A DNA stretch of 64,000 nucleotides, from the NCBI GenBank assembly GCA_026168605.1, contig JAPFDX010000001.1:124001-188000 (forward strand), given 5' to 3'. The notes under the pieces were generated by a model that had not been told where the DNA came from, did not search any database, and saw nothing but the letters and a program-made list of their open reading frames with translations. This DNA comes from Roseburia sp. (GTDB taxonomy: Bacteria > Bacillota > Clostridia > Lachnospirales > Lachnospiraceae). Every line of letters begins with the position of its first letter. Within the stretch, counting starts at the first letter, position 1. The position numbers and the translations under genes were made by a program. Below are positions 1 to 64,000 of this stretch, in pieces.

Positions 1-876
1 GGTGTTTGCAAACAATTTGACCGCTTCTGCCTCCGTAAATCCCATAAACAGTGTGGGGACGTCCTCCCTGATCGCGCCGTCCTGCAGCAGTGCGGCGAAC
101 GTGTGGGCGGCGTCTGTAAGGGCGGCGTCCGAAAAATCCGTCGATACGATAATGCGGGACGGGTAGAGATTGTCGTAGAGGGCTTTGGATTCCCGTAAAA
201 ACTCCGGGCTGAAAATGATGTTGCGGGTCTTGTATTTTTCGCGCACGGACTCCGTGTATCCAACCGGAATAGTGGATTTGATCACCATGACAGCGTCTGG
301 ATTTACCTTTTGCACAAGCTCGATGACAGCCTCCACGGCGGAGGTGTCAAAATAATTTTTGCGGCTGTCATAGTTTGTCGGGGCTGCGATCACCACAAAA
401 TCAGCGACTTTGTAGGCGGCAGCGCCGTCGAGGGTTGCGGTCAGATCCAATTCCTTTTCCGCCAGATATTTTTCAATGTAATCGTCCTGGATCGGACTGA
501 TACGATTGTTTAACATCTCGACTTTCTCGGGAAGAATGTCCACCGCCGTCACATGGTTGTGCTGGGCGAGCAGTGTCGCGATAGAAAGCCCGACATATCC
601 TGTTCCGGCAACTGCAATGTTATATTTCCGGGAGAGTGCCGCCTGCGGTGTCGTCTGTGGAATCTCCTCCTCAAAAAGGTCGGTCACTTCAAAATCCAGC
701 ACTTCTGCAAGCGTCTGAAGCTGCTCAATGGACGGAACATAGCTTTTATTTTCAAGCCTGCCGATCATTGTACGGTGGATGCCGGTTGCCTCCGCGAGCT
801 GCGCCTGCGTCAGGCTCTTTCCTTTTCTCTTGTTGGCGACGGTCTCTGCCAGTCTGTCTACGGATAATTTTTTCAT
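1..876 (-). CDS. ugd: XRE-type DNA-binding domain fused to UDP-glucose 6-dehydrogenase (3' end outside window)
   Basis: The reverse strand is open from an ATG at 876-874 to the window edge (292 codons, no stop), preceded by a strong AGGAGG-type site. Residues about 1-65 form an XRE helix-turn-helix ([22 protein letters not shown], split here as [12 protein letters not shown] then [10 protein letters not shown]). A short acidic linker follows. From about residue 84 comes a Rossmann nucleotide-binding fold ([11 protein letters not shown]) and then UDP-glucose/GDP-mannose dehydrogenase motifs ([22 protein letters not shown]). The catalytic cysteine region lies beyond the window. The enzyme family oxidises UDP-glucose to UDP-glucuronate for surface polysaccharides. 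The stand-alone enzyme begins at the Rossmann fold, so the N-terminal DNA-binding domain is an addition and suggests that the enzyme regulates its own promoter. It is divergent from the gene at 1056. Confidence 0.9.
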
Positions 877-890
877 AGGATTCCTCCTTG

Positions 891-907
891 TGTTGTTTAA
901 AACAACA
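891..907. promoter_or_regulatory. Perfect palindrome, probable operator of the XRE-ugd gene
   Basis: TGTTGTTT-A-AAACAACA is an exact inverted repeat with 8-base arms and a one-base centre. It sits 15 bases upstream of the ugd start codon, next to its ribosome binding site. Position and symmetry fit an operator for a dimeric XRE protein; binding by the encoded fusion is inference. Confidence 0.6.
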
Positions 908-991
908 TTTCGAAAACAAAAAAGTTGATAATTACTCTAAAAACATCATACCAGTGTCGGGAAGGAATTGCAAGGGAAATGAGAAAAAAGC

Positions 992-1021
992 TTGAGAAAG
1001 CTATCGGTTCCATGATATAAT
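992..1021 (+). promoter_or_regulatory. Sigma-A promoter for the Hint-domain locus
   Basis: TTGAGA (992-997) and TATAAT (1016-1021) are separated by 18 bases. The site ends 35 bases before the ATG at 1056. Confidence 0.6.
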
Positions 1022-1055
1022 TACAAATATAGAAAATACGAAAGGAGATACAAGT

Positions 1056-1883
1056 ATGGAAAACGGTTTTTTTGATACGATTGCGTCTGTGATTCCTACG
1101 GTTGGGAAGGTTGTGGGGAATCTGTTGGTGAACACCTTTGGCGCGGAGGAGAATGCGGCGGGCGGCTATGTTGGATTCTTCCGAAACGATGCACGTGACG
1201 ACGGGCTGGACAAGGCGGTATTTACAAAAGAAGGTGACAAGATTTTTCTGTGCAATACATCGCCGGTCACCAATGATTATATTGTATACTCCACGCCGAC
1301 GCAGTACAGTGCAGAGTCGGATACCTGCAAGATCCCGGGTCTTGCCAGGATAGATGTGACGGAGAGTTTTGCGAACGCCGTTGCAGGAGGGGATGACAGA
1401 ATCTTTTTAAATTCAGTTCAGCCGAAGAAGGCGGCGGATGGGGGCGGTGTCCTCACCGTCTATGGAAGCAACAACCATGTGGATCTGGCAAAGATCCGGA
1501 AGCTGGATGCAAGACTAAAGCTGGGATCGTGGCTGGAGATCGAGATGGAAGGCACACAGATGATGATCGTCTGCTGCTCCGCGCTTGCCGCAGGAACCTA
1601 TTTGATCCACAGGATCCGCAGGATCGTGATCCATGAGGGAAACATCAATATAGACATGACGGATCCGCAGCAGCGGGAGAGGGAGCCGGGCGTGGTGGAA
1701 GTCCGGCTTGACCAGCCGCTGCCGGAGTATGCGGTTGCCGCCATCGATATGCAGGTCGAACTTCAGGAGCTGCCGCAGCCGAATGACGCCGCCCTGCAGG
1801 ACGAGAGGGTAGAGATGATGGACGAGTCATATCTGCAGATGCTTCTGGCAAAAAAGAAAGCTTCCAAACGTGAAGAAGTATGA
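1056..1883 (+). CDS. Protein of unknown function, first gene of a Hint-domain pair
   Basis: A 275-residue protein that I do not recognise. The ATG has an AAAGGAG site at a good distance. The N-terminus (about residues 5-28) is an uncharged, possibly amphipathic stretch, but there is no signal peptide. The middle looks beta-rich. A short hydrophobic stretch near residues 168-183 (MMIVCCSALAAGTYLI) is followed by a basic patch. The C-terminus is charged. The stop overlaps the nearest possible start of the next gene and both share one promoter, so the two products are probably made together and may form a complex. No catalytic motif could be assigned. Confidence 0.75.
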   Translation: MENGFFDTIASVIPTVGKVVGNLLVNTFGAEENAAGGYVGFFRNDARDDGLDKAVFTKEGDKIFLCNTSPVTNDYIVYSTPTQYSAESDTCKIPGLARIDVTESFANAVAGGDDRIFLNSVQPKKAADGGGVLTVYGSNNHVDLAKIRKLDARLKLGSWLEIEMEGTQMMIVCCSALAAGTYLIHRIRRIVIHEGNINIDMTDPQQREREPGVVEVRLDQPLPEYAVAAIDMQVELQELPQPNDAALQDERVEMMDESYLQMLLAKKKASKREEV

Positions 1884-1900
1884 CGCGGGAAAGGAGAAAG

Positions 1901-3463
1901 ATGTCTGATTTCGGTTGCAAAACATTTGATCTATCGGAGGAAAGAGATTATGTGCAGGTGGTGGAACTGCTTGGCGGCGAGGCGCGTCTTAAGCGGTATC
2001 CGCTTGTAAAGGAGGCGCTGGAGCGGCAGCGCCGGATGGATATGGATCGCGGGATCGCGGAGTACCGGACGGTTCTGGAGACGGATGCGGGCGATTTGCG
2101 CAATGCGGTGTATTTTCCCGGGATTTTTTATACTGCGGATGAGAGCAAACTTGTTGTTTATTACGCGCTCTCTTACAGCAGGAAACCGATGGTGCAGTGG
2201 TTCACGATCAGAGTTTATGATGACAGGGGTGTGATCATTGCGCAAGAGCGTTTTTCACCGCCGCAGCCGCAGCAGTTTACCGCGGCAAAGTGCGAGTTTG
2301 TTGCTCTGCCCAGAAGTTCCAGATATAAAGTCGAACTGACGGATCTGACAACCTTTACAGACAGATACCTGTCCATGACAGCCCTGCAGGAAACTGTGGT
2401 ACATTGTCTGGAGGCAGAGCCGGTATTTGACACGAGAGCGCAGGTACTTGCCCCGAAAAAGAATCAGGACGACGTACTGCAGGACTTGTCAGGGGATGAT
2501 GCGCCGGTTCGTGCTATCTATAACCGGTATCCCTGGAATGACAACACGGTAGATTATGTGTACGATGATGCTTATGAGGGAGGTTTCGTCCATGTGAAGC
2601 TGGAGGCAGCGGGCAATATCGGACTTTCCAGGCAGGTGGATCCGGAGAGTCTGGAGATGGGACAGACGTTAGCAATCATGGACTTTGGCAGTGGAGCTGT
2701 GCGCTGTGATGAAAAGGCGGCGGATCTGCAGGTGGCGGACAAAACGTTCCAGTGGCTGTTCTGTCCGGACTGGGAACAGCGGGTTCCAAGTTCCTACTAT
2801 TTTGCGAGGACCAGAGCCCATCTTACTTATAAAGTCGGATTTTACCAGAGTCCCTTGAAGTATGAGGATATTTTGTATCTGTCGTCCCTGCTGGAGGCGG
2901 ATATGGGATACTCCTGCAGGAAAATCCGCTGCCTTGAGGTGTGTCTGGGCTGTGTAAAAGAGGGCACGCTTGTGGCGATGGCGAATGGTACGGTAAAGGA
3001 GATCGAACGGATCGGAATCGGAGAGAAAATCCGTGTGGATGCAGAGTGGACGCTGGGAGAGGTCACAAATACGTGGCGAGGCGACGATACGGAACTATTC
3101 TGGATTGAGACGACAGACGGAAAGCAGGTCGCTGTCACAGCGGGTCATTATGTTGCGACCGACGCGGGGTATGTGAGAGCTGAAGAGATGCATATGGGGA
3201 TGCGCGTGTTGGTGGATAATGGCAGTTATCAGGGGTTAAGATACCTCTACACGACGCAGGGACCGGTAAAGGTATATAATCTCAGTGTTGCAGTTGAAGG
3301 AAGAAAGAACGGTGCAATGATATGTGGTGGTATCTGTCTTGCAGACAACGACTACCAGCCGGAGCACGCTCGCAGGCTTATGGCGGATGCGGCGGAAGGT
3401 GCGATTCCGGAAGAAGTGCAGGAACTGAAAAAACTGATTCAGGAATGTATGAATGAACAATAA
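1901..3463 (+). CDS. Unknown protein with C-terminal Hint (intein-like) domain
   Basis: A 520-residue protein starting at ATG 1901, four bases after an AAAGGAG site. An earlier in-frame ATG at 1880 overlaps the previous stop but has only a weak site. Residues 1 to about 345 match nothing I know. From Cys351 the sequence has Hint/intein hallmarks: C-V-KEGTLVAMANG (block A), a TAGH motif (T-x-x-H, block B, near residue 420), and a VKVYNLSV strand near the end of the domain. The C-terminal splice junction is altered: the usual His-Asn followed by Cys/Ser/Thr reads Asp-Asn-Asp near residue 483. Protein splicing is therefore unlikely, while N-terminal self-cleavage remains possible. A hydrophilic tail of about 38 residues follows. 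It is co-transcribed with the gene at 1056. Confidence 0.75.
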   Translation: MSDFGCKTFDLSEERDYVQVVELLGGEARLKRYPLVKEALERQRRMDMDRGIAEYRTVLETDAGDLRNAVYFPGIFYTADESKLVVYYALSYSRKPMVQWFTIRVYDDRGVIIAQERFSPPQPQQFTAAKCEFVALPRSSRYKVELTDLTTFTDRYLSMTALQETVVHCLEAEPVFDTRAQVLAPKKNQDDVLQDLSGDDAPVRAIYNRYPWNDNTVDYVYDDAYEGGFVHVKLEAAGNIGLSRQVDPESLEMGQTLAIMDFGSGAVRCDEKAADLQVADKTFQWLFCPDWEQRVPSSYYFARTRAHLTYKVGFYQSPLKYEDILYLSSLLEADMGYSCRKIRCLEVCLGCVKEGTLVAMANGTVKEIERIGIGEKIRVDAEWTLGEVTNTWRGDDTELFWIETTDGKQVAVTAGHYVATDAGYVRAEEMHMGMRVLVDNGSYQGLRYLYTTQGPVKVYNLSVAVEGRKNGAMICGGICLADNDYQPEHARRLMADAAEGAIPEEVQELKKLIQECMNEQ

Positions 3464-3471
3464 AAATTGCC

Positions 3472-3502
3472 GGGGAGATAAGTTTCTTATCTCCCTGTTT
3501 TA
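3472..3502 (+). terminator. Rho-independent terminator of the Hint-domain unit
   Basis: GGGAGATAAG pairs with CTTATCTCCC across a tiny TTT-type loop and is followed by TGTTTTATT, directly after the stop codon at 3463. Confidence 0.8.
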
Positions 3503-3556
3503 TTGGCATAAGATATGAAAAAGAAAAAAGAGATATTTCCCGCCCTTTCCTTCTCC

Positions 3557-3585
3557 TTGCCGCCCAATAAAAAAAATGATATAAT
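3557..3585 (+). promoter_or_regulatory. Sigma-A promoter of topB
   Basis: TTGCCG (3557-3562) and TATAAT (3580-3585) with a 17-base spacer. The untranslated leader is about 70 bases. Confidence 0.6.
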
Positions 3586-3659
3586 GATCCGGACTTTTAC
3601 CGGGCGGTGCAGGCAGCATTGCCTAAGCACACAGAATACAGGATTTGGAGGAAACAGTT

Positions 3660-6600
3660 TTGTCAAAATCCCTGATTATCACGGAGAAACCGAGCGTAGC
3701 GCAGGAATTTGCGAGGATTCTGGGCGTTTCAGGGCGGAAGGACGGATACATAGAAAATGACAGCTATGTGGTGACATGGTGCGTCGGTCATCTGGTGGAG
3801 ATGGTTTATCCGGAGGAGTACGACGAGAAATATAAGAAATGGCGTCTGGAGGATCTGCCGTTTTTGCCGGAGCAGTACAAGTATAACGTGATCCCGAATG
3901 TGAGCAGGCAGTACGACGTGGTGCACCGTATGCTGCACCGGGAGGACATCGACACCGTCTACTGGGCGGGCGACGCCGGGAAAGAGGGACAGACGATTGA
4001 GGAAAATATCCGAAAATTCGGCGGCGTGCGCAAGGGGATGCGGGAGCTGCGCGTCTGGATCGACTCGCAGACCGAGGAGGAGATCCTGCGCGGCATCCGC
4101 GAGGCGCGCGCGATGTCGGAGTATGACAACCTGGCAAAATCCGGCGTGATGCGCACGATCGAGGATTATGCGATGGGAATCAATTTTTCCCGCGCGATGT
4201 CCGTCAAATACAGCAGACTGTTAAACGATGCGGCGGCGACGCGCAGCTACACGGCGATTGCCGTCGGGCGCGTCATGACGTGTGTGCTCGGCATGGTCGT
4301 CATCCGCGAGCGCGAGATACGGAACTTTGTGGAAACGCCGTTTTACCGGGTGATCGGGAACTTTCTGCCGGAGGGGAGCGGCGAGGAGGACGTGATCGAG
4401 GCGGAGTGGAAGGCGGTGGAGGGCTCGAAGTATTTTGGCTCGCCGCTCCTATATAAGGAAAACGGTTTTAAAAAGCAGGAGGATGCGAAGGAGCTGATCG
4501 ACACGCTTGCAGGAAGGCGGGCGGTTGTGGACACCCTGGAGCAAGGCGTCCAGAAAAAGCGTGCGCCGCTGCTTTTTAATCTGGCGGAACTACAGGCGGA
4601 GTGCGCCAAACGCTTTAAGATCAGCCCGGACGAGACGCTTGCAGTGGCGCAGGAGCTCTACGAGAAGAAGCTGACGACCTACCCCAGAACGGACGCGCGC
4701 GTGCTCTCCTCGGCAGTGGCAAAGGAGATCGGAAGAAATCTCCACAAGCTAAAGGGCTATGAGCCGACCGGGAAATACACAGAGCGTATTTTGGCGGAGG
4801 ACAGATATAAAAACATTGCAAAGACGCAGTACACCGACGATGCGAAGATCACCGACCACTATGCGATCATTCCGACCGGACAACTGTCGGAGCTTGGCTC
4901 GCTGCATGAGCTGCAGCGCAGGGTGTACGATCTGATCGTGCGCCGTTTCCTCAGCATTTTTTATCCGCCCGCCGAATATAAGACGGTGAAGCTGGTGGTG
5001 GATATGGACGGCGAAAAGCTGTATGCGTCGGCGAAGGAGTTAAAGGAACCGGGGTATCTTGAGATTGCGGGAATGCCAAAGAGTCCTGCGGCGCGCCCAA
5101 AAGGCGGGACGGCGAGCGGCGGTGGGGATGGCATAGAGCACGAAGATCCAAAGAGTGATGGCGTCACACATGATGACATCACGTTGGATAACCGCAGTCT
5201 CCTTGCGGCGGCAGCACAGATCAAAAAAGGAGATACGCTGGCAGTCGCTGGTTTTTCCCTGCGGGAGGGAAAGACATCGCCGCCGAAACGCTACACCTCC
5301 GGCTCGATGGTGCTTGCGATGGAGAACGCGGGACAGCTCATCGAGGAGGAGGAGCTGCGCGAGCAGATCAAGGGCTCGGGCATCGGAACGTCCGCGACGC
5401 GGGCGGAAATCATACGAAAGCTTGTCCGGATCGGTTATCTGAATCTGAACAAGAAAACACAGGTGCTCACACCGGAACGGCTCGGTGAGATGATCTTTGA
5501 GGTGGTGTCGCTCACAGTTCCCGCGCTTTTGAATCCCAAAATGACGGCGTCATGGGAAAAGGGGCTCGACGGCATCACGAGAGGGACGGTGGTCATGGAG
5601 GACTACCGCGCGAAGCTGGAGGATTTTATCCGCAGGGAGACGGTGGCGATGATCGACCGTGACCTGACCGAGCAGATCGCCGCCCGCATCCATCCGTTTG
5701 TCGGAAAAGGCGGGCGCGGACTTGCCGCGAAGAAAAGTCTCGGCGTCAAATGTCCGGTCTGTGACGGCACGATTGAGACGACGCCGTTTGGTTACGGGTG
5801 CAGCAATTATAAAAAGGACGGCACGGGCTGCCGTTTTTCCATCGGCACGATCGCGGGCAGGGACCTTGGTGAGGAGGAAGTGAAGGCGCTTTTGACCGAT
5901 GGGCACACGGACGTGCTGACCGGGTTTTCCTCAAAGTCGAAAAAGAAATTTTCCGCAAGTCTTGTTCTGGAAAAGGATGAGGAGGGAAAGGTCTCCGTCG
6001 GGTTTGATTTTTCCAAAAACCAGCCGGAGCTTCTCCCCGATGTGAAATGTCCGGTCTGCGGCTCTGCGATAGAGATCACACCGTTTGGTTACACTTGTGT
6101 GAACCACCGCGAAAATCCCGAGGCGTGCTACTTTTCTGTCGGAAAGATCGCGGGAAAGGCGCTCGGCGTGGACGATGTGACGGAGCTGCTCGCAAATGGG
6201 AGAACGGGGCAGATCAGGGGATTTACCGCAAAAAACAAGAAGAAATTTAACGCCGCTTTAGTGTTTGAGACCGCGGAGGACGGCAAAAAAAACATTGCGT
6301 TTGATTTTTCCCAGAACGAGGCGCAGGTCATCGAGGATGCGCGCTGTCCGGTCTGCGGCGGTGCAATGCTCGTGAAGTCGTTTGGCTACGGCTGCGCGAA
6401 TTATGACCCGGGAGATCCGGCAAGCTGCCGTTTTTCCATCGGAACGCTTGCGGGAAAAGATTTGAATGTGTCGCAGGTGAAGGAGCTTTTGGCAAACGGC
6501 AGGACGGGAACGATCCGCGGCTTTAAATCAAAGAGCGGGAAGAAATTTGACGCCTGCGTGGCGCTCGCACGGGACGAGGCGGGAGCGGTCAGCCTGAAAT

Positions 6601-7526
6601 TTGATTTTGAGCACGTCGAGGCGAAGAAGGTCAAGGACGTTGTCTGCCCGCTGTGCGGCGGGGACATTGTGCAGACGCCGTTTGGATTTGGCTGCGCGAA
6701 TTACGCGAAGGATAACCCAGAAAGCTGCCGCTTTTCGATTGGCAAGATGGCAGAAAAAACGCTGACGGAGGCAAATGTGAAGGAGCTTCTGACGAACGGC
6801 AGAACCGGAACGCTCCGCGGCTTTAAGTCGAAATCGGGCAAAAAATTTGACGCCCGCGTGGCGCTCGCACGGGATGAAGCGGGAAAGGTGACCGGTCTGA
6901 AATTTGACTTTACGGACTTGGAAGCGCCGCGTGTGAAGGATGTGAAGTGCCCGCTGTGCGGCGGTGCGATCGTAAAGACGATGTTCGGCTATGGCTGTGC
7001 GAATTATTCCAAAGACAATCCACAGAGCTGCCGTTTTTCGATCGGAAAAATCGCCGGCGTGACCTTAAAGGAGGTGCAGGTGAAGGAGCTGCTTTTGCGC
7101 GGCAGGACAGAGGTGATTTCCGGTTTTGTCGCAAAGACGGGCATGAAATTTGACGCGCCGCTCAAGCTGACGGAGCAGGGGCAGGTGGCGTTTGATTTTC
7201 CCGAAAAGCCAAAGCCGGTGGAAACGACGGTCAGATGCCCGAAATGCGGAGAACTTTTGCAGAGAAGCCAGTGGTATTATGAGTGTTTCTGCGGTTTTAA
7301 GGTCGGTCACACGGTTGCATCGGTGGCGCTGTCTGAGGACGTGATGCGGGAGCTTCTTGAGACCGGAAGGACGAAGGAAAAAATTTCCGGTTTTGTCTCA
7401 AAGGCGGGCAATGCCTTTGAAGCCTGCTTAAAATTTGCGGATGAGCGAATTTCTTTTGACTTTGAAAATCCGGGCGGAGAGCAGCAAGAGGAAGCGTCAC
7501 AGCCCAAAGAGCAGAAGGGAGTTTGA
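3660..7526 (+). CDS. topB: DNA topoisomerase III with six C-terminal zinc-ribbon repeats
   Basis: A type IA topoisomerase of 1288 residues. I place the start at TTG 3660 because GGAGG (3647-3651) lies eight bases before it and the product then begins MSKSLIITEKPS, the normal N-terminus. An upstream in-frame TTG at 3645 overlaps this ribosome site. The Toprim domain holds the EKPS motif and GDAGKEGQ. The active-site tyrosine is Tyr341 in TYPRTD. From about residue 695 there are six modules of about 100 residues, each starting C-P-x-C and, in modules 1-5, followed by a second pair of cysteines around FGYGC...CRFSIG. The sixth is divergent (CPKCGELL). Firmicute TopB is commonly much shorter (about 700 residues), so this tail is unusually long. 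The stop overlaps the start of the TraX-like gene. Confidence 0.95.
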   Translation: MSKSLIITEKPSVAQEFARILGVSGRKDGYIENDSYVVTWCVGHLVEMVYPEEYDEKYKKWRLEDLPFLPEQYKYNVIPNVSRQYDVVHRMLHREDIDTVYWAGDAGKEGQTIEENIRKFGGVRKGMRELRVWIDSQTEEEILRGIREARAMSEYDNLAKSGVMRTIEDYAMGINFSRAMSVKYSRLLNDAAATRSYTAIAVGRVMTCVLGMVVIREREIRNFVETPFYRVIGNFLPEGSGEEDVIEAEWKAVEGSKYFGSPLLYKENGFKKQEDAKELIDTLAGRRAVVDTLEQGVQKKRAPLLFNLAELQAECAKRFKISPDETLAVAQELYEKKLTTYPRTDARVLSSAVAKEIGRNLHKLKGYEPTGKYTERILAEDRYKNIAKTQYTDDAKITDHYAIIPTGQLSELGSLHELQRRVYDLIVRRFLSIFYPPAEYKTVKLVVDMDGEKLYASAKELKEPGYLEIAGMPKSPAARPKGGTASGGGDGIEHEDPKSDGVTHDDITLDNRSLLAAAAQIKKGDTLAVAGFSLREGKTSPPKRYTSGSMVLAMENAGQLIEEEELREQIKGSGIGTSATRAEIIRKLVRIGYLNLNKKTQVLTPERLGEMIFEVVSLTVPALLNPKMTASWEKGLDGITRGTVVMEDYRAKLEDFIRRETVAMIDRDLTEQIAARIHPFVGKGGRGLAAKKSLGVKCPVCDGTIETTPFGYGCSNYKKDGTGCRFSIGTIAGRDLGEEEVKALLTDGHTDVLTGFSSKSKKKFSASLVLEKDEEGKVSVGFDFSKNQPELLPDVKCPVCGSAIEITPFGYTCVNHRENPEACYFSVGKIAGKALGVDDVTELLANGRTGQIRGFTAKNKKKFNAALVFETAEDGKKNIAFDFSQNEAQVIEDARCPVCGGAMLVKSFGYGCANYDPGDPASCRFSIGTLAGKDLNVSQVKELLANGRTGTIRGFKSKSGKKFDACVALARDEAGAVSLKFDFEHVEAKKVKDVVCPLCGGDIVQTPFGFGCANYAKDNPESCRFSIGKMAEKTLTEANVKELLTNGRTGTLRGFKSKSGKKFDARVALARDEAGKVTGLKFDFTDLEAPRVKDVKCPLCGGAIVKTMFGYGCANYSKDNPQSCRFSIGKIAGVTLKEVQVKELLLRGRTEVISGFVAKTGMKFDAPLKLTEQGQVAFDFPEKPKPVETTVRCPKCGELLQRSQWYYECFCGFKVGHTVASVALSEDVMRELLETGRTKEKISGFVSKAGNAFEACLKFADERISFDFENPGGEQQEEASQPKEQKGV
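5747..7330 (+). repeat. Six tandem ~300-base coding repeats (zinc ribbons of TopB)
   Basis: Units begin at about 5750, 6048, 6345, 6645, 6948 and 7236, each at a CPxC codon pair. The spacing is close to 300 bases. Units 3, 4 and 5 are the most alike (shared NGRTGT-RGFKSKSGKKFDA in units 3 and 4), which indicates recent internal duplication. Confidence 0.85.
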
Positions 7527-8287
7527 AACGATTGGAAAAAGAAAATTGGAAGGTACTAAACCGTGATACGATCAAATATATTGCAATGGCGGCGATGCTG
7601 CTCAACCACATCGCAAATGTCTTTTTGCAGCCTGGAACAGTGCTTTATGAAGTGTTTGTGGACATCGGTTATTTCACGGCGATTACGATGTGTTATTTTC
7701 TGGTGGAGGGGTATCGGTATACCCGCTCCAAGAAAAAGTACGGGATCCGCCTGCTGGTGTTTGCGCTGGTCTCGCAGCCTGCCTTTGCGTTTGCGTTTCC
7801 GCATAACAATGGCAGGAATATGATGTTCACGCTTCTGGTCTGCTTTTTGATCCTGGTGGTGCGGGAGCGGATGATGCCCGGTATATTCCGTATGGTCGTG
7901 GTAATGCTGTTGGTGTTTCTGTCGGTATCCAGCGACTGGGCGATTTTTGCCCCGATGTTTACGATCCTGTTTGACGAGTGGCGTGGTGACAGGGAGAGGA
8001 TCCGCGCCGCCTATATCGGTTCTGCAGTGGCGTTCGGGGTGTTAAATCTGATCAATTATCTGGACTGGTATGCAGTGCCGAAGGCGCTTTTGTGCACAGC
8101 CGGGTCCATGAGTGGTATTCTTGTGTCGGGATTTGTGATACAATATTTATATAACGGAAAACGGGCGGAGCACGGGAGGACGGTTTCCAAGTGGTTCTTC
8201 TATGTGTTCTATCCGGCGCACCTCGCGATCCTTGGGGCGATACGGCTTTGGATGCAAGGGCAGATGGTTTCGTTTGTATTTATGTAA
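7523..8287 (+). CDS. TraX-family membrane protein
   Basis: A 254-residue polytopic membrane protein. The N-terminal signature (KYIAMAAMLLNHI) and the overall pattern of six to eight hydrophobic segments match the TraX family, named after the enzyme that acetylates F pilin and distantly related to membrane acyltransferases. In Firmicutes the family is chromosomal and its substrate is unknown. The start codon is TTG 7523, overlapping the topB stop, with GAAGGGA just upstream; TTG 7532 is a possible alternative. No conjugation genes lie nearby, so a role in conjugation is not supported. It is probably translated together with topB. Confidence 0.75.
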   Translation: MKRLEKENWKVLNRDTIKYIAMAAMLLNHIANVFLQPGTVLYEVFVDIGYFTAITMCYFLVEGYRYTRSKKKYGIRLLVFALVSQPAFAFAFPHNNGRNMMFTLLVCFLILVVRERMMPGIFRMVVVMLLVFLSVSSDWAIFAPMFTILFDEWRGDRERIRAAYIGSAVAFGVLNLINYLDWYAVPKALLCTAGSMSGILVSGFVIQYLYNGKRAEHGRTVSKWFFYVFYPAHLAILGAIRLWMQGQMVSFVFM

Positions 8288-8306
8288 GAAGAAAGGACTT
8301 GAAACA

Positions 8307-8972
8307 ATGGAACAGGCAAAAATCAGCAACCTTTATGACTTGGAACAGACGATCGCAAAGGATTTATTTGAAGGCGCGACGTACCCGTGGGAGGTGCTCG
8401 GAAAGATCAGCGGCTTTATCCGGGAGCTCGGACCAAAGCTTGATCCGGAGCGCTTTGAGCAGAGAGGTGAGGACATCTGGGTGGCAAAGAGCGCGAACGT
8501 AGCGCCGACCGCCTTTTTAAACGGACCTTTGATCATCGACGAGGAGGCGGAAATCCGTCACTGTGCGTTTGTGCGCGGCAGCGCGATCGTCGGACGCGGC
8601 TCCGTGGTCGGAAATTCCACGGAATTAAAAAACGTGGTTATTTTTAATTCGGTGCAGGTGCCGCACTACAATTACGTCGGGGATTCTGTGCTCGGCTACA
8701 AATCCCACATGGGAGCGGGCTCTATCACCTCCAATATCAAGTCTGACAAAACGCTTGTGGCGGTGAAGGATCAAACAGAGCAGGTTGAGACAGGATTAAA
8801 GAAGATCGGCGCGATGCTCGGCGACTATGTGGAGGTCGGCTGCAACTCGGTGTTGAATCCGGGAACGGTCATCGGCAGGGGCAGCAATATCTACCCGCTT
8901 TCCTCCGTGCGCGGTGTGATCCCTGCAAATTCCATCTACAAGAACCGCAGTGAGGTCGCAGAGAAACAGTAA
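8307..8972 (+). CDS. GlmU-like left-handed beta-helix (hexapeptide) protein
   Basis: The start is ATG 8307, with GAAAGGA ten bases before it, giving 221 residues. The first 50 residues are helical. The rest carries hexapeptide repeats of a left-handed beta-helix, such as AFVRGSAIVGRGSVVGN and NSVQVPHYNYVGDSVLG, the latter closely resembling the acetyltransferase half of GlmU. The uridyltransferase half is absent. It is therefore probably a sugar-nucleotide acyltransferase or nucleotidyltransferase-associated subunit; the substrate cannot be read from the sequence. It follows the TraX-like gene by 19 bases. Confidence 0.7.
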   Translation: MEQAKISNLYDLEQTIAKDLFEGATYPWEVLGKISGFIRELGPKLDPERFEQRGEDIWVAKSANVAPTAFLNGPLIIDEEAEIRHCAFVRGSAIVGRGSVVGNSTELKNVVIFNSVQVPHYNYVGDSVLGYKSHMGAGSITSNIKSDKTLVAVKDQTEQVETGLKKIGAMLGDYVEVGCNSVLNPGTVIGRGSNIYPLSSVRGVIPANSIYKNRSEVAEKQ

Positions 8973-9095
8973 AAACCAAATTTCGACGAATTAGGACTTT
9001 ACTATTCGGGGAAAATGTGCGAAAATATTTGCAGTATGTTAAATGTGTAACAAACTTTAACAACACAGTTCTATTTAAGTGAAAGGAGTCTTAAA

Positions 9096-9788
9096 ATGAT
9101 TTACACTAAGGAAGTTGAAAACATGTGCCCGGTAGCAAAAGGCGCAAAACATGAACCAGCTCCGATCCCGGAAGAAGGCAAATGGGTTCATTCTAAAAAA
9201 ATTGAAGATATTTCAGGTTTTACACACGGTGTAGGCTGGTGCGCTCCGCAGCAGGGTGCCTGCAAGCTTTCATTAAACGTAAAGAACGGTGTGATCGAGG
9301 AGGCGTTAGTCGAGACGATCGGATGCTCCGGTATGACACATTCCGCAGCGATGGCAGCCGAGATCTTACAGGGTAAGACCATTCTTGAGGCGCTCAACAC
9401 AGACCTTGTGTGCGACGCGATCAATACAGCTATGAGAGAGTTATTCTTACAGATCGTTTACGGACGTACACAGAGTGCGTTCTCTGACGACGGACTTGCG
9501 ATCGGCGCAGGACTTGAGGATTTGGGAAAAGGACTCCGCTCCCAGGTTGGTACGATGTATGCGACCAGAGAAAAGGGCGTTCGTTACCTGGAGATGGCAG
9601 AAGGCTATGTGACAGGGATCGCTCTCGATAAGGACAACGAGGTGATCGGATACCAGTTCGTTTCCCTTGGAAAGATGACGGATTTCATTAAAAAAGGCGA
9701 TGATCCGAACACTGCATGGGAAAAAGCAAAAGGTCAGTACGGCCGCGTAGCAGATGCTGCCAAGATCATTGACCCACGTCAGGAGTAA
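9096..9788 (+). CDS. NifU-like iron-sulfur cluster assembly scaffold protein
   Basis: A 230-residue protein starting at ATG 9096 behind GAAAGGAG. It resembles the NifU/IscU N-terminal fold: conserved cysteines in GWCAPQQGACKL and ETIGCSGMTHSAA, followed by the helix AAEILQGKTILEAL. Compared with IscU (about 130 residues) it is longer, with an additional C-terminal region. It is immediately followed by the GGGtGRT gene, its standard partner in Clostridia. A role in Fe-S cluster handling is inferred from the family; the client is unknown. Confidence 0.75.
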   Translation: MIYTKEVENMCPVAKGAKHEPAPIPEEGKWVHSKKIEDISGFTHGVGWCAPQQGACKLSLNVKNGVIEEALVETIGCSGMTHSAAMAAEILQGKTILEALNTDLVCDAINTAMRELFLQIVYGRTQSAFSDDGLAIGAGLEDLGKGLRSQVGTMYATREKGVRYLEMAEGYVTGIALDKDNEVIGYQFVSLGKMTDFIKKGDDPNTAWEKAKGQYGRVADAAKIIDPRQE

Positions 9789-9807
9789 GGAAAGGAGAAC
9801 GAAGACA

Positions 9808-10818
9808 ATGGCTTTATTTGAATCATATGAAAGAAGAATTCCACAGATCAACGCTGTGTTGAATAGTTATGGAATCAGCTCCATCGAAGAAGCTGAGAAG
9901 ATCACAAAAGACGCTGGACTTGACGTATACGATCAGGTCAAGAAAATCCAGCCGATCTGTTTTGAGAACGCGTGCTGGGCTTACATCGTAGGCGCTGCGA
10001 TCGCGATCAAGAAGGGATGCACAAAGGCTTCCGACGCTGCCGCAGCGATCGGCGAGGGTCTTCAGGCATTCTGTATTCCGGGTTCCGTTGCAGACCACAG
10101 AAAGGTTGGTCTTGGTCACGGTAACCTCGGCAAGATGCTCTTGGAGGAGGAGACAGAGTGCTTCTGCTTTTTGGCAGGTCATGAGTCCTTCGCAGCCGCT
10201 GAGGGTGCGATTGGTATCGCAGAGAAGGCAAATAAGGTGCGTCAGAAACCGCTTCGCGTGGTGTTAAACGGTCTTGGAAAGGATGCAGCGCAGATCATTT
10301 CCCGTATCAACGGTTTTACCTTTGTTGAGACAAAGTACGATTACAAGGAAGCAAAGTTAAACGTGGTATATGAGAAGGCATACTCTGACGGACTCCGCGC
10401 GACTGTAAAATGCTACGGCGCAGACGACGTGCAGGAGGGTGTTGCGATCATGCACCATGAGAACGTTGGCGTATCTATCACAGGTAACTCCACGAACCCG
10501 ACACGTTTCCAGCATCCGGTAGCAGGTACATACAAGAAAGAATGTATCGAGCAGGGTAAGAAATACTTTTCCGTAGCATCCGGCGGCGGTACAGGACGTA
10601 CCCTTCACCCGGACAACATGGCTGCAGGTCCTGCTTCCTACGGTATGACAGACACGATGGGACGTATGCACTCTGACGCACAGTTTGCCGGTTCTTCTTC
10701 CGTACCGGCTCACGTAGAGATGATGGGTCTGATCGGCGCAGGCAACAACCCGATGGTCGGAATGACTGTTGCTGTTGCTGTGGCCATTGAGGAAGCTCAT
10801 AAGGAAGGCAAGTTCTAG
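9808..10818 (+). CDS. GGGtGRT protein (uncharacterised conserved family)
   Basis: The start is ATG 9808, with AAAGGAG upstream, giving 336 residues. The family-defining motif is visible as SGGGTGRTLHPDN at about residue 257. The family is named for that motif and has no established function. Other conserved-looking stretches are CWAYIVGAAIAIKKG and GSVADHRKVGLGHGNLG, glycine- and histidine-rich and possibly ligand-binding. The gene is 19 bases after the Fe-S scaffold gene, so the two form an operon and are likely to act together. Confidence 0.85.
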   Translation: MALFESYERRIPQINAVLNSYGISSIEEAEKITKDAGLDVYDQVKKIQPICFENACWAYIVGAAIAIKKGCTKASDAAAAIGEGLQAFCIPGSVADHRKVGLGHGNLGKMLLEEETECFCFLAGHESFAAAEGAIGIAEKANKVRQKPLRVVLNGLGKDAAQIISRINGFTFVETKYDYKEAKLNVVYEKAYSDGLRATVKCYGADDVQEGVAIMHHENVGVSITGNSTNPTRFQHPVAGTYKKECIEQGKKYFSVASGGGTGRTLHPDNMAAGPASYGMTDTMGRMHSDAQFAGSSSVPAHVEMMGLIGAGNNPMVGMTVAVAVAIEEAHKEGKF

Positions 10819-10875
10819 GAACTGTCCATCTGTATCAGAGTTGAGGATGCATTTTATGACAGAAGTCGCAGGGCG

Positions 10876-10904
10876 TTGACTTTTTGCATATGATAATGTA
10901 TACT
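10876..10904 (+). promoter_or_regulatory. Strong sigma-A promoter of an orphan transcript
   Basis: TTGACT (10876-10881) and TATACT (10899-10904) with a 17-base spacer. No protein gene follows on this strand before a terminator about 110 bases downstream. Confidence 0.7.
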
Positions 10905-10910
10905 TTACTT

Positions 10911-11046
10911 AGAAAAAGAAGATGCTATGGTCGGAACGGCGACCTTAAATCCGTTTCCATTGGTCGGGATGAAGACCTAAAATTCATTCCCATTACAGAG
11001 TAAACTGTTAAAAGTCAAAAAGGGTGACTGTGGTCACCCTTTTTTG
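10911..11046 (+). ncRNA. Candidate small RNA with two tandem covarying hairpins
   Basis: A canonical promoter precedes and a perfect terminator ends a stretch of about 135 bases with no credible gene. Inside it, two adjacent 33-base units (10929-10961 and 10962-10994) each fold into a stem with the loop GACCT(T/A)AAA. Between the units the stems differ by three compensatory pair changes (A-T to G-C, C-G to T-A, G-C to A-T), while the loop differs at one base. That pattern is expected of selected RNA structure. A 17-codon reading frame (MVGTATLNPFPLVGMKT) crosses the units but lacks a good ribosome site. It matches no RNA family I can name. Transcript ends are predicted. Confidence 0.6.
11016..11046 (+). 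terminator. Rho-independent terminator of the small RNA
   Basis: AGGGTGAC-TGTG-GTCACCCT is a perfect 8-base stem flanked by A5 and T5, extendable to GTC...GAC outside. Confidence 0.85.
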
Positions 11047-11225
11047 ACTTTATAGGAAATTTCTCAAATTGTCAGAAATAGTGTATAATGAATAGGAAAT
11101 AAAAAATGAAATGACAAAAGAGCGAATGGGTAGATTCGCCATGACGTTGTTTATGAAGTTTTTTGTTTTGGTTTAGGAGAGCTGCACTATCTGACTATGG
11201 AGAAAGAATTATTATGGGCATGGAG

Positions 11226-12350
11226 TTATCCATATCCCATAACCTTTCGGTATTGTTCAAATAGTGCAGTTTTTTTATGGTAAACTTCTAAAACCAACAT
11301 AGAAGTACCACACTCGGAACAGCAGAGAGGGTCGTATCCGAAAGAGAGCAGAATGGAGTGGCGCCAGTTCTGAACAGAACGCAGGAAACGTTGCTTTTCA
11401 GCAGAAATGCATTTACGAAGATTTTTTTCCTGTTTATGATGTTTTGCATATATTCCATAGTAGCGAAGCATTTTGAAATGTTTTTCGGGGATGTGGACAA
11501 TAAGTTTCTGGATGAAGTCCAAAGCAGGAATGGTTTCAGTAACAGTTTTGCTGTCTTCGTGTCTGGTGTAATGAAAGGTTACATTTTCGCCGTCATAATT
11601 ATCAATACGCGATGTAGTAATGACAGGTCTGCCGAGGTACCGGCTGATGTATTTAATGGTAACATCAGGAGAGCAGAGATTTGGCTTTGCACGAACATAA
11701 AAACCGTCGGCGTGTTTTGTGTACATTTCATTTTTAACTTTACGGAAAGATGGACCGGTGCAGGAAACAAGCTTTTCAAGCAGCACTTTGCGAAAGGCAT
11801 TACGAAGGAATTTATAATCAAAGTGTTTCATAGGACGCCAGGGAGTGATGCTGCCAGCCCCGCCCTCGGAGATGAGGGCATGGATATGGGGATTCCACTT
11901 TAAGTCACGTCCAAAGGTGTGAAGAACGCAGACCAGTCCGGGGGTAAAGTTTTCAGTTTTATTCATTTTAGAAAACATACGAAGGACAACGTCGCGGACA
12001 GAATGAAATAAACAGTTTAAGAGAGTTCTGTCTTTGAGAAAATAAATGCGGAGTTCTTCGGGGATAGTGAAAACACAATGACGATGAACACAGGCAACAA
12101 GCCTGCAGGACATATGAAAAGAACGAAGCTGGTTGTATTTGTTTCCACAGGAAGGACAAAAACGGTTTTTACAGCGAAAGGGAACAAATTTAAGATTCCC
12201 ACAGTGAGGACAGCCATACATGGCACCACCGTGAGAAGGGTCACCACAATGGATCATCCTGTTGACATTTTCAATGACGGCAGGACGTGGATGGAGTTCG
12301 TAAATGATATGTTCATAATAATCAGTAAAAATGGATTGTAATATATTCAT
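11226..12350 (-). CDS. IS91-family (HUH, Y2) transposase
   Basis: A full-length protein of 374 residues. The N-terminus has a zinc-binding domain with Cys35, Cys47, Cys50, Cys60, Cys65 and Cys68. The rolling-circle nuclease domain follows, with the metal-binding HIH at residues 155-157 (NPHIHALISEGG) and the two tyrosines Tyr234 and Tyr238 in YISRYLG. All expected catalytic residues are present, so it may be active. It replicates single-stranded DNA from one element end. No frameshift is seen. It lies next to a decayed GH13 gene, whose 5' part it may have displaced. Confidence 0.9.
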   Translation of the reverse strand: MNILQSIFTDYYEHIIYELHPRPAVIENVNRMIHCGDPSHGGAMYGCPHCGNLKFVPFRCKNRFCPSCGNKYNQLRSFHMSCRLVACVHRHCVFTIPEELRIYFLKDRTLLNCLFHSVRDVVLRMFSKMNKTENFTPGLVCVLHTFGRDLKWNPHIHALISEGGAGSITPWRPMKHFDYKFLRNAFRKVLLEKLVSCTGPSFRKVKNEMYTKHADGFYVRAKPNLCSPDVTIKYISRYLGRPVITTSRIDNYDGENVTFHYTRHEDSKTVTETIPALDFIQKLIVHIPEKHFKMLRYYGIYAKHHKQEKNLRKCISAEKQRFLRSVQNWRHSILLSFGYDPLCCSECGTSMLVLEVYHKKTALFEQYRKVMGYG

Positions 12351-12392
12351 AATAGAATTTTACAATAAAGAAAGACACAAGAAAACCCCTTC

Positions 12393-12444
12393 CCCTCATG
12401 AATGAGGGGCTGGGGGAGTTGAGAGTGTCGAAGACACTTTTTTA
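12393..12444. repeat. Two hairpins at the promoter-proximal end of the IS91 element
   Basis: CCCCTCAT-GA-ATGAGGGG (about 12393-12410) is followed by AGTGTC-GAA-GACACT and T6 (12424-12443). The second hairpin looks like a terminator on the plus strand. Terminal hairpins are typical of IS91-type ends. Confidence 0.6.
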
Positions 12445-12458
12445 TAGAGTATTATAAT

Positions 12459-13575
<1,117 letters not shown>

Positions 13576-13590
13576 GACAGAGAGACGTTG

Positions 13591-13622
13591 CAGGGCGCCC
13601 GACTAGGGGGTCGGGCGTCCTG
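13591..13622. terminator. Bidirectional hairpin between the GH13 remnant and the AraC gene
   Basis: CAGGGCGCCCGAC pairs with GTCGGGCGTCCTG over 13 pairs including one G-T. The stop codon of the AraC-type gene lies inside it. Confidence 0.6.
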
Positions 13623-14442
13623 CTGCCGTTCGGAAGTCTTTGGGGGACATTCCTTTTTGGCGGTGAAACGTCTTGGAAAAGTAGAGACTGTTGTCAAAGC
13701 CGAGCGAGTTTGCGATCGCCGTGATCGAGAGGTCGGAGTGCTCTAAGAGATAGCACGCCTGCTTCATGCGGAAATCGGTGAGGTATTCCTTCGGGGAGCG
13801 TCCGAGCACCGTCTCAAAGGAGCGGAACAGATGGCTGCGGCTGACCCCGACATAATCTGCAATATCCTCCACGGTGATCGCGTAGGAATAGTTGGAGGAG
13901 ATAAATTCAATCCCCTTCTGCACATAGCTGTTTGCCGAGTTCTGCGTGTTTGTGTGCGACGCCCCGTGCAGAAAGAGCGCCAGCATGGTGTAGAGCCGTC
14001 CCGTCATCTCGACGGCGTGCTCAAATTCGTTGCCGCGCGCGTCGTAGATGTGCAGGATCTGGCGGCGGATGGCGTCGCCGAGCGGCGTGTTCCGGATAAA
14101 CGGAACCTCCGGCGTAAAATCGGTCGCCTTTAGGATTATGGAGGCGTCGCTTCCGGTGAAGCCGACCCATGCGTATTCCCAGGAATCCTCCTCGGCGGCG
14201 TAATAGGTGACCTCGGTATTTGGGTAGACGAGGAAGGTGTCGCCCGCACCAAGCTCGTAGGTCTGCTGCCCAAGCTTATAGTAGCCCTTCCCGGAGATGA
14301 TATAGTGGATCAGATAGTGGTCGCGGATGCCGGGACCCCACTGGTAGAGCGGATCGCATTTCTGAAAACCGACATTGTAGACAGAAAGGGAGACCAGTTC
14401 CTTCTCTGCAACCTTATAGGAATTTTTGTAGTTTTTTATCAT
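13603..14442 (-). CDS. AraC-family transcriptional regulator
   Basis: The start is ATG at 14442, with GAGGA upstream, giving 279 residues; an open frame extends further upstream without a ribosome site. The N-terminal half is a cupin-type sugar-sensing domain (IHYIISGKGYYKLG, GAGDTFLVYPN). The C-terminal 100 residues hold two helix-turn-helix motifs (VEDIADYVGVSRSHLFRSF and ITAIANSLGFDNSLYFSKTF), as in MsmR/RafR-type regulators. It converges on the GH13 remnant, which was probably its target, so it may now be orphaned. Confidence 0.88.
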   Translation of the reverse strand: MIKNYKNSYKVAEKELVSLSVYNVGFQKCDPLYQWGPGIRDHYLIHYIISGKGYYKLGQQTYELGAGDTFLVYPNTEVTYYAAEEDSWEYAWVGFTGSDASIILKATDFTPEVPFIRNTPLGDAIRRQILHIYDARGNEFEHAVEMTGRLYTMLALFLHGASHTNTQNSANSYVQKGIEFISSNYSYAITVEDIADYVGVSRSHLFRSFETVLGRSPKEYLTDFRMKQACYLLEHSDLSITAIANSLGFDNSLYFSKTFHRQKGMSPKDFRTAAGRPTP

Positions 14443-14491
14443 GGCAAGATCCTCGTTTCCCCACAGAACACAACGGGTATGATATAGCCCT

Positions 14492-14520
14492 ATTATAAGA
14501 AAGATTTTTGAAAGATGCAA
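14492..14520 (-). promoter_or_regulatory. Sigma-A promoter of the AraC-family gene
   Basis: On the minus strand TTGCAT (14520-14515) and TATAAT (14497-14492) have a 17-base spacer. The leader to the ATG at 14442 is about 43 bases. Confidence 0.65.
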
Positions 14521-14640
14521 CATTTTTACATATAATCCACACTTTTTTCTTATATACATTTAGGGGGTGATAAGCTATAATGACACCAGAAACAAGAAGT
14601 GCGCAGGGCGCGCAAGGCAGAAAGGAAAGGTGGAAGTGTT

Positions 14641-15657
14641 ATGGCAATTTTAGTGACCGGGGGTGCCGGATATATCGGCAGCCATACGTGTGTGGAGCTG
14701 CAGAATGCGGGATATGATGTGGTGGTACTTGACAATTTGAGCAATTCGTCCGAGAAATCGCTGGAGCGTGTGAAGGCGATCACCGGAAAGGATGTGAAGT
14801 TTTACGAGGGAGATATTCTCGACCGGGATATTTTAAATAAGATTTTTGCGGAGGAGAAGATCGAGAGCTGTATTCATTTCGCGGGCTTAAAGGCTGTCGG
14901 CGAGTCCGTGGCAAAGCCGTGGGAATACTACAACAACAATATCGCCGGGACACTGGTGCTTGTGGACGTGATGCGTCAGAACGGATGTAAGAATATCATC
15001 TTTTCATCCTCAGCGACGGTGTACGGAGATCCTGCGCAGATCCCGATCACGGAGGAGTGCCCGAAGGGACAGTGCACCAACCCGTACGGCTGGACGAAGT
15101 CGATGTTAGAGCAAGTGCTGATGGATATCCAGAAGGCGGATCCGGAGTGGAACGTGATCCTGCTCCGCTACTTTAACCCGATCGGCGCGCATAAGAGCGG
15201 CACGATGGGCGAGAATCCGAACGGTATCCCGAACAACCTGATGCCGTATGTGACGCAGGTGGCAGTCGGCAGATTAAAGGAGCTCGGCATCTTTGGCGAC
15301 GACTATGACACACCGGACGGAACGGGCGTGAGGGATTACATCCATGTCGTGGATCTTGCAGTGGGTCATGTGAAAGCGCTTAGGAAGATCGAGGAGAACG
15401 CGGGACTTTGTATTTACAATCTCGGAACGGGACACGGTTACAGTGTGCTCGATATCGTGAAAAATTTTGAGGCGGCAACGGGCATGAAGGTTCCCTATGT
15501 CATCAAGGACAGACGTCCGGGCGACATTGCGACCTGCTACTGTGATCCGGCGAAGGCGGAGCGCGAGCTTGGCTGGAAGGCACAGTTTGGCATCCGCGAG
15601 ATGTGCGAGGATTCCTGGAGATGGCAGAAGAACAATCCGAACGGATATGAGGAGTAG
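14641..15657 (+). CDS. galE: UDP-glucose 4-epimerase
   Basis: The start is ATG 14641, with GGAAAGGTGGAAG upstream, giving 338 residues, the usual length. The NAD-binding motif [11 protein letters not shown] is at the N-terminus. The catalytic serine region reads SSSATVYG, and the catalytic YGWTK fits the YxxxK motif. It interconverts UDP-glucose and UDP-galactose in the cytoplasm for the Leloir pathway and surface glycans. It is a single-gene unit with its own terminator. Confidence 0.96.
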
Positions 15658-15684
15658 GAAAATTTAATTATAGATCAAACAACG

Positions 15685-15716
15685 AACGGCAGGGTGCGAG
15701 ATCACCCTGCCGTTTT
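15685..15716. terminator. Bidirectional terminator between galE and the Rpn-type gene
   Basis: GGCAGGGTG-CGAGAT-CACCCTGCC is followed by GTTTT on the plus strand and preceded by AACG. The stop codon of the opposing gene lies in its right arm. Confidence 0.8.
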
Positions 15717-16508
15717 GTCAGCATTCAGTTTTTTTACTTCCTCAAGGGAAAGACCGGAATACTCCGCGATCTTTTCTAATGCAAGAGCACCGTCGGTCAG
15801 CATACGTTTGGCAACCTCCATCATACCTTCCCTAAGTGTCTGATTTCTCATATCTTCCATAGCCTTACACATAACTGCAATTCCCTCCTTACTCTCTTTG
15901 AAAAATTTTACCCGTTCTGCCAGCACTCCATAGTACATATCGGACGGATTGGTGCAGGAAAAATCGTGCATCAGTTTGCCGATCGGCGTCTCATCACGGT
16001 ACGCGCCGTTTACATACAGAATATGCGAACCGTCCCCAAATTTCTCTCCGGTGTCAAGGAAACAGCGCTCGATCTGATATAAAGGATGCCCTTTTCCGAT
16101 CACATCATTCTCCGTGATGAAAACGACATAGGTTTCGGGGAGCGCGTCAAATTCCTCACCCTTTTCCAAGAGGTTTGCATCCATCATGCTGCTGTTGTAG
16201 CGCGCCCGTTTTCTGCCGGCACCCTTGTCTGCGCGCTGGACTTCTATATTGAATTTTTGTCCGGCGCTGTCCGTTGCGAGCACATCCAGCCGAACCGAGC
16301 GGTTCAGCAGATTTTCTACAAACACCTGGGTGCGGACGTCGACCACATCTAAATCCGGCTTGTCTAAGACAATCCGCAGCACCAGTTCCATACATTCGGT
16401 TTTGCCCTCAAAACATTTGGTGAGGAAATCATCGTCAAGCAGACGAAAACTCTTGAGCCGTTTTAAATCCTCCTGATGCTTTTTATCTATCGTTTCAGTT
16501 ACTGTCAA
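15702..16508 (-). CDS. PD-(D/E)XK nuclease-family transposase (Rpn-like)
   Basis: A 268-residue protein typical of the PDDEXK_2 family, common in Lachnospiraceae. The motif RLDVLATDSAGQKFNIEVQ contains the catalytic Asp and the E-x-Q pair. LDDDFLTKCFEG and the C-terminal helical SLEEVKKLNAD are family features. Members are related to RpnA-type recombination-promoting nucleases, but a mobile function is mostly presumed. The protein is full length. No flanking inverted repeats were found. It converges on galE. Confidence 0.8.
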   Translation of the reverse strand: MTVTETIDKKHQEDLKRLKSFRLLDDDFLTKCFEGKTECMELVLRIVLDKPDLDVVDVRTQVFVENLLNRSVRLDVLATDSAGQKFNIEVQRADKGAGRKRARYNSSMMDANLLEKGEEFDALPETYVVFITENDVIGKGHPLYQIERCFLDTGEKFGDGSHILYVNGAYRDETPIGKLMHDFSCTNPSDMYYGVLAERVKFFKESKEGIAVMCKAMEDMRNQTLREGMMEVAKRMLTDGALALEKIAEYSGLSLEEVKKLNADKTAG

Positions 16509-16832
16509 AATTCCACCTGCTTTCTGTCTGATCTTTATATTCCCATATTAGCACAAACCCTCCGCCTTTTCAAACCATCCCACACTTTTGTTTTTCAAAA
16601 AAGTGTATAAAATAGGAACAAAGTGTGTAGGACATTTAGGCGTGGGGGCGGAGTTTTTCGACAAAGCGCCCGCGGCAGAATGGGAACGGCGGACAGTGGG
16701 AGAACCTTGTGTATAAAATGCAGCGATAGTGTATAAAATCTGCGGATTAGCCGGAGATCAAGGCGTTTGCAGAGGGGGAATAAAAAATGTATGATCGTGG
16801 TAACAACAAGGAAAGCAGAAGGAGGAAACAGA
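16509..16832. promoter_or_regulatory. Regulatory region of the PTS operon with three GTGTATAAAAT copies
   Basis: No gene is seen in this 324-base gap. GTGTATAAAAT occurs exactly three times: 16603-16613, 16709-16719 and 16729-16739. The last two are exactly 20 bases apart. An inverted repeat ACACTTTT/AAAAGTGT spans 16582-16606. I found no -24/-12 (GG-N10-GC) sigma-54 promoter. Confidence 0.45.
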
Positions 16833-17150
16833 ATGGATACGGAAACGATTGCAATGACGATCATTGCGCACGCCGGGGAGGCCCTGGACAAGGCGTTTCA
16901 GGCGCTTGACGAGGCGAAGAAAGGCAATTTCGACCGGGCAAAGGAGCTGATGGAGGAGTCGAGGGCGGAATCCACGGCGGCGCACCGGAGCCAGACGGAG
17001 CTTTTGGTTGCGGAGGCAAACGACAAGAAGCTTGAGATCAATGTTCTTTTGATCCACTCGCAGGATCATCTGATGACAAGCATGATGGCGCAGCAGTTGA
17101 TCAAGGAAATGATCTGGCTGCACGAGAACAAGGCAGACAAGGCAAATTAG
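16833..17150 (+). CDS. PTS EIIA, lactose/cellobiose family
   Basis: The start is ATG 16833, with AGGAGG upstream, giving 105 residues, standard for the family. The phosphorylated histidine is His75 in LIHSQDHLM, with the usual second His79. It passes phosphate from HPr to the EIIB encoded next. It is the first gene of an operon that continues through EIIB, EIIC, two DUF871 proteins, a GH1 enzyme and a regulator. The cargo is probably a beta-disaccharide, but the exact sugar cannot be read from this subunit. Confidence 0.92.
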   Translation: MDTETIAMTIIAHAGEALDKAFQALDEAKKGNFDRAKELMEESRAESTAAHRSQTELLVAEANDKKLEINVLLIHSQDHLMTSMMAQQLIKEMIWLHENKADKAN

Positions 17151-17182
17151 CAAACAAACATTGGGAAAAGGAGAGAAAAGGT

Positions 17183-17482
17183 ATGAAAATTTTATTAGCG
17201 TGTGCAGGTGGTATGTCTACAAGTATTTTAATGAAGAAGATGGAGAAATACTGTGCGGAAAAAGGTGAGGAGCTGGTGATCGCAGCAATCGGAAAGGGCG
17301 ATGTGGAGACAGAGTGGCATAAGTACGACTGCGTGCTCATCGGGCCGCAGATCTCTTTCGCACTGGATGAGATCAAAGAATGCGTGGGGATCCCGGTTGC
17401 AAAGATCCCGCCGGCAGATTACGGCATGGGAAATGCGGCGAACGTGATGAAACTGGCACACAGTCTGGTGGACGGAAAATAA
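17183..17482 (+). CDS. PTS EIIB, lactose/cellobiose family
   Basis: A 99-residue protein with the phosphocysteine Cys7 in LLACAGGMSTS, the signature of cytoplasmic EIIB of the Lac/Cel family. GPQISFALDEIKE and the C-terminal DYGMGNA are typical. It accepts phosphate from EIIA and gives it to the sugar crossing EIIC. It lies 32 bases after EIIA and 28 bases before EIIC. Confidence 0.93.
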   Translation: MKILLACAGGMSTSILMKKMEKYCAEKGEELVIAAIGKGDVETEWHKYDCVLIGPQISFALDEIKECVGIPVAKIPPADYGMGNAANVMKLAHSLVDGK

Positions 17483-17510
17483 GAATGAACCGGACAGGAG
17501 GAGGAAAATT

Positions 17511-18815
17511 ATGAACAGCGGAGCATTAGAAAGATTTGCAAACAGCAAATTTATGACAAAGTTGCAGGAGTTTAGCGTGAAGCTTTCGACCAGTCCTGCA
17601 TTCTCAACCTTGAGCAACGGTATGGGCGCTACGATGGGTCTGGTTATGATCGGAGCTGTCGTGCAGATCATCTGCGCCATCGGCGGGTTTTTCGGATGGA
17701 AAGCGGGAGATACGGTTTACGATTCCATCTACCTTGTGTATAATATGACGATGGGAATTCTGGCATTTTTTCTGGCGTTTTCCCTGGCTTATAATTACGC
17801 AAAGAAATTAAAAGTCAATCCTCTGCAGAGCGGATTTACGTCGATGGTATGTTTTCTGCTCTTATGTGCGCCGGTGCAGACGGTGGCTCTGGCAGACGGA
17901 ACAACCAAGCAGGTGCTTGATTTTGCGGGACTTGGTTCCTCGAGCATTTTTGTGGCGATCATCGTGGGAATGTTCTCCGTGCGGATCACGAAGTTTGCCG
18001 TGGATCACAACTGGATGCTCAGGCTGCCGGATTCCGTTCCGGAGGGTGTGTTAAACGGATTTAACAGCATTATCCCGGCAGGCATCAATATCATTCTCTG
18101 GTACGGACTCTCCCTTCTGATCGAGAGCTTTACCGGGACGACACTGGCAAACCTCATCATTTATGTGTTGTCGATTCCGATCAACTATCTGGTATCCCCG
18201 GTAGGTATGGTCATTGTACTTTTGCTGGCACAGCTTTTCTGGTTCTTTGGAATCCATGGGACAACGGTCATCTACTCCGTGCTTATGATCCCGATGCTCG
18301 AGGTTTATGCATCAAACGCAGAGCTTGCGGCAGCGGGTCTGCCATTGCAGTTTAGTTTTATTTTCCTGATGGGTGCCAACGGGATCATGGGCGGCGCCGG
18401 AAATACGCTTCCGGTGTGTATCATGGGTTACAAATCAAAATCAGAGCAGATACGGGCGGTCAGCCGTGCATCGCTGGTGCCGGGATTCTTCGGGATCAAC
18501 GAGCCGATGGTGTTCGGATTCCCAATCATGTACAATCCGATCTTGCTGATCCCGTTCGTGTTATGTCCGATTGTTGTCATGGGACTGATGGGAATTGCAT
18601 ACTACTTTGGACTGATGGCGTATCCGTCCGTTCTGGTCATGGCGTGTATGCCGCTGATTTTCCAGAACTATATCACGACGCTTGACTGGAGAAACTGTGT
18701 GTTTGCTATATTGATGTTCCCGGTATGCTGGATCATCTGGTATCCGTTCTTCAAATTATATGAAAAGCAGTGTATCGCAAACGAGAAAGCGGCAGCAGAG
18801 GCTGACGCTGAATAG
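17511..18815 (+). CDS. PTS EIIC permease, lactose/cellobiose family
   Basis: A 434-residue membrane permease with about ten hydrophobic segments. The EIIC signatures include FFGIHGTTVIYSVLMIP (the conserved GIHG region) and GFFGINEPMVFGFPI (the NEP-type sugar-binding loop). It transports and releases the phosphorylated sugar together with the EIIA and EIIB encoded just upstream. An AGGAGG site precedes the ATG. Confidence 0.93.
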   Translation: MNSGALERFANSKFMTKLQEFSVKLSTSPAFSTLSNGMGATMGLVMIGAVVQIICAIGGFFGWKAGDTVYDSIYLVYNMTMGILAFFLAFSLAYNYAKKLKVNPLQSGFTSMVCFLLLCAPVQTVALADGTTKQVLDFAGLGSSSIFVAIIVGMFSVRITKFAVDHNWMLRLPDSVPEGVLNGFNSIIPAGINIILWYGLSLLIESFTGTTLANLIIYVLSIPINYLVSPVGMVIVLLLAQLFWFFGIHGTTVIYSVLMIPMLEVYASNAELAAAGLPLQFSFIFLMGANGIMGGAGNTLPVCIMGYKSKSEQIRAVSRASLVPGFFGINEPMVFGFPIMYNPILLIPFVLCPIVVMGLMGIAYYFGLMAYPSVLVMACMPLIFQNYITTLDWRNCVFAILMFPVCWIIWYPFFKLYEKQCIANEKAAAEADAE

Positions 18816-18833
18816 GAAAAGGAGAGAGTGAGT

Positions 18834-19994
18834 ATGCTTACATTGGGAGTATCGTTGTATCCGGAGCAGGAGACGATCGAGGAGATTGATCGGTATTTAA
18901 AAACCGCCTCAAAATATGGTTTTACAAAGGTATTTACAAGTATGTTTTCGGTTCCCGGAACAAAGGAGGAGGTTTTTGCCTATTTTAAAAAATTCTGTGA
19001 CATTGCACACAGCTATGGCATGAAGGTGTCCGGCGACTGCAATACAGAGTTTTTGGAGAAGATGGGCGCCAGTGAAAAAGATCTGACCATTTTTAAAGAG
19101 ATGGGGATCGACATCATCCGTATGGATTTCTGCTATATGGATGAGAGGGACGTTGCGCTGATCAACAATGACCTCGGCATCGGCATTGAGCTGAACGCGG
19201 CGATGGTGCAGGGCATCGAGCTGGCGTTAAAGAATGGCGCGAATCCGAAGAACTTTTCCGCCTGCCATAATTTTTATCCGGAGAGATACACGGCGGGGAA
19301 TCTGGAATCCGTAAGAGCGGTCAACAGACAGTTGAAGGAGCTTGGGATCCCGTGCGCGATCTTTATCTCGAGCAACCGTGAGGGAGCGCATGGACCGTGG
19401 CCGGTGCAGAATGGCCTGCCGACGCTTGAGGATCACCGCTGGATCCCGGCGGAATTGCAGGTGCGCCATCTGATCGCACTCGGCGATGTGGATGAGGTGC
19501 TGTTTGGAAATGCGTTTGCGAGTGAAGAAGAATTTCAGGCGATCCATGAGGTAATGCAGAGTGCATATGTGAATGTTCCTGCGGACGAGTCTCTTGGAAT
19601 GCTCGCGAAGATTTTGCCGCACGGCGATCTGACAAGAGTACCGTTTCGCGTAGAGCTTGCGGACGGCGTGACCGATCTGGAAAAAGAGATTCTGTTCGAC
19701 TATCCGACGCACGGCGTTGGCGAATACGTATACTATATGATCCGCTCCCGCTGGACGCGCATCCAGTACGGAAAGCAGTCGATCCCGGCGAGGGAGAGCG
19801 GAAAGGAATACTATGAGCCGGGCGACGTTGTCATCGTAAATGACAATTTAAAGCATTACCGCGGCGAGGTTCAGATCGTGTTAAAGGAGATGAAGGTGGA
19901 TGGTCAGCGCAATCTGCTGGGACACATTCCACCGGAGGAGAAGATCCTGTTAAAAGAAGTGAAGCCGGGCGATACGATCTGCTTCCTACATTAG
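18834..19994 (+). CDS. DUF871 / MupG-like TIM-barrel protein (copy 1)
   Basis: The start is ATG 18834, nine bases after AGGAG, giving 386 residues; a GTG at 18828 is too close to that site. A TIM-barrel domain (LGVSLYPEQ, TSMFSVPGTKEEV, MDFCYMDERD, CHNFYPERYTA) is followed by a C-terminal beta domain (PGDVVIVNDNLKHYRGEVQIV). The characterised member MupG of Staphylococcus aureus hydrolyses MurNAc-6-phosphate-GlcNAc. Here no murQ or MurP-type transporter is present, and the transporter is of the Lac/Cel class, so the substrate may be another 6-phospho-disaccharide. A related copy follows directly. Confidence 0.82.
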   Translation: MLTLGVSLYPEQETIEEIDRYLKTASKYGFTKVFTSMFSVPGTKEEVFAYFKKFCDIAHSYGMKVSGDCNTEFLEKMGASEKDLTIFKEMGIDIIRMDFCYMDERDVALINNDLGIGIELNAAMVQGIELALKNGANPKNFSACHNFYPERYTAGNLESVRAVNRQLKELGIPCAIFISSNREGAHGPWPVQNGLPTLEDHRWIPAELQVRHLIALGDVDEVLFGNAFASEEEFQAIHEVMQSAYVNVPADESLGMLAKILPHGDLTRVPFRVELADGVTDLEKEILFDYPTHGVGEYVYYMIRSRWTRIQYGKQSIPARESGKEYYEPGDVVIVNDNLKHYRGEVQIVLKEMKVDGQRNLLGHIPPEEKILLKEVKPGDTICFLH

Positions 19995-20037
19995 TATAAA
20001 GCAAGGTTTACAGAAAAAGAGAAAGGCGGAGGATAAC

Positions 20038-21222
20038 ATGAAGCATGAGTTGGGAATTTCTGTCTATCCGGACTTAAGTCCGTTGGAGGAGATTGAAAAA
20101 TATTTTGAACTGGCAGGCAGATACGGCGTATCGAGGGTATTTTCCAGTATGTTTTCCGTGGAGGGCACAAAAGAGGAGGTGCTGGAATATTTTAGAAAGC
20201 TGATCGTGGCTGCGCACAAGAACAACTTAAAGGTGTCTCTGGACGTCAACCCGATGTGCTTTGAGAAAATGGGAGCAAAGGCGGATGACCTTAGCGTATT
20301 TAAGAGCATTGATGTGGATATTTTGCGCATGGACTTAAGCTTTGGGGCTGCCGAGGACGCAAAGCTTGTAAGAAATCCTTACGGCATCACGATCGAGTTC
20401 AACAATGCGCCTAAGATTGTGAAGGGGCTGCTTGCGCAGGGGATTGACGCAAAAGATTTTTATGTCTGCCACAACTTCTACCCGCAGCGCTACACGGCGA
20501 TGAAGTGGGAGCAGTTCCTGGAGAAAAATATAGAACTGAAGGCTTGTGCAAAGGATCTTAGGATCGGTGCGTTTATTTCCTCGACGGCGCCCGGCACACA
20601 CGGCGTATGGGACGCAGTTTGCGGGCTTCCGACGGTAGAGCGTCTGCGCACGCTGCCGATCGATCTGCAGGCGAGAATGCTTCTGGCTACCGGAAATGTG
20701 GACGATATTCTGATCGGAAACGCCTATGCGACCGAGGAGGAATTTAAACGCCTGCAGGAGGTGATGCAGGAGAGCGAGAAATTAAACGGAGAGCTCGACC
20801 CGACCTTAAAGATGCTGGTGGATCATGGACTGATCAGCTTAGACAAACAGGTGAAGCGTCTGCGCGTCACACTCGATCCGGAAGTTACCGAGAAGGAAAA
20901 GGAAGTGCTGTTTGATTTCTTCCCGCACCTTGATATGGGAGACAGCTCCGAGTGGATCTGGAGAACGAGGATTTCCAGATTTAAGTACAGCCTTCCGGCC
21001 GAGGTGTTAGAGCCACGCGCCTGCAAGGATGAGATGTTTGCAGTCGGCGATGTCGTGATGGTAAACGACAACTACAAGCATTACGCCGGGGAGATCCAGA
21101 TCGTGAAGAAGCCGATCGTAAACGACGGAACGAGAAACAGGATCGGTCATCTGGACGAGGATGAGTACCAGATGATGGAGCTTGTGTACGACGGAGATCT
21201 CGTTGAATTTTTAGAGAAATAG
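20038..21222 (+). CDS. DUF871 / MupG-like TIM-barrel protein (copy 2)
   Basis: A 394-residue paralogue of the preceding gene, starting at ATG 20038 with AAAGGCGGAGGA upstream. It shares the same motifs in the same order (GISVYPDLS, SSMFSVEGTKEEV, MDLSFG, CHNFYPQRYTA, GDVVMVNDNYKHYAGEIQIVKK). The two copies differ in the region equivalent to the substrate loops: FISSNREGAHGPW in copy 1 and FISSTAPGTHGVW here. Tandem divergent copies suggest two substrates or a heteromeric enzyme. It lies within the PTS operon, 43 bases after copy 1. Confidence 0.82.
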   Translation: MKHELGISVYPDLSPLEEIEKYFELAGRYGVSRVFSSMFSVEGTKEEVLEYFRKLIVAAHKNNLKVSLDVNPMCFEKMGAKADDLSVFKSIDVDILRMDLSFGAAEDAKLVRNPYGITIEFNNAPKIVKGLLAQGIDAKDFYVCHNFYPQRYTAMKWEQFLEKNIELKACAKDLRIGAFISSTAPGTHGVWDAVCGLPTVERLRTLPIDLQARMLLATGNVDDILIGNAYATEEEFKRLQEVMQESEKLNGELDPTLKMLVDHGLISLDKQVKRLRVTLDPEVTEKEKEVLFDFFPHLDMGDSSEWIWRTRISRFKYSLPAEVLEPRACKDEMFAVGDVVMVNDNYKHYAGEIQIVKKPIVNDGTRNRIGHLDEDEYQMMELVYDGDLVEFLEK

Positions 21223-21241
21223 GCACGGGGAGGGCGCGCAG

Positions 21242-22672
21242 ATGGGTTTTCCAAAGGATTTTATGTGGGGCGCAAGCTCCTCAAGCGCACAGATCGAGGG
21301 CGCTTACGACGTGGACGGCAAGGGGCTTACGACGTGGGACTATGACAAGAAGCACATCAATCCGGGGTGCTGCTCCTTTAAATATGCTTCCGACTTTTAT
21401 CATCATTACAAGGAAGATATTGCGCTGATGGCGGAGATGGGATTTCAGGTCTTTCGTATGTCCGTTTCCTGGGCAAGAATTTTGCCGGACGGAGAAGGAG
21501 CAGTCAATCCAAAGGGGATCGAATTTTATAAAAATGTGTTTGCCGAATGTCATAAGCATGGAATCGAACCCTTAGTGACGATTTATCACTTCGACCTTCC
21601 GGCGGCGCTGGAGGAGAAGTACAACGGCTGGCACTCCCGCAAGACGGCAGAGGCGTATGTCAATTATTGCAGGGTTCTGTTTGAAAACTTTAAGGATGAC
21701 ATCCGCTACTGGCTCACGAACAATGAATATAATGTCATGATCTATTACGGGGCGGTGGATATGCTTACCGGAAAGGCGAACGATCTGAACGCCCTCTACA
21801 ATACCGGTCATCTGCAGCTTGTGGCGATGGCAAAGGCGATTGCACTGTGCCATGAACTATGTCCCGATGCAAAGATCGGACCTGCGCCGAATCTCTGTGC
21901 GTGCTATCCGGCAAGTGCAGACCCGAAGGATACGATCGCGGCGATGAATATGGAGGATCTGCGCAACCATATGTGGGTCGATCCGCTGGTATTCGGCGCT
22001 TATCCAAAATCAGTGTTCCGTTATTTTGAGCTGAACCATATCGTGCTCGATATACAGGAGGGCGATATGGAGGCACTGGCGAATGGCAAGCCTGATTTTA
22101 TCGGCTTTAACTGCTATGGCAACGAGACGGTCGAGCACTGTGATTATTATGAAATCGACTGGAGCAGTATGGTCGGCGGTGACAACCGCGATATGAGCTA
22201 TCTCGTCAAGCTGACCGAGAAACCGGGGGTGGGACGGGCAGTGAATAACCCGTATTTCCCAAAGGGTGAGGACGGTCATGCCTTTGACCCGAGCTGCATC
22301 CGCATCACCGCACGGAAGCTGAGCGACCGCTACCATTTGCCCCTGATCATCACAGAAAACGGTTATGGACGCCCGGATGTTTTGGAGGGGGACGGGACGG
22401 TTCATGACAGTTACCGCATCGAGCATTTGCGGGGGATGATCGAGGAGATGCGCGTGGGAATGGACGAGGGTGCGCTGCTCTTTGGCTATTGTCCGTGGAG
22501 CGCCGTGGATCTTGTATCGACGAGAGAGGGTATCACAAAACGGTACGGCTTTATCTATGTGGATAGGGACGAGGACGACGAGAAAGCAAAGACCTCCCCG
22601 ATGAAACGCTACCGGAAAGACAGCTTTTACTGGTATCGGAAAGTCATTGCGACAAACGGTGAGATTGTTTAA
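21242..22672 (+). CDS. GH1 6-phospho-beta-glycosidase
   Basis: A 476-residue glycoside hydrolase family 1 enzyme. FPKDFMWGASSSSAQIEGAY is the family N-terminus. The nucleophile is Glu372 in ITENGYG and the acid/base is Glu162. The usual N-E-P at the acid/base reads N-E-Y (LTNNEYN), which is unusual. The C-terminal KRYGFIYVD region with nearby Ser and Lys is the phosphate-binding site of phospho-beta-glucosidases. It cleaves the sugar phosphate delivered by the PTS. GGGGAGG precedes the ATG, 19 bases after the second DUF871 gene. Confidence 0.9.
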   Translation: MGFPKDFMWGASSSSAQIEGAYDVDGKGLTTWDYDKKHINPGCCSFKYASDFYHHYKEDIALMAEMGFQVFRMSVSWARILPDGEGAVNPKGIEFYKNVFAECHKHGIEPLVTIYHFDLPAALEEKYNGWHSRKTAEAYVNYCRVLFENFKDDIRYWLTNNEYNVMIYYGAVDMLTGKANDLNALYNTGHLQLVAMAKAIALCHELCPDAKIGPAPNLCACYPASADPKDTIAAMNMEDLRNHMWVDPLVFGAYPKSVFRYFELNHIVLDIQEGDMEALANGKPDFIGFNCYGNETVEHCDYYEIDWSSMVGGDNRDMSYLVKLTEKPGVGRAVNNPYFPKGEDGHAFDPSCIRITARKLSDRYHLPLIITENGYGRPDVLEGDGTVHDSYRIEHLRGMIEEMRVGMDEGALLFGYCPWSAVDLVSTREGITKRYGFIYVDRDEDDEKAKTSPMKRYRKDSFYWYRKVIATNGEIV

Positions 22673-22683
22673 GGGAAGTAAAA

Positions 22684-25326
22684 ATGAAACTGAGCAGAGA
22701 GATTGTACTGGAATATATGCAGGAACAGGCGGAGGAGCACCCGGAAGGCGTCCGGTTTACAACGCAGGAGCTTTCCGAGGTGTTTGGGATGCAGCGTTCC
22801 AATCTGAGCAAGCTTTTAAATGAACTGGTGAAGGAAAACCGGATCAGGAAGACGAACGGCAGACCGGTCTACTATTTTCCGGTGAAGAAGGGGGAGGAGT
22901 CGTGCTTTCGTGAGCTGGTCGGAGCATCGGAGAGCTTGAAGCAGGCGATCCAGCTCACCAAGGCGGCGCTGCTCTATCCGGGCGGCGCGCTCCCCATTCT
23001 GATCAAAGGGCCGGACGGCTCGGGGAAAAGTATGCTCGCCTCCCTGGTGTACGAATTTGCCAAGGAGCAGGGGGTTCTCGGCGCGGACGCGCCGTTTGTG
23101 AAGATCAACTGCCGCTATCTGGAGGAGGAGAGCGGGGAGAAGAGAAGGGAAGTATTCTTTTCCGAGACGGACGGTGCGTTTCACAGAGGAAGAAACGGCG
23201 TGCTGTTTATCGACCACATCAACTGTCTGGGACCCGGCGTGCAGGATGAGCTGCTGCGTCAGGTGGAAAGTTTTCAGACCTCCTTTACCGATATGGTTCT
23301 GATCTATTCGGTGGACGACGCGATTACCTCCTCACAGCTAAGCCTGTACGTTTCAAAATTTTCCATCGTCGTCGATCTGCCCGCGCTCTCGTCGCGGACG
23401 CTTCTGGAGAGGTTTGAGTTGGTGCAGCAGTTTTTCCAGAAGGAAGCGGTGCGCATGAAGCGGGAGATCAAGATCAATGCGGAACTTCTGCGTGCGCTGC
23501 TGTTATATCCCTGCCAGTTCAATGTCAAACAGCTCAAAAAGGATATCAGGATCGGCTGTGCCAACGGATATGCGAGAAATTTTGACCGGAAGGTGGAACA
23601 GATCGAGGTCTCAATGCGCGATTTTCCGGATTATGTGCGCAGGGGGCTTCTCTCGTACCGCAAATACCGGACGCAGATCGAGGCGATCCTGCCGGATAAT
23701 TACTCGTACATTTTTTCCGGGTGGTGCGTCGATACGCTCCGCGAGCCGGAGCGTGCGGAAACGACGGAGAAAAGCCCGGGGGACACGCTCTATGAGATGA
23801 TCGACAGAAAGGTGGAGGAGTTAAAGGAGCACGGCGTGGAGGGGGATGATATCTCCGCGATCCTGCATGAGAATCTGGATCATGTTTTTTACGAGATCGA
23901 CCAGAGCATGGGCAGAAAGGAGATCGACAAGGAATCCCTGTCAAAGATCGTGGATTCCGGGATCATTGAGCTGGTGCACGGTTTTTTGCGGGAAGCGTCC
24001 GAGCGGTTTGAGCGGGTCTATCCAGACGCTGCTTTTTATGCGATCTGTCTGCACGTATCGTCGGTGACAGAACGGAAGCTTGGGACACAGAAGATGACGG
24101 ATGAGCAGATCGCGAAGGTCGTGAAGGAATACAACGAGGAGTATATTTTCTGCTCAAAATTTGCCGGAGAGCTGAAAGAAAAATTTGACGTCACGCTGCC
24201 GGTGGATGAGGTTGCGTTCCTGACGATGTTTCTTTGTCAGGCGCACCGTGGCAGCGCGCTGGAAAACAAACCTGTGGTGCTTGTGGCGATGCACGGAAAT
24301 GCGACGGCATCCAGTATTGTGAAGGTGGCGAATGCTCTCGTCGGCGACGACAATATCTATGCGTTCGATCTCGTGCTCGATGAGGATATGCAGCAGGTGT
24401 ATGAGAACCTGAAGCAGACCTTTCTGGATATCGATCAGGGAAAGGGCGTGCTGATGCTCTATGACATGGGTTCGCTGCAGACGATGGCGGGGATGATCGG
24501 AGCGGAGACGGGGATTGAGATCAAGAGCGTCTGCGTTCCGGCGACACTCATCGCGCTGGACGCCTCGCGAAAGGCGAGCAGCTATCACTCACTGGACGAG
24601 GTGTATCACGAGGTGATGGAGTCCTACCAGCAGGTCTATCAGGAGCTCGAGCAGTCCTCGAGAAACCGGGGAAATCCGCAGGTGATCATCACGCTCTGCA
24701 TGACGGGCGAGGGCGCGGCGGTCCAGATGAAAAATTATATTGTCTCACACATCCATCTGGAGAATACGGACGTTGTCCCGCTGGCGATCTCGGACAGGGA
24801 CTATCTGCTCAAGAAGGTCAACCAGATCCAGAAAAAGCAGAAGATCGTCTGCGTCGTGGGTGCGTATGACCCGCAGTTGTACGGGATCCCCTATATCCCA
24901 GTCTCAAAGCTTTTTGACACCCCGTCGGACAAGCTGGACATTCTGCTCTCGCTGGAGACGACGCAGGCGGTGACGGGAGTGAATTACAACGCCATCTATG
25001 CGTATCTGGAGGAGTCGTTGGAGGGCTTTGACATCCAGCTTTTGAAGGAGGTGCTGCCGTCGGTGCTCGGGAAGATCCGGAAGGCAGCGCGCGGGCTTTC
25101 CTCCGACCAGGAGATCGGGCTGTTTATGCACATTGCCTGCATGATCTACCGCATACAAAAGCAGGAGACCGCACCGCAGAACAGACATACACAGAGTATC
25201 ATCGCGAAAAATAAGCGACTGTATCATGACCTGAAAGAGAGCCTTGCACGTGTGGAATCGGAATTTTATATCAGCATCAACGACGATGAACTGGCAAATA
25301 TCATTCAGATCATAAAGCGGTGCTAG
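22684..25326 (+). CDS. LevR/ManR-type PRD regulator with degenerate AAA+ domain
   Basis: An 880-residue, multi-domain regulator. Residues 1-65 form a winged helix-turn-helix. About 100-290 is the AAA+ domain of sigma-54 activators, with Walker A at 109-116 (GPDGSGKS). The Walker B aspartate Asp177 is followed by His instead of Glu, and the sigma-54-contacting GAFTGA loop is reduced to GAFHRG and shortened by about ten residues. PRD1 lies around His457, an EIIA-Man-like domain around His537, an EIIB-like motif at Cys672 (LCMTGEGAA), and PRD2 around His816. It should sense PTS phosphorylation and control the operon it ends. The lost GAFTGA and Walker-B Glu argue against ATP-driven sigma-54 activation. 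Confidence 0.88.
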   Translation: MKLSREIVLEYMQEQAEEHPEGVRFTTQELSEVFGMQRSNLSKLLNELVKENRIRKTNGRPVYYFPVKKGEESCFRELVGASESLKQAIQLTKAALLYPGGALPILIKGPDGSGKSMLASLVYEFAKEQGVLGADAPFVKINCRYLEEESGEKRREVFFSETDGAFHRGRNGVLFIDHINCLGPGVQDELLRQVESFQTSFTDMVLIYSVDDAITSSQLSLYVSKFSIVVDLPALSSRTLLERFELVQQFFQKEAVRMKREIKINAELLRALLLYPCQFNVKQLKKDIRIGCANGYARNFDRKVEQIEVSMRDFPDYVRRGLLSYRKYRTQIEAILPDNYSYIFSGWCVDTLREPERAETTEKSPGDTLYEMIDRKVEELKEHGVEGDDISAILHENLDHVFYEIDQSMGRKEIDKESLSKIVDSGIIELVHGFLREASERFERVYPDAAFYAICLHVSSVTERKLGTQKMTDEQIAKVVKEYNEEYIFCSKFAGELKEKFDVTLPVDEVAFLTMFLCQAHRGSALENKPVVLVAMHGNATASSIVKVANALVGDDNIYAFDLVLDEDMQQVYENLKQTFLDIDQGKGVLMLYDMGSLQTMAGMIGAETGIEIKSVCVPATLIALDASRKASSYHSLDEVYHEVMESYQQVYQELEQSSRNRGNPQVIITLCMTGEGAAVQMKNYIVSHIHLENTDVVPLAISDRDYLLKKVNQIQKKQKIVCVVGAYDPQLYGIPYIPVSKLFDTPSDKLDILLSLETTQAVTGVNYNAIYAYLEESLEGFDIQLLKEVLPSVLGKIRKAARGLSSDQEIGLFMHIACMIYRIQKQETAPQNRHTQSIIAKNKRLYHDLKESLARVESEFYISINDDELANIIQIIKRC

Positions 25327-25347
25327 TGCGCGTTGTATGGAGAAAAA

Positions 25348-25380
25348 GCTGCCCTGACTTGTGTCAGAGCAGCTCTTTTC
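25348..25380 (+). terminator. Terminator of the PTS operon
   Basis: GCTGCCCTGAC-TTGT-GTCAGAGCAGC (one mismatch) is followed by TCTTTTC, shortly after the regulator stop at 25326. Confidence 0.75.
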
Positions 25381-25471
25381 TAAGCAGTGGATAGTGGTAT
25401 AACACATTTTTCTGGATTTTTTAATGGGAATTACACACATTTTTCTGAAAAGGGTGAGATTTCATATAAAG

Positions 25472-25772
25472 ATTCGGGTGTCAAGGGGGCAAACATTGGA
25501 TTGGCAAAATTCACAAATGGTATTCTGGTTTGTGAATATGGAGAAGCTTAGAACTTCTTAATGTTCTGCCATTTTCAGCAATTCGCCGGCAGGGAAGCCG
25601 ACGAAAGCCCGAACTGCGCTATGGATGGCGCATAGAGGGCGGTTGCGTTCCTGCATATTAACGGTATTCAGAACATTTTAGAAGTTCTTAGCTTCGGAAT
25701 CCTGAACAAAAAGAACACCATTTGTGAATTTTGCCAGTCGTAGTTTGTAAAATCCTCTTTTGACACTCGAAT
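25472..25772. repeat. Nested palindromic repeat element, long copy (MITE-like)
   Basis: The left arm 25501-25568 and right arm 25669-25736 are near-perfect inverted repeats of about 66 bases (outer core GGCAAAATTCACAAATGG, inner core AGAACTTCT and ATGTTCTG). Symmetry extends outward to ATTCGGGTGTCAA at 25472 and its complement at 25772. A central stretch of about 100 bases has its own hairpins. No open frame of note is present. A shorter relative lies at 58747-58846. Confidence 0.75.
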
Positions 25773-25785
25773 TCGATAGATCGAT

Positions 25786-25822
25786 AGAGAAAAACCCCGA
25801 AGACCAAAGCCTTCAGGGTTTT
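25786..25822 (-). terminator. Terminator of the minus-strand tRNA-Glu
   Basis: On the minus strand AAACCCTGAAG pairs with CTTCGGGGTTT (one G-T) and is followed by a T-rich tract. Confidence 0.75.
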
Positions 25823-25840
25823 AAATACCAACATAGTGAG

Positions 25841-25912
25841 CAGTTCGTAGGGGAATCGAACCCCTGTTTCCGCCGTGAGAGGGCGGTGTCTTAACCGCTT
25901 GACCAACGAACC
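25841..25912 (-). tRNA. tRNA-Glu (anticodon CUC), minus copy
   Basis: The reverse strand folds as a 72-base cloverleaf. The acceptor GGTTCGT pairs with ACGAACT (one G-U), the anticodon arm CCGCC-CTCTCAC-GGCGG gives anticodon CUC, and the T arm contains GGTTCGATTCC. CCA is not encoded. It differs at one base from the plus-strand copy (GACACCGCC against GACGCCGCC). Confidence 0.93.
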
Positions 25913-25923
25913 TTACAAAAGTT

Positions 25924-25951
25924 ATTATAGCAGAAAAAAAGAAAAATGCAA
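25924..25951 (-). promoter_or_regulatory. Promoter of the minus-strand tRNA-Glu
   Basis: On the minus strand TTGCAT (25951-25946) and TATAAT (25929-25924) have a 16-base spacer. The surroundings AAGTACTTGCAT and CTGCTATAAT match the promoter of the other copy. Confidence 0.75.
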
Positions 25952-26209
25952 GTACTTTTTGAAAGTTTTTGAAAAAATATATAATATATACAATTCGGAC
26001 AATAGATTCCGTTCTCTTTTTTGCCTGATAAGAGAGAAGCGTGCCACTCGTTGTTTTTCTTCAAAATGAAAAAATAAAGCTAAAACGAATAGAGGCAAAA
26101 TGGAGTTATCAGGTTACTATTTGAATATGTAAAGATATGTAAAGAAGGGAGATTTTGCGTATTGAAGTTCACGGGAAATCAAAAAAATGAAAAAAATTTA
26201 AAAAAGTAC

Positions 26210-26237
26210 TTGCATTTTAAATTTTTCCTGCTATAAT
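26210..26237 (+). promoter_or_regulatory. Promoter of the plus-strand tRNA-Glu
   Basis: TTGCAT (26210-26215) and TATAAT (26232-26237) with a 16-base spacer. The 270 AT-rich bases between the two tRNA promoters hold no recognisable gene. Confidence 0.75.
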
Positions 26238-26248
26238 ATCTCTTGTAC

Positions 26249-26320
26249 GGTTCGTTGGTCAAGCGGTTAAGACGCCGCCCTCTCACGGCGGAAACAGGGG
26301 TTCGATTCCCCTACGAACTG
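26249..26320 (+). tRNA. tRNA-Glu (anticodon CUC), plus copy
   Basis: A 72-base cloverleaf with acceptor GGTTCGT/ACGAACT, anticodon loop CTCTCAC (anticodon CUC) and T-arm GGTTCGATTCC. It is oriented opposite to the copy at 25841-25912, so the pair is divergent. A terminator follows within 30 bases. Confidence 0.94.
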
Positions 26321-26349
26321 CTACTGTTATTATTAACAGCCCAACCCGG

Positions 26350-26384
26350 AGTGCTGAGAATTAAGAATTCTCAGCACTTTTTCT
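26350..26384 (+). terminator. Terminator of the plus-strand tRNA-Glu
   Basis: GTGCTGAGAATT-AAG-AATTCTCAGCAC is a perfect 12-base stem followed by TTTTTCTCT. Confidence 0.9.
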
Positions 26385-26467
26385 CTATCTGAAAAGTTTT
26401 GTTCCCGGGAAAGAGAAAAGCCTCATGGGAAAATGAGAAGAAACACAAAAGAAAGGATTATGAAGTT

Positions 26468-29400
26468 ATGAAAATGAAGAGAAAAGTACTGAGTCTGCTA
26501 CTTTGTGTGGTCATGCTGGTATCGACCTGCCCGCAGATAGTTTCTGCGGAGTATTTTCAGGAGAATGGTATTTCTGCGGAAAGTAACGAGGGGGGGACGG
26601 AAAAGGTGACCACCCCACAGGAGGGCACAGAGGAAGTAACGGTTCCGGAGGAGGGGACGCAGGAAAGTGCAGAGGAGAATACTGAGGAAGTAATCATCCC
26701 GGAGGAAAGTACGGAGGAAGTGGCTGTCCCTGAAACGGAGGAGGCGACTACCCCGGAGAATGAAACTGTGGAGAACACGGAAACAGCGCTGGGCACGGCG
26801 AACGGGATGCCGGAAGCGCCTGTCTCGGATGAGGGCGTGAAGGATGGGGATGCCAGTGACGCGCAGGAGGCGTTGTTCCTTCAGGAGCTGGCAACTGGCG
26901 GTTCTGTGACAGTTTCGACGTCGGATCAGTTTGAACGGGCGTTAAACAACAGCAGTGTAAATGAGATCATCGTGACAAAGCGCATCACGCTTTCCGGAAC
27001 AGCGGAGAGCAGCGATTACAGCATCTCTCCGGTAATGATTCGGGGGAATGTGACGATCAAAGGGAACGGTTCTGGTATTTTGACCCTGCGTTCACCGATC
27101 CAGCTCACCGGGGACAATGTGACGTTTCAGGATATTGAAATGAACTTTATCTCGAGCGGGGCACTTGGCAGTGTGCCGCACCGTGAGATTTTTCTGGCAG
27201 GTCATACGCTGACACTGGATAACGTAAGCTGCTACACGAAGGGGTCTGACGGTTCTCTCGGCGGGTTTGGAGGCGATGAGGCAGAGCTGCTTCCGACCGT
27301 ATACGCGGGAGGCTACCGGAATACGACGGTACAGCAGAACGGGGCAGGTCTCACCATTAAAAACGCGAACGATAAGACGAATATTCAGGCGATCTACATA
27401 GGACATGATGCGGGTGTGGATAACAAGGTGCCGTATACTGGAACGATGAATCTTGTCATTGACGCTAGGACAGCCGTGCGGGACGGGATCTTTGCAAGCG
27501 CCAATGCGGGAGCGGTAAACATCACGGTTTCCGGTCAGAATATCGAATCCTGCAGGACGAAGTATTTTGAGGGAAACAGCAACACGAATCTCGCATTCGA
27601 CAATGTTTCCGTGAACCGGATCGCGGTGAACGGCGGAAATGTCATCCTTAAGAACGGCGCTATTTTTGAGCCGGTTGCAAAAACGCAGGCGGTGCTTGGA
27701 AATATAGAGGTTCCGGCGGGAACGACCTTAAACCTTGCATCCATGCCGGGTACTGTTATTCAGGGCAACTTTAGCGGTGGAGGAACATTGATCCTTGACA
27801 AGGATGACGCGTTGACGGTGAATGGGCAGATCAGTGGCAGCACGACGTTTAAGACGTGGGGAGGATCTCTGACACTGGCTGGAAGTCTTGTGGACGGAAA
27901 AGCTTATATCAAAAGTACATCGAAGAATATAACGGGAAGTATCACGTTGGATGCGAATTATGGAAACAATTATTCGCTTGCACTGAACGACGGCGTGTGG
28001 ACAGCGAAAAACAGTACGCCTGCGGACCAGAGAGAGTTTGGAAGCTTTGAAGTGCTTTCAGCGCCTGCGTTTATTGATTATGATGTTGTAAAAACTGAAT
28101 CTTTAAGTCATGATAAAATAGAACCATCTCAGCTATTCGTGACAGAGACAAGGGATAAGAATGGGGAGGTTTATGTACCGGAAACAGAATTTAATGCTTA
28201 TGTACTCCGGGCGGAGGATGTAGATAAGAGAGATGAGACAAACTGGGGAACAGATATATTTGTCTGGAATCTTGGAAACTGGAACGGCGGAACTTATGAT
28301 TTTGAGGAAAAATATTATATCTGGTTTGCTCCGGGTGATTCCACCGGAGAGATAAGCAGTAAAGTCACAGCCGGAAAATATAAAGTTTTCTTTACAAAAG
28401 AAGAACATGATTCCGGTACAGTGGGAGACATTCTGGATGATGCCGTTGCCAGTGCAGAATTTACGATCTACAAAAACGAGGGCACAGCCTCCAAGGAAAT
28501 TCTTGACAAGCACGTGAGTGCGATCCCGGATCAGAAGTACACGGGGAAGGAAATAAAGCCTTCCGTTCAGGTCACGGTGGATGGAACAACGCTGTCGGAG
28601 GGAACAGACTATATCGTTCGCTACGAAAATAATGTTCAGATTACTTCCGGCACCACCAGTGCGAAGGCTGTGGTAGAGGGAATCGGCGGCTACAAGGGAA
28701 CGGTAGAGATACCGTTTGCGATTGTAAAAGGTGAGACAGAGACCAAAGGAGCGTTGGCAGCCGGGAAAAATTCTTATACATACGGTGAGGTCGTGAAGCT
28801 TACTTTTACCGCAGAGCCGAAGAAGGAGACAGGCGCTGCGTATCGGGCGGGGGCAGATAAAGCAGATTTCTATTGCGGAAATACGCTGCTTGGGTCAGCG
28901 GATGTGGTAAATGGAAAGGCTGTACTCCTCTATGACACCGCGGAGCAGAAGATTCCGGCTGGGAGCGTGGATATTACCGTGGATTTTGGCGGAAACAGTC
29001 AGTTGGAAGCTGCAAGATTTACGCAGAGCGGTGTCTTTGCGCTGAATAAGCGAGTACTTGAGCGCTCCGATATTTCAAGCGTTTCCTTGCAGGATTTTGT
29101 GTACGAGCCAAATAAGAAGACTACTGCCATCACAGGAATTCACTGGGCAGATACCTCGATTCAGGGGCTGTCCTTTGAGGGAGAGGCACAGATTTCAAGT
29201 GATGTTCCGGGAACTTACAGTACGGCAGAGGTCAAAGGGATCACGCTTACCGGAGAATGGAGCAAATGGTATGATGACGCGAAGCTTCGGGAAGACGGAA
29301 ATTTCTATCAGGCGCAGGTGAATCCGGCGCTCGTGGTAAGAAAAGCGCAAAATCCGGGGGATGTCTACATTAATAAGATGTATGATAAAGCCCAGAGTGG

Positions 29401-30868
29401 TGTGGAGGTTACATTTGATCTTCCGGTGGGATATGTGGTCGAAACGTATGGTATAGATAATTCTGCCGGTGATTATGATCAGGTGATACGGAATGTAAAC
29501 CTGCAATCTGACAAGATCACTTTTGATGTTTTGGATGTGGATGGCAAGGGAACCATCTGTGTGAAATTTACATCAAAGTTTTATGAAGATCTAAAATATA
29601 CCATTTGTGTGGAGAAAACATCGAAAGAGATCGTTGATCCGGGATTCCAGATTTCTGATATGGAATACAGCAGTGACGGTTACGTGGGATGGAGCGTAGG
29701 ACCCGGGTACAGTAAGGACGATGTGACGGTTACCTATTATGATGTGGAAGAACAGAAGGATCTTGGCAGTACGGTACCTGCGAATGTTGGAAGATACCGG
29801 ATCACGCTGCGCTATGAGAAAGACGGGAAGATTGCTGAGGCGACCACAGAGTTTGAGATAAAACCAAGAGAGCTGGAATTGCGCGCGCTCAATAGGAATA
29901 TTGAGATTGGTGCGGCTGTTCCAAGTCTTGATTCTCCTAAGGAAGGCGTGGATTATGAGTTTGTGTCAGGAGGACCTGATGCGGGCGAAAGTGTGGGAAC
30001 GATAAAGATGGCATATGCAGACGTGCCGGACGCAGGTACCGCCGGTCAGTATGAGATCCAGATCGGCGTTGTGGGGAATGTCAATGAAAACTATTCCGTG
30101 AAAACGCAGAATGCATGGCTGAATATCGGAGCAGTGCAGGAATACGGTATCACAGTAAGCGGCGGTCATGCCAGTGCAGACAAAGCGAGAGCGGGCGAGA
30201 CTGTGACGGTCACGGCAGACGTGCCGGCGGGCAAGGAGTTCGTGCGCTGGAGCACGCAGAGTGCGGGAGTGACGTTTGCGAATGCAGAGAGCACTGTCAC
30301 AACCTTCGTCATGCCAGCCAATGAAGTGGAGCTTACGGCAGAATTTAAAGATAAAGAGGCAGTACGGTATGAGGTGAAAGTGACCGGAGGTCATGCGAAT
30401 GTACAGAGTGCCAAGGCGGGCGAGACTGTGACAGTCACGGCAGACGTGCCGACGGGCAAGGAATTCGTGCGCTGGAGCACGCAGAGTGCGGGAGTGGCAT
30501 TTGCAAATGCAGAGAGCGCTGCCACAACCTTTGCGATGCCGGCAAATAACGTGGAGATCACAGCGGAGTACAAGGATAAGAGTACCGGTGGCAACACCGG
30601 CAGCGAAGACCAGGGCGGTAACATAGGCGGAGACACCGGAGACGGCGGCGGTCAGGAGGGCGGCAACCACACCGGAGGTGGAAGTACCGGAGGTGGCAGC
30701 CATACTGGAGGCGCGGCAGGAACTGTAAATAGCGGCAGCACCGTACCGGGACAGACGACGAGCCCGCAGACGGGAGAGGACGGTATCTCCCATCTTTGGT
30801 ATATTGCCATGTTTGTTTCCTTCGCAGGTCTTGTCACATTGCGGTTACTGCGCAGACGCGAAGAATAG
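26468..30868 (+). CDS. Large cell-wall-anchored surface protein
   Basis: The start is ATG 26468, after AAAGGA and at the head of a clear signal peptide (KRKVLSLLLCVVMLVST, cleavage near VSA), giving 1466 residues. An acidic Thr/Glu/Pro repeat region follows (VPEEGTQES, IPEESTEEVAVPE), then a beta-helix-like region with many Asn/Gly turns, and Ig-like segments (YTGKEIKPSVQVTVDGTTL). Two near-identical divergent InlB B-repeat modules come next (GGHASADKARAGETVTV and GGHANVQSAKAGETVTV). A Gly/Thr/Ser-rich spacer ends in a sortase-type signal SPQTGE, a membrane helix and RRREE. The motif has Ser in place of the usual Leu. It is probably an adhesin or glycan-binding protein; the ligand is unknown. 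Confidence 0.88.
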   Translation: MKMKRKVLSLLLCVVMLVSTCPQIVSAEYFQENGISAESNEGGTEKVTTPQEGTEEVTVPEEGTQESAEENTEEVIIPEESTEEVAVPETEEATTPENETVENTETALGTANGMPEAPVSDEGVKDGDASDAQEALFLQELATGGSVTVSTSDQFERALNNSSVNEIIVTKRITLSGTAESSDYSISPVMIRGNVTIKGNGSGILTLRSPIQLTGDNVTFQDIEMNFISSGALGSVPHREIFLAGHTLTLDNVSCYTKGSDGSLGGFGGDEAELLPTVYAGGYRNTTVQQNGAGLTIKNANDKTNIQAIYIGHDAGVDNKVPYTGTMNLVIDARTAVRDGIFASANAGAVNITVSGQNIESCRTKYFEGNSNTNLAFDNVSVNRIAVNGGNVILKNGAIFEPVAKTQAVLGNIEVPAGTTLNLASMPGTVIQGNFSGGGTLILDKDDALTVNGQISGSTTFKTWGGSLTLAGSLVDGKAYIKSTSKNITGSITLDANYGNNYSLALNDGVWTAKNSTPADQREFGSFEVLSAPAFIDYDVVKTESLSHDKIEPSQLFVTETRDKNGEVYVPETEFNAYVLRAEDVDKRDETNWGTDIFVWNLGNWNGGTYDFEEKYYIWFAPGDSTGEISSKVTAGKYKVFFTKEEHDSGTVGDILDDAVASAEFTIYKNEGTASKEILDKHVSAIPDQKYTGKEIKPSVQVTVDGTTLSEGTDYIVRYENNVQITSGTTSAKAVVEGIGGYKGTVEIPFAIVKGETETKGALAAGKNSYTYGEVVKLTFTAEPKKETGAAYRAGADKADFYCGNTLLGSADVVNGKAVLLYDTAEQKIPAGSVDITVDFGGNSQLEAARFTQSGVFALNKRVLERSDISSVSLQDFVYEPNKKTTAITGIHWADTSIQGLSFEGEAQISSDVPGTYSTAEVKGITLTGEWSKWYDDAKLREDGNFYQAQVNPALVVRKAQNPGDVYINKMYDKAQSGVEVTFDLPVGYVVETYGIDNSAGDYDQVIRNVNLQSDKITFDVLDVDGKGTICVKFTSKFYEDLKYTICVEKTSKEIVDPGFQISDMEYSSDGYVGWSVGPGYSKDDVTVTYYDVEEQKDLGSTVPANVGRYRITLRYEKDGKIAEATTEFEIKPRELELRALNRNIEIGAAVPSLDSPKEGVDYEFVSGGPDAGESVGTIKMAYADVPDAGTAGQYEIQIGVVGNVNENYSVKTQNAWLNIGAVQEYGITVSGGHASADKARAGETVTVTADVPAGKEFVRWSTQSAGVTFANAESTVTTFVMPANEVELTAEFKDKEAVRYEVKVTGGHANVQSAKAGETVTVTADVPTGKEFVRWSTQSAGVAFANAESAATTFAMPANNVEITAEYKDKSTGGNTGSEDQGGNIGGDTGDGGGQEGGNHTGGGSTGGGSHTGGAAGTVNSGSTVPGQTTSPQTGEDGISHLWYIAMFVSFAGLVTLRLLRRREE
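30147..30585 (+). repeat. Two near-identical 75-codon modules in the surface protein
   Basis: The stretch starting at about 30191 recurs at about 30416, an offset of 225 bases, with long identical blocks (GGCGAGACTGTGAC, GGAGCACGCAGAGTGCGGG). Few changes are seen, so the duplication is recent or is being kept uniform. Confidence 0.85.
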
Positions 30869-30929
30869 AAAAATAGAGAGTGTCACATGATAAATGCAAA
30901 GAAAAACAAGGTAATAGCAGAAAAACCAC

Positions 30930-30958
30930 TTGCTTTTTTATACGCAGAGTGCTATCCT
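30930..30958 (+). promoter_or_regulatory. Sigma-A promoter of the rimP-nusA-infB operon
   Basis: TTGCTT (30930-30935) and TATCCT (30953-30958) with a 17-base spacer, leaving a leader of about 115 bases before rimP. Confidence 0.55.
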
Positions 30959-30982
30959 TAGAATTGATAACACGGTGACTGG

Positions 30983-31013
30983 ATTGAGAGAGGGCTTAGG
31001 TCCTCTCTCAATT
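30983..31013 (+). promoter_or_regulatory. Hairpin in the rimP leader
   Basis: ATTGAGAGAGG-GCTTAGGT-CCTCTCTCAAT forms an 11-pair stem in the untranslated leader, followed by TTATG and not by a T-tract. A structured rimP leader is known in other bacteria. Whether this is the same element is unverified. Confidence 0.5.
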
Positions 31014-31078
31014 TATGTTGACATAAGAGGTTTCCGGTCGCCGGATGAAAATTGAATATTGAGAAAGAAGGTGTACAC

Positions 31079-31546
31079 ATGTCAAAACGTGAAAATTACG
31101 AAACGCGCACCGAAGAACTGCTGACTCCCATCCTTGAGAGGATGAATTTCGAGCTGGTGGATGTGGAGTATGTGAAGGAGGGCGGCACATGGTATCTGCG
31201 CGCCTATATTGATAAGGAAGGCGGCATCACAGTGAACGACTGCGAGGCGGTCGCCAGAGAGATGAATGAGATTTTAGACAGAGAAGATTTCGTGGAGGAT
31301 TCCTATGTGTTTGAGGTGAGCTCGCCGGGGCTGGGAAGACCTCTGAAAAAAGAAAAAGATTATGTCCGCAGCATGGGAAAGGAACTGGAGATCCGCACCT
31401 ACCGTGCGATCAACCGGGAGAAAGAATTTTACGGCGTCCTGACGGCATACGATGCCGGGACGGTGACGATCCGGCAGGAGAATGGGGAGCAGCTCACATT
31501 TGAGAAAAGTGATATTGCGCTCATTCGTCTGGCTTTTGATTTTTAA
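31079..31546 (+). CDS. rimP: Ribosome maturation factor RimP
   Basis: The start is ATG 31079, with AGAAGG upstream, giving 155 residues. The RimP core is recognisable in FELVDVEYVKEGGTWYLR and in VFEVSSPGLGRPL, the family's most conserved motif. The C-terminal SH3-like domain ends with the usual IALIRLAFDF. It acts in 30S subunit assembly. It opens the conserved operon rimP-nusA-rnpM-ylxQ-infB. Confidence 0.95.
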   Translation: MSKRENYETRTEELLTPILERMNFELVDVEYVKEGGTWYLRAYIDKEGGITVNDCEAVAREMNEILDREDFVEDSYVFEVSSPGLGRPLKKEKDYVRSMGKELEIRTYRAINREKEFYGVLTAYDAGTVTIRQENGEQLTFEKSDIALIRLAFDF

Positions 31547-31582
31547 TTGCATACGCTTAGTAAATAATAGGAGGATAAAAAA

Positions 31583-32848
31583 ATGGGTAACAGTGAATTG
31601 TTGGAAGCGTTGAATATATTGGAGCAGGAGAAAAATATCAGCAAGGAGACATTGCTTGAGGCGATCGAGAATTCTCTCATCACCGCGTGCAAAAATCATT
31701 TCGGCAAGTCCGAAAATGTAAAAGTCAGCATTGATCCGGATACCTGCGAGTATCATGTATTTCAGGAGAAAACAGTTGTGGAGCAGGTGGAGGATCCGGT
31801 GGAGCAGATCAGCGTGGTCAATGCCAAGATGATCGACTCAAAATATGAGCCGGGCGACATCGTCAATGTGGAAGTGCAGTCAAAGGAATTCGGACGTATC
31901 GCGACACAGAATGCGAAGAATGTGATCTTACAGAAGATCCGAGAGGAGGAGCGCAAGGTATTATTCGATGAATATTACAGCAAGGAGAAGGATGTTGTCA
32001 CCGGTGTGGTACAGCGCTATATCGGAAGAAATGTCAGCATCAATCTCGGCAAGGTAGACGCGGTCTTAACCGAGAACGAACAGGTCAGGGGCGAGGTGTT
32101 CCAGCCAACCGAGCGCATCAAGCTGTATGTGCTTGAGGTGAAGTCCACATCCAAGGGACCGAAGATCTTAGTGTCAAGAACACATCCGGAGCTGGTAAAG
32201 CGCCTGTTTGAGTCCGAGGTCACCGAGGTGAAGGAAGGCATTGTGGAGATCAAGGCGATCGCGCGCGAGGCGGGCAGCAGAACGAAGATCGCCGTGTGGT
32301 CGAACGACCCGGATGTCGATCCGGTGGGTGCGTGCGTCGGCATGAACGGTGCGAGAGTCAACGCGATCGTAAATGAGCTGCGCGGCGAGAAGATCGACAT
32401 TATCACATGGAACGAGAATCCGGCGATGCTGATCGAGAATGCATTAAGTCCGGCGAAGGTGATCTCCGTGATCGCGGACGCGGAGGAGAAATCAGCGAAG
32501 GTCGTTGTGCCGGATTACCAGTTGTCGCTTGCGATCGGCAAGGAGGGACAGAATGCGAGACTTGCGGCGCGTCTGACCGGATTTAAGATCGACATCAAGA
32601 GCGAGACGCAGGCGAGAGAGTCGGGCGATTTCCTCGATTATGAGAACGACTATGAGGATGACGAGTACTACGAGGAGGATTACGACTCCACGGAGGATTA
32701 CGCATCTGAGGAAGATTATGTTTCCGGGGAAGATTACGCATCCGAAGAAGAATTTGTTTCTGGGGAAGACGGTGTTTCCGAAGAGGATTATGTTTCCGGG
32801 GAATACGATGACAATGAGACTGCCGGGGATGACAGTTATGAAGAATAA
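31583..32848 (+). CDS. nusA: Transcription termination/antitermination factor NusA
   Basis: A 421-residue protein starting at ATG 31583 behind AGGAGG. The order is the N-terminal RNA-polymerase-binding domain, the S1 domain (about 130-200), and the KH domains ([18 protein letters not shown] and [16 protein letters not shown]). The C-terminus carries an extra acidic, repetitive tail of about 65 residues ([16 protein letters not shown]-type units), unlike the usual short ending. It binds RNA polymerase and affects pausing, termination and rRNA transcription. The stop overlaps rnpM by 11 bases. Confidence 0.95.
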
Positions 32849-33128
32849 AAAAATTCCGATGCGCCAGTGTGTGGGATGCAGGGAAATGAAGGCGAAGAAG
32901 GACATGATCCGCGTGATCAAGACGGCGTCGGAGGATGAGACCGAGAGTCAGATCCTTCTGGATGCGACGGGCAGGAAAAACGGCAGGGGAGCCTATATCT
33001 GTCAAAACAGCGAGTGTCTCGCTGCGGCGATCAAGAGCAAGGGTCTGGAGCGGTCGCTTAAAATGCCGATCCCGCAGGAAGTGTATGACGTGCTGACAAA
33101 GGAGATGGAGGAGCTTGAAACCAGATAA
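32838..33128 (+). CDS. rnpM: RNase P modulator RnpM (YlxR)
   Basis: The start is ATG 32838, with GGGG nine bases upstream, giving 96 residues; the frame is open further upstream only as a shadow of the acidic nusA tail. Family motifs are MRQCVGCREMKAKKDMIRVI and GRKNGRGAYIC. The YlxR family binds RNA, and the Bacillus member binds RNase P RNA. It overlaps nusA upstream and the L7Ae-type gene downstream, so translation is probably coupled. Confidence 0.92.
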   Translation: MKNKKIPMRQCVGCREMKAKKDMIRVIKTASEDETESQILLDATGRKNGRGAYICQNSECLAAAIKSKGLERSLKMPIPQEVYDVLTKEMEELETR

Positions 33129-33435
33129 GGTATTATCGATGCTTGGCATCGCGGCGAAGTCCGGCAGTATTGTGAGCGGAGAGTTTTCCACGGAAAAAGC
33201 GGTCAAGGAGGGAAAGGCATATCTGGTGATCGTGGCGTCAGACGCATCTGACAACACGCAGAAGATGTTTTCCAACATGACAGAGTTCTATGGAGTGCCG
33301 ATGTACCGGTACGCAGATAAGGAGACACTCGGACATTTCATAGGAAAAGAATTTCGTGCATCACTCGCGGTCACAAACGAAGGGCTGGCGCGGTCGATCG
33401 AAGAAAAAATAAAGCAGATAGTAACAACTGAATAA
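33115..33435 (+). CDS. L7Ae/L30e-family RNA-binding protein (YlxQ type)
   Basis: A 106-residue protein that starts at TTG 33115 behind GGAGATGGAGGA and overlaps rnpM by 14 bases. L7Ae features are visible: LSMLGIAAKSGSIVSGE, LVIVASDASDNT and a GVPMYRYADKETLG helix. The family binds kink-turn RNA. In this operon position it is the YlxQ protein, whose role is unclear. Confidence 0.9.
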   Translation: MKPDKVLSMLGIAAKSGSIVSGEFSTEKAVKEGKAYLVIVASDASDNTQKMFSNMTEFYGVPMYRYADKETLGHFIGKEFRASLAVTNEGLARSIEEKIKQIVTTE

Positions 33436-33452
33436 GGGAGGAATCAGGATAG

Positions 33453-36400
33453 ATGGCAAAAATGAGAGTGAATGAACTCGCTAGGGAGTTAGGGATTGAA
33501 AATAAACAGATCATAGAATTTTTAAGCACGACGGAGCATCCGGTGAAGTCGCACAGCAGCAATGTGGACGACGAGGTGCAGGCGATGGTGCGCGGCAAAT
33601 TCGGAAAGAGCGCGGCAGGGCAGGCGGCTGCGAAGGCGGAGCCTGCAAAGGAAGCGCCGAAGGCAAAAGCCGAGCCGGCGAAGGAGGCAGCGCCTGCAAA
33701 GGCAGAAGCACCGAAGGCAAAAGCCGAGCCGAAGAAGGCGGAGCCGGAAAAGGCGGCTGCGAAGACAGAAGCGCCAAAAGCTGCGCAAAAGAAAGCAGAG
33801 TCTGCAAATGCCGGGGCAAAGGACGATGCGGGGGAGAAAGAGCGCCCGAAGAAAAAGTCCAGTATAACGGCAGTCTTTAATGCGCAGTATAGTAAACAGG
33901 GCGCATCACACGGCGGCGGCAGAAGAAACGGCGAGCGCCGCGGCAATGGCGACGACCGTCGCAGAAATAACGGGGAGCGCCGTGGAAACAGCGGCAGACC
34001 GGAGCAGCGTCAGAACCAGAATAAGCCGGTCAGCGGTTACGATGTGCGAAAGGCATTTGAGCGCGTGATCAATCCGGAGGCAGCCAAGGCGGCGGAAGCA
34101 GCGGAGCGCATGGCGGCAGAGAAGGCAGCGGCGGCAAAGGAAGCGCCGGTGGAAAAAGCGCCGGAGACCATCAAGACCGAGAAGCGCCCGAATGTCAATG
34201 TGTACGGCAACGTCTATGAGAATGTGTACGCAAACAGCGGAAATAACGGCGAACGCCGTCCGGCAGGCGGAAATAACGGCGACCGTCGCCCGAATAACGG
34301 GGAGCGCCGCGGCAACAATGGCGACCGTCGTCCGGCAGGCGGAGACCGCCGTGGAAATAACGGAGACCGTCGCCCGAATAACGGAGACAGACCGGCAAGA
34401 CAGGGCGGCTTTGGCGGAAACCGTGGCGGCAGACCGGATGGTGGGTCAAGACCATACCAGAATGGCAGACTGAACCAGAATGGCGGTCAGGGAGACAGAA
34501 ACGGCGGACGCGGCAATTCCTACCGCGGCAACCAGCAGGGCGGCAGACTGGACCGTGAGATCGACCGCTTCAACAAGGAGTCCGCACCGGCAGCGGAGGA
34601 GCTGCGTGGCAAGGAGTCGAGAGACCGTGGTCAGGACCGTGGCAGAAACAACAGACAGCGCGGCGATTACGATGCACTCGGCGGAAAGAAGCAGGAGCGC
34701 TTTATCAACCTTGAGAAGAACGGCGGAAAGAAGAAACCGCAGCACCAGCCGCAGCCGAAGCAGGAGGAAGAGGTGATCCGCACGCTTGTTCTCCCGGAGA
34801 AGCTGACGATCCGGGAACTTGCGGATAAGATGAAAGTACAGCCTTCCGTGATCGTGAAGAAGTTGTTTTTAAAGGGAACGATGGTGACAGTCAACCAGGA
34901 GGTTGATTACGAGACAGCCGAGGAGATCGCGCTGGAGTTTAACTGCATATGCGAGCCGGAGGAGAAGATCGACGTGATCGCAGAGCTGCTGAAGGAGGAG
35001 GACGACGCCGAGGAGACTCTGGTAGCGCGTCCGCCGGTAGTCTGCGTGATGGGTCACGTCGACCACGGTAAGACGTCTCTTCTGGATGCGATCCGTTCCA
35101 CGCGTGTGACAGACCGTGAGGCGGGCGGGATCACGCAGCACATCGGTGCTTCCGTGGTGTCTATCAACAACCAGAACATCACGTTCTTAGATACACCGGG
35201 ACATGAGGCGTTTACGGCGATGCGTATGCGCGGTGCAAATTCTACCGATATCGCGATCCTTGTCGTAGCCGCAGACGACGGTGTGATGCCGCAGACTGTG
35301 GAGGCGATCAACCACGCGAAGGCAGCGGGTGTCGAGATCATCGTTGCGATCAACAAGATCGATAAGCCGAGTGCCAATATCGAGCGTGTAAAGCAGGAGT
35401 TGTCCGAGTATGAGCTGATCCCGGAGGACTGGGGTGGAAGCACCATCTTCTGTCCGGTGTCCGCGCACACGAAAGAGGGTATCGAGAACCTGCTTGAGAT
35501 GATCCTTCTGACGGCGGAGGTACTTGAGCTGAAAGCAAATCCGAAGCGAAACGCGAGAGGGCTTGTCATCGAGGCGCAGCTCGACAAGGGACGCGGCGCG
35601 GTGGCGACCGTTCTCGTGCAGAAGGGTACGTTAAAGGTCGGTCAGCCGGTTGCGTGCGGAAGCTGCTACGGCAAGGTGCGTGCGATGATCGACGATCAGG
35701 GACGCAGAGTGAAGGAGGCAGGTCCGTCCACTCCGGTGGAGATCCTGGGACTCTCCGCTGTTCCGGAGGCAGGTGAGACCTTCGTGTCCACCGACACCGA
35801 GAAGGAGGCGCGCGCGTTTGCGGAGACCTATATCTCCGAGAGCAAGAACCGCCTGATTGAGGATACCAAGGCGAAGATGTCTCTGGACGATCTGTTCTCA
35901 CAGATCCAGTCCGGAAATGTGAAGGAGTTAAATATTATCGTAAAGGCAGACGTACAGGGTTCTGTGGAGGCAGTGAAGCAGAGCCTCGTGAAGCTGTCAA
36001 ACGAGGAAGTGGTAGTCAAAGTAATTCACGGCGGCGTGGGAGCCATCAACGAGTCCGATGTCAGCCTTGCATCCGCGTCCAACGCGATCATCATCGGATT
36101 CAATGTGCGTCCGGACCCGACCGCAAAGGTGACGGCAGAGAAGGAAAACGTGGACGTCAGACTTTACAAGGTCATCTACAATGCCATCGAGGACGTAGAG
36201 GCGGCGATGAAGGGTATGCTGGATCCGGTATTCGAGGAGAAGGTACTCGGACACGCGGAGGTGCGCCAGATCTTCAAGGCGTCCGGCGTTGGAAACATTG
36301 CGGGTTCCTATGTGCTTGACGGTACGTTTGAGCGCGGCTGCAAGGTTCGCATTTCCCGTGAGGGAACACAGATTTTCGAGGGCGATCTTGCATCCTTAAA

Positions 36401-36527
36401 GCGTTTCAAGGACGACGTGAAGGAAGTGCGCGCAGGCTACGAGTGCGGTCTTGTCTTTGAAGGCTTCAACGATATTGCAGAGTTCGATATCGTGGAGGCT
36501 TACAAGATGGTGGAAGTGCCGCGCTAG
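33453..36527 (+). CDS. infB: Translation initiation factor IF-2 with long repetitive N-terminus
   Basis: A 1024-residue GTPase. The first ~55 residues are the IF2 N-terminal domain ([18 protein letters not shown]). Residues 56-430 are low complexity: first Ala/Lys/Pro/Glu repeats ([15 protein letters not shown]), then Arg/Gly/Asn repeats of the type NNGDRRP and NNGERRGN. The GTPase domain starts near residue 525 with [22 protein letters not shown] and NKIDKP. The C-terminal domains bind initiator tRNA. It delivers fMet-tRNA to the 30S subunit. The disordered arm is much longer than in Bacillus IF-2. Confidence 0.97.
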
Positions 36528-36554
36528 TCTGCCGGAGCGGAATAAGGAGATAGC

Positions 36555-36938
36555 ATGAGAAAAAACAGTATTAAAAATACCCGGATCAACGGGGAAGTGC
36601 TGCGCGAATTGTCAAATATCATCCGCGGGGAGATCAAAGACCCGCGGATCCATCCGATGACGAGCGTGGTGACGGTGGAGGTTGCACCGGATTTAAAGAC
36701 CTGCAAGGCGTATATCAGTGTTCTGGGCGATGAGGAAGCGCAGAAGAATACGCTGGCGGGCTTAAAAAGCGCGGAGGGTTATATCCGCAGAGAACTGGCG
36801 CGCAGCATCAATCTGCGCAACACACCCGAGATCACCTTTATTCTGGACCAGTCCATCGAATACGGTGTGCGTATGTCAAAAATGATTGACGACGTGACAA
36901 AGGGGATGCACGAGGATGACGGAGAGAGTGACGAATGA
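36555..36938 (+). CDS. rbfA: Ribosome-binding factor A
   Basis: A 127-residue protein with the KH-like RbfA fold (IIRGEIKDPRIHPMTSVV, CKAYISVLGDEE, LRNTPEITFILDQSIEYG). It matures the 30S subunit at the 16S rRNA 5' end. ATAAGGAGATAGC precedes the ATG. The last four bases overlap the start of the next gene (ATGA). Confidence 0.95.
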   Translation: MRKNSIKNTRINGEVLRELSNIIRGEIKDPRIHPMTSVVTVEVAPDLKTCKAYISVLGDEEAQKNTLAGLKSAEGYIRRELARSINLRNTPEITFILDQSIEYGVRMSKMIDDVTKGMHEDDGESDE

Positions 36939-37894
36939 CAAATCTGGATGATTTTCTGGCGGAAGCGCGCAGCGTTGCCATCGGGGGGCATATCCATCCC
37001 GACGGCGACTGCGTGGGCTCCTGCCTTGCAACCTACAATTACATCAAAACCTATTACCCGCAGATCGAGGCGGCGGTCTACCTGGAGCCGATCCCGAATA
37101 TCTTTCAGTTTATGGCGCGCGCGGAGGAGATCACTTCAGATTGCAGTGCGGATAAGGAATATGACCTCTTTATCGCGCAGGACTGCGGCGATCCGGGAAG
37201 GCTTGGCGAAGCGGCGCGCTACTGCAACAGCGCAAAGCGGACGGTCTGCATTGACCACCATGTGAGCAATACCGGATTTGCCGACGAGGATTACATTTTC
37301 CCGCACGCGAGTTCCACGAGCGAGCTGGTGTACGATCTGCTCCCGAAGGAGCGCATCACAAAGGAGATCGCGGAGTGCCTCTACACCGGAATGGTGCATG
37401 ACACCGGAGTGTTCCAGTATTCCTGCACCTCCCGGAAAACGATGGAGGCGGCGGGCAGGCTGATGGAGCTCGGCATCAACTATCCGAAGATCGTGGATGA
37501 GACATATTTCACAAAGACCTACAACCAGAACCGCATCACGGGGCTGGCGCTGATGAAAAGTGAACTCCATCTGGACGGAAAGCTGATCTCCAGCGTGATC
37601 ACGGCGGAGGAGATGCGCGCTTACGATGTCCTGCCGAAGCATCTGGAAGGGATCGTCGCGCAGTTAAGGAGCACGAAGGACGTCGAGGTCGCGGTCTTTT
37701 TGTACCAGACCGGGGAGGACGGCTACAAGGTGAGCCTGCGCTCTGCGGAGACGGTTGACGTGGCAAAGATTGCCGTTTCCTATGGCGGGGGCGGTCATGT
37801 GCGCGCCGCGGGCTGCTCGGTGCAAGGGGATCCCGCGCAGGTGATCGCAGAGATCAAAGAGCAGGTTTTAGCACAGATCAGAGAGAAAGAGTAA
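36935..37894 (+). CDS. nrnA: DHH-family phosphoesterase (NrnA-like nanoRNase)
   Basis: A 319-residue protein of the DHH/DHHA1 class. Motifs are GGHIHPDGDCVGS, AQDCGDPGRLG and CIDHHVSNTGFADEDY for the metal site, and GGGGHVRAAGCSV for DHHA1. NrnA degrades two-to-five-base RNAs and 3',5'-pADP. It follows rbfA with an ATGA overlap, its normal place in Firmicute infB operons. Confidence 0.92.
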   Translation: MTNLDDFLAEARSVAIGGHIHPDGDCVGSCLATYNYIKTYYPQIEAAVYLEPIPNIFQFMARAEEITSDCSADKEYDLFIAQDCGDPGRLGEAARYCNSAKRTVCIDHHVSNTGFADEDYIFPHASSTSELVYDLLPKERITKEIAECLYTGMVHDTGVFQYSCTSRKTMEAAGRLMELGINYPKIVDETYFTKTYNQNRITGLALMKSELHLDGKLISSVITAEEMRAYDVLPKHLEGIVAQLRSTKDVEVAVFLYQTGEDGYKVSLRSAETVDVAKIAVSYGGGGHVRAAGCSVQGDPAQVIAEIKEQVLAQIREKE

Positions 37895-37901
37895 ACAAAA
37901 G

Positions 37902-38813
37902 ATGCCAAGTGGAATTATCAATGTATACAAGGAAAAAGGTTACACCTCCTTTGACGTGGTCGCAAAGCTTCGCGGAATACTTAAGACAAAGAAAATCGGA
38001 CACACAGGGACACTTGACCCGGATGCAGAGGGCGTGTTGCCTGTGTGTCTTGGCAAAGCGACGAAGGTCTGCGATCTGCTGACAGACAAGGACAAGGAGT
38101 ACGAGACGGTCATGCTGCTCGGGACGGTGACGGACACGCAGGACATATCGGGAGAGATCTTAGAGCAGCGTGAGGTTACGGTCACGGAAGAACAGGTGCG
38201 CGCGGCGGTGATGAGCTTTGTGGGGGATTACAACCAGATCCCTCCGATGTATTCCGCCTTAAAGGTCGGAGGGAAAAAGCTGTGCGATCTGGCGCGGTCC
38301 GGGGTTACGGTGGAGCGCGCGGCAAGGCAGGTGAGGATCCATTCCATCACGATCCGGTCGGTGGAACTTCCGCGTGTTGCGATGCGTGTGGAGTGCTCCA
38401 AGGGCACATACATCCGCACGCTGTGTCAGGACATCGGCGAGAAGCTGGGCTGCGGCGCGTGCATGGAAGAGCTGCTGCGGACGCGCGTGGCAGATTTCCG
38501 TGTGGCGGACGCGCTACGGCTTTCGGAGATTGAGCGCCTCGCGGTGCAGGAGGCGGGGGCAGAGCGCTTTTCGTTTCTGAGAGACACGGACTCCGTCTTT
38601 TTACAGTACGAAAAGGCGGTGGTGCAAAAGCAGTTTGACAAACTTTTGTACAATGGCAACCGCATACGCCCGGAGATGTTCGCAGACTATGCGCCCGCGT
38701 GGGAGAAAAATCCGGTGCGCGTGTACGACGCGGACGGACATTTTATCGGAATCTACGAATTTCAGGCAGGACAGAACGACTATAAACCATTGAAGGTGTT
38801 TATGGAATTATGA
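37902..38813 (+). CDS. truB: tRNA pseudouridine-55 synthase
   Basis: A 303-residue enzyme. The catalytic aspartate lies in GHTGTLDPDAEGVLPV. Further motifs are ALKVGGKKLCDLAR and CSKGTYIRTLCQDIG. It makes pseudouridine 55 in the T loop of tRNAs. It overlaps ribF by four bases. Confidence 0.96.
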   Translation: MPSGIINVYKEKGYTSFDVVAKLRGILKTKKIGHTGTLDPDAEGVLPVCLGKATKVCDLLTDKDKEYETVMLLGTVTDTQDISGEILEQREVTVTEEQVRAAVMSFVGDYNQIPPMYSALKVGGKKLCDLARSGVTVERAARQVRIHSITIRSVELPRVAMRVECSKGTYIRTLCQDIGEKLGCGACMEELLRTRVADFRVADALRLSEIERLAVQEAGAERFSFLRDTDSVFLQYEKAVVQKQFDKLLYNGNRIRPEMFADYAPAWEKNPVRVYDADGHFIGIYEFQAGQNDYKPLKVFMEL

Positions 38814-39730
38814 AATATATCAGAAATACGACAGACTTTTATATAGAAGAAAACACGGTGCTTTCCCTCGGAAAATTTGACGGGATCCACAGAGGGCACG
38901 AGCTTTTGCTGGAGCACATGGCAGAAAAAAAGAAGGCGGGGCTTTCGGCGGCGATCTTCACCTTTGACATTCCGCCAAAGAGAAATGCCGGGCAGACGGC
39001 GGCAAAGGTACTTACGACAAATGATGAAAAGGTGCACATTTTTGAGCGTCTCGGCGTGGACTATCTCGTGGAGTGCCCGTTCACGCAGGAGATCATGTGC
39101 ATGGAGGCGGAGGATTTTATCGAGAAGATCGTGCGCCAGCTCCATGTGAAATGCATGGTGGTCGGCAAGGATTTTCATTTCGGGCACAACAGGCGGGGCG
39201 ACTACCGGATGCTGCTTTCGTATGAGGAGCAGTACGGCTACGAGGTGATCGTCGTCGAGAAGATGAAAGAGGATGCGCGCGACATCAGCAGTACGTTTGT
39301 GCGGGAGGAGATCGCGCGTGGAAATATCGAAAAAGCCAATCACCTGCTCGGCTACCGCTATTTTGTGACGGGGGTGGTCAGACACGGCAACCAGCTCGGC
39401 AGGACGATTGGCATACCGACGATGAACCAGTTTCCGCCGGAGGAAAAGCTGCTCCCGCCAAACGGCGTCTATGTGACGGAGGTCTCCATTGACGGAGAGA
39501 GATACAGAGGGATTACGAACGTTGGCTGCAAGCCGACGGTCGGCGCGGGAAATCCGGTCGGCGTGGAGACGCATCTGCTGGACTTTTCGGGAGATATGTA
39601 TGATAAGCCGGTGACGGTAGAGTTTCTGGCAAAGATACGGGAAGAACGGAAGTTTGGTACGATCGGCGAGTTAAAGAGCCAGATGCAGAGAGATCTTGCG
39701 TATGGAAGGACCTTCTTTTGTGAAAAGTGA
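38810..39730 (+). CDS. ribF: Bifunctional riboflavin kinase / FAD synthetase
   Basis: A 306-residue protein. The N-terminal FMN adenylyltransferase domain has LGKFDGIHRGHE and ISSTFVREEIARGN. The C-terminal flavokinase domain has GRTIGIPTMNQ and PPNGVYVTEV. It converts riboflavin to FMN and FAD. It is the last gene of the rimP operon. No clear terminator is seen in the 130 bases that follow. Confidence 0.96.
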   Translation: MKYIRNTTDFYIEENTVLSLGKFDGIHRGHELLLEHMAEKKKAGLSAAIFTFDIPPKRNAGQTAAKVLTTNDEKVHIFERLGVDYLVECPFTQEIMCMEAEDFIEKIVRQLHVKCMVVGKDFHFGHNRRGDYRMLLSYEEQYGYEVIVVEKMKEDARDISSTFVREEIARGNIEKANHLLGYRYFVTGVVRHGNQLGRTIGIPTMNQFPPEEKLLPPNGVYVTEVSIDGERYRGITNVGCKPTVGAGNPVGVETHLLDFSGDMYDKPVTVEFLAKIREERKFGTIGELKSQMQRDLAYGRTFFCEK

Positions 39731-39791
39731 TAAAACGGTGCAGGCATATCATTTGCAGAATGAAATGTTACACAATTATTACAAAAATATG

Positions 39792-39820
39792 TTGACACCG
39801 TAAAATGTGCTTGTTATACT
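39792..39820 (+). promoter_or_regulatory. Sigma-A promoter of the NlpC/P60 gene
   Basis: Consensus TTGACA (39792-39797) and TATACT (39815-39820) with a 17-base spacer. Confidence 0.8.
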
Positions 39821-39863
39821 GGAACACGGAGCGAAAGAACGGAAAAGATTCTTAGGAGGTCTT

Positions 39864-41015
39864 ATGAAGGCAAGAATGATAAGAGTGGCAGGTCTGCTCT
39901 TTGCCGGCACGATGGCATTTACAGTTGTATATATGAATCCGGACAGAGGGGAGAAGACGGCTGTGACGGGCGGCAGCGTCCGCGCGGGTGTCTCTTCCGA
40001 GCTGTATGCGGATATGGAGGCTTATACAGACCGTATGACCCTCGCATCGGGAGCGACGAGCGCGGTCACGGCATATTTAAGCAGTGCAGGAGACGCTGTT
40101 GTGGCACAGGTTGAGGAGACGGATACCGTGATGACGGCGTCGGCGCAGGAGCAGACAGCCCAGGCGCAGACGTCGGCATACGGATATACCAATATCGGAG
40201 TTGCGTCGGTGGACGGAAATCTGAACGTCAGGGAGACTCCTTCGACAGAGGGAAAGCTGGTCGGCAAGATGCCGAACAACGCAGGCTGTGAGATCCTGTC
40301 GGTGGAGGGCGAGTGGACGAAGATCAAGTCCGGCGAGGTGGAGGGATTTGTCAAGTCCGAATACCTTTTGAGCGGCGAGGCTGCGGTTGCACGCGCCGAG
40401 CAGGTGAAGCAGACGGTGGCGACCGTCACGACGACGACGCTTTATGTGAGAGAGCAGCCGAACACCGAGTGTACCATCATCACCTCCATGCCGATGGGCG
40501 AGGAGCTTGAGGTTGTCGAGACACTCGACGGCTGGGTGAAGGTCAATGTCGACAGCGACGAGGGATATGTTTCTTCTGATTATGTGAATATTTCCACAGA
40601 GCTGCCGAAGGCGATGACCATGACGGAGGTGCGTTACGGTCAGGGCGTGTCGGACGTGCGCGTATCTCTGGTACAGTACGCGACACAGTTTGTCGGAAAT
40701 CCTTATGTCTGGGGCGGCACAAGCCTGACAAGAGGTGCAGACTGTTCCGGCTTTGTGCTGAGCGTCTATGCCAACTATGGAATTTCCCTGCCACATTCCT
40801 CCCGTGCGCAGGCGAACTGCGGCGCGAAGATTTCCGCATCCGAGGCGAAGCCGGGAGATCTGTTTTTCTACGGCAACGGCAGCGGGATCAACCACGTGGC
40901 AATCTATATCGGAGGAGGACAGGTTGTGCACGCAAGCTCACCGCGTACCGGCATCAAGATTTCCGGCGCTTACTACCGCACACCGGTGAAGGTGGTGCGC
41001 ATCATCAATGAGTAG
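39864..41015 (+). CDS. Secreted SH3b-NlpC/P60 peptidoglycan hydrolase
   Basis: The start is ATG 39864, with AGGAGG upstream, giving 383 residues. An N-terminal membrane segment (IRVAGLLFAGTMAFTVVYM) serves as signal or anchor. Two bacterial SH3 domains follow (DGNLNVRETPSTEGKLVGKM and TLYVREQPNTECTIITSM). The C-terminal NlpC/P60 domain has the catalytic Cys in GADCSGFVLSVYANYG, His in INHVAIYIGGG and a third polar residue in VVHASS. Such enzymes cut stem-peptide bonds in the wall, typically the D-Glu to diamino acid bond. Confidence 0.92.
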   Translation: MKARMIRVAGLLFAGTMAFTVVYMNPDRGEKTAVTGGSVRAGVSSELYADMEAYTDRMTLASGATSAVTAYLSSAGDAVVAQVEETDTVMTASAQEQTAQAQTSAYGYTNIGVASVDGNLNVRETPSTEGKLVGKMPNNAGCEILSVEGEWTKIKSGEVEGFVKSEYLLSGEAAVARAEQVKQTVATVTTTTLYVREQPNTECTIITSMPMGEELEVVETLDGWVKVNVDSDEGYVSSDYVNISTELPKAMTMTEVRYGQGVSDVRVSLVQYATQFVGNPYVWGGTSLTRGADCSGFVLSVYANYGISLPHSSRAQANCGAKISASEAKPGDLFFYGNGSGINHVAIYIGGGQVVHASSPRTGIKISGAYYRTPVKVVRIINE

Positions 41016-41036
41016 CATAAAATATCAATTTAGTCA

Positions 41037-41065
41037 TTTACAAGAGGGATTCTCTGTGTTACAAT
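41037..41065 (+). promoter_or_regulatory. Sigma-A promoter of rpsO
   Basis: TTTACA (41037-41042) and TACAAT (41060-41065) with a 17-base spacer, about 125 bases upstream of rpsO. Confidence 0.65.
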
Positions 41066-41066
41066 G

Positions 41067-41165
41067 GCTAAGTATGAGTTTAGCCCATATTCGGTAACTG
41101 GACACTCCGACCTTTACTGAATATCGCAGGGCGATGGGCGGATTGCCCGGAGACGTCGCAGACGT
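41067..41165 (+). promoter_or_regulatory. Structured leader of rpsO, possible S15 autoregulatory site
   Basis: Three stems can be drawn: GGCTAA/TTAGCC, then ATATTCGGTAA paired with TTACTGAATAT, then GGGC/GCCC nested in GCGA/TCGC. S15 is known to repress its own mRNA through diverse leader structures. Its action here is inference. Confidence 0.45.
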
Positions 41166-41197
41166 TATCTGAGAATAAGAAGAAGGAGGATCATCAC

Positions 41198-41464
41198 ATG
41201 ATCGCAAAGGACAAGAAGCAGAGCATTATCGCAGAGTATGGAAGAACAGCAAACGACACAGGTTCGCCGGAGGTACAGGTTGCACTTTTGACAGCACGTA
41301 TCGAGGAGCTTACCGCTCACTTAAAGGAGAACCCGAACGACCACCACTCCAGAAGAGGATTGCTTAAGATGGTTGGTCAGAGACGTGGTCTGCTGGCTTA
41401 CTTAAAGAAAGTGGATATCGAGAGATACCGTTCTTTAATCGAGCGTTTAGGTCTGAGAAAATAA
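41198..41464 (+). CDS. rpsO: 30S ribosomal protein S15
   Basis: An 88-residue S15 with the usual features [39 protein letters not shown] and [10 protein letters not shown]. It binds 16S rRNA early in 30S assembly. GGAGGATC precedes the ATG. It is followed by a terminator and pnp, the usual order. Confidence 0.98.
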
Positions 41465-41473
41465 TAGTCCAAA

Positions 41474-41530
41474 AGACGGGTACAGATGCCCGTCTGAAAA
41501 TAGAGCGGAGTAATACCCGCTCTATTTTTT
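41474..41530 (+). terminator. Two hairpins ending rpsO
   Basis: AGACGGG/CCCGTCT is followed by a stronger stem TAGAGCGG/CCGCTCTA with T6. The second is the likely terminator; some transcripts may continue into pnp. Confidence 0.8.
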
Positions 41531-41566
41531 CAATAGCCAGGGAGTGATTCCCAAAGGAGAATAGAT

Positions 41567-43660
41567 ATGTACAAAAGTTTTTCAATGGAACTTGGAGGCA
41601 GAACCCTGACCGTCGATATCGGCAGAGTCTGTGCACAGGCAAATGGTGCCGCATTATTAAAATATGGTGAGACCACTGTATTGTCCACGGTCACAGCATC
41701 GGACAAACCGAGGGATGGCATTGATTTCTTCCCGTTAAGCGTTGAGTTTGAGGAGAAGATGTATGCAGTCGGCAAGATTCCGGGTGGGTTTAATAAGAGA
41801 GAGGGAAAGGCGTCGGAGAATGCCATCCTCACCTCCCGTGTGATCGACCGTCCGATGAGACCGTTGTTTCCGAAGGACTACCGGAATGATGTCACGATCA
41901 ACAACATGGTGATGTCCGTGGATCCGTCCTGCCGTCCGGAGATCGTCGGCATGATCGGTTCTGCGCTCGTGACCACGATTTCTGATATTCCGTTTGCGGG
42001 ACCGTGCGCGACGACCCAGATGGGTATGGTGGACGGCGAGTTTATCGTGAACCCGTCCCAGAAGGAGTGGGATCACGGTGATCTGCAGCTCACCGTTGCA
42101 TCCACGGCGGAGAAGGTGATCATGATCGAGGCGGGAGCGAATGAAATCCCGGAGGCGAAGATGATCGAGGCGATCTACAAGTGCCACGACATCAACCAGA
42201 CTATCATTGCATTTATCAACCGGATCTGTGCGGAGGTCGGCAAGCCGAAGCATGAGTACACGAGCTGCGCGATCCCGGAGGAGATGTTTGCGGCGATCAG
42301 AGAGATCGTGACTCCGGAGCAGATGGAAGAGGCTGTCTTTACCGATGAGAAGCAGAAGAGAGAAGAGAATATCCGTGAGATCACGGCGAAGTTAGAGGAG
42401 GCGTTTGCGGACAACGAGGAGTGGCTTGCCGTGCTCGGCGAGGCTGTTTACCAGTACCAGAAGAAGACTGTCCGCAAAATGATCTTAAAAGACCACAAGC
42501 GTCCGGACGGTCGTGCGATCAACCAGATCCGTCCGCTGGCTGCCGAGGTGGATCTGATCCCGAGAGTACATGGTTCCGCAATGTTTACGCGCGGACAGAC
42601 ACAGATCTGCGACGTTGTGACACTGGCTCCGCTCTCTGAGGTTCAGAAGATCGACGGGCTGGATGAGAATATCACGACAAAGAGATACTTACACCAGTAC
42701 AACTTCCCGTCCTACTCCGTGGGCGAGACGAAAGTTTCCCGCGGACCGGGACGCCGTGAGATCGGTCATGGTGCGCTTGCGGAGAAGGCGCTGATGGCAG
42801 TGCTTCCTTCCGAGGAGGAGTTCCCGTACGCAATCCGTGCGGTGTCCGAGACGTTCGAGTCCAACGGTTCCACCTCCATGGCGTCCACCTGCGCATCCTG
42901 CATGGCGCTGATGGCGGCAGGTGTTCCGATCAAGGCTATGGTTGCAGGTATCTCCTGCGGTCTTGTGACCGGAGACACCGATGACGATTACATCGTACTG
43001 ACAGATATCCAGGGACTTGAGGATTTCTTCGGGGATATGGATTTCAAGGTAACCGGTACACATAAGGGTATCACCGCGATCCAGATGGATATCAAGATCC
43101 ACGGTCTGACAAGACCGATCGTGGAGGAGGCGATCGCGCGCACGAGAGAGGCGAGACTTTACATTATGGACGAGGTGATGTCAAAGGCGATCGCAGAGCC
43201 GAGGAAAGAAGTCGGACCATATGCGCCGAAGATCATCCAGATCCAGATTGATCCGGCAAAGATCGGTGATGTGGTTGGTCAGAGAGGCAAGACGATCAAT
43301 GAGATTATTGACCGCACCGGCGTGAAGATCGACATCACAGACGACGGTTCTGTTTCTGTCTGCGGAACGGACGCGGCGATGATGGATAAGGCGGTTGAGA
43401 TGATTCGCATGATCACGACCGATTTCGAGGAGGGACAGATCTTTGTCGGAACGGTTGTCAGCATCAAGGAGTTCGGCGCATTCTTAGAGTTTGCACCGGG
43501 TAAGGAGGGTATGGTCCACATCTCCAAGATCGCGAAGGAGAGAATTAACCGTGTGGAGGACGTCCTCACACTGGGAGATAAGGTAAAGGTTGTCTGCTTG
43601 GGCAAGGACAAGATGGGAAGGATCAGTTTCTCCATCAAGGATGTGCCGGCGGAGGCATAA
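41567..43660 (+). CDS. pnp: Polynucleotide phosphorylase
   Basis: A 697-residue exoribonuclease. Two RNase PH domains are separated by a helical domain. The second holds the phosphate-binding region (SNGSTSMASTCASCMALMAAG) in two recognisable parts, SNGSTSMAS and CMALMAAGVP. A KH domain (IGDVVGQRGKTINEI) and an S1 domain (VKEFGAFLEFAPGKEGMVHIS in related form: IKEFGAFLEF, KEGMVHISKI) end the protein. It degrades RNA phosphorolytically from the 3' end. Confidence 0.98.
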   Translation: MYKSFSMELGGRTLTVDIGRVCAQANGAALLKYGETTVLSTVTASDKPRDGIDFFPLSVEFEEKMYAVGKIPGGFNKREGKASENAILTSRVIDRPMRPLFPKDYRNDVTINNMVMSVDPSCRPEIVGMIGSALVTTISDIPFAGPCATTQMGMVDGEFIVNPSQKEWDHGDLQLTVASTAEKVIMIEAGANEIPEAKMIEAIYKCHDINQTIIAFINRICAEVGKPKHEYTSCAIPEEMFAAIREIVTPEQMEEAVFTDEKQKREENIREITAKLEEAFADNEEWLAVLGEAVYQYQKKTVRKMILKDHKRPDGRAINQIRPLAAEVDLIPRVHGSAMFTRGQTQICDVVTLAPLSEVQKIDGLDENITTKRYLHQYNFPSYSVGETKVSRGPGRREIGHGALAEKALMAVLPSEEEFPYAIRAVSETFESNGSTSMASTCASCMALMAAGVPIKAMVAGISCGLVTGDTDDDYIVLTDIQGLEDFFGDMDFKVTGTHKGITAIQMDIKIHGLTRPIVEEAIARTREARLYIMDEVMSKAIAEPRKEVGPYAPKIIQIQIDPAKIGDVVGQRGKTINEIIDRTGVKIDITDDGSVSVCGTDAAMMDKAVEMIRMITTDFEEGQIFVGTVVSIKEFGAFLEFAPGKEGMVHISKIAKERINRVEDVLTLGDKVKVVCLGKDKMGRISFSIKDVPAEA

Positions 43661-43680
43661 ATATTTTTCCATAAGACAAA

Positions 43681-43722
43681 AGAAGCGTTTTCTGCCGCCC
43701 ATGTGGCAGAAAACGCTTCTTT
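43681..43722 (+). terminator. Terminator of pnp
   Basis: AGAAGCGTTTTCTGCC and its exact complement form a 16-pair stem with an 8-base loop, followed by TTTA. Confidence 0.85.
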
Positions 43723-43861
43723 ACTTTATCGGAAATTTTCTGGTAACCGCCGGTTGACAGATTGTAAGCCGCCGTTTGGTAGTATGCAACCGGAAAAAGG
43801 GATACTTTTTGTATAGCGGACGGCAGAACGCCGCCGACATCATAAAATGGAGGGAAAAGGT

Positions 43862-44836
43862 ATGATCTTGGCAGACAAGATAATCAGACTAAGGAAAAAG
43901 AACGGATGGTCGCAGGAGGAGCTCGCGGAAAAAATGAAAGTATCCCGTCAGGCTGTCTCCAAGTGGGAGGGCGCGCAGACGATACCGGAGCTGGAAAAAG
44001 TTTTGATGCTGGCAAGTCTCTTTGGAGTGACGACCGATTACCTGCTCAGGGATGAGATGGAGGACGAAGAATTTGCGGAGGAAAACAGCGGTGCGTCTGT
44101 GCGGCGCGTCACGCTTGCGCAGGCGAATGCTTTTCTGGAATGGAGGGAATCCGCGTCGGTACAGATCGCGGTTGGAACCTTTCTCTGTATCGTGGCGGGA
44201 CTTCCCCTTATCCTTTTGTATGCGGCGGCGGAGGTTCCAGCCAGTGGCATATCTGAAAATATGGCGGGCAGAGTCGGTCTGACCGCGCTGCTGATGCTCG
44301 TTGCGGTAGCCGTCGCCCTGTTTCTTTTCTGCGAATTTAAAAATGCACCGTTTGATTTCATCGGGAAGGAGCCGTTTGAGACGGAATACGGTGTGACGGG
44401 AATGGTGAGGGAGCGGCAGAAGGCTTATCAGGGTACTTATGTCAGATATAGAGTTGCGGGCACCTGTATCTCCATTCTTGCGCCTGTTCCGCTGCTCATC
44501 GGAGCATTTTCGGAGAATGATCTTTTTGCGGCGCTTATGTTCGCGGCAACGGTGCTTCTTGCCGGAGCAGGCGTGGCAGTCCTCATCATTTCGGGGGTGC
44601 GCCAGGCGGGGATGCAGAAGCTTCTGGCGGAGGGCACATCCGGTTTGCAGGAAAACAGAAGGAGGCACATCCGGCAGTCTGTTGCGGCAGTTTACTGGCT
44701 GATGGTGGCGGCCGTCTATTTTGGATGGAGTTTTTGGACGAACGACTGGGGAAATACATGGGTTCTGTGGGTGGTTGCGGGTATCCTGTTTGTGGCGGTG
44801 ATGGGATTGTGCAGTCTGTTGCAGGAGAAAAAATAG
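43862..44836 (+). CDS. XRE-family regulator with membrane-spanning C-terminus
   Basis: The start is ATG 43862, eight bases after GGAGGG, giving 324 residues; an in-frame ATG at 43847 overlaps that site. Residues 1-65 are a helix-turn-helix (WSQEELAEKMKVSRQAVSKWE). From about residue 95 six hydrophobic segments follow in pairs, making a membrane domain. This architecture is frequent in Lachnospiraceae and suggests a membrane-tethered DNA-binding protein. The ligand and targets are unknown, and no adjacent partner gene is seen on this strand. Confidence 0.82.
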   Translation: MILADKIIRLRKKNGWSQEELAEKMKVSRQAVSKWEGAQTIPELEKVLMLASLFGVTTDYLLRDEMEDEEFAEENSGASVRRVTLAQANAFLEWRESASVQIAVGTFLCIVAGLPLILLYAAAEVPASGISENMAGRVGLTALLMLVAVAVALFLFCEFKNAPFDFIGKEPFETEYGVTGMVRERQKAYQGTYVRYRVAGTCISILAPVPLLIGAFSENDLFAALMFAATVLLAGAGVAVLIISGVRQAGMQKLLAEGTSGLQENRRRHIRQSVAAVYWLMVAAVYFGWSFWTNDWGNTWVLWVVAGILFVAVMGLCSLLQEKK

Positions 44837-44885
44837 AAAAAAACACAAAAACAGACTAAAAAAGACAAAAAAAGAGCTAAAAGTG

Positions 44886-44912
44886 TTGAAATTTTAGGGG
44901 GGGTGGTATAAT
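44886..44912 (+). promoter_or_regulatory. Possible promoter of the chemotaxis receptor
   Basis: TTGAAA (44886-44891) and TATAAT (44907-44912), but with a short 15-base spacer. No clear sigma-28 site was found. Confidence 0.35.
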
Positions 44913-44947
44913 AGTGCCAAAGTAATTGGAGTCAAAGGAGAATGAAA

Positions 44948-46633
44948 ATGAAAGAGAGATTGGAACGGCTGCATCTGAAGGAGCGGTTAAAGTCTGGTTA
45001 CCGGACTGTCATTCAGATGATGTTTTTTTCCGGAATTTTGTCGCTCATTGTGACGGGACTGCTCTTCGCGAGTATGTCCTATCTGGTTCAAAAGGTTCAG
45101 CGCGCCGATACGGCGGTGAAGGTATGCAGGATCGATGTGAACATCGCGGCGAGAAGTATCCGCGAGATGGCGCTGAATCCGGATAAGTCCAGCTATGCAG
45201 GTTACAGGGAACTGGTTGGCACAAAGATGGAGGAGATCGGCACGGAGCTTGAGGTGCTGGAGCAGACCGGGGTCGTGGAGGACGAGCTTTACCAGAGCTA
45301 TGAGCAGGCGCTGACCGACTGGGGAACGATCGGCTATGAGATCATGGATGATATCGAGGCGGGCAGGGATGCGGAGGCTCTGGACAGGATCCTGACCGAG
45401 TGTGTGCCGGCTCTGGATCATCTGATCGCGATTGCGAACGAGCTGGATGATTATACGGATCAGCGGACAGCAAATGCAGTTGCATTTACGACATGGATGG
45501 CAGTGATCGGTATTATCGGCGTGATCGCATTTATTGTCATCGCAGTGATCCTCTCGATACGGGTGAGCAGCGTGATCATCACTTCCATCACGAAGCCGCT
45601 GGGCGAGATCAAGAATGTGGCGGAGGAGCTTGCGGCAGGCAATCTTCACAGCAATGTGGACTATCGTTCAGAGGATGAGATCGGTATTCTGGCGCACAGC
45701 CTGCGCAAGTCGATCCGTACCTTAAGCTCTTACGTGGACGATATTGACCGTGCGATGCGCGAATTTTCTTCCGGCAATTTCGACGTGCAGCCGGAGGTGG
45801 AGTGGAAAGGTGATTTCATCGGAATCTTAAATTCGTTTATGATGTTTGAGGAGAGCATGGCGGACACGATCAAGGGTGTCCGCGAAGCGAGCAGACAGGT
45901 GTCCGGAGGCTCGGAACAGGTCGCTGCAAGCGCGCAGGATCTGGCGTCGGGAGCAACCGATCAGGCGGCGGTTGTGGAGCAGTTGACCGCGACGATCGCA
46001 AGTGTGGCAGACCGTGTTTCACGCAATGCAGAGCACGTTGCTGAGATCAGCAGTACCATCGAGACGGTCGGCGGCAAGATCCTCGACGGAAACGACAAGA
46101 TGCACGAGATGGCACAGTCGATGCATGAGATCAACGAGTCCTCCAAGGAGATCGGAAAGATCATCGCGACGATCAATGAGATCGCAGCACAGACAAATCT
46201 GCTGGCTTTAAACGCTTCGATCGAGGCGGCGAGAGCGGGAGAGGCAGGCAAGGGCTTTGCGGTTGTTGCGGATCAGGTAACGGTGCTTGCGGCACAGAGT
46301 GCGAGCGCGGCGAAGGAGTCGGCAGATCTGATCGGCACATCGGTGAAAGCGGTCGAGAAGGGAATGCAGATCGCGGAGCAGACGGCGGAGCAGCTTGAGG
46401 ATATCGCCGATAACTCCAAGGTGATCGTATCGGAAGTGAATGAGATCGCGGAAACGCTCAAGGCGCAGACGACGGCGATCTGGCAGATCAATGAGGGCGT
46501 CGATCACATCAATGAGGTTGTACAGAGCAATTCTGCAGCTTCGGAGGAGTGTGCGGCTGCCAGCGAGGAGATGAGCAGCGAGGCGCTCAGTCTGGAGGAA
46601 CTGATCGGCAGATTTAAAATTTCAGAATCTTAA
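44948..46633 (+). CDS. Methyl-accepting chemotaxis protein
   Basis: The start is ATG 44948, seven bases after AAAGGAG; ATG 44942 is too close. It gives 561 residues. A first membrane helix spans about 21-44. A four-helix ligand-binding domain lies outside (about 45-178), and a second helix spans about 179-202. HAMP follows (ITKPLGEIKNVAEELAAGN). The signalling tip is intact: INEIAAQTNLLALNASIEAA and RAGEAGKGFAVVADQV. The sensor is of the 4HB type, so it may bind amino acids or small organic acids. There is no C-terminal CheR-docking pentapeptide. It is a lone gene here, with no che genes beside it. Confidence 0.93.
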   Translation: MKERLERLHLKERLKSGYRTVIQMMFFSGILSLIVTGLLFASMSYLVQKVQRADTAVKVCRIDVNIAARSIREMALNPDKSSYAGYRELVGTKMEEIGTELEVLEQTGVVEDELYQSYEQALTDWGTIGYEIMDDIEAGRDAEALDRILTECVPALDHLIAIANELDDYTDQRTANAVAFTTWMAVIGIIGVIAFIVIAVILSIRVSSVIITSITKPLGEIKNVAEELAAGNLHSNVDYRSEDEIGILAHSLRKSIRTLSSYVDDIDRAMREFSSGNFDVQPEVEWKGDFIGILNSFMMFEESMADTIKGVREASRQVSGGSEQVAASAQDLASGATDQAAVVEQLTATIASVADRVSRNAEHVAEISSTIETVGGKILDGNDKMHEMAQSMHEINESSKEIGKIIATINEIAAQTNLLALNASIEAARAGEAGKGFAVVADQVTVLAAQSASAAKESADLIGTSVKAVEKGMQIAEQTAEQLEDIADNSKVIVSEVNEIAETLKAQTTAIWQINEGVDHINEVVQSNSAASEECAAASEEMSSEALSLEELIGRFKISES

Positions 46634-46640
46634 GTAGATC

Positions 46641-46692
46641 AAAAATACCTTTTCTATGACTTTGCATAAGTTATAAGAAAAGGTATTTTTTT
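46641..46692 (+). terminator. Terminator of the chemotaxis receptor, abutting the subtilase start
   Basis: AAAAATACCTTTTCT pairs perfectly with AGAAAAGGTATTTTT across 20 bases. The T-tract ends exactly where the ATG at 46693 begins, and the only Shine-Dalgarno-like bases (AAAAGG) for that gene lie in the right arm. Confidence 0.8.
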
Positions 46693-47616
46693 ATGAATCG
46701 TGTCAGAAAAATAATCCATACGGATTATGCATATAGATCCGGTCTGACCGGAAAAAATGTAACAGTGGCGGTGATGGATACCGGCATCGCGCCACATCCC
46801 GATTTCGGGAAAAGGATTCGCGCATTTGCGGATTTTTATTATGGAAAGACGGGACTTTACGATGACAACGGGCATGGCACCCATGTGTCGGGGATCATCG
46901 CGGGCGACGGGGCGGTGTCGCGGCAGACAAACGGCAGCGCCATATACCGGGGCATCGCGCCGGAAGCGGAGATCGTGATGCTAAAGGTGCTTGACGAGAA
47001 GGGAAACGGGAGTACGGAGCGGGTGCTGCGCGGTCTGGAATGGCTCATAAAGCATAAGGATCTGTATCATATCCGCCTGCTGAATATTTCCGTTGGGATG
47101 CTGCCCGGCGCGGGAAAGCGGGAACAGAGGGAGCTTTTGGATGCGGTGGACGACGTCTGGAAACGCGGGATCATGGTCGTGGCGGCGGCGGGCAATAACG
47201 GACCGAGAGACAACACGGTGACGATCCCGGGCATTTCCAGAAAGATCCTCACGGTCGGGAGCTGTGATGATGCGCGCGCAGAGGGCGTAGGCAAGGGCTT
47301 AAAGAGCGGTTACAGCAGCATGGGACCGACGGAGTGCTGCATTGTCAAGCCGGAGATCCTTGCGCCGGGAACGGATATTACAAGCTGTGCGCGGGACGGG
47401 CGCGGGTATCTGTCAAAGAGCGGGACGTCGATGGCAGCTCCGGTCGTGACGGGAGCGCTTGCGCTTGCATTTCAGAAATATCCGCATTTTGCTCCGGCGG
47501 AGATGAAACTGCGTCTGTATGAACGCGCCTATCCGAGGGGAGCGTCATTTGGCAAAAAGAGCTGGGGAGTGATCCATGTGGACAATCTTGTCCGCGGTCC
47601 GGTTGACTTTTCTTAA
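46693..47616 (+). CDS. Intracellular subtilisin-like serine protease (S8)
   Basis: A 307-residue protease. The catalytic triad is Asp29 (MDTGIAPHPDFG), His61 (GHGTHVSGI) and Ser246 (SGTSMAAPVVTGA). There is no signal peptide or prodomain, which fits intracellular subtilases that process or degrade cytoplasmic proteins. The only plausible start, ATG 46693, follows directly on the upstream terminator. Its weak ribosome site AAAAGG is inside that hairpin, so translation may be low or controlled. It has no own obvious promoter within the gap. Confidence 0.9.
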   Translation: MNRVRKIIHTDYAYRSGLTGKNVTVAVMDTGIAPHPDFGKRIRAFADFYYGKTGLYDDNGHGTHVSGIIAGDGAVSRQTNGSAIYRGIAPEAEIVMLKVLDEKGNGSTERVLRGLEWLIKHKDLYHIRLLNISVGMLPGAGKREQRELLDAVDDVWKRGIMVVAAAGNNGPRDNTVTIPGISRKILTVGSCDDARAEGVGKGLKSGYSSMGPTECCIVKPEILAPGTDITSCARDGRGYLSKSGTSMAAPVVTGALALAFQKYPHFAPAEMKLRLYERAYPRGASFGKKSWGVIHVDNLVRGPVDFS

Positions 47617-47672
47617 GAAACATTTTAGAATAGAGAAATCTATGGAATACTTCGCAGGAAGGGAGTCTACTT

Positions 47673-49208
47673 ATGAAAAAAATAGCGCATCTGTTGTTTG
47701 GAAGAATGACCCTGGTCGGTCTGGCGATTCTGCTTCAGGTGGCATGGCTTTTTACCGTGTTGTGGCAGTTCAGCTACCAGTTTACCTATGTCAATCTTTT
47801 CATCCGCGGAATAGCGATCATCCTGGTGCTCGTGATCATCAACCGCTGGAGCAATCCGGCAAATAAGCTGTCATGGACGTTTTTGATCCTGCTGTCGCCG
47901 ATCCTTGGAACGCTGCTCTATTTTCTGTTTGGGAGAGAAAATCTGACCAGATATATGAGACGGCATATGGAGAAGTTTAACCGGGAGATCGCGGAGGGGC
48001 TGACGCACGATGAGGCGGCGGAGCAGCTTTTGCAGGAGACGGATGCCTCCGTGTACTGCCAGTCCAAGTATATCAGTGATTTCGGTCATTTTCCGGTTTA
48101 CCGCAATACCGCCACGAAATATTACAAATGCGGGGAGGATATGTTCCCGGATATGCTGGAGGCGCTGCGGAGCGCCGAGCATTTTATTTTTCTCGAGTAT
48201 TTTATCATCAAGGAAGGCGAGATGTTCCAGACCATTGAGGATATTCTCGAGGAGAAAGTGAAGCAGGGGGTCGAGGTGCGCCTGATCTACGACGACATGG
48301 GCTGTATCGGTACGCTGCCGCCGCATTACTATAAGGTTTTGCAGAAAAAGGGTATCAAGTGTGCGGCGTTTAACCCGTTCCGTCCGGTGCTGTCCGTGAT
48401 CATGAACAACCGTGACCATCGCAAGATCCTTGTGGTGGACGGCACGGTCGGCTTTACCGGAGGCATCAATCTGGCAGATGAGTACATCAACAGGATCGAG
48501 CGCTTCGGCTACTGGAAGGACACCGGGATCCGGATCGAGGGGGAGGGCGTCTGGAGCCTCACCAATATGTTCCTCGGTATGTGGGACAGCATCGTGCATT
48601 CCACGGAGGATTACCGGAAGTATATGCCGTCCGTGTACCAGAAAAAACCGTTTATGGACGACGGGTTTGTCCAGCCCTACGGCGACAGCCCGCTCGATCA
48701 TGAGAATGTCGGCGAGAATATTTATCTGAACATTATCAGCAGGGCGAAAAATTATGTCTATATTTTTACGCCCTACCTGATCATCGACCACGAGACGCTC
48801 GTCACGCTGCGCAACGCCGCCAAGAGCGGTGTGGATGTGCGCATTGTGACGCCGGGGATCCCGGATAAAAAGATGGTGTTTCTCCTGACGCAGTCCTATT
48901 ACAGACCGCTTTTGGAGGCGGGCGTGCGCATCTACCAGTATACGCCGGGCTTCATCCATGCCAAGAGCTTTGTCTGTGACGATGAGATCGCCACGGTCGG
49001 GAGTGTCAATCTGGATTTCCGCAGTCTGTACCTGCATTTTGAATGTGGCGTCTGGATGTACCGCTCCAGGGCTGTCATGCAGGTGAAGGAGGACTGTATG
49101 GAGACTTTCGCCTGCTCGCAGGAGATCGGACTGGAGTTTTGCAGAAAACGTCCGCTTCCGGTACGTATTTTGCAGAGTCTGCTCCGGCTTTTTGCACCGC
49201 TGATGTAG
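47673..49208 (+). CDS. cls: Cardiolipin synthase
   Basis: A 511-residue phospholipase-D-family enzyme. Two N-terminal membrane helices (LVGLAILLQVAWLFTVLW and IRGIAIILVLVII) and a third hydrophobic stretch come first. Two HKD motifs follow: HRKILVVDG near residue 250 and HAKSFVCDDEIATVGSVN near residue 430. It condenses two phosphatidylglycerol molecules into cardiolipin at the membrane. AAGGGAG precedes the ATG. Confidence 0.95.
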   Translation: MKKIAHLLFGRMTLVGLAILLQVAWLFTVLWQFSYQFTYVNLFIRGIAIILVLVIINRWSNPANKLSWTFLILLSPILGTLLYFLFGRENLTRYMRRHMEKFNREIAEGLTHDEAAEQLLQETDASVYCQSKYISDFGHFPVYRNTATKYYKCGEDMFPDMLEALRSAEHFIFLEYFIIKEGEMFQTIEDILEEKVKQGVEVRLIYDDMGCIGTLPPHYYKVLQKKGIKCAAFNPFRPVLSVIMNNRDHRKILVVDGTVGFTGGINLADEYINRIERFGYWKDTGIRIEGEGVWSLTNMFLGMWDSIVHSTEDYRKYMPSVYQKKPFMDDGFVQPYGDSPLDHENVGENIYLNIISRAKNYVYIFTPYLIIDHETLVTLRNAAKSGVDVRIVTPGIPDKKMVFLLTQSYYRPLLEAGVRIYQYTPGFIHAKSFVCDDEIATVGSVNLDFRSLYLHFECGVWMYRSRAVMQVKEDCMETFACSQEIGLEFCRKRPLPVRILQSLLRLFAPLM

Positions 49209-49220
49209 AAAGGCAATGTT

Positions 49221-50387
49221 TTACAGGAAAAATCGCAGCACTTTCAGAAAATAATCTTTATACTCCGCGGCGCGGATATCGGCGGTGTAGCGGATATTGA
49301 CAGAGCCGATCTCCTTTCCGTCGAGATAGTAGACTGCTTTTCCGGCGATATCGCCCTTTTTCACCGGAGCTTTGGCTTCTTTGGGGAGCTTTAGCTCCTT
49401 TTTGATACCTGTGGTGTCAGAGCCGTCCGTCGAGAGATAGGTAAACGGGCTGTCGTAGGCGATGTCGGCATATTCGGTGATGCCTTTTTTTAGTTCAAGG
49501 GCGGGAAGGCGGTCATCGTTGGCGTCGGTGTAGAGACGGCACTGACCGAAGCCGTAGTTGAACAGCGTCACAGCGTCGGCGTTGCGGCTTTTGGAATCCG
49601 GCGCTGCCATGATCACGGCGATGAGCTTCATCCCGTCTTTTTCCGCGGTCGCGGAGACGCAGTATTTCGCGAGGCTTGTATAGCCGGTCTTTAGCCCGGT
49701 CGCATATTCATAGTGGCGGATCAGCTTGTTGGTGTTGGTCAGACCAAACTCCGACGTTCCCTTTGCGGTGGTGTGTGTGATGTTTTCCATCCAGATGGTG
49801 CAGTAGTCGTGGATCTGCGGGTGGCGCGTGATGAGCTCGCGGGACATCAGGGCGATGTCGTAGGCGCTCGTCATGTGGTTTTCGACCTCCAGCCCACAGC
49901 AGTTGACAAAGGTCGTGTCATTCATGCCAAGCCCTTTGGCGCGCTCGTTCATGCGGCGCACAAATTCAGATTCCGAGCCGCCAATATGCTCCGCCATCGC
50001 CACACAGGCGTCGTTTGCGCTCGCGACACTGATACATTTGATCATCGTCTCGACGGTCTGTGTTTCGCCCGGTTCCAAAAACACCTGCGAACCGCCCATG
50101 CTGGCGGCGTAGTCGGAGACGGTGACCGTGTCGGTCAGGGAAATCTGTCCGCTTTCGATCGCGTCAAAAATCAGGATCAGCGTCATGATCTTGGTGATGC
50201 TTGCCGGGCGCATGATCTCATGTGCATTTTTTTCGTAGATCACCGTTCCGCTGGACGCCTCCATCAAAAGCGCGCTTGGCGCGGACACGGAGAGCGCGGC
50301 GTCTTCCGCTTTTACGGGTGTGATATCGCTAAGAAGTGCCGAGACGGCGAGTAAGAGTCCGAGAAAAAAGGAAAAGTATCGTTTCAA
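49221..50387 (-). CDS. D-alanyl-D-alanine carboxypeptidase (S11, DacA/DacF type)
   Basis: A 388-residue penicillin-binding protein beginning at TTG 50387, eight bases after GGAG on the minus strand. A signal peptide (YFSFFLGLLLAVSALLSD) leads. Active-site motifs are SITK (the nucleophile Ser), SAND (S-x-N) and KTG in LKTGYTS. The C-terminal beta domain is present (KKGDIAGKAVYYLDGKEIG). It trims the terminal D-Ala of wall stem peptides. Its 3' end is 12 bases from that of cls; the genes converge. Confidence 0.93.
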   Translation of the reverse strand: MKRYFSFFLGLLLAVSALLSDITPVKAEDAALSVSAPSALLMEASSGTVIYEKNAHEIMRPASITKIMTLILIFDAIESGQISLTDTVTVSDYAASMGGSQVFLEPGETQTVETMIKCISVASANDACVAMAEHIGGSESEFVRRMNERAKGLGMNDTTFVNCCGLEVENHMTSAYDIALMSRELITRHPQIHDYCTIWMENITHTTAKGTSEFGLTNTNKLIRHYEYATGLKTGYTSLAKYCVSATAEKDGMKLIAVIMAAPDSKSRNADAVTLFNYGFGQCRLYTDANDDRLPALELKKGITEYADIAYDSPFTYLSTDGSDTTGIKKELKLPKEAKAPVKKGDIAGKAVYYLDGKEIGSVNIRYTADIRAAEYKDYFLKVLRFFL

Positions 50388-50456
50388 GAAAAATACTCCG
50401 TAACCTGCTATTGATACATTCTAGCGGCACGGCACGTACATTATGCGCAGAAATGC

Positions 50457-50485
50457 TTGAATTTTATGGAAAAGCAAGGTAAAAT
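50457..50485 (+). promoter_or_regulatory. Sigma-A promoter of scpAB
   Basis: TTGAAT (50457-50462) and TAAAAT (50480-50485) with a 17-base spacer. Confidence 0.6.
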
Positions 50486-50530
50486 AGAAACGTTGGAGAT
50501 TTTTGCGCCATAAGATCAGGAGGCACTGCG

Positions 50531-51280
50531 ATGGATATGACTGTGAAGCTTCAGGTGTTCGAGGGACCGCTCGACCTGCTGCTGCATCTGCTGGAGAAGA
50601 ATAAAGTAAATATTTATGATATTCCGATCGTGGAGATCACAAACCAGTACATGGAATACATTGCAGAGATGAAGCGTCAGGATCTGAACGTGGTCAGTGA
50701 ATTTCTCGTGATGGCGGCGACGCTGATCGATATCAAGTCGCGGATGCTCCTTCCTGCGCCGGAGACGGAGGAGGAAGCGGAGGAGGACCCGCGTGCGGAG
50801 CTGGTACAGCAGCTTTTGGAATACAAGATGTACAAATGCATGGCTTATGAGCTGCGCGACCGGCAGATGGACGCGCAGCGCGTGCTTTTTAAAGAGCCGA
50901 CGATCCCGCCGGAGGTCGCGGACTATGAGGAGCCGGTTGACATTCAGGAGCTGGTCTCTGATCTGACGCTTGCGAAGCTCAATGAGATTTTTAAGTCGAT
51001 CATGAAAAAGCAGGTGGACAAGATCGATCCGGTGCGCTCGAAGTTTGGCAAGATCGAGAAGGAGGAGGTATCGCTTTCCGAGAAGATGGCATATCTCGAG
51101 GAATACTGTATGACGCACAGTGAGTTTTCCTTCCGGCAGCTTTTAGAAGCGCAGGCGGGCAAGATGGAGATCATCGTCACGTTTCTTGCGGTTTTGGAGC
51201 TGATGAAGGTGGGGAAGATCTTTATTTCCCAGGAATACACCTTTGACGATATTAAGATCCGCTCGAAGATCGTGGCGTGA
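50531..51280 (+). CDS. scpA: Segregation and condensation protein A
   Basis: A 249-residue kleisin. The N-terminal motif FEGPLDLLLHLLEKNKVNI and the following MEYIAEM helix, DIKSRMLLP and the C-terminal winged helix (VTFLAVLELMKVGKI) are characteristic. It bridges the SMC heads and ScpB in the chromosome-condensing complex. AGGAGG precedes the ATG. Confidence 0.96.
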   Translation: MDMTVKLQVFEGPLDLLLHLLEKNKVNIYDIPIVEITNQYMEYIAEMKRQDLNVVSEFLVMAATLIDIKSRMLLPAPETEEEAEEDPRAELVQQLLEYKMYKCMAYELRDRQMDAQRVLFKEPTIPPEVADYEEPVDIQELVSDLTLAKLNEIFKSIMKKQVDKIDPVRSKFGKIEKEEVSLSEKMAYLEEYCMTHSEFSFRQLLEAQAGKMEIIVTFLAVLELMKVGKIFISQEYTFDDIKIRSKIVA

Positions 51281-51302
51281 GGATCGATGAAATGGAGATG
51301 CG

Positions 51303-51872
51303 ATGGAAGAGAAGAAGTATCAGGCGGTGATCGAGGCGATCCTCTTTACCATGGGAGAATCCGTGGAGATTGAGAAGATTGCAGACGCTCTGGAATTAGA
51401 TAAAAAAGAGACAAAGAGGATTATTGACGGGATGATGGACCGCTATGAGGACGCGTCCTGCGGCGTGCGTATCATAGAGCTTGACGGCGCTTACCAGATG
51501 TGCACCAAGAGCGAGATGTACGAGTACCTCATCAAGGTGGCGAAACAGCCGAAACGCCATGTGCTGACGGACGTTTTGCTTGAGACGCTCTCCATCATCG
51601 CCTACAAGCAGCCGATCACAAAGGTGGAGATTGAGAAGATCCGCGGCGTCTCCTGCGATCATGCGGTGAACAAGCTCGTGGAGTACAATCTCGTCTGTGA
51701 GCTCGGGAGACTGGATGCGCCGGGCAGACCGCTGCTTTTTGGGACGACGGAGGAGTTTTTGCGGAGCTTCGGCGTGCAGTCGGTCGATGAACTGCCGGTT
51801 TTAAATCCGGTCCAGGTCGAGGAGTTTAAGCAGGAGGCGGAAGCCGAGATGCACATGAAGATGGATATTTAG
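51303..51872 (+). CDS. scpB: Segregation and condensation protein B
   Basis: A 189-residue protein with two winged-helix domains: AILFTMGESVEIEKIADAL and LLETLSIIAYKQPITKVEIE with the following IRGVSCDHAVNKLVE. It forms the SMC-ScpA-ScpB complex with the product of the gene 22 bases upstream. Confidence 0.96.
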   Translation: MEEKKYQAVIEAILFTMGESVEIEKIADALELDKKETKRIIDGMMDRYEDASCGVRIIELDGAYQMCTKSEMYEYLIKVAKQPKRHVLTDVLLETLSIIAYKQPITKVEIEKIRGVSCDHAVNKLVEYNLVCELGRLDAPGRPLLFGTTEEFLRSFGVQSVDELPVLNPVQVEEFKQEAEAEMHMKMDI

Positions 51873-51885
51873 TCAGACAACGTTC

Positions 51886-51922
51886 GGAGGATGACGCGCT
51901 TTTGCCGCGGCATCCTCCTTTT
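51886..51922 (+). terminator. Terminator of scpAB
   Basis: GGAGGATG and CATCCTCC pair over a 17-base loop with further internal pairing (CGCG/CCGCGG), followed by TTTT. Confidence 0.75.
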
Positions 51923-51981
51923 GCGTATGAAGCTGCCGTCCTGCGCATATAGATTTATGAATTTAACTTGTGGAGCACAAT

Positions 51982-53199
51982 GTGTATCGACGAATTATAG
52001 CGGTGATCCTTAGTATCAGCTTTTTTCTTTTTCCGGGGGCGGAGGTTCTGGCGGGGGAGCCTCCGAAGGAGTCGGAGCTGTATGCGAAGTCGGCGGTTTT
52101 GATGGATGGCGATTCCGGGCGCATCCTCTACGAAAAAAACGGATATGAGGCGATGGCAAACGCCAGCACGACCAAGATTTTGACTTGTATCATCGCGCTG
52201 GAAAACTGCGACATCGAGAGCCAGACGACGGTGTCGTCCTACGCGGCGTCACAGCCGAAGGTGCATCTGGGGATGCGGGAGGGACAGAAATTTTATCTGA
52301 AGGATATGCTCTACGGGCTGATGCTCGAATCGTTTAACGACTGTGCGGTCGTGATCGCGGAGCATATCGCGGGGGACGTTCCGGGCTTTGCGGCGATGAT
52401 GAACCGGAAGGCGGAGGAGATCGGCTGCAGGGACAGCCATTTTATCACGCCGAACGGTCTCGACGGGAAGGACGACGGGGGATTTCACCACACCACGGCG
52501 GCTGATCTGGCGCTGATCATGCGCTACTGTATCAGACAGTCTCCAAAGGCGGAGGAGTTTCTCACCATCACGCGGGCGGCGAGCCACAGCTTTTCCGATG
52601 TGGAGGGGCAGTCCTCCTACGAGTGCCATAACCACAACGCGTTTTTGCAGATGATGGACGGGGCGCTCTCCGGAAAAACCGGGTTCACGGGAACTGCCGG
52701 GTACTGTTACATCGGTGCGCTCGAGCGCGACGGGCGGACGTATATCGTGGCGCTGCTGGCGTGCGGCTGGCCGAACAATAAAACATACAAGTGGTCGGAC
52801 ACGAAGAAGCTGATGAATTACGGCATCGAGAATTATCAGAAAAAAAGTGTGACGGAATTGCCGCAAAAGGAGATTGCACCCATTTCCACAGCGGGGGGGC
52901 AGGGATCGCGGATCGGAGAACATACCTGGACCAGACCTGTGGTCGGCGCGTACGAGGGAACGGAACAGATGCTTTTGGCAGAGGGGGAGGAGATTGCTGT
53001 CCGCTATCAGATCGCAGAGGAGCTTACCGCCCCGGTGGAGAAGGGCGATTATCTCGGAAACATCACCTATGAGCTGGACGGGGAGGTGATCGGAGAGCGC
53101 AGTGTCACGGCGGGCAATGAGACGAGAGCGATCGATTTCGGGTGGTGTTTTTCACGCGTGGCGGAGCTGTTTTCGCTGGGGGATATGCAGGGGTCATGA
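51982..53199 (+). CDS. D-alanyl-D-alanine carboxypeptidase, second copy (S11)
   Basis: I choose GTG 51982, six bases after GGAG (51972-51975), giving 405 residues. A GTG at 51970 is in frame but lacks a ribosome site. A signal peptide (RRIIAVILSISFFLFPGAEV) leads. Active-site motifs are STTK, SFND and KTGFTG. The family is that of the minus-strand gene at 49221, but the two are clearly divergent, so it is an old paralogue pair. It probably trims stem peptides, perhaps at another growth stage. Confidence 0.9.
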   Translation: MYRRIIAVILSISFFLFPGAEVLAGEPPKESELYAKSAVLMDGDSGRILYEKNGYEAMANASTTKILTCIIALENCDIESQTTVSSYAASQPKVHLGMREGQKFYLKDMLYGLMLESFNDCAVVIAEHIAGDVPGFAAMMNRKAEEIGCRDSHFITPNGLDGKDDGGFHHTTAADLALIMRYCIRQSPKAEEFLTITRAASHSFSDVEGQSSYECHNHNAFLQMMDGALSGKTGFTGTAGYCYIGALERDGRTYIVALLACGWPNNKTYKWSDTKKLMNYGIENYQKKSVTELPQKEIAPISTAGGQGSRIGEHTWTRPVVGAYEGTEQMLLAEGEEIAVRYQIAEELTAPVEKGDYLGNITYELDGEVIGERSVTAGNETRAIDFGWCFSRVAELFSLGDMQGS

Positions 53200-53224
53200 A
53201 AATGTCAAAAATTTAACAATTCGC

Positions 53225-53253
53225 TTGAAATCTTTGTGGCAATCGACTATAAT
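53225..53253 (+). promoter_or_regulatory. Sigma-A promoter of the carboxyltransferase/sodium-pump operon
   Basis: TTGAAA (53225-53230) and TATAAT (53248-53253) with a 17-base spacer. The leader is about 98 bases. Confidence 0.75.
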
Positions 53254-53357
53254 CTATCCTAGCGGAATTTGTTTTTTACATAAGGACGCACAATTTTATT
53301 CACTATGAATCCATATCGCATGATGTGGAAAACAATTTATAGATGGAGGGAAAAAGA

Positions 53358-54794
53358 ATGAATAGTACGAATGGTAGCCCGGCGATGCAGCGCATTCTCG
53401 GGTTAGTCGATGAGAACAGCTTTATGGAAATCGGTTCTCTCGTGACAGCAAGAAGCACAGATTTTAATCTGGCGGCGGCAGACACACCTTCCGACGGTGT
53501 GATCACCGGTCACGGGCTGATTGACGGCAATCTGGTGTTTATTTACAGCCAGGACGCCTCCGTATTAAACGGTACCATCGGCGAGATGCACGCAAAGAAA
53601 ATTGCGGCAGTGTATGACATGGCGATGAAGATGGGGGCTCCGGTGATCGGGTTCATCGACTGCGCGGGCGTTCGCCTTCAGGAGTCCGTGGATGCGCTTG
53701 ACGGTCTGGGACAGATCTACGCAAAGCAGGCGGCTGCTTCCGGTGTTGTTCCGCAGATCGCGGCTGTATTCGGTAGCTGTGGCGGCGGTCTTTCCGTGGT
53801 TCCGGCTCTGTGCGATTTTGCATTTATCGAGGAGAGTAAGGGAAAGATGTTTATCAACTCCCCGAATGCCATCGAGGGCAACCGCATCGACAAGTGCGAT
53901 ACCTCCTCGGCTGCGTTTGCGGCGGATGAGAACGGCTGCATTGATTCCACCGGAACAGAGGAGCAGATCCTCGCAGACATCCGTGCGCTTGTCGGCATCC
54001 TGCCATTAAATAATGAGGGCGATGTGTATACCTGCGAGTGTGAGGATGACTTAAACCGTGTATGCGAGAACATGGCTGCCATGAAGGGCGATCCGAGATA
54101 CCTCTTGTCGGAGGTTTCCGATGGACGAGTTTTCTTTGAGACAAAGGCGGGCTACGCGAGAAATATGGTGACCGGATTCATCAAGTTAAACGGCATGACG
54201 GTCGGCGCTGTTGCCAACTGTACAGAGGTTTATGATGAGGAGGGCAACAAGACAGAGGAGTTTGAGAACGTTCTCTACGGAAAGGGCTGTGAGAAGGCGG
54301 CAGAGTTCGTACAGTTCTGCGATGCCTTTGACATTCCGGTGCTGACGCTCACCAATGTAAAGGGTTACAAGGCTTGTATGTGCGGCGAGAAGAGGCTTGC
54401 GAAGGCGCTTGCGCATCTGACGGCTGCATTTGCGGGAGCTACCTGCCCGAAGGTGAACCTGATCACCGGAGAGGCATACGGCAGCGCCTATGTGGCGATG
54501 AATTCCAAGTCTGTCGGCGCGGATTTCGTTTACGCATGGCAGGATGCAAAGGTCGGCACGATGGACGCCGAGATGGCAGCGAAGATCATGTACGCAGACG
54601 CTTCCGCGGAGGAACTCTCCGAGAAGGCAAAAGAGTACGACGCACTGCAGGGAAGCGTTGTGACGGCAGCGAGAAGAGGATATGTGGATTTGATCCTTGA
54701 TCCGGCTGACACGAGAAAGTATCTTGTGAACGCATTTGAACTTCTGTATACCAAGTATGCAGTGACACCGGACAAGAAGCACAGAACAAAATAG
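53358..54794 (+). CDS. Acyl-CoA carboxyltransferase subunit (12S / MmdA-like)
   Basis: The start is ATG 53358, eight bases after GGAGGG, giving 478 residues; ATG 53343 overlaps that site. A two-lobed crotonase-fold carboxyltransferase: N lobe GVITGHGLIDGNLVFIYSQD, GGGLSVVPALCDFAFI; C lobe ITGEAYGSAYVAMNSKSVGA and MDAEMAAKIMY. Relatives are methylmalonyl-CoA decarboxylase alpha, the 12S subunit of transcarboxylase, and acetyl-CoA carboxylase. It moves the carboxyl group between an acyl-CoA and biotin. It opens an operon with OadG, a biotin carrier, OadB and an OadA-like subunit. The acyl-CoA is unknown. Confidence 0.88.
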   Translation: MNSTNGSPAMQRILGLVDENSFMEIGSLVTARSTDFNLAAADTPSDGVITGHGLIDGNLVFIYSQDASVLNGTIGEMHAKKIAAVYDMAMKMGAPVIGFIDCAGVRLQESVDALDGLGQIYAKQAAASGVVPQIAAVFGSCGGGLSVVPALCDFAFIEESKGKMFINSPNAIEGNRIDKCDTSSAAFAADENGCIDSTGTEEQILADIRALVGILPLNNEGDVYTCECEDDLNRVCENMAAMKGDPRYLLSEVSDGRVFFETKAGYARNMVTGFIKLNGMTVGAVANCTEVYDEEGNKTEEFENVLYGKGCEKAAEFVQFCDAFDIPVLTLTNVKGYKACMCGEKRLAKALAHLTAAFAGATCPKVNLITGEAYGSAYVAMNSKSVGADFVYAWQDAKVGTMDAEMAAKIMYADASAEELSEKAKEYDALQGSVVTAARRGYVDLILDPADTRKYLVNAFELLYTKYAVTPDKKHRTK

Positions 54795-54807
54795 AAAGGT
54801 GAAGTTT

Positions 54808-55530
54808 ATGAAGAAGAAAATATCTCTTATGCTTTGCCTTATCATGATGGTGCTTGGTCTGAGTGCTTGTGGGATTGACAAGGAAACCTTTGATTTCTAT
54901 GGTCTTAGCTATTCCGACTGTGAGATGATCATGAGTCAGAATGTGGAACAGCTTACCGCCATGAGTGCAGAGGATCTGGCATATGTCGGGGCAAATGTAG
55001 ACGATGTATTTGCAAAGCTGTTTGAGAACTGGGCAGCTTTGGTTCCGGATTTGGGCGCATATCAGGGAATGGGAGAATTTTCCCTTGACCAGGCGCAGGA
55101 CACACTGACGTTGGAGCAGATCGTTAAGTATGAAAAACGAGAGTTGTGCATGACGTTTGTGTTTGAGTATAACTATGAGACCGAGCAGGTGGATCTGGTT
55201 GACACCAACGTGGATCTTGTGTACACCCTCGGTGAGAAGATGGAAAAGGCGGCATTGAATACCCTGATGGGTATGGGTACCGTGTTTGTGGTATTGATCC
55301 TGATCAGTCTGATCATTTACTGCTTCCGGTTTATCTCTGTGATCCAGGATAAGATGTCCGGCAAGGGCAAGGCTGTGGAGGCAGCGCCGGCAGAGGCTGC
55401 GGCGGAAGCCGTGGAAACAGCGCCGCTGACCGATGATCTGGAACTGGTGGCAGTGATCTCGGCGGCGATCGCGGCAAGCGAGGGGACATCTGCGGATTCC
55501 TTCGTGGTGCGCTCGATCCACAGACGCTAG
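54808..55530 (+). CDS. OadG-like gamma subunit with lipoprotein N-terminus
   Basis: The start is ATG 54808, eight bases after GAAAGG, giving 240 residues. The N-terminus is a lipoprotein signal with lipobox LSAC (Cys21). About 120 extracellular residues of unknown fold follow. Then come a membrane helix (GTVFVVLILISLIIYCFRFI, about 149-172) and an Ala/Glu-rich linker, ending in AAIAASEGT...VVRSIHRR as OadG proteins do. OadG anchors the decarboxylase on OadB and is usually about 80-120 residues. The added lipoprotein domain is unusual. Confidence 0.82.
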   Translation: MKKKISLMLCLIMMVLGLSACGIDKETFDFYGLSYSDCEMIMSQNVEQLTAMSAEDLAYVGANVDDVFAKLFENWAALVPDLGAYQGMGEFSLDQAQDTLTLEQIVKYEKRELCMTFVFEYNYETEQVDLVDTNVDLVYTLGEKMEKAALNTLMGMGTVFVVLILISLIIYCFRFISVIQDKMSGKGKAVEAAPAEAAAEAVETAPLTDDLELVAVISAAIAASEGTSADSFVVRSIHRR

Positions 55531-55531
55531 C

Positions 55532-55652
55532 GTGAAAAGAATTTCTAAAACTCATGCCAGAGGGCATTTCGTTAAGAAATTCTGATTTCACACAGAAGAA
55601 CGCAAAAGTGGTGTTCTTCGCCATGCAAAAGGGCATTTCGCTAAGAAATGGT
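55532..55652. repeat. Intergenic hairpin repeat inside the decarboxylase operon
   Basis: An imperfect palindrome (GTGAAAAGAATTTCT with AGAAATTCTGATTTCAC, inner ATGCC/GGCAT) at 55532-55591 is followed by GAAGAAC/GTTCTTC. A second copy of the core GGGCATTTCG(T/C)TAAGAAAT occurs at 55631. No gene fits. Confidence 0.65.
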
Positions 55653-55701
55653 AAGTTTTACAAAAACATTTGATTTTGGATAATATAAGGAGGAAAATTT
55701 G

Positions 55702-56067
55702 ATGAAAAGCTATACAATCACAGTAAATGGAACGGTTTATGATGTGACCGTAGAGGAAAACGGTGCAGTGAGCGCACCGTCAGCAGCTCCGAGACGTGCA
55801 GCGGCACCTCCGGCGGCACCTGCAGCAAAGCCTGCGGCAGCAGCGGGAGCAGGCAGCGTGAAGATCGAGGCAGGAGCAGCGGGAAAGGTGTTTAAGATTG
55901 AGACTTCTGTCGGCGCGACCGTAAAGAGAGGCGACACACTTCTGATCTTAGAGATCATGAAGATGGAGACCCCGGTTGTTGCGACGGAGGACGGTACTGT
56001 GGCAAGCATCAATGTAAATGTAGGCGATATGATCGAGGCGGGAGCATTACTTGCAACGTTAAACTAA
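55702..56067 (+). CDS. Biotin carboxyl carrier protein (sodium-pump decarboxylase type)
   Basis: The start is ATG 55702, eight bases after AGGAGG; an adjacent TTG at 55699 is less well placed. The product has 121 residues. A short N-terminal strand region ([18 protein letters not shown]) is followed by an Ala/Pro-rich flexible linker (residues 29-50) and the biotinyl domain. The biotinylated lysine is Lys87 in EIMKMET, where the usual A/V-M-K-M reads I-M-K-M. It carries CO2 between the carboxyltransferases and OadB. Confidence 0.93.
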
Positions 56068-56086
56068 GTTTATTAGGAGGAAGACA

Positions 56087-57235
56087 ATGAGCTATTTTAC
56101 AGAGACAATGGGCAACCTCCTGGAACAGACCGCTTTCTTTAACCTGACATGGGGAAATTTTGTGATGATTCTTGTCGCGTGTGTTTTCCTGTATCTGGCG
56201 ATCGCAAAGGGGTTTGAGCCGTTGCTGCTCGTTCCGATCGCATTCGGTATGCTGCTTGTAAATATCTACCCGGATATTTTTGCAAGCCCGGAGCAGATGA
56301 GCAATGGCGTGGGTGGATTACTGCATTATTTTTATGTGTTAGATGAATGGTCGATTCTGCCTTCTCTGATTTTCCTCGGAGTGGGAGCGATGACCGACTT
56401 TGGACCGCTGATCGCGAACCCGATCAGTTTCCTTTTGGGAGCTGCGGCTCAGTTTGGTATTTTCGGCGCATATTTCCTTGCAATCTTATGGGGATTCAAT
56501 GACAAGGCAGCGGCAGCCGTATCCATTATCGGCGGCGCTGACGGTCCGACCTCCATTTTCCTCGCAGGAAAACTGGGACAGTCCGGTCTGATGGGACCGA
56601 TCGCGGTGGCTGCATATTCTTACATGGCGCTTGTTCCGGTGATCCAACCGCCGATCATGAAGCTGTTTACCACGAAGAAAGAGCGCGCGATCAAGATGGA
56701 CAATTTGAGACCGGTCTCCAAACTAGAGAAGATCCTGTTCCCGATCGTCGTGACGATCGTGGTATGTACGATCCTTCCGACGACAGCTCCGCTTGTCGGT
56801 ATGCTGATGCTCGGAAACCTGTTCCGTGAGTGCGGCGTTGTCCGTCAGTTGACAGATACGGCGTCAAACGCCCTGATGTACATCGTGGTGATCCTGCTCG
56901 GTACCTCCGTGGGAGCATCCACAAGCGCAGAGGCATTCTTAAATTGGACAACTTTAAAGATCGTCGGACTTGGTCTGGTGGCGTTTATGTTTGGTACGGC
57001 GGCGGGCGTATTGTTCGGTAAGCTGTTGTGCAAGGTGACGGGAGGCAAGATCAATCCTCTGATCGGTTCCGCCGGAGTGTCGGCTGTTCCGATGGCTGCC
57101 CGCGTATCGCAGAAGGTTGGCGCAGAGGAAGACCCGACAAACTTTTTACTTATGCACGCAATGGGACCAAATGTTGCCGGAGTGATCGGTACCGCAGTGG
57201 CAGCCGGTGTATTTATGGCGATCTTTGGTATATAG
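56087..57235 (+). CDS. oadB: Sodium-translocating decarboxylase beta subunit
   Basis: A 382-residue membrane protein with about nine to eleven hydrophobic segments. The sodium and carboxybiotin site is in [15 protein letters not shown], containing the conserved Asp. Other family stretches are [18 protein letters not shown] and [15 protein letters not shown]. It decarboxylates carboxybiotin and exports sodium ions. AGGAGG precedes the ATG; the next gene is 12 bases away. Confidence 0.96.
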
Positions 57236-57247
57236 GAGGATAGAGTA

Positions 57248-58666
57248 ATGTCAGAAGTTGTTAAGAAACCTTTAAAAATAACAGAGACGATCCTGCGCGA
57301 CGCGCACCAGTCTCTGATCGCGACCAGAATGACAACGGAGCAGATGCTGCCGATCGTGGAGAAGATGGATCAGGTCGGTTTCCACGCCGTAGAGTGCTGG
57401 GGCGGCGCTACCTTTGACGCGTCCCTCCGTTTCTTAAAGGAAGATCCGTGGGAGCGTCTCCGCAAGTTGAGAGCCGGATTTAAAAATACAAAGCTCCAGA
57501 TGCTGTTCCGCGGACAGAATATCTTAGGCTACCGTCCGTATGCGGACGACGTGGTAGAGTACTTTGTGCAGAAGTCCATTGCAAACGGTATCGACATCAT
57601 CCGTATCTTTGACTGTCTGAACGATCTGCGCAATCTGCAGACCGCGGTGAGCGCCTGCAATAAGGAAAAAGGACACGCGCAGGTTGCCTTGTCCTACACC
57701 TTAGGCGATGCCTATACGTTAGAATACTGGACCGAGATGGCGAAGAAGATCGAGGATATGGGTGCAGATTCCATCTGTATCAAGGATATGGCGGGACTTT
57801 TGGTGCCGCAGGAGGCGGATGTGCTGGTGCGTGCGCTTAAGGATGCGACAAGCCTGCCGATCGAGCTCCACACACATTATACCTCCGGCGTCGCTTCCAT
57901 GACTTACATGAAAGCTGTCGAGGCGGGATGCGATATCATTGACACTGCAATGTCACCGTTTGCGCTTGGAACTTCCCAGCCTGCGACGGAGGTTATGGTA
58001 GAGGCGTTTAAGGGAACAGAGTTTGACACCGGTTTAGACCAGAACAAGCTGGCAGAGATCGCGGATTATTTCCGTCCGATGCGCGAGGAGGCACTGGAGA
58101 GCGGTCTGATGAATCCGAAGGTGCTCGGCGTCAATATCAAGACCTTGTTATATCAGGTTCCGGGCGGTATGCTCTCCAACCTGATCTCCCAGTTGAAGGA
58201 GCAGGGCAAGGAGGATAAATATGAGGAAGTGCTCGCGGAAGTACCGCGTGTGCGCAAGGATCTCGGTGAGCCGCCTCTGGTTACACCGTCCTCCCAGATC
58301 GTCGGCACGCAGGCAGTGTTCAACGTGCTGATGGGCGAGCGCTACAAGGTGGCGACGAAGGAGACGAAGGACGTCCTTCTCGGAAAGTACGGTCAGACAG
58401 TAAAACCGTTTAATCCGGAAGTGGTAGACAAGGTTCTCGGTGAGGAGAAGAAGAATGCGATCACCTGCCGTCCGGCAGATCTGCTTGAGCCGGAGCTTGC
58501 GAAGATCGAGGCAGAGATGAAGCAGTGGAAACAGCAGGATGAGGACGTACTGTCCTACGCACTGTTCCCGCAGGTTGCAACCGAGTTCTTCCAGTACCGC
58601 GAGGCACAGCAGAAGAAGGTGGATGCGACGATCGCGGACACGAAGAACGGCGCTTATCCGGTCTAA
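57248..58666 (+). CDS. oadA: OadA-like carboxyltransferase alpha subunit (5S type, no biotin domain)
   Basis: A 472-residue TIM-barrel carboxyltransferase. Motifs are ETILRDAHQSLIATRM, VECWGGATFDASLRFL, RIFDCLNDLRNL, a KDMAGLL motif and the metal-binding histidines in ELHTHYTSGV. The usual C-terminal biotinyl domain of OadA is missing, supplied by the separate carrier encoded upstream. This resembles the 5S subunit of transcarboxylase, which transfers CO2 between oxaloacetate/pyruvate and biotin. It is the last gene of the operon. Confidence 0.94.
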   Translation: MSEVVKKPLKITETILRDAHQSLIATRMTTEQMLPIVEKMDQVGFHAVECWGGATFDASLRFLKEDPWERLRKLRAGFKNTKLQMLFRGQNILGYRPYADDVVEYFVQKSIANGIDIIRIFDCLNDLRNLQTAVSACNKEKGHAQVALSYTLGDAYTLEYWTEMAKKIEDMGADSICIKDMAGLLVPQEADVLVRALKDATSLPIELHTHYTSGVASMTYMKAVEAGCDIIDTAMSPFALGTSQPATEVMVEAFKGTEFDTGLDQNKLAEIADYFRPMREEALESGLMNPKVLGVNIKTLLYQVPGGMLSNLISQLKEQGKEDKYEEVLAEVPRVRKDLGEPPLVTPSSQIVGTQAVFNVLMGERYKVATKETKDVLLGKYGQTVKPFNPEVVDKVLGEEKKNAITCRPADLLEPELAKIEAEMKQWKQQDEDVLSYALFPQVATEFFQYREAQQKKVDATIADTKNGAYPV

Positions 58667-58680
58667 ATAAAAGAATGGGA

Positions 58681-58730
58681 AAATCCGGCGGAGAGACAGA
58701 GAATTCTGTCCCTCCTGCCGGATTTGTTGT
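58681..58730 (+). terminator. Terminator of the decarboxylase operon
   Basis: AAATCCGGC with GCCGGATTT forms the outer stem and GACAGA with TCTGTC the inner stem, then TTGTTG. Confidence 0.75.
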
Positions 58731-58746
58731 TTATAGGGGGGCGGGA

Positions 58747-58846
58747 TTGTCAAAATGCATCTATGGGATTCTGATTTGTGAATATAAAGAAGTTCTTAGC
58801 TTCGGAATCCTGAACAAAAAGAATCCCATAAGTGCATTTTGCCAGC
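58747..58846. repeat. Palindromic repeat element, short copy
   Basis: The arms GTCAAAATGCAT...ATGGGATTC (58749-58772) and GAATCCCAT...GCATTTTGCC (58821-58843) are inverted repeats. The centre shares an identical run of over 30 bases with the right half of the element at 25472-25772 (starting AGAAGTTCTTAGCTTCGG). The arm sequences differ from the long copy but still pair with each other. Confidence 0.75.
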
Positions 58847-58868
58847 CGAATCTTTATAAGAAATATTT

Positions 58869-59360
58869 TTACGGATTCCGGCGTATCACGCCGCAGCCGA
58901 TCTTTTCACCGGAATTGCCGGAGGGCTGCGTCACAAAATCATCCGGCATCCGGTGGATGATGACGGAGCGTCCGAGGATCTCCGGGATGCCAAAGCGCTT
59001 GTCATAAAACGCAGTCCAGGCGTAGCCCTGGTTGCCGAGCAGCGGCGGCAGGTCTCCGGTGTGCTGTGGGTGCGGCACGGTCTGGCGCGAATAGTGGTCG
59101 CCCGTGTGCGTAAAGTTCTCGGAGCAGTCGCCGTATTCGTGGATGTGCATTCCATAGAAATTCGTGCTGCCCGCTTCGGTGAGATTGGGGAGACCAAAGA
59201 TTTCCGCCTCCACCAGAATCCCGTCATAGATGGTCGTATAAAACCGGACGAGACCGGATAAGTGTGGGGCGTCCTGGTTTCCGGTGATCCACGCGACGGC
59301 GTCCGGCAGACGGTTTTGCATCGTCCACGAAAATGTCTGGGCGGGTGTTACATCTCTCAT
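58869..59360 (-). CDS. sodC: Cu/Zn superoxide dismutase family protein
   Basis: A 163-residue protein. The family motifs are complete: GMHIHEYGDC for copper, HPQHTGDLPPL for zinc, and GRSVIIHRMPDD with GEKIGCGVI at the end. The cysteines for the structural disulfide are present (the GDC and GCG positions). No signal peptide is seen, although bacterial SodC is normally exported. The ATG at 59360 has GGAG nine bases upstream. It would dismutate superoxide. Family members of this cytoplasmic type occur in gut Clostridia; activity is not established by sequence alone. Confidence 0.9.
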   Translation of the reverse strand: MRDVTPAQTFSWTMQNRLPDAVAWITGNQDAPHLSGLVRFYTTIYDGILVEAEIFGLPNLTEAGSTNFYGMHIHEYGDCSENFTHTGDHYSRQTVPHPQHTGDLPPLLGNQGYAWTAFYDKRFGIPEILGRSVIIHRMPDDFVTQPSGNSGEKIGCGVIRRNP

Positions 59361-59388
59361 GTTTTCTGTTCTCCATTTTTATTGTCCT

Positions 59389-59410
59389 GGCTGCGTGAAG
59401 CAGCCTTTTT
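59389..59410 (+). terminator. Isolated terminator-like hairpin upstream of the RpiR gene
   Basis: GGCTGC-GTGAA-GCAGCC followed by T5. No gene on this strand ends here. It lies upstream of the promoter at 59443, so it may stop antisense or read-through transcription. Confidence 0.5.
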
Positions 59411-59442
59411 CCTTATTGTATGTAAATTCATTTGTCCGGTTC

Positions 59443-59470
59443 TTGCAAAAAGCATGATTTTTGATATAAT
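59443..59470 (+). promoter_or_regulatory. Sigma-A promoter of the RpiR gene
   Basis: TTGCAA (59443-59448) and TATAAT (59465-59470) with a 16-base spacer. Confidence 0.7.
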
Positions 59471-59500
59471 CTAACTATTGGCGATTTCGGGAGGAGAACT

Positions 59501-60433
59501 ATGGGCAATACGAATGACCTGAGTAACCGCATCAACGATGCGTATGGCAGACTGAGCAAGGGACAGAAGCTGCTTGCGACTTACATTACAGACAATTACG
59601 ACAAGGCGGTATTTCTGACAGCCGCAAAGCTCGGCGAGGTGGTTGGCGTCAGCGAGTCGACCGTGGTGCGTTTTGCAACGCATCTTGGATACAAGGGCTA
59701 CCCGGAATTCCAGAGCGCACTCGAGGAGCTTGTGCGCAATAAGCTCAATTCGATCCAGCGCATGGAGGTCACCTACGGGCGCATCAGCCAGTCGAAAATA
59801 CTGGAGTCCGTGCTCAAATCGGACGCCGACAAGATCCATTCGACGTTGGATAAAATTGACCAGAACGCGTTTGAACTCGCCGTCGACACGATACTCTCGG
59901 CGAAGCATATCTATATTATCGGCATCCGCAGTTGCGCGCCGCTTGCGAGCTTTCTCGCCTTTTACTTTACGCTGATGTTTGAGAATGTGCATCTCATCCA
60001 GACGAGCAGTTCGAGCGAGATTTTTGAGCAGATGGTGCGCATCGGCAAGGAGGACGTCATCATCGGCATCAGCTTTCCACGCTATTCCATGCGCACCTTA
60101 AAGGCGATGGAATTTGCAAACAACCGGAGCGCGAAGGTCATCACCTTGACCGACAGCGTACATTCCCCGATGAACCTCTATTCCTCCTGCAACCTGATCG
60201 CGGACAGCGACATGGCTTCCATCGTGGATTCGCTTGTGGCGCCGCTCTCAGTCATCAACGCGCTGATCGTGGCGCTCTGCATGAGAAAACAGGGCGAGGT
60301 GGCAAAGACGCTTGAGATGCTCGAGGATATCTGGGACGAGTATCAGGTTTATGAGAATGACGAGATCAATTACATCGACGATTCGATCAAGATGCGCTAT
60401 GCCAGGATAGGAGACAGTGATTTTAATGAGTAG
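59501..60433 (+). CDS. MurR/RpiR-family transcriptional regulator
   Basis: A 310-residue protein. The N-terminal helix-turn-helix (AKLGEVVGVSESTVVRFATH, about 40-65) is followed by a SIS sugar-phosphate-binding domain (about 120-260; IYIIGIRSCAPLASFLAFY, DVIIGISFPRYSMRTLKAM). The family senses phosphosugars. No sugar gene lies beside it, and the 8-base overlap with the flavoprotein gene suggests co-transcription with that gene. GGGAGGAG precedes the ATG. Confidence 0.9.
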   Translation: MGNTNDLSNRINDAYGRLSKGQKLLATYITDNYDKAVFLTAAKLGEVVGVSESTVVRFATHLGYKGYPEFQSALEELVRNKLNSIQRMEVTYGRISQSKILESVLKSDADKIHSTLDKIDQNAFELAVDTILSAKHIYIIGIRSCAPLASFLAFYFTLMFENVHLIQTSSSSEIFEQMVRIGKEDVIIGISFPRYSMRTLKAMEFANNRSAKVITLTDSVHSPMNLYSSCNLIADSDMASIVDSLVAPLSVINALIVALCMRKQGEVAKTLEMLEDIWDEYQVYENDEINYIDDSIKMRYARIGDSDFNE

Positions 60434-61694
60434 GGTAATCGTAGTCGGCGGGGGCGCTGCGGGAATGTTTGCGGCGATCGCCGCAGCGGAGAACGGACAT
60501 ACTGTCACGTTGCTTGAGAAAAATGAGAAGCTTGGGAAAAAACTCTATATCACCGGAAAAGGGCGCTGCAACATCACCAACGCCGCAGACATGGATACAC
60601 TGTTTGCGAACGTGATGACAAATCCCCGGTTTTTGTACAGTGCATTTTACGCCTGCGACAATCAGAGCGTGATCGATTTTTTTGAGAAAAACGGGCTGGC
60701 GACGAAGGTCGAGCGCGGAGGGCGCGTGTTTCCGGTCTCCGACCATTCCTCGGACGTGATCGCGGCTTTGCAGAGAGCGCTGAAGGATCGCGGCGTGGAA
60801 GTACGGCTTCACACGAGGGTGGAGACACTTCTGACGGAGACGTGGGAGGAGGAAGATGGAGCGGAGTCCGAGACTGTAAAACAGCGTGTCTGCGGTGTGC
60901 GTCTTTTTGACGGCAGCGAACTTCCTGCGGACGCCGTGGTGGTGGCGACCGGGGGATTTTCCTACCAGACGACCGGCTCGACCGGAGACGGCTACCGTTT
61001 TGCCACGGAGCTTGGCCACACAGTCACAGAGATTTACCCGTCACTCGTGCCTTTTTATGCAAAAGAGGAGTATGTGACGAGGATGCAGGGGCTGGCGCTA
61101 AAGAATGTCCGCGTGCGTATCCGGGATGGGAAAAAGCTTCTGTACGACGATTTCGGAGAGATGCTGTTTACGCATTTCGGCGTGAGCGGGCCGCTGATCT
61201 TAAGCGCGAGCGCGGCGATCAAGCCAAAGCTTGTGAATAAGCCGCTGGCGATGGAGATTGATCTAAAGCCCGCGCTTTCTTTCGAGCAGTTGGATGCGCG
61301 TCTGCTGCGGGAGTTCGATGAGGCGAAGAACCGCCAGTTTAAAAATTCCATCGTGCATCTGTTCCCGGCAAAAATGATTCCGGTGATACTGGAACTTTCC
61401 AGGATTTCACCGGAGAAGAAGGTCAACGAGATCACGAGGGAGGAACGGCAGAATTTTGTCAGGCTGATGAAGGCGTTTCCGGTGACGCTCGACGGACTGC
61501 GCAATTTCAAGGAGGCGATCATCACGCGCGGCGGGGTGAAGGTGAAGGAGATCAACCCGTCCACGATGGAGTCAAAGCTTGTCGGAAACCTCTATTTCTG
61601 CGGCGAGGTGCTCGATCTGGACGCGATGACCGGAGGATACAATTTACAGATCGCATGGTCGACGGGATTTCTGGCGGGGAGCAGTATTTTATAG
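60426..61694 (+). CDS. BaiN/HI0933-like FAD-dependent oxidoreductase
   Basis: The start is ATG 60426, overlapping the previous stop, giving 422 residues; a GTG at 60417 lies only three bases after the AGGAG. The FAD-binding motif is VVGGGAAGMFAAIAAAENGH. GKGRCNITNA and the C-terminal TGGYNLQIAWSTGFLAG are family hallmarks. The family includes BaiN, linked to bile-acid dehydroxylation in gut Clostridia, but most members have no known substrate. The gene is followed by cmk in what appears to be a conserved housekeeping string. Confidence 0.88.
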   Translation: MSRVIVVGGGAAGMFAAIAAAENGHTVTLLEKNEKLGKKLYITGKGRCNITNAADMDTLFANVMTNPRFLYSAFYACDNQSVIDFFEKNGLATKVERGGRVFPVSDHSSDVIAALQRALKDRGVEVRLHTRVETLLTETWEEEDGAESETVKQRVCGVRLFDGSELPADAVVVATGGFSYQTTGSTGDGYRFATELGHTVTEIYPSLVPFYAKEEYVTRMQGLALKNVRVRIRDGKKLLYDDFGEMLFTHFGVSGPLILSASAAIKPKLVNKPLAMEIDLKPALSFEQLDARLLREFDEAKNRQFKNSIVHLFPAKMIPVILELSRISPEKKVNEITREERQNFVRLMKAFPVTLDGLRNFKEAIITRGGVKVKEINPSTMESKLVGNLYFCGEVLDLDAMTGGYNLQIAWSTGFLAGSSIL

Positions 61695-61712
61695 AAGGAA
61701 GGGAGAAACAGT

Positions 61713-62384
61713 ATGAGTGTAAATATAGCGATTGACGGACCTGCGGGCGCGGGAAAAAGTACGATTGCAAAGCGTCTGGCAAAGGAGCTTGGTTTTATCT
61801 ATGTCGATACAGGGGCGATGTACCGCGCGATGGCATATTATTTCCTGGCGAATCAGATCGCGGCGGAAGATGAGGCGGCGATCGCGGCAGCCTGCCCGAA
61901 GGTGGATGTGACGATCGCCTATGAGAACGGGGAACAGCAGGTGATCTTAAACGGGGAGAACGTCAACGGTGTGATCCGCACCGAGGAGGTCGGAAACATG
62001 GCGTCGGCGACAAGCGTTTATCCGGTTGTCAGGGAAAAGCTGGTGGAATTGCAGCGACAGCTCGCAAAAAAGGCGGATGTGATCATGGACGGCAGGGACA
62101 TCGGCACCTGCGTGCTGCCGGATGCACAGGTGAAGATCTATCTGACGGCAAGCTCTGCGACGCGCGCGAAACGCAGATATGAGGAGCTTACGGCAAAGGG
62201 TGTTTCCTGCGATCTGGAGGAGATCGAGAAAGATATCATTGAGCGCGACTACCGGGATATGCACCGCGAGGCGTCGCCGCTTATGCAGGCGGAGGATGCC
62301 ATTCTGGTAGACAGCTCGGATCTTACGATCGACGAGGTTTTGGAGGAACTGCACAGTATCTACGAGCAGACGGTGGTCGCATAG
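61713..62384 (+). CDS. cmk: Cytidylate kinase
   Basis: A 223-residue kinase. The P-loop is DGPAGAGKSTIAKRLA, followed by YVDTGAMYRAMAY for CMP binding, and MDGRDIGTCVLPDA and YRDMHREASPL further on. It phosphorylates CMP and dCMP. In many Clostridia it precedes ispH and rpsA, as here. Confidence 0.97.
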   Translation: MSVNIAIDGPAGAGKSTIAKRLAKELGFIYVDTGAMYRAMAYYFLANQIAAEDEAAIAAACPKVDVTIAYENGEQQVILNGENVNGVIRTEEVGNMASATSVYPVVREKLVELQRQLAKKADVIMDGRDIGTCVLPDAQVKIYLTASSATRAKRRYEELTAKGVSCDLEEIEKDIIERDYRDMHREASPLMQAEDAILVDSSDLTIDEVLEELHSIYEQTVVA

Positions 62385-62426
62385 AAGCTTGTATCAAAGC
62401 TGCTATGCCGGAAAGGATGGAGTGGT

Positions 62427-63278
62427 ATGAAGGTAACTCTTGCAAAGAGCGCGGGTTTTTGTTTCGGCGTGAAGCGCGCAGTGGATACCGTATATGAGAA
62501 AATAGAAGGCGGCGGCGCGATCTACACCTACGGTCCGATCATCCACAACGAGGAGGTCGTCTCAGACCTTGAGGAAAAAGGTGTGACGGTGATCCACGAG
62601 GTGGAGGAGCTGCGGGGGAAACCGCAGGGGACGGTGGTGATCCGCGCGCACGGTGTGGAGAAGGGCGTCTGCGAGCAGATCGAGGCGCTCGGATTTTCCA
62701 TTGTGGACGCGACGTGCCCGTTCGTGTTAAAGATCCACCGGTTGGTGGAGCGTTACAGCGGCGAGGGCTGCCAGATCGTCATTGTCGGAAACGAGGCGCA
62801 CCCCGAGGTCCGGGGGATCAAGAGCTGGTCGTCCGCAGACAGTACAACGGTGCTCGGAAGCCTTGCGGACGCGCGAAATTTTACGGCGGATAAGGGCAAA
62901 AAGGTCTGTATTGTATCACAAACGACATTTAATTACAATAAATTTCAAGAATTAGTTGAAATTATCAAGGAAAAAGGGTATGATATAATTGTTTTAAATA
63001 CTATCTGCAATGCGACTGAAGAACGCCAGACTGAAGCGAGGGCGCTCGCGGCAAGATCAGACGCGATGATCGTGATCGGCGGCAGGAACAGTTCCAACAC
63101 GCAGAAGCTATTTGAAATATGCAAAAAAGAATGCAAAAATACTTACTATATACAAACTGTAAAGGATTTGGAGCCGTCCGGCTTTGAGTCTGTCGATAAC
63201 GTAGGTATTACCGCAGGGGCTTCTACCCCAAACAAAATTATTGAGGAGGTTCAAAAGAATGTCAGAAATGAGCTTTGA
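62427..63278 (+). CDS. ispH: 4-hydroxy-3-methylbut-2-enyl diphosphate reductase
   Basis: A 283-residue Fe-S enzyme of the MEP isoprenoid pathway. The three cluster cysteines are in SAGFCFGVKRAVD, VDATCPFV and NTICNATEERQTEA. It makes IPP and DMAPP. The last 20 bases overlap the S1-domain gene. In several Clostridia the two are fused; here they are separate but overlapping. The stretch around 62940-63000 is locally AT-rich. Confidence 0.97.
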   Translation: MKVTLAKSAGFCFGVKRAVDTVYEKIEGGGAIYTYGPIIHNEEVVSDLEEKGVTVIHEVEELRGKPQGTVVIRAHGVEKGVCEQIEALGFSIVDATCPFVLKIHRLVERYSGEGCQIVIVGNEAHPEVRGIKSWSSADSTTVLGSLADARNFTADKGKKVCIVSQTTFNYNKFQELVEIIKEKGYDIIVLNTICNATEERQTEARALAARSDAMIVIGGRNSSNTQKLFEICKKECKNTYYIQTVKDLEPSGFESVDNVGITAGASTPNKIIEEVQKNVRNEL

Positions 63279-64000
63279 ACAAATGCTGGAAGAATCATTT
63301 AAAACAATAAGGAATGGAGAGGTAGTTGAGGGTACCGTTATCGATGTGAAACCTGATGAGATCGTTTTGAATATCGGCTACAAGGCAGACGGAATCATTA
63401 CGCGTAATGAATACACCAACGAGTCAAACGTGGACCTGACAACTATGGTATCTGTCGGAGACACGATGGAGGCAAAGGTTCTGAAGGTAAATGACGGTGA
63501 GGGACAGGTTATGCTGACCTACAAGCGTCTGGCTGCCGAGAAGGGAAGCAAGAGATTAGAGGAAGCATTCGAGAACAAAGAAGTGCTGACTGCAAAGGTT
63601 GCACAGGTACTGGATGGCGGCTTGTGTGTGATCGTGGATGAGACGAGAGTGTTTATCCCGGCAAGCCTCGTATCAGACTCCTATGAGAAGGATCTGAACA
63701 AGTACAAGGATCAGGACATTGAGTTCGTGATCAGCGAGTTCAACCCGAAACGCAGAAGGATCATCGGCGACAGAAAGCAGCTTCTGGTTGCGAGAAAGTT
63801 AGAGCAGCAGAAGGAACTGTTTGCAAAGATCAAGATCGGCGACGTGTTAGAGGGAACTGTGAAGAATGTAACCGATTTCGGCGCATTTATCGATCTTGGG
63901 GGAGCGGACGGACTGCTTCATATCTCCGAGATGTCCTGGGGCAGAGTGGAGAGCCCGAAGAAAGTATTCAATGTCGGCGATACCGTAAAGGTATTTATCA
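63259..64000 (+). CDS. rpsA: S1-domain RNA-binding protein, ribosomal protein S1-like (3' end outside window)
   Basis: The frame opens at ATG 63259, nine bases after GAGGAGG, overlapping the end of ispH, and runs to the window edge (247 codons). Three S1 domains begin at about residues 22 (EGTVIDVKPDEIVLNIGYKA), 108 (AKVAQVLDGGLCVIVDETRV) and 195 (EGTVKNVTDFGAFIDLGGAD). S1 binds mRNA on the 30S subunit or acts in RNA metabolism. Its full length cannot be judged here. Confidence 0.93.
   Translation, partial: MSEMSFEQMLEESFKTIRNGEVVEGTVIDVKPDEIVLNIGYKADGIITRNEYTNESNVDLTTMVSVGDTMEAKVLKVNDGEGQVMLTYKRLAAEKGSKRLEEAFENKEVLTAKVAQVLDGGLCVIVDETRVFIPASLVSDSYEKDLNKYKDQDIEFVISEFNPKRRRIIGDRKQLLVARKLEQQKELFAKIKIGDVLEGTVKNVTDFGAFIDLGGADGLLHISEMSWGRVESPKKVFNVGDTVKVFI

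What the first reader, a model, noticed from the sequence alone, without database searches (positions are those of the whole stretch)
10911..11046. Orphan small RNA with two tandem hairpins whose stems covary
A consensus promoter and a perfect terminator bracket about 135 bases with no credible gene. Two adjacent 33-base units fold alike. Between units, three stem pairs changed on both sides (positions 7/28, 9/25 and 11/23 of the unit), while the loop GACCT(T/A)AAA is almost constant. This is internal evidence for selected RNA structure with a conserved loop, perhaps a protein- or mRNA-binding element present in two doses. I cannot match it to a known family.
Basis: partly seen in the sequence, partly recalled or inferred. 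Interest (0 to 1): 0.72.

Follow-up and report, generated by a model that had tools for sequence, protein, structure and literature searches.

The report
Likely solitary RNA antitoxin, twin pseudoknots
A short gut-bacterial RNA made of two knotted repeats looks like the antidote half of an apparently undescribed family of RNA-and-toxin gene pairs, kept here without its toxin, and the same work suggests a job for a known orphan RNA called drum.

Summary
In detail: promoter, two 33-nt units with the three double changes, terminator. On 44 distinct units, 96.3% of pair cells are standard pairs against 35-54% when slid; both stems covary. Homologues mostly lie between a promoter and a terminator just upstream of a ~200-aa gene of Pfam PBECR4, a predicted RNase: 31 of 34 loci from a protein scan. 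This is the layout of type III toxin-antitoxin systems with another toxin family. The window's genome has no PBECR4 match and no remnant was found beside the RNA: a solitary antitoxin, acquired in this lineage. Two other RNAs fill the same slot before other PBECR4 genes: Rfam drum, and GTTG/CAAC tandem pseudoknots (one or the other at 29 of 30 loci). Viral contigs carry toxin-less copies that resemble antitoxin mimics. Toxicity, binding and expression are inferred, not shown. The open papers searched do not describe this system.

The parts
10876..10904 (+). promoter, TTGACT-17-TATACT
   Evidence: aligned with six relatives (TTGA and TGTATA invariant in 7 of 7)
10911..11051 (+). predicted small RNA; start inferred from the -10 box, about 135-140 nt
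   Evidence: no transcript data
10929..10961 (+). pseudoknot unit 1: S1 10929-10932/10941-10944, S2 10933-10939/10951-10958 (one bulged T), A-rich loop 10945-10950
10962..10994 (+). pseudoknot unit 2: S1 10962-10965/10974-10977, S2 10966-10972/10984-10991 (one bulged T), A-rich loop 10978-10983
10995..11008 (+). small third hairpin ACAG-AGTAAA-CTGT, conserved in most relatives; its outer pair fails in 7 of 22
   Evidence: helix 5
11011..11051 (+). intrinsic terminator; stem changed on both sides relative to L057 (GGGTGAC/GTCACCC against GGATGAC/GTCATCC)
11052..11225 (+). place where relatives have RBS and PBECR4 gene; no such gene or remnant detected here
11226..12350 (-). IS91-family transposase gene (Y2_Tnp), single copy in this genome; neighbour that may have replaced the toxin gene (inference)

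Best explanation
The RNA is the antitoxin half of a type III-like toxin-antitoxin module. In complete modules one promoter drives the tandem pseudoknots; most transcripts stop at the terminator, giving excess RNA, and read-through makes a PBECR4 protein, a predicted endoRNase. Pseudoknot units would bind the protein and hold it inactive, possibly after the protein cuts the repeats apart. Shown by sequence: the pseudoknots, the layout, the linkage, no PBECR4 match in this genome. Inferred: toxicity, binding, processing, expression. In the window the toxin gene is gone or never came (an IS91-family transposase lies next door) while promoter, both pseudoknots and terminator are intact, so this is a solitary antitoxin that could still protect the cell from PBECR4 toxins of incoming mobile elements, or a recent relic.
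For: Pseudoknot covariation: S1 outer pair G-C, A-U, U-A, C-G and one GAAC/GTTC version; S2 pairs changed on both sides; slid controls far lower. Linkage: of 34 loci found with a protein alignment in one genome for each of 84,980 species, 31 have the RNA upstream on the same strand; the 3 misses have broken or partial genes (L070, L074, L076). R1 gave 0 hits in 22 drum/PBECR4 loci and in 29 other loci of the genus site. Reverse direction: of 11 of 397 family genomes with the RNA, 7 have PBECR4 directly downstream, one truncated. Protein: PF18813, E 4.7e-14 to 9.5e-19 in 8 of 8 scanned; AF2 pLDDT 90.2; H55 and T139 invariant in 26 of 26, compatible with the His/Thr pair that PMC5512222 (passages) gives for BECR RNases. 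Layout as described for type III systems (PMC5086642, sections read). Toxin-less copies exist in bacterial genomes and viral contigs, which a purely cis-acting leader does not explain well. RNA intact beside broken toxin genes (L050, L053, L069, L033). The window RNA differs from L057 at five bases: one compensated pair, one linker base, one loop base, one change that makes a pair in hairpin 3 (my reading).
Against: No expression, toxicity or binding data. No solved relative by sequence, and folds could not be compared, so a ToxN-like fold is excluded only by family search. H55 lies in the second helix of the model, whereas the paper speaks of the N-terminal helix; its role is inferred. The protein query was built from RNA-linked loci, and 16 of the 22 sequences of model R1 come from the same 34 loci (a 17th, L036, is identical to L045), so one search is partly circular; one search is the direct inspection. 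Some pairs fail in some relatives (S2 pair 8/29 in 6 of 22). For the window copy: no partner toxin, so present function is unproven.
Confidence: 0.78

Rival explanations
1. Cis-acting leader: the pseudoknots sense their own protein or a ligand and control read-through into the PBECR4 gene; the window copy is a leader without its gene.
For: RNA, terminator and gene come in this order in relatives; small pseudoknots occur in riboswitches (recalled).
Against: Toxin-less copies with promoter and terminator (window, L101) and viral copies between genes or among tRNAs; three distinct RNAs in the same slot ahead of one protein family.
Confidence: 0.12
2. The window copy is a relic of a toxin-antitoxin module without present function. 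This concerns present function, not origin, and is compatible with the best explanation at family level.
For: No toxin in the genome, IS91-family gene adjacent, RNA absent from 29 of 29 other fetched loci of this site in the genus, 27 of which show sequence past the gene.
Against: Promoter, both units and terminator are intact; other toxin-less copies such as L004 and L101 also keep the structure, though L101 has one S1 mismatch.
Confidence: 0.45
3. A trans-acting regulatory RNA that base-pairs with mRNAs through its loops.
For: Own promoter and terminator; conserved A-rich loop.
Against: The loop's GACC is paired with GGTC, with covariation; linkage to one protein family. Targets were not searched.
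Confidence: 0.05

Closest known systems
Type III toxin-antitoxin CptIN (Eubacterium rectale)
   Same: Promoter, about two tandem repeats, terminator, toxin gene; the repeat is an H-type pseudoknot with a one-base L1 and an A-rich L2 (PMC4627078, passages read).
   Different: CptN resembles ToxN/Kid; here the gene is PBECR4. CptI unit is 45 nt, here mostly 32-33 nt; no Rfam match of the window element.
ToxIN / AbiQ / TenpIN
   Same: Genetic layout and pseudoknot antitoxin repeats (PMC5086642, its sections 2, 4.3 and 6.1 read).
   Different: Toxin family: Pfam reports PBECR4 and no ToxN for the proteins; no PF13958 in the own genome (whose control rang nowhere, so weak).
AbiF with RCd22 RNA (Clostridioides difficile)
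   Same: Two structured RNA motifs of 33 and 35 nt upstream of a non-ToxN toxin, reported to neutralise the protein in cis and in trans (PMC12373285, passages).
   Different: Abi_2/AbiD/F protein; motifs described as hairpins, not pseudoknots.
drum RNA (Rfam RF02958)
   Same: Lies upstream of PBECR4 genes with a terminator between.
   Different: The window element does not match RF02958.
Phage phiTE pseudo-ToxI
   Same: Phage-borne antitoxin-like repeats without the toxin (PMC3475682, passages).
   Different: There tested by experiment; here sequence only.

Membership tests
Type III toxin-antitoxin (general) | promoter - tandem RNA repeats - Rho-independent terminator - toxin gene (relatives) | tested here: met
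   RNA upstream of the gene in 31 of 34 loci: 29 with two or three units, L071 with one clear unit, L063 cut by its contig end; promoters and terminators seen by eye
Type III toxin-antitoxin (general) | toxin gene present in the window copy | tested here: not met
Type III toxin-antitoxin (general) | antitoxin repeat folds as H-type pseudoknot | tested here: met
   covariation, (computed, not probed)
Type III toxin-antitoxin (general) | RNA neutralises the toxin by direct binding | not testable with these tools
   needs binding and kill/rescue assays
Type III toxin-antitoxin (general) | toxin is an endoRNase that processes the repeat RNA | not testable with these tools
   RNase only predicted: PF18813 and invariant H55/T139
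ToxIN/CptIN/TenpIN families | toxin of the ToxN/CptN/TenpN sequence families | tested here: not met
   Pfam gives PBECR4; search of solved structures finds no ToxN or CptN chain; folds not compared
PBECR4 (PF18813), the linked gene | score over the Pfam cut-off | tested here: met
   53.6-68.9 bits against 27 in 8 of 8 relatives scanned
drum RNA RF02958 | covariance-model match over 43 bits | tested here: not met
   no match of the window element
Any Rfam 15 family | gathering score | tested here: not met

The most novel reading that the evidence does not exclude
PBECR4 nucleases are a large, unrecognised superfamily of RNA-inhibited toxins, with at least three antitoxin RNA families (the tandem pseudoknot of the window, the Rfam orphan drum, and GTTG/CAAC tandem pseudoknots). 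Phages carry RNA decoys against them, in one viral contig drum-like RNA, the tandem pseudoknots and DUF3800-XI RNA head to tail. The window RNA is a solitary immunity RNA kept without its toxin.
Probability: 0.55. Interest if true: 0.92.

Novelty: new variant of a known kind. Interest (0 to 1): 0.8.

Why it matters
RNA antitoxins that act on the toxin protein are known for ToxN-like toxins and, more recently, AbiF (PMC12373285, passages). This would add an unrelated predicted RNase family with pseudoknot antitoxins, matched in 71 of 397 genomes of the window's family, and give drum RNA, for which the papers searched state no function, a concrete role that can be tested. Toxin-less copies in viral contigs suggest that RNA mimicry of antitoxins, shown for phiTE, may be more common. 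One E. coli kill/rescue assay would test the core claim.

Tried and rejected
Rejected: decayed coding repeat (no ORF, covariation); known Rfam RNA; ToxN partner in the own genome (none, but the control rang nowhere); toxin remnant beside the RNA (best E 0.45 within 10800-13000). The best whole-window hit of that search (E 0.001 at 59333-59088, 32 queries) lies in an open frame of 169 codons that I recognise as a Cu/Zn superoxide dismutase-like protein (label recalled), so it is chance. IS91 ends could not be set from other copies (single copy). PADLOC: no family matches more than 1 of 26 members, best E 0.0029. The window-type PBECR4 has no match in phage or plasmid records; drum-type PBECR4 has none in phage records and 21 in plasmid records. 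Protein scans of viral contigs: window type 1 relative of 52 stretches, drum type 0 of 269. PF18813 was found in only 2 of 299 genomes in a phylum draw but 71 of 397 in the family. Pattern hits L112, L113, L119 and L120 in viral contigs were not confirmed by the RNA model; L042 was set aside by eye as high-GC chance. Of 20 drum loci, 10 have no PBECR4 within 450 nt; five of these are from one genome (L095-L099), and L099 ends 64 bases after drum. Profile comparison of window-type and drum-type PBECR4 was modest: probability 67.7, E 4.9e-5, 72 columns of the N-terminal part.

Not done: search for mRNAs complementary to the loop; comparison of folds; expression data; a tree of PBECR4 against RNA type; the PBECR4 of the control genome Lactococcus lactis; supplementary tables of PMC8040213, which lists 3161 candidate RNAs and may hold some of these.

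Full report
1. The observation. The window sequence has a sigma-70-type promoter at 10876-10904, two 33-nt units at 10929-10994 and an intrinsic terminator at 11011-11051. The three double changes between the units are correct. The stretch folds better than all 200 shuffles (z -3.9) and matches no Rfam family. The order GGTC - stem strand - GACC - A-rich loop - stem strand is an H-type pseudoknot with almost no first loop.

2. Homologues. A DNA search of 60 genomes found one relative, in the genus (G016, 83% identity over 82 query bases). A tandem pattern found the element in 6 of 397 genomes of the family, window included, with 0 matches to the reversed control pattern, and in 4 viral contigs, of which I judge L042 chance. 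In 6 of the 9 other loci (L033-L036, L038, L039) the element is followed by a terminator, a ribosome-binding site and a conserved ORF (truncated in L033), which Pfam calls PBECR4 (PF18813; 59-63.5 bits in the 3 scanned, cut-off 27). A scan of genome contigs with an alignment of five such proteins returned 34 loci. The RNA is visible upstream of the gene in 31 of 34: 29 with two or three units, L071 with one clear unit, L063 cut by its contig end. Model R1 scores the same 31 (16 of its 22 sequences come from these loci). The misses are L070, L074 and L076; their genes are broken or partial, and L076 shows a degraded unit. Among the 31, genes of L050, L053 and L069 contain stops and L051 and L073 look truncated. 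The loci are not all independent: L054 and L055 have identical upstream stretches, and L043, L044, L045 and L068 correspond to loci already met through.

3. Pseudoknot test. Among 47 distinct units the S1 outer pair is G-C 30, A-T 7, T-A 5, C-G 1, wobble 3, mismatch 1; L071 has GAAC/GTTC. Alignment A3 holds 44 of the 47; three with unusual loop lengths (L060 unit 1, L067 unit 1, L068 unit 3) were left out before counting. On A3, 96.3% of cells pair and 8 of 11 pairs have changes on both sides; 0 of 500 shuffles reach the observed value for four of five measures, 25 of 500 for the number of pair types; slid registers give 34.9-54.3%. A 22-element alignment of the whole element gives 96.0% against 28.4-55.6% slid. 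There, two S2 positions and the outer pair of the small third hairpin fail in several sequences (6, 4 and 7 of 22). Related sequences inflate shuffle tests; the slid control keeps relatedness.

4. The linked protein. [quoted passage not shown] In 26 relatives with uninterrupted frames H55 and T139 are invariant; the AlphaFold2 model (pLDDT 90.2, pTM 0.84) puts them in helix 50-57, the second helix of the model, and strand 138-143. That these are the catalytic residues is inference. No solved relative was found by sequence; folds could not be compared. L054, L055 and L063 run to 528 aa and L057 to 377 aa; L057 carries an HD domain.

5. The window copy. Its genome (99.77% complete, 50 contigs) has one copy of the RNA; the only second match is the terminator's own complement. 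It has no PBECR4 match at E up to 1 (the control Lactococcus lactis rings), and no remnant was detected near the RNA. The neighbour at 11226-12350 (-) is an IS91-family transposase, single copy. The site lies downstream of a gene I recall as the GGGtGRT family (no call names it). That gene's end is matched in 31 of 40 genus genomes; of the 30 loci fetched only the window's own has the RNA or the transposase, and 27 of the 29 others show sequence past the gene. The RNA is therefore most simply a lineage-specific acquisition. Promoter, units and terminator align with six relatives, five of them toxin-bearing. The S1 outer pair of unit 1 is G-C here and A-T in 4 of the 6; the terminator stem also differs on both sides.

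6. Other toxin-less copies. With R1, 11 of 397 family genomes have the RNA: 7 with PBECR4 downstream, L102 truncated; L109 keeps what looks like a decayed gene start; L101, L110 and the window have none. The genome of L110 (G264) has five PBECR4 matches elsewhere. L004 has none nearby. In viral contigs 12 loci score with R1: PBECR4 in L039, L115 and L116 (L116 cut by the locus end); a decayed start in L114 by eye; no HMM match in L040, L041, L111, L117, L118, L121, L122, L123. L117 and L123 have the same element, and L122 ends 52 bases after it, so its downstream side is untested. Second units of L121 and L122 are poorer. L040's copy lies among tRNA genes. L111, L118 and L123 have it between phage genes without a clear terminator. 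In L122 a drum-like RNA (34.2 bits, below the 43 cut-off, E 1.7e-4), the units and DUF3800-XI RNA (63.8 bits) follow each other. This resembles the experimentally tested pseudo-ToxI of phiTE (PMC3475682, passages). IMG/VR contigs are predicted viral; some may be prophage.

7. The same slot elsewhere. Two distant PBECR4 genes each have a drum RNA upstream (L078 52.3 bits; L079 43.0 bits). A search for drum gave 15 of 291 class genomes and 20 loci, L094 below the cut-off; 10 of 20 have a PBECR4-like gene downstream. Seven of these proteins were tested by Pfam and all seven exceed the cut-off, L094 as a fragment; L082, L085 and L086 were assigned by likeness to L083. PF18813 in 397 family genomes matched 71, and 30 loci, the best-scoring ones, were fetched. 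Of the first 20, drum lies upstream in 10 and tandem repeats GTTG-[GA]-NNNN-CAAC-A-rich-N'N'N'N' in the other 10. Of the last 10, drum in 7, the repeats in 2 (L178, L179), and none seen in L181, whose contig has 139 bases before the match. So 29 of 30. In 12 of 12 repeat loci the four bases of the first unit pair with the four after the A-run: CAGG/CCTG, CGGA/TCCG, CAGA/TCTG, GGAG/CTCC, AGAG/CTCT, and CGGG/TCCG with one wobble (a shift of one base was allowed). For the second unit a partner near the 5' end was found by pattern in 7 of 12, all 7 fully paired. The topology is that of the window's pseudoknots. Three of 21 plasmid records with PBECR4 were opened; all three have drum upstream (46.4-51.8 bits). 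These 30 loci are of other PBECR4 subfamilies than the window type, so this evidence does not depend on the window's RNA.

8. Mechanism and rank of evidence. Shown by sequence: pseudoknots, layout, linkage, no PBECR4 match here. Inferred from type III systems (PMC5086642 sections; PMC4627078 passages) and AbiF (PMC12373285 passages): RNA excess through the terminator, direct inhibition, activity in trans. A cis-acting leader is the main rival; toxin-less copies argue against it. The module works like type III but is not a member of ToxIN/CptIN/TenpIN because its toxin is of another sequence family.

9. Novelty. Paper searches (open PubMed Central library; listings unless stated): PBECR4 (0 papers); PBECR (2, passages of both read, no RNA antitoxin mentioned); drum RNA (passages of PMC7657543 and PMC8191799: structure only); Barnase-EndoU-ColicinE5 with antitoxin terms; DUF3800, RNA motif, antitoxin; new type III families; phage antitoxin mimicry; drum with DUF3800, HOLDH and toxin. 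None of what I saw describes this system. PMC8040213 (passages) reports RNAs upstream of ToxN and 3161 candidates in tables that I could not search. The paper I recall as defining drum (Weinberg 2017) is not held; most subscription papers and preprints were not searched.

Noticed in passing
L080, L081, L083, L090, L091, L092, L154, L155, L161 and others: Rfam drum RNA (RF02958) sits before a terminator directly upstream of PBECR4 genes, also on Enterococcus and Streptococcus plasmids (L184-L186).
   Followed up: yes
L156-L160, L162, L165, L168, L169, L171, L178, L179: A third RNA type upstream of PBECR4: two tandem pseudoknots GTTG-[GA]-NNNN-CAAC-A-rich-N'N'N'N' whose S2 strands compensate each other.
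   Followed up: partly
L122:11228-11469: Viral contig with drum-like RNA, window-type pseudoknots and DUF3800-XI RNA head to tail, a tRNA upstream; possible decoy array.
   Followed up: partly
L040:75-5198: Large viral contig with a ROOL RNA and a tRNA cluster that includes the pseudoknot pair.
   Followed up: no
L055, L057, L063: PBECR4 proteins with long C-terminal extensions; L057 has an HD domain.
   Followed up: no
L004 after the element, and upstream of the promoter in L043: Both share a GC-rich block (GAAACCTGTGAGGCCTGCGACCGGGGG...) of unknown nature.
   Followed up: no
window 11061-11089: Second promoter-like site (TTCTCA-17-TATAAT) between the terminator and the IS91-family gene, with no clear gene after it.
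   Followed up: no
window 25537-25702, 25841-25912, 26249-26320: TwoAYGGAY RNA (RF01731) and two tRNA genes.
   Followed up: no
L083, L095-L099 (G976): One genome with six drum RNAs, five of them at loci without PBECR4 within 450 nt.
   Followed up: no
L185: An AbiH family gene is annotated next to drum-PBECR4 on an Enterococcus plasmid.
   Followed up: no
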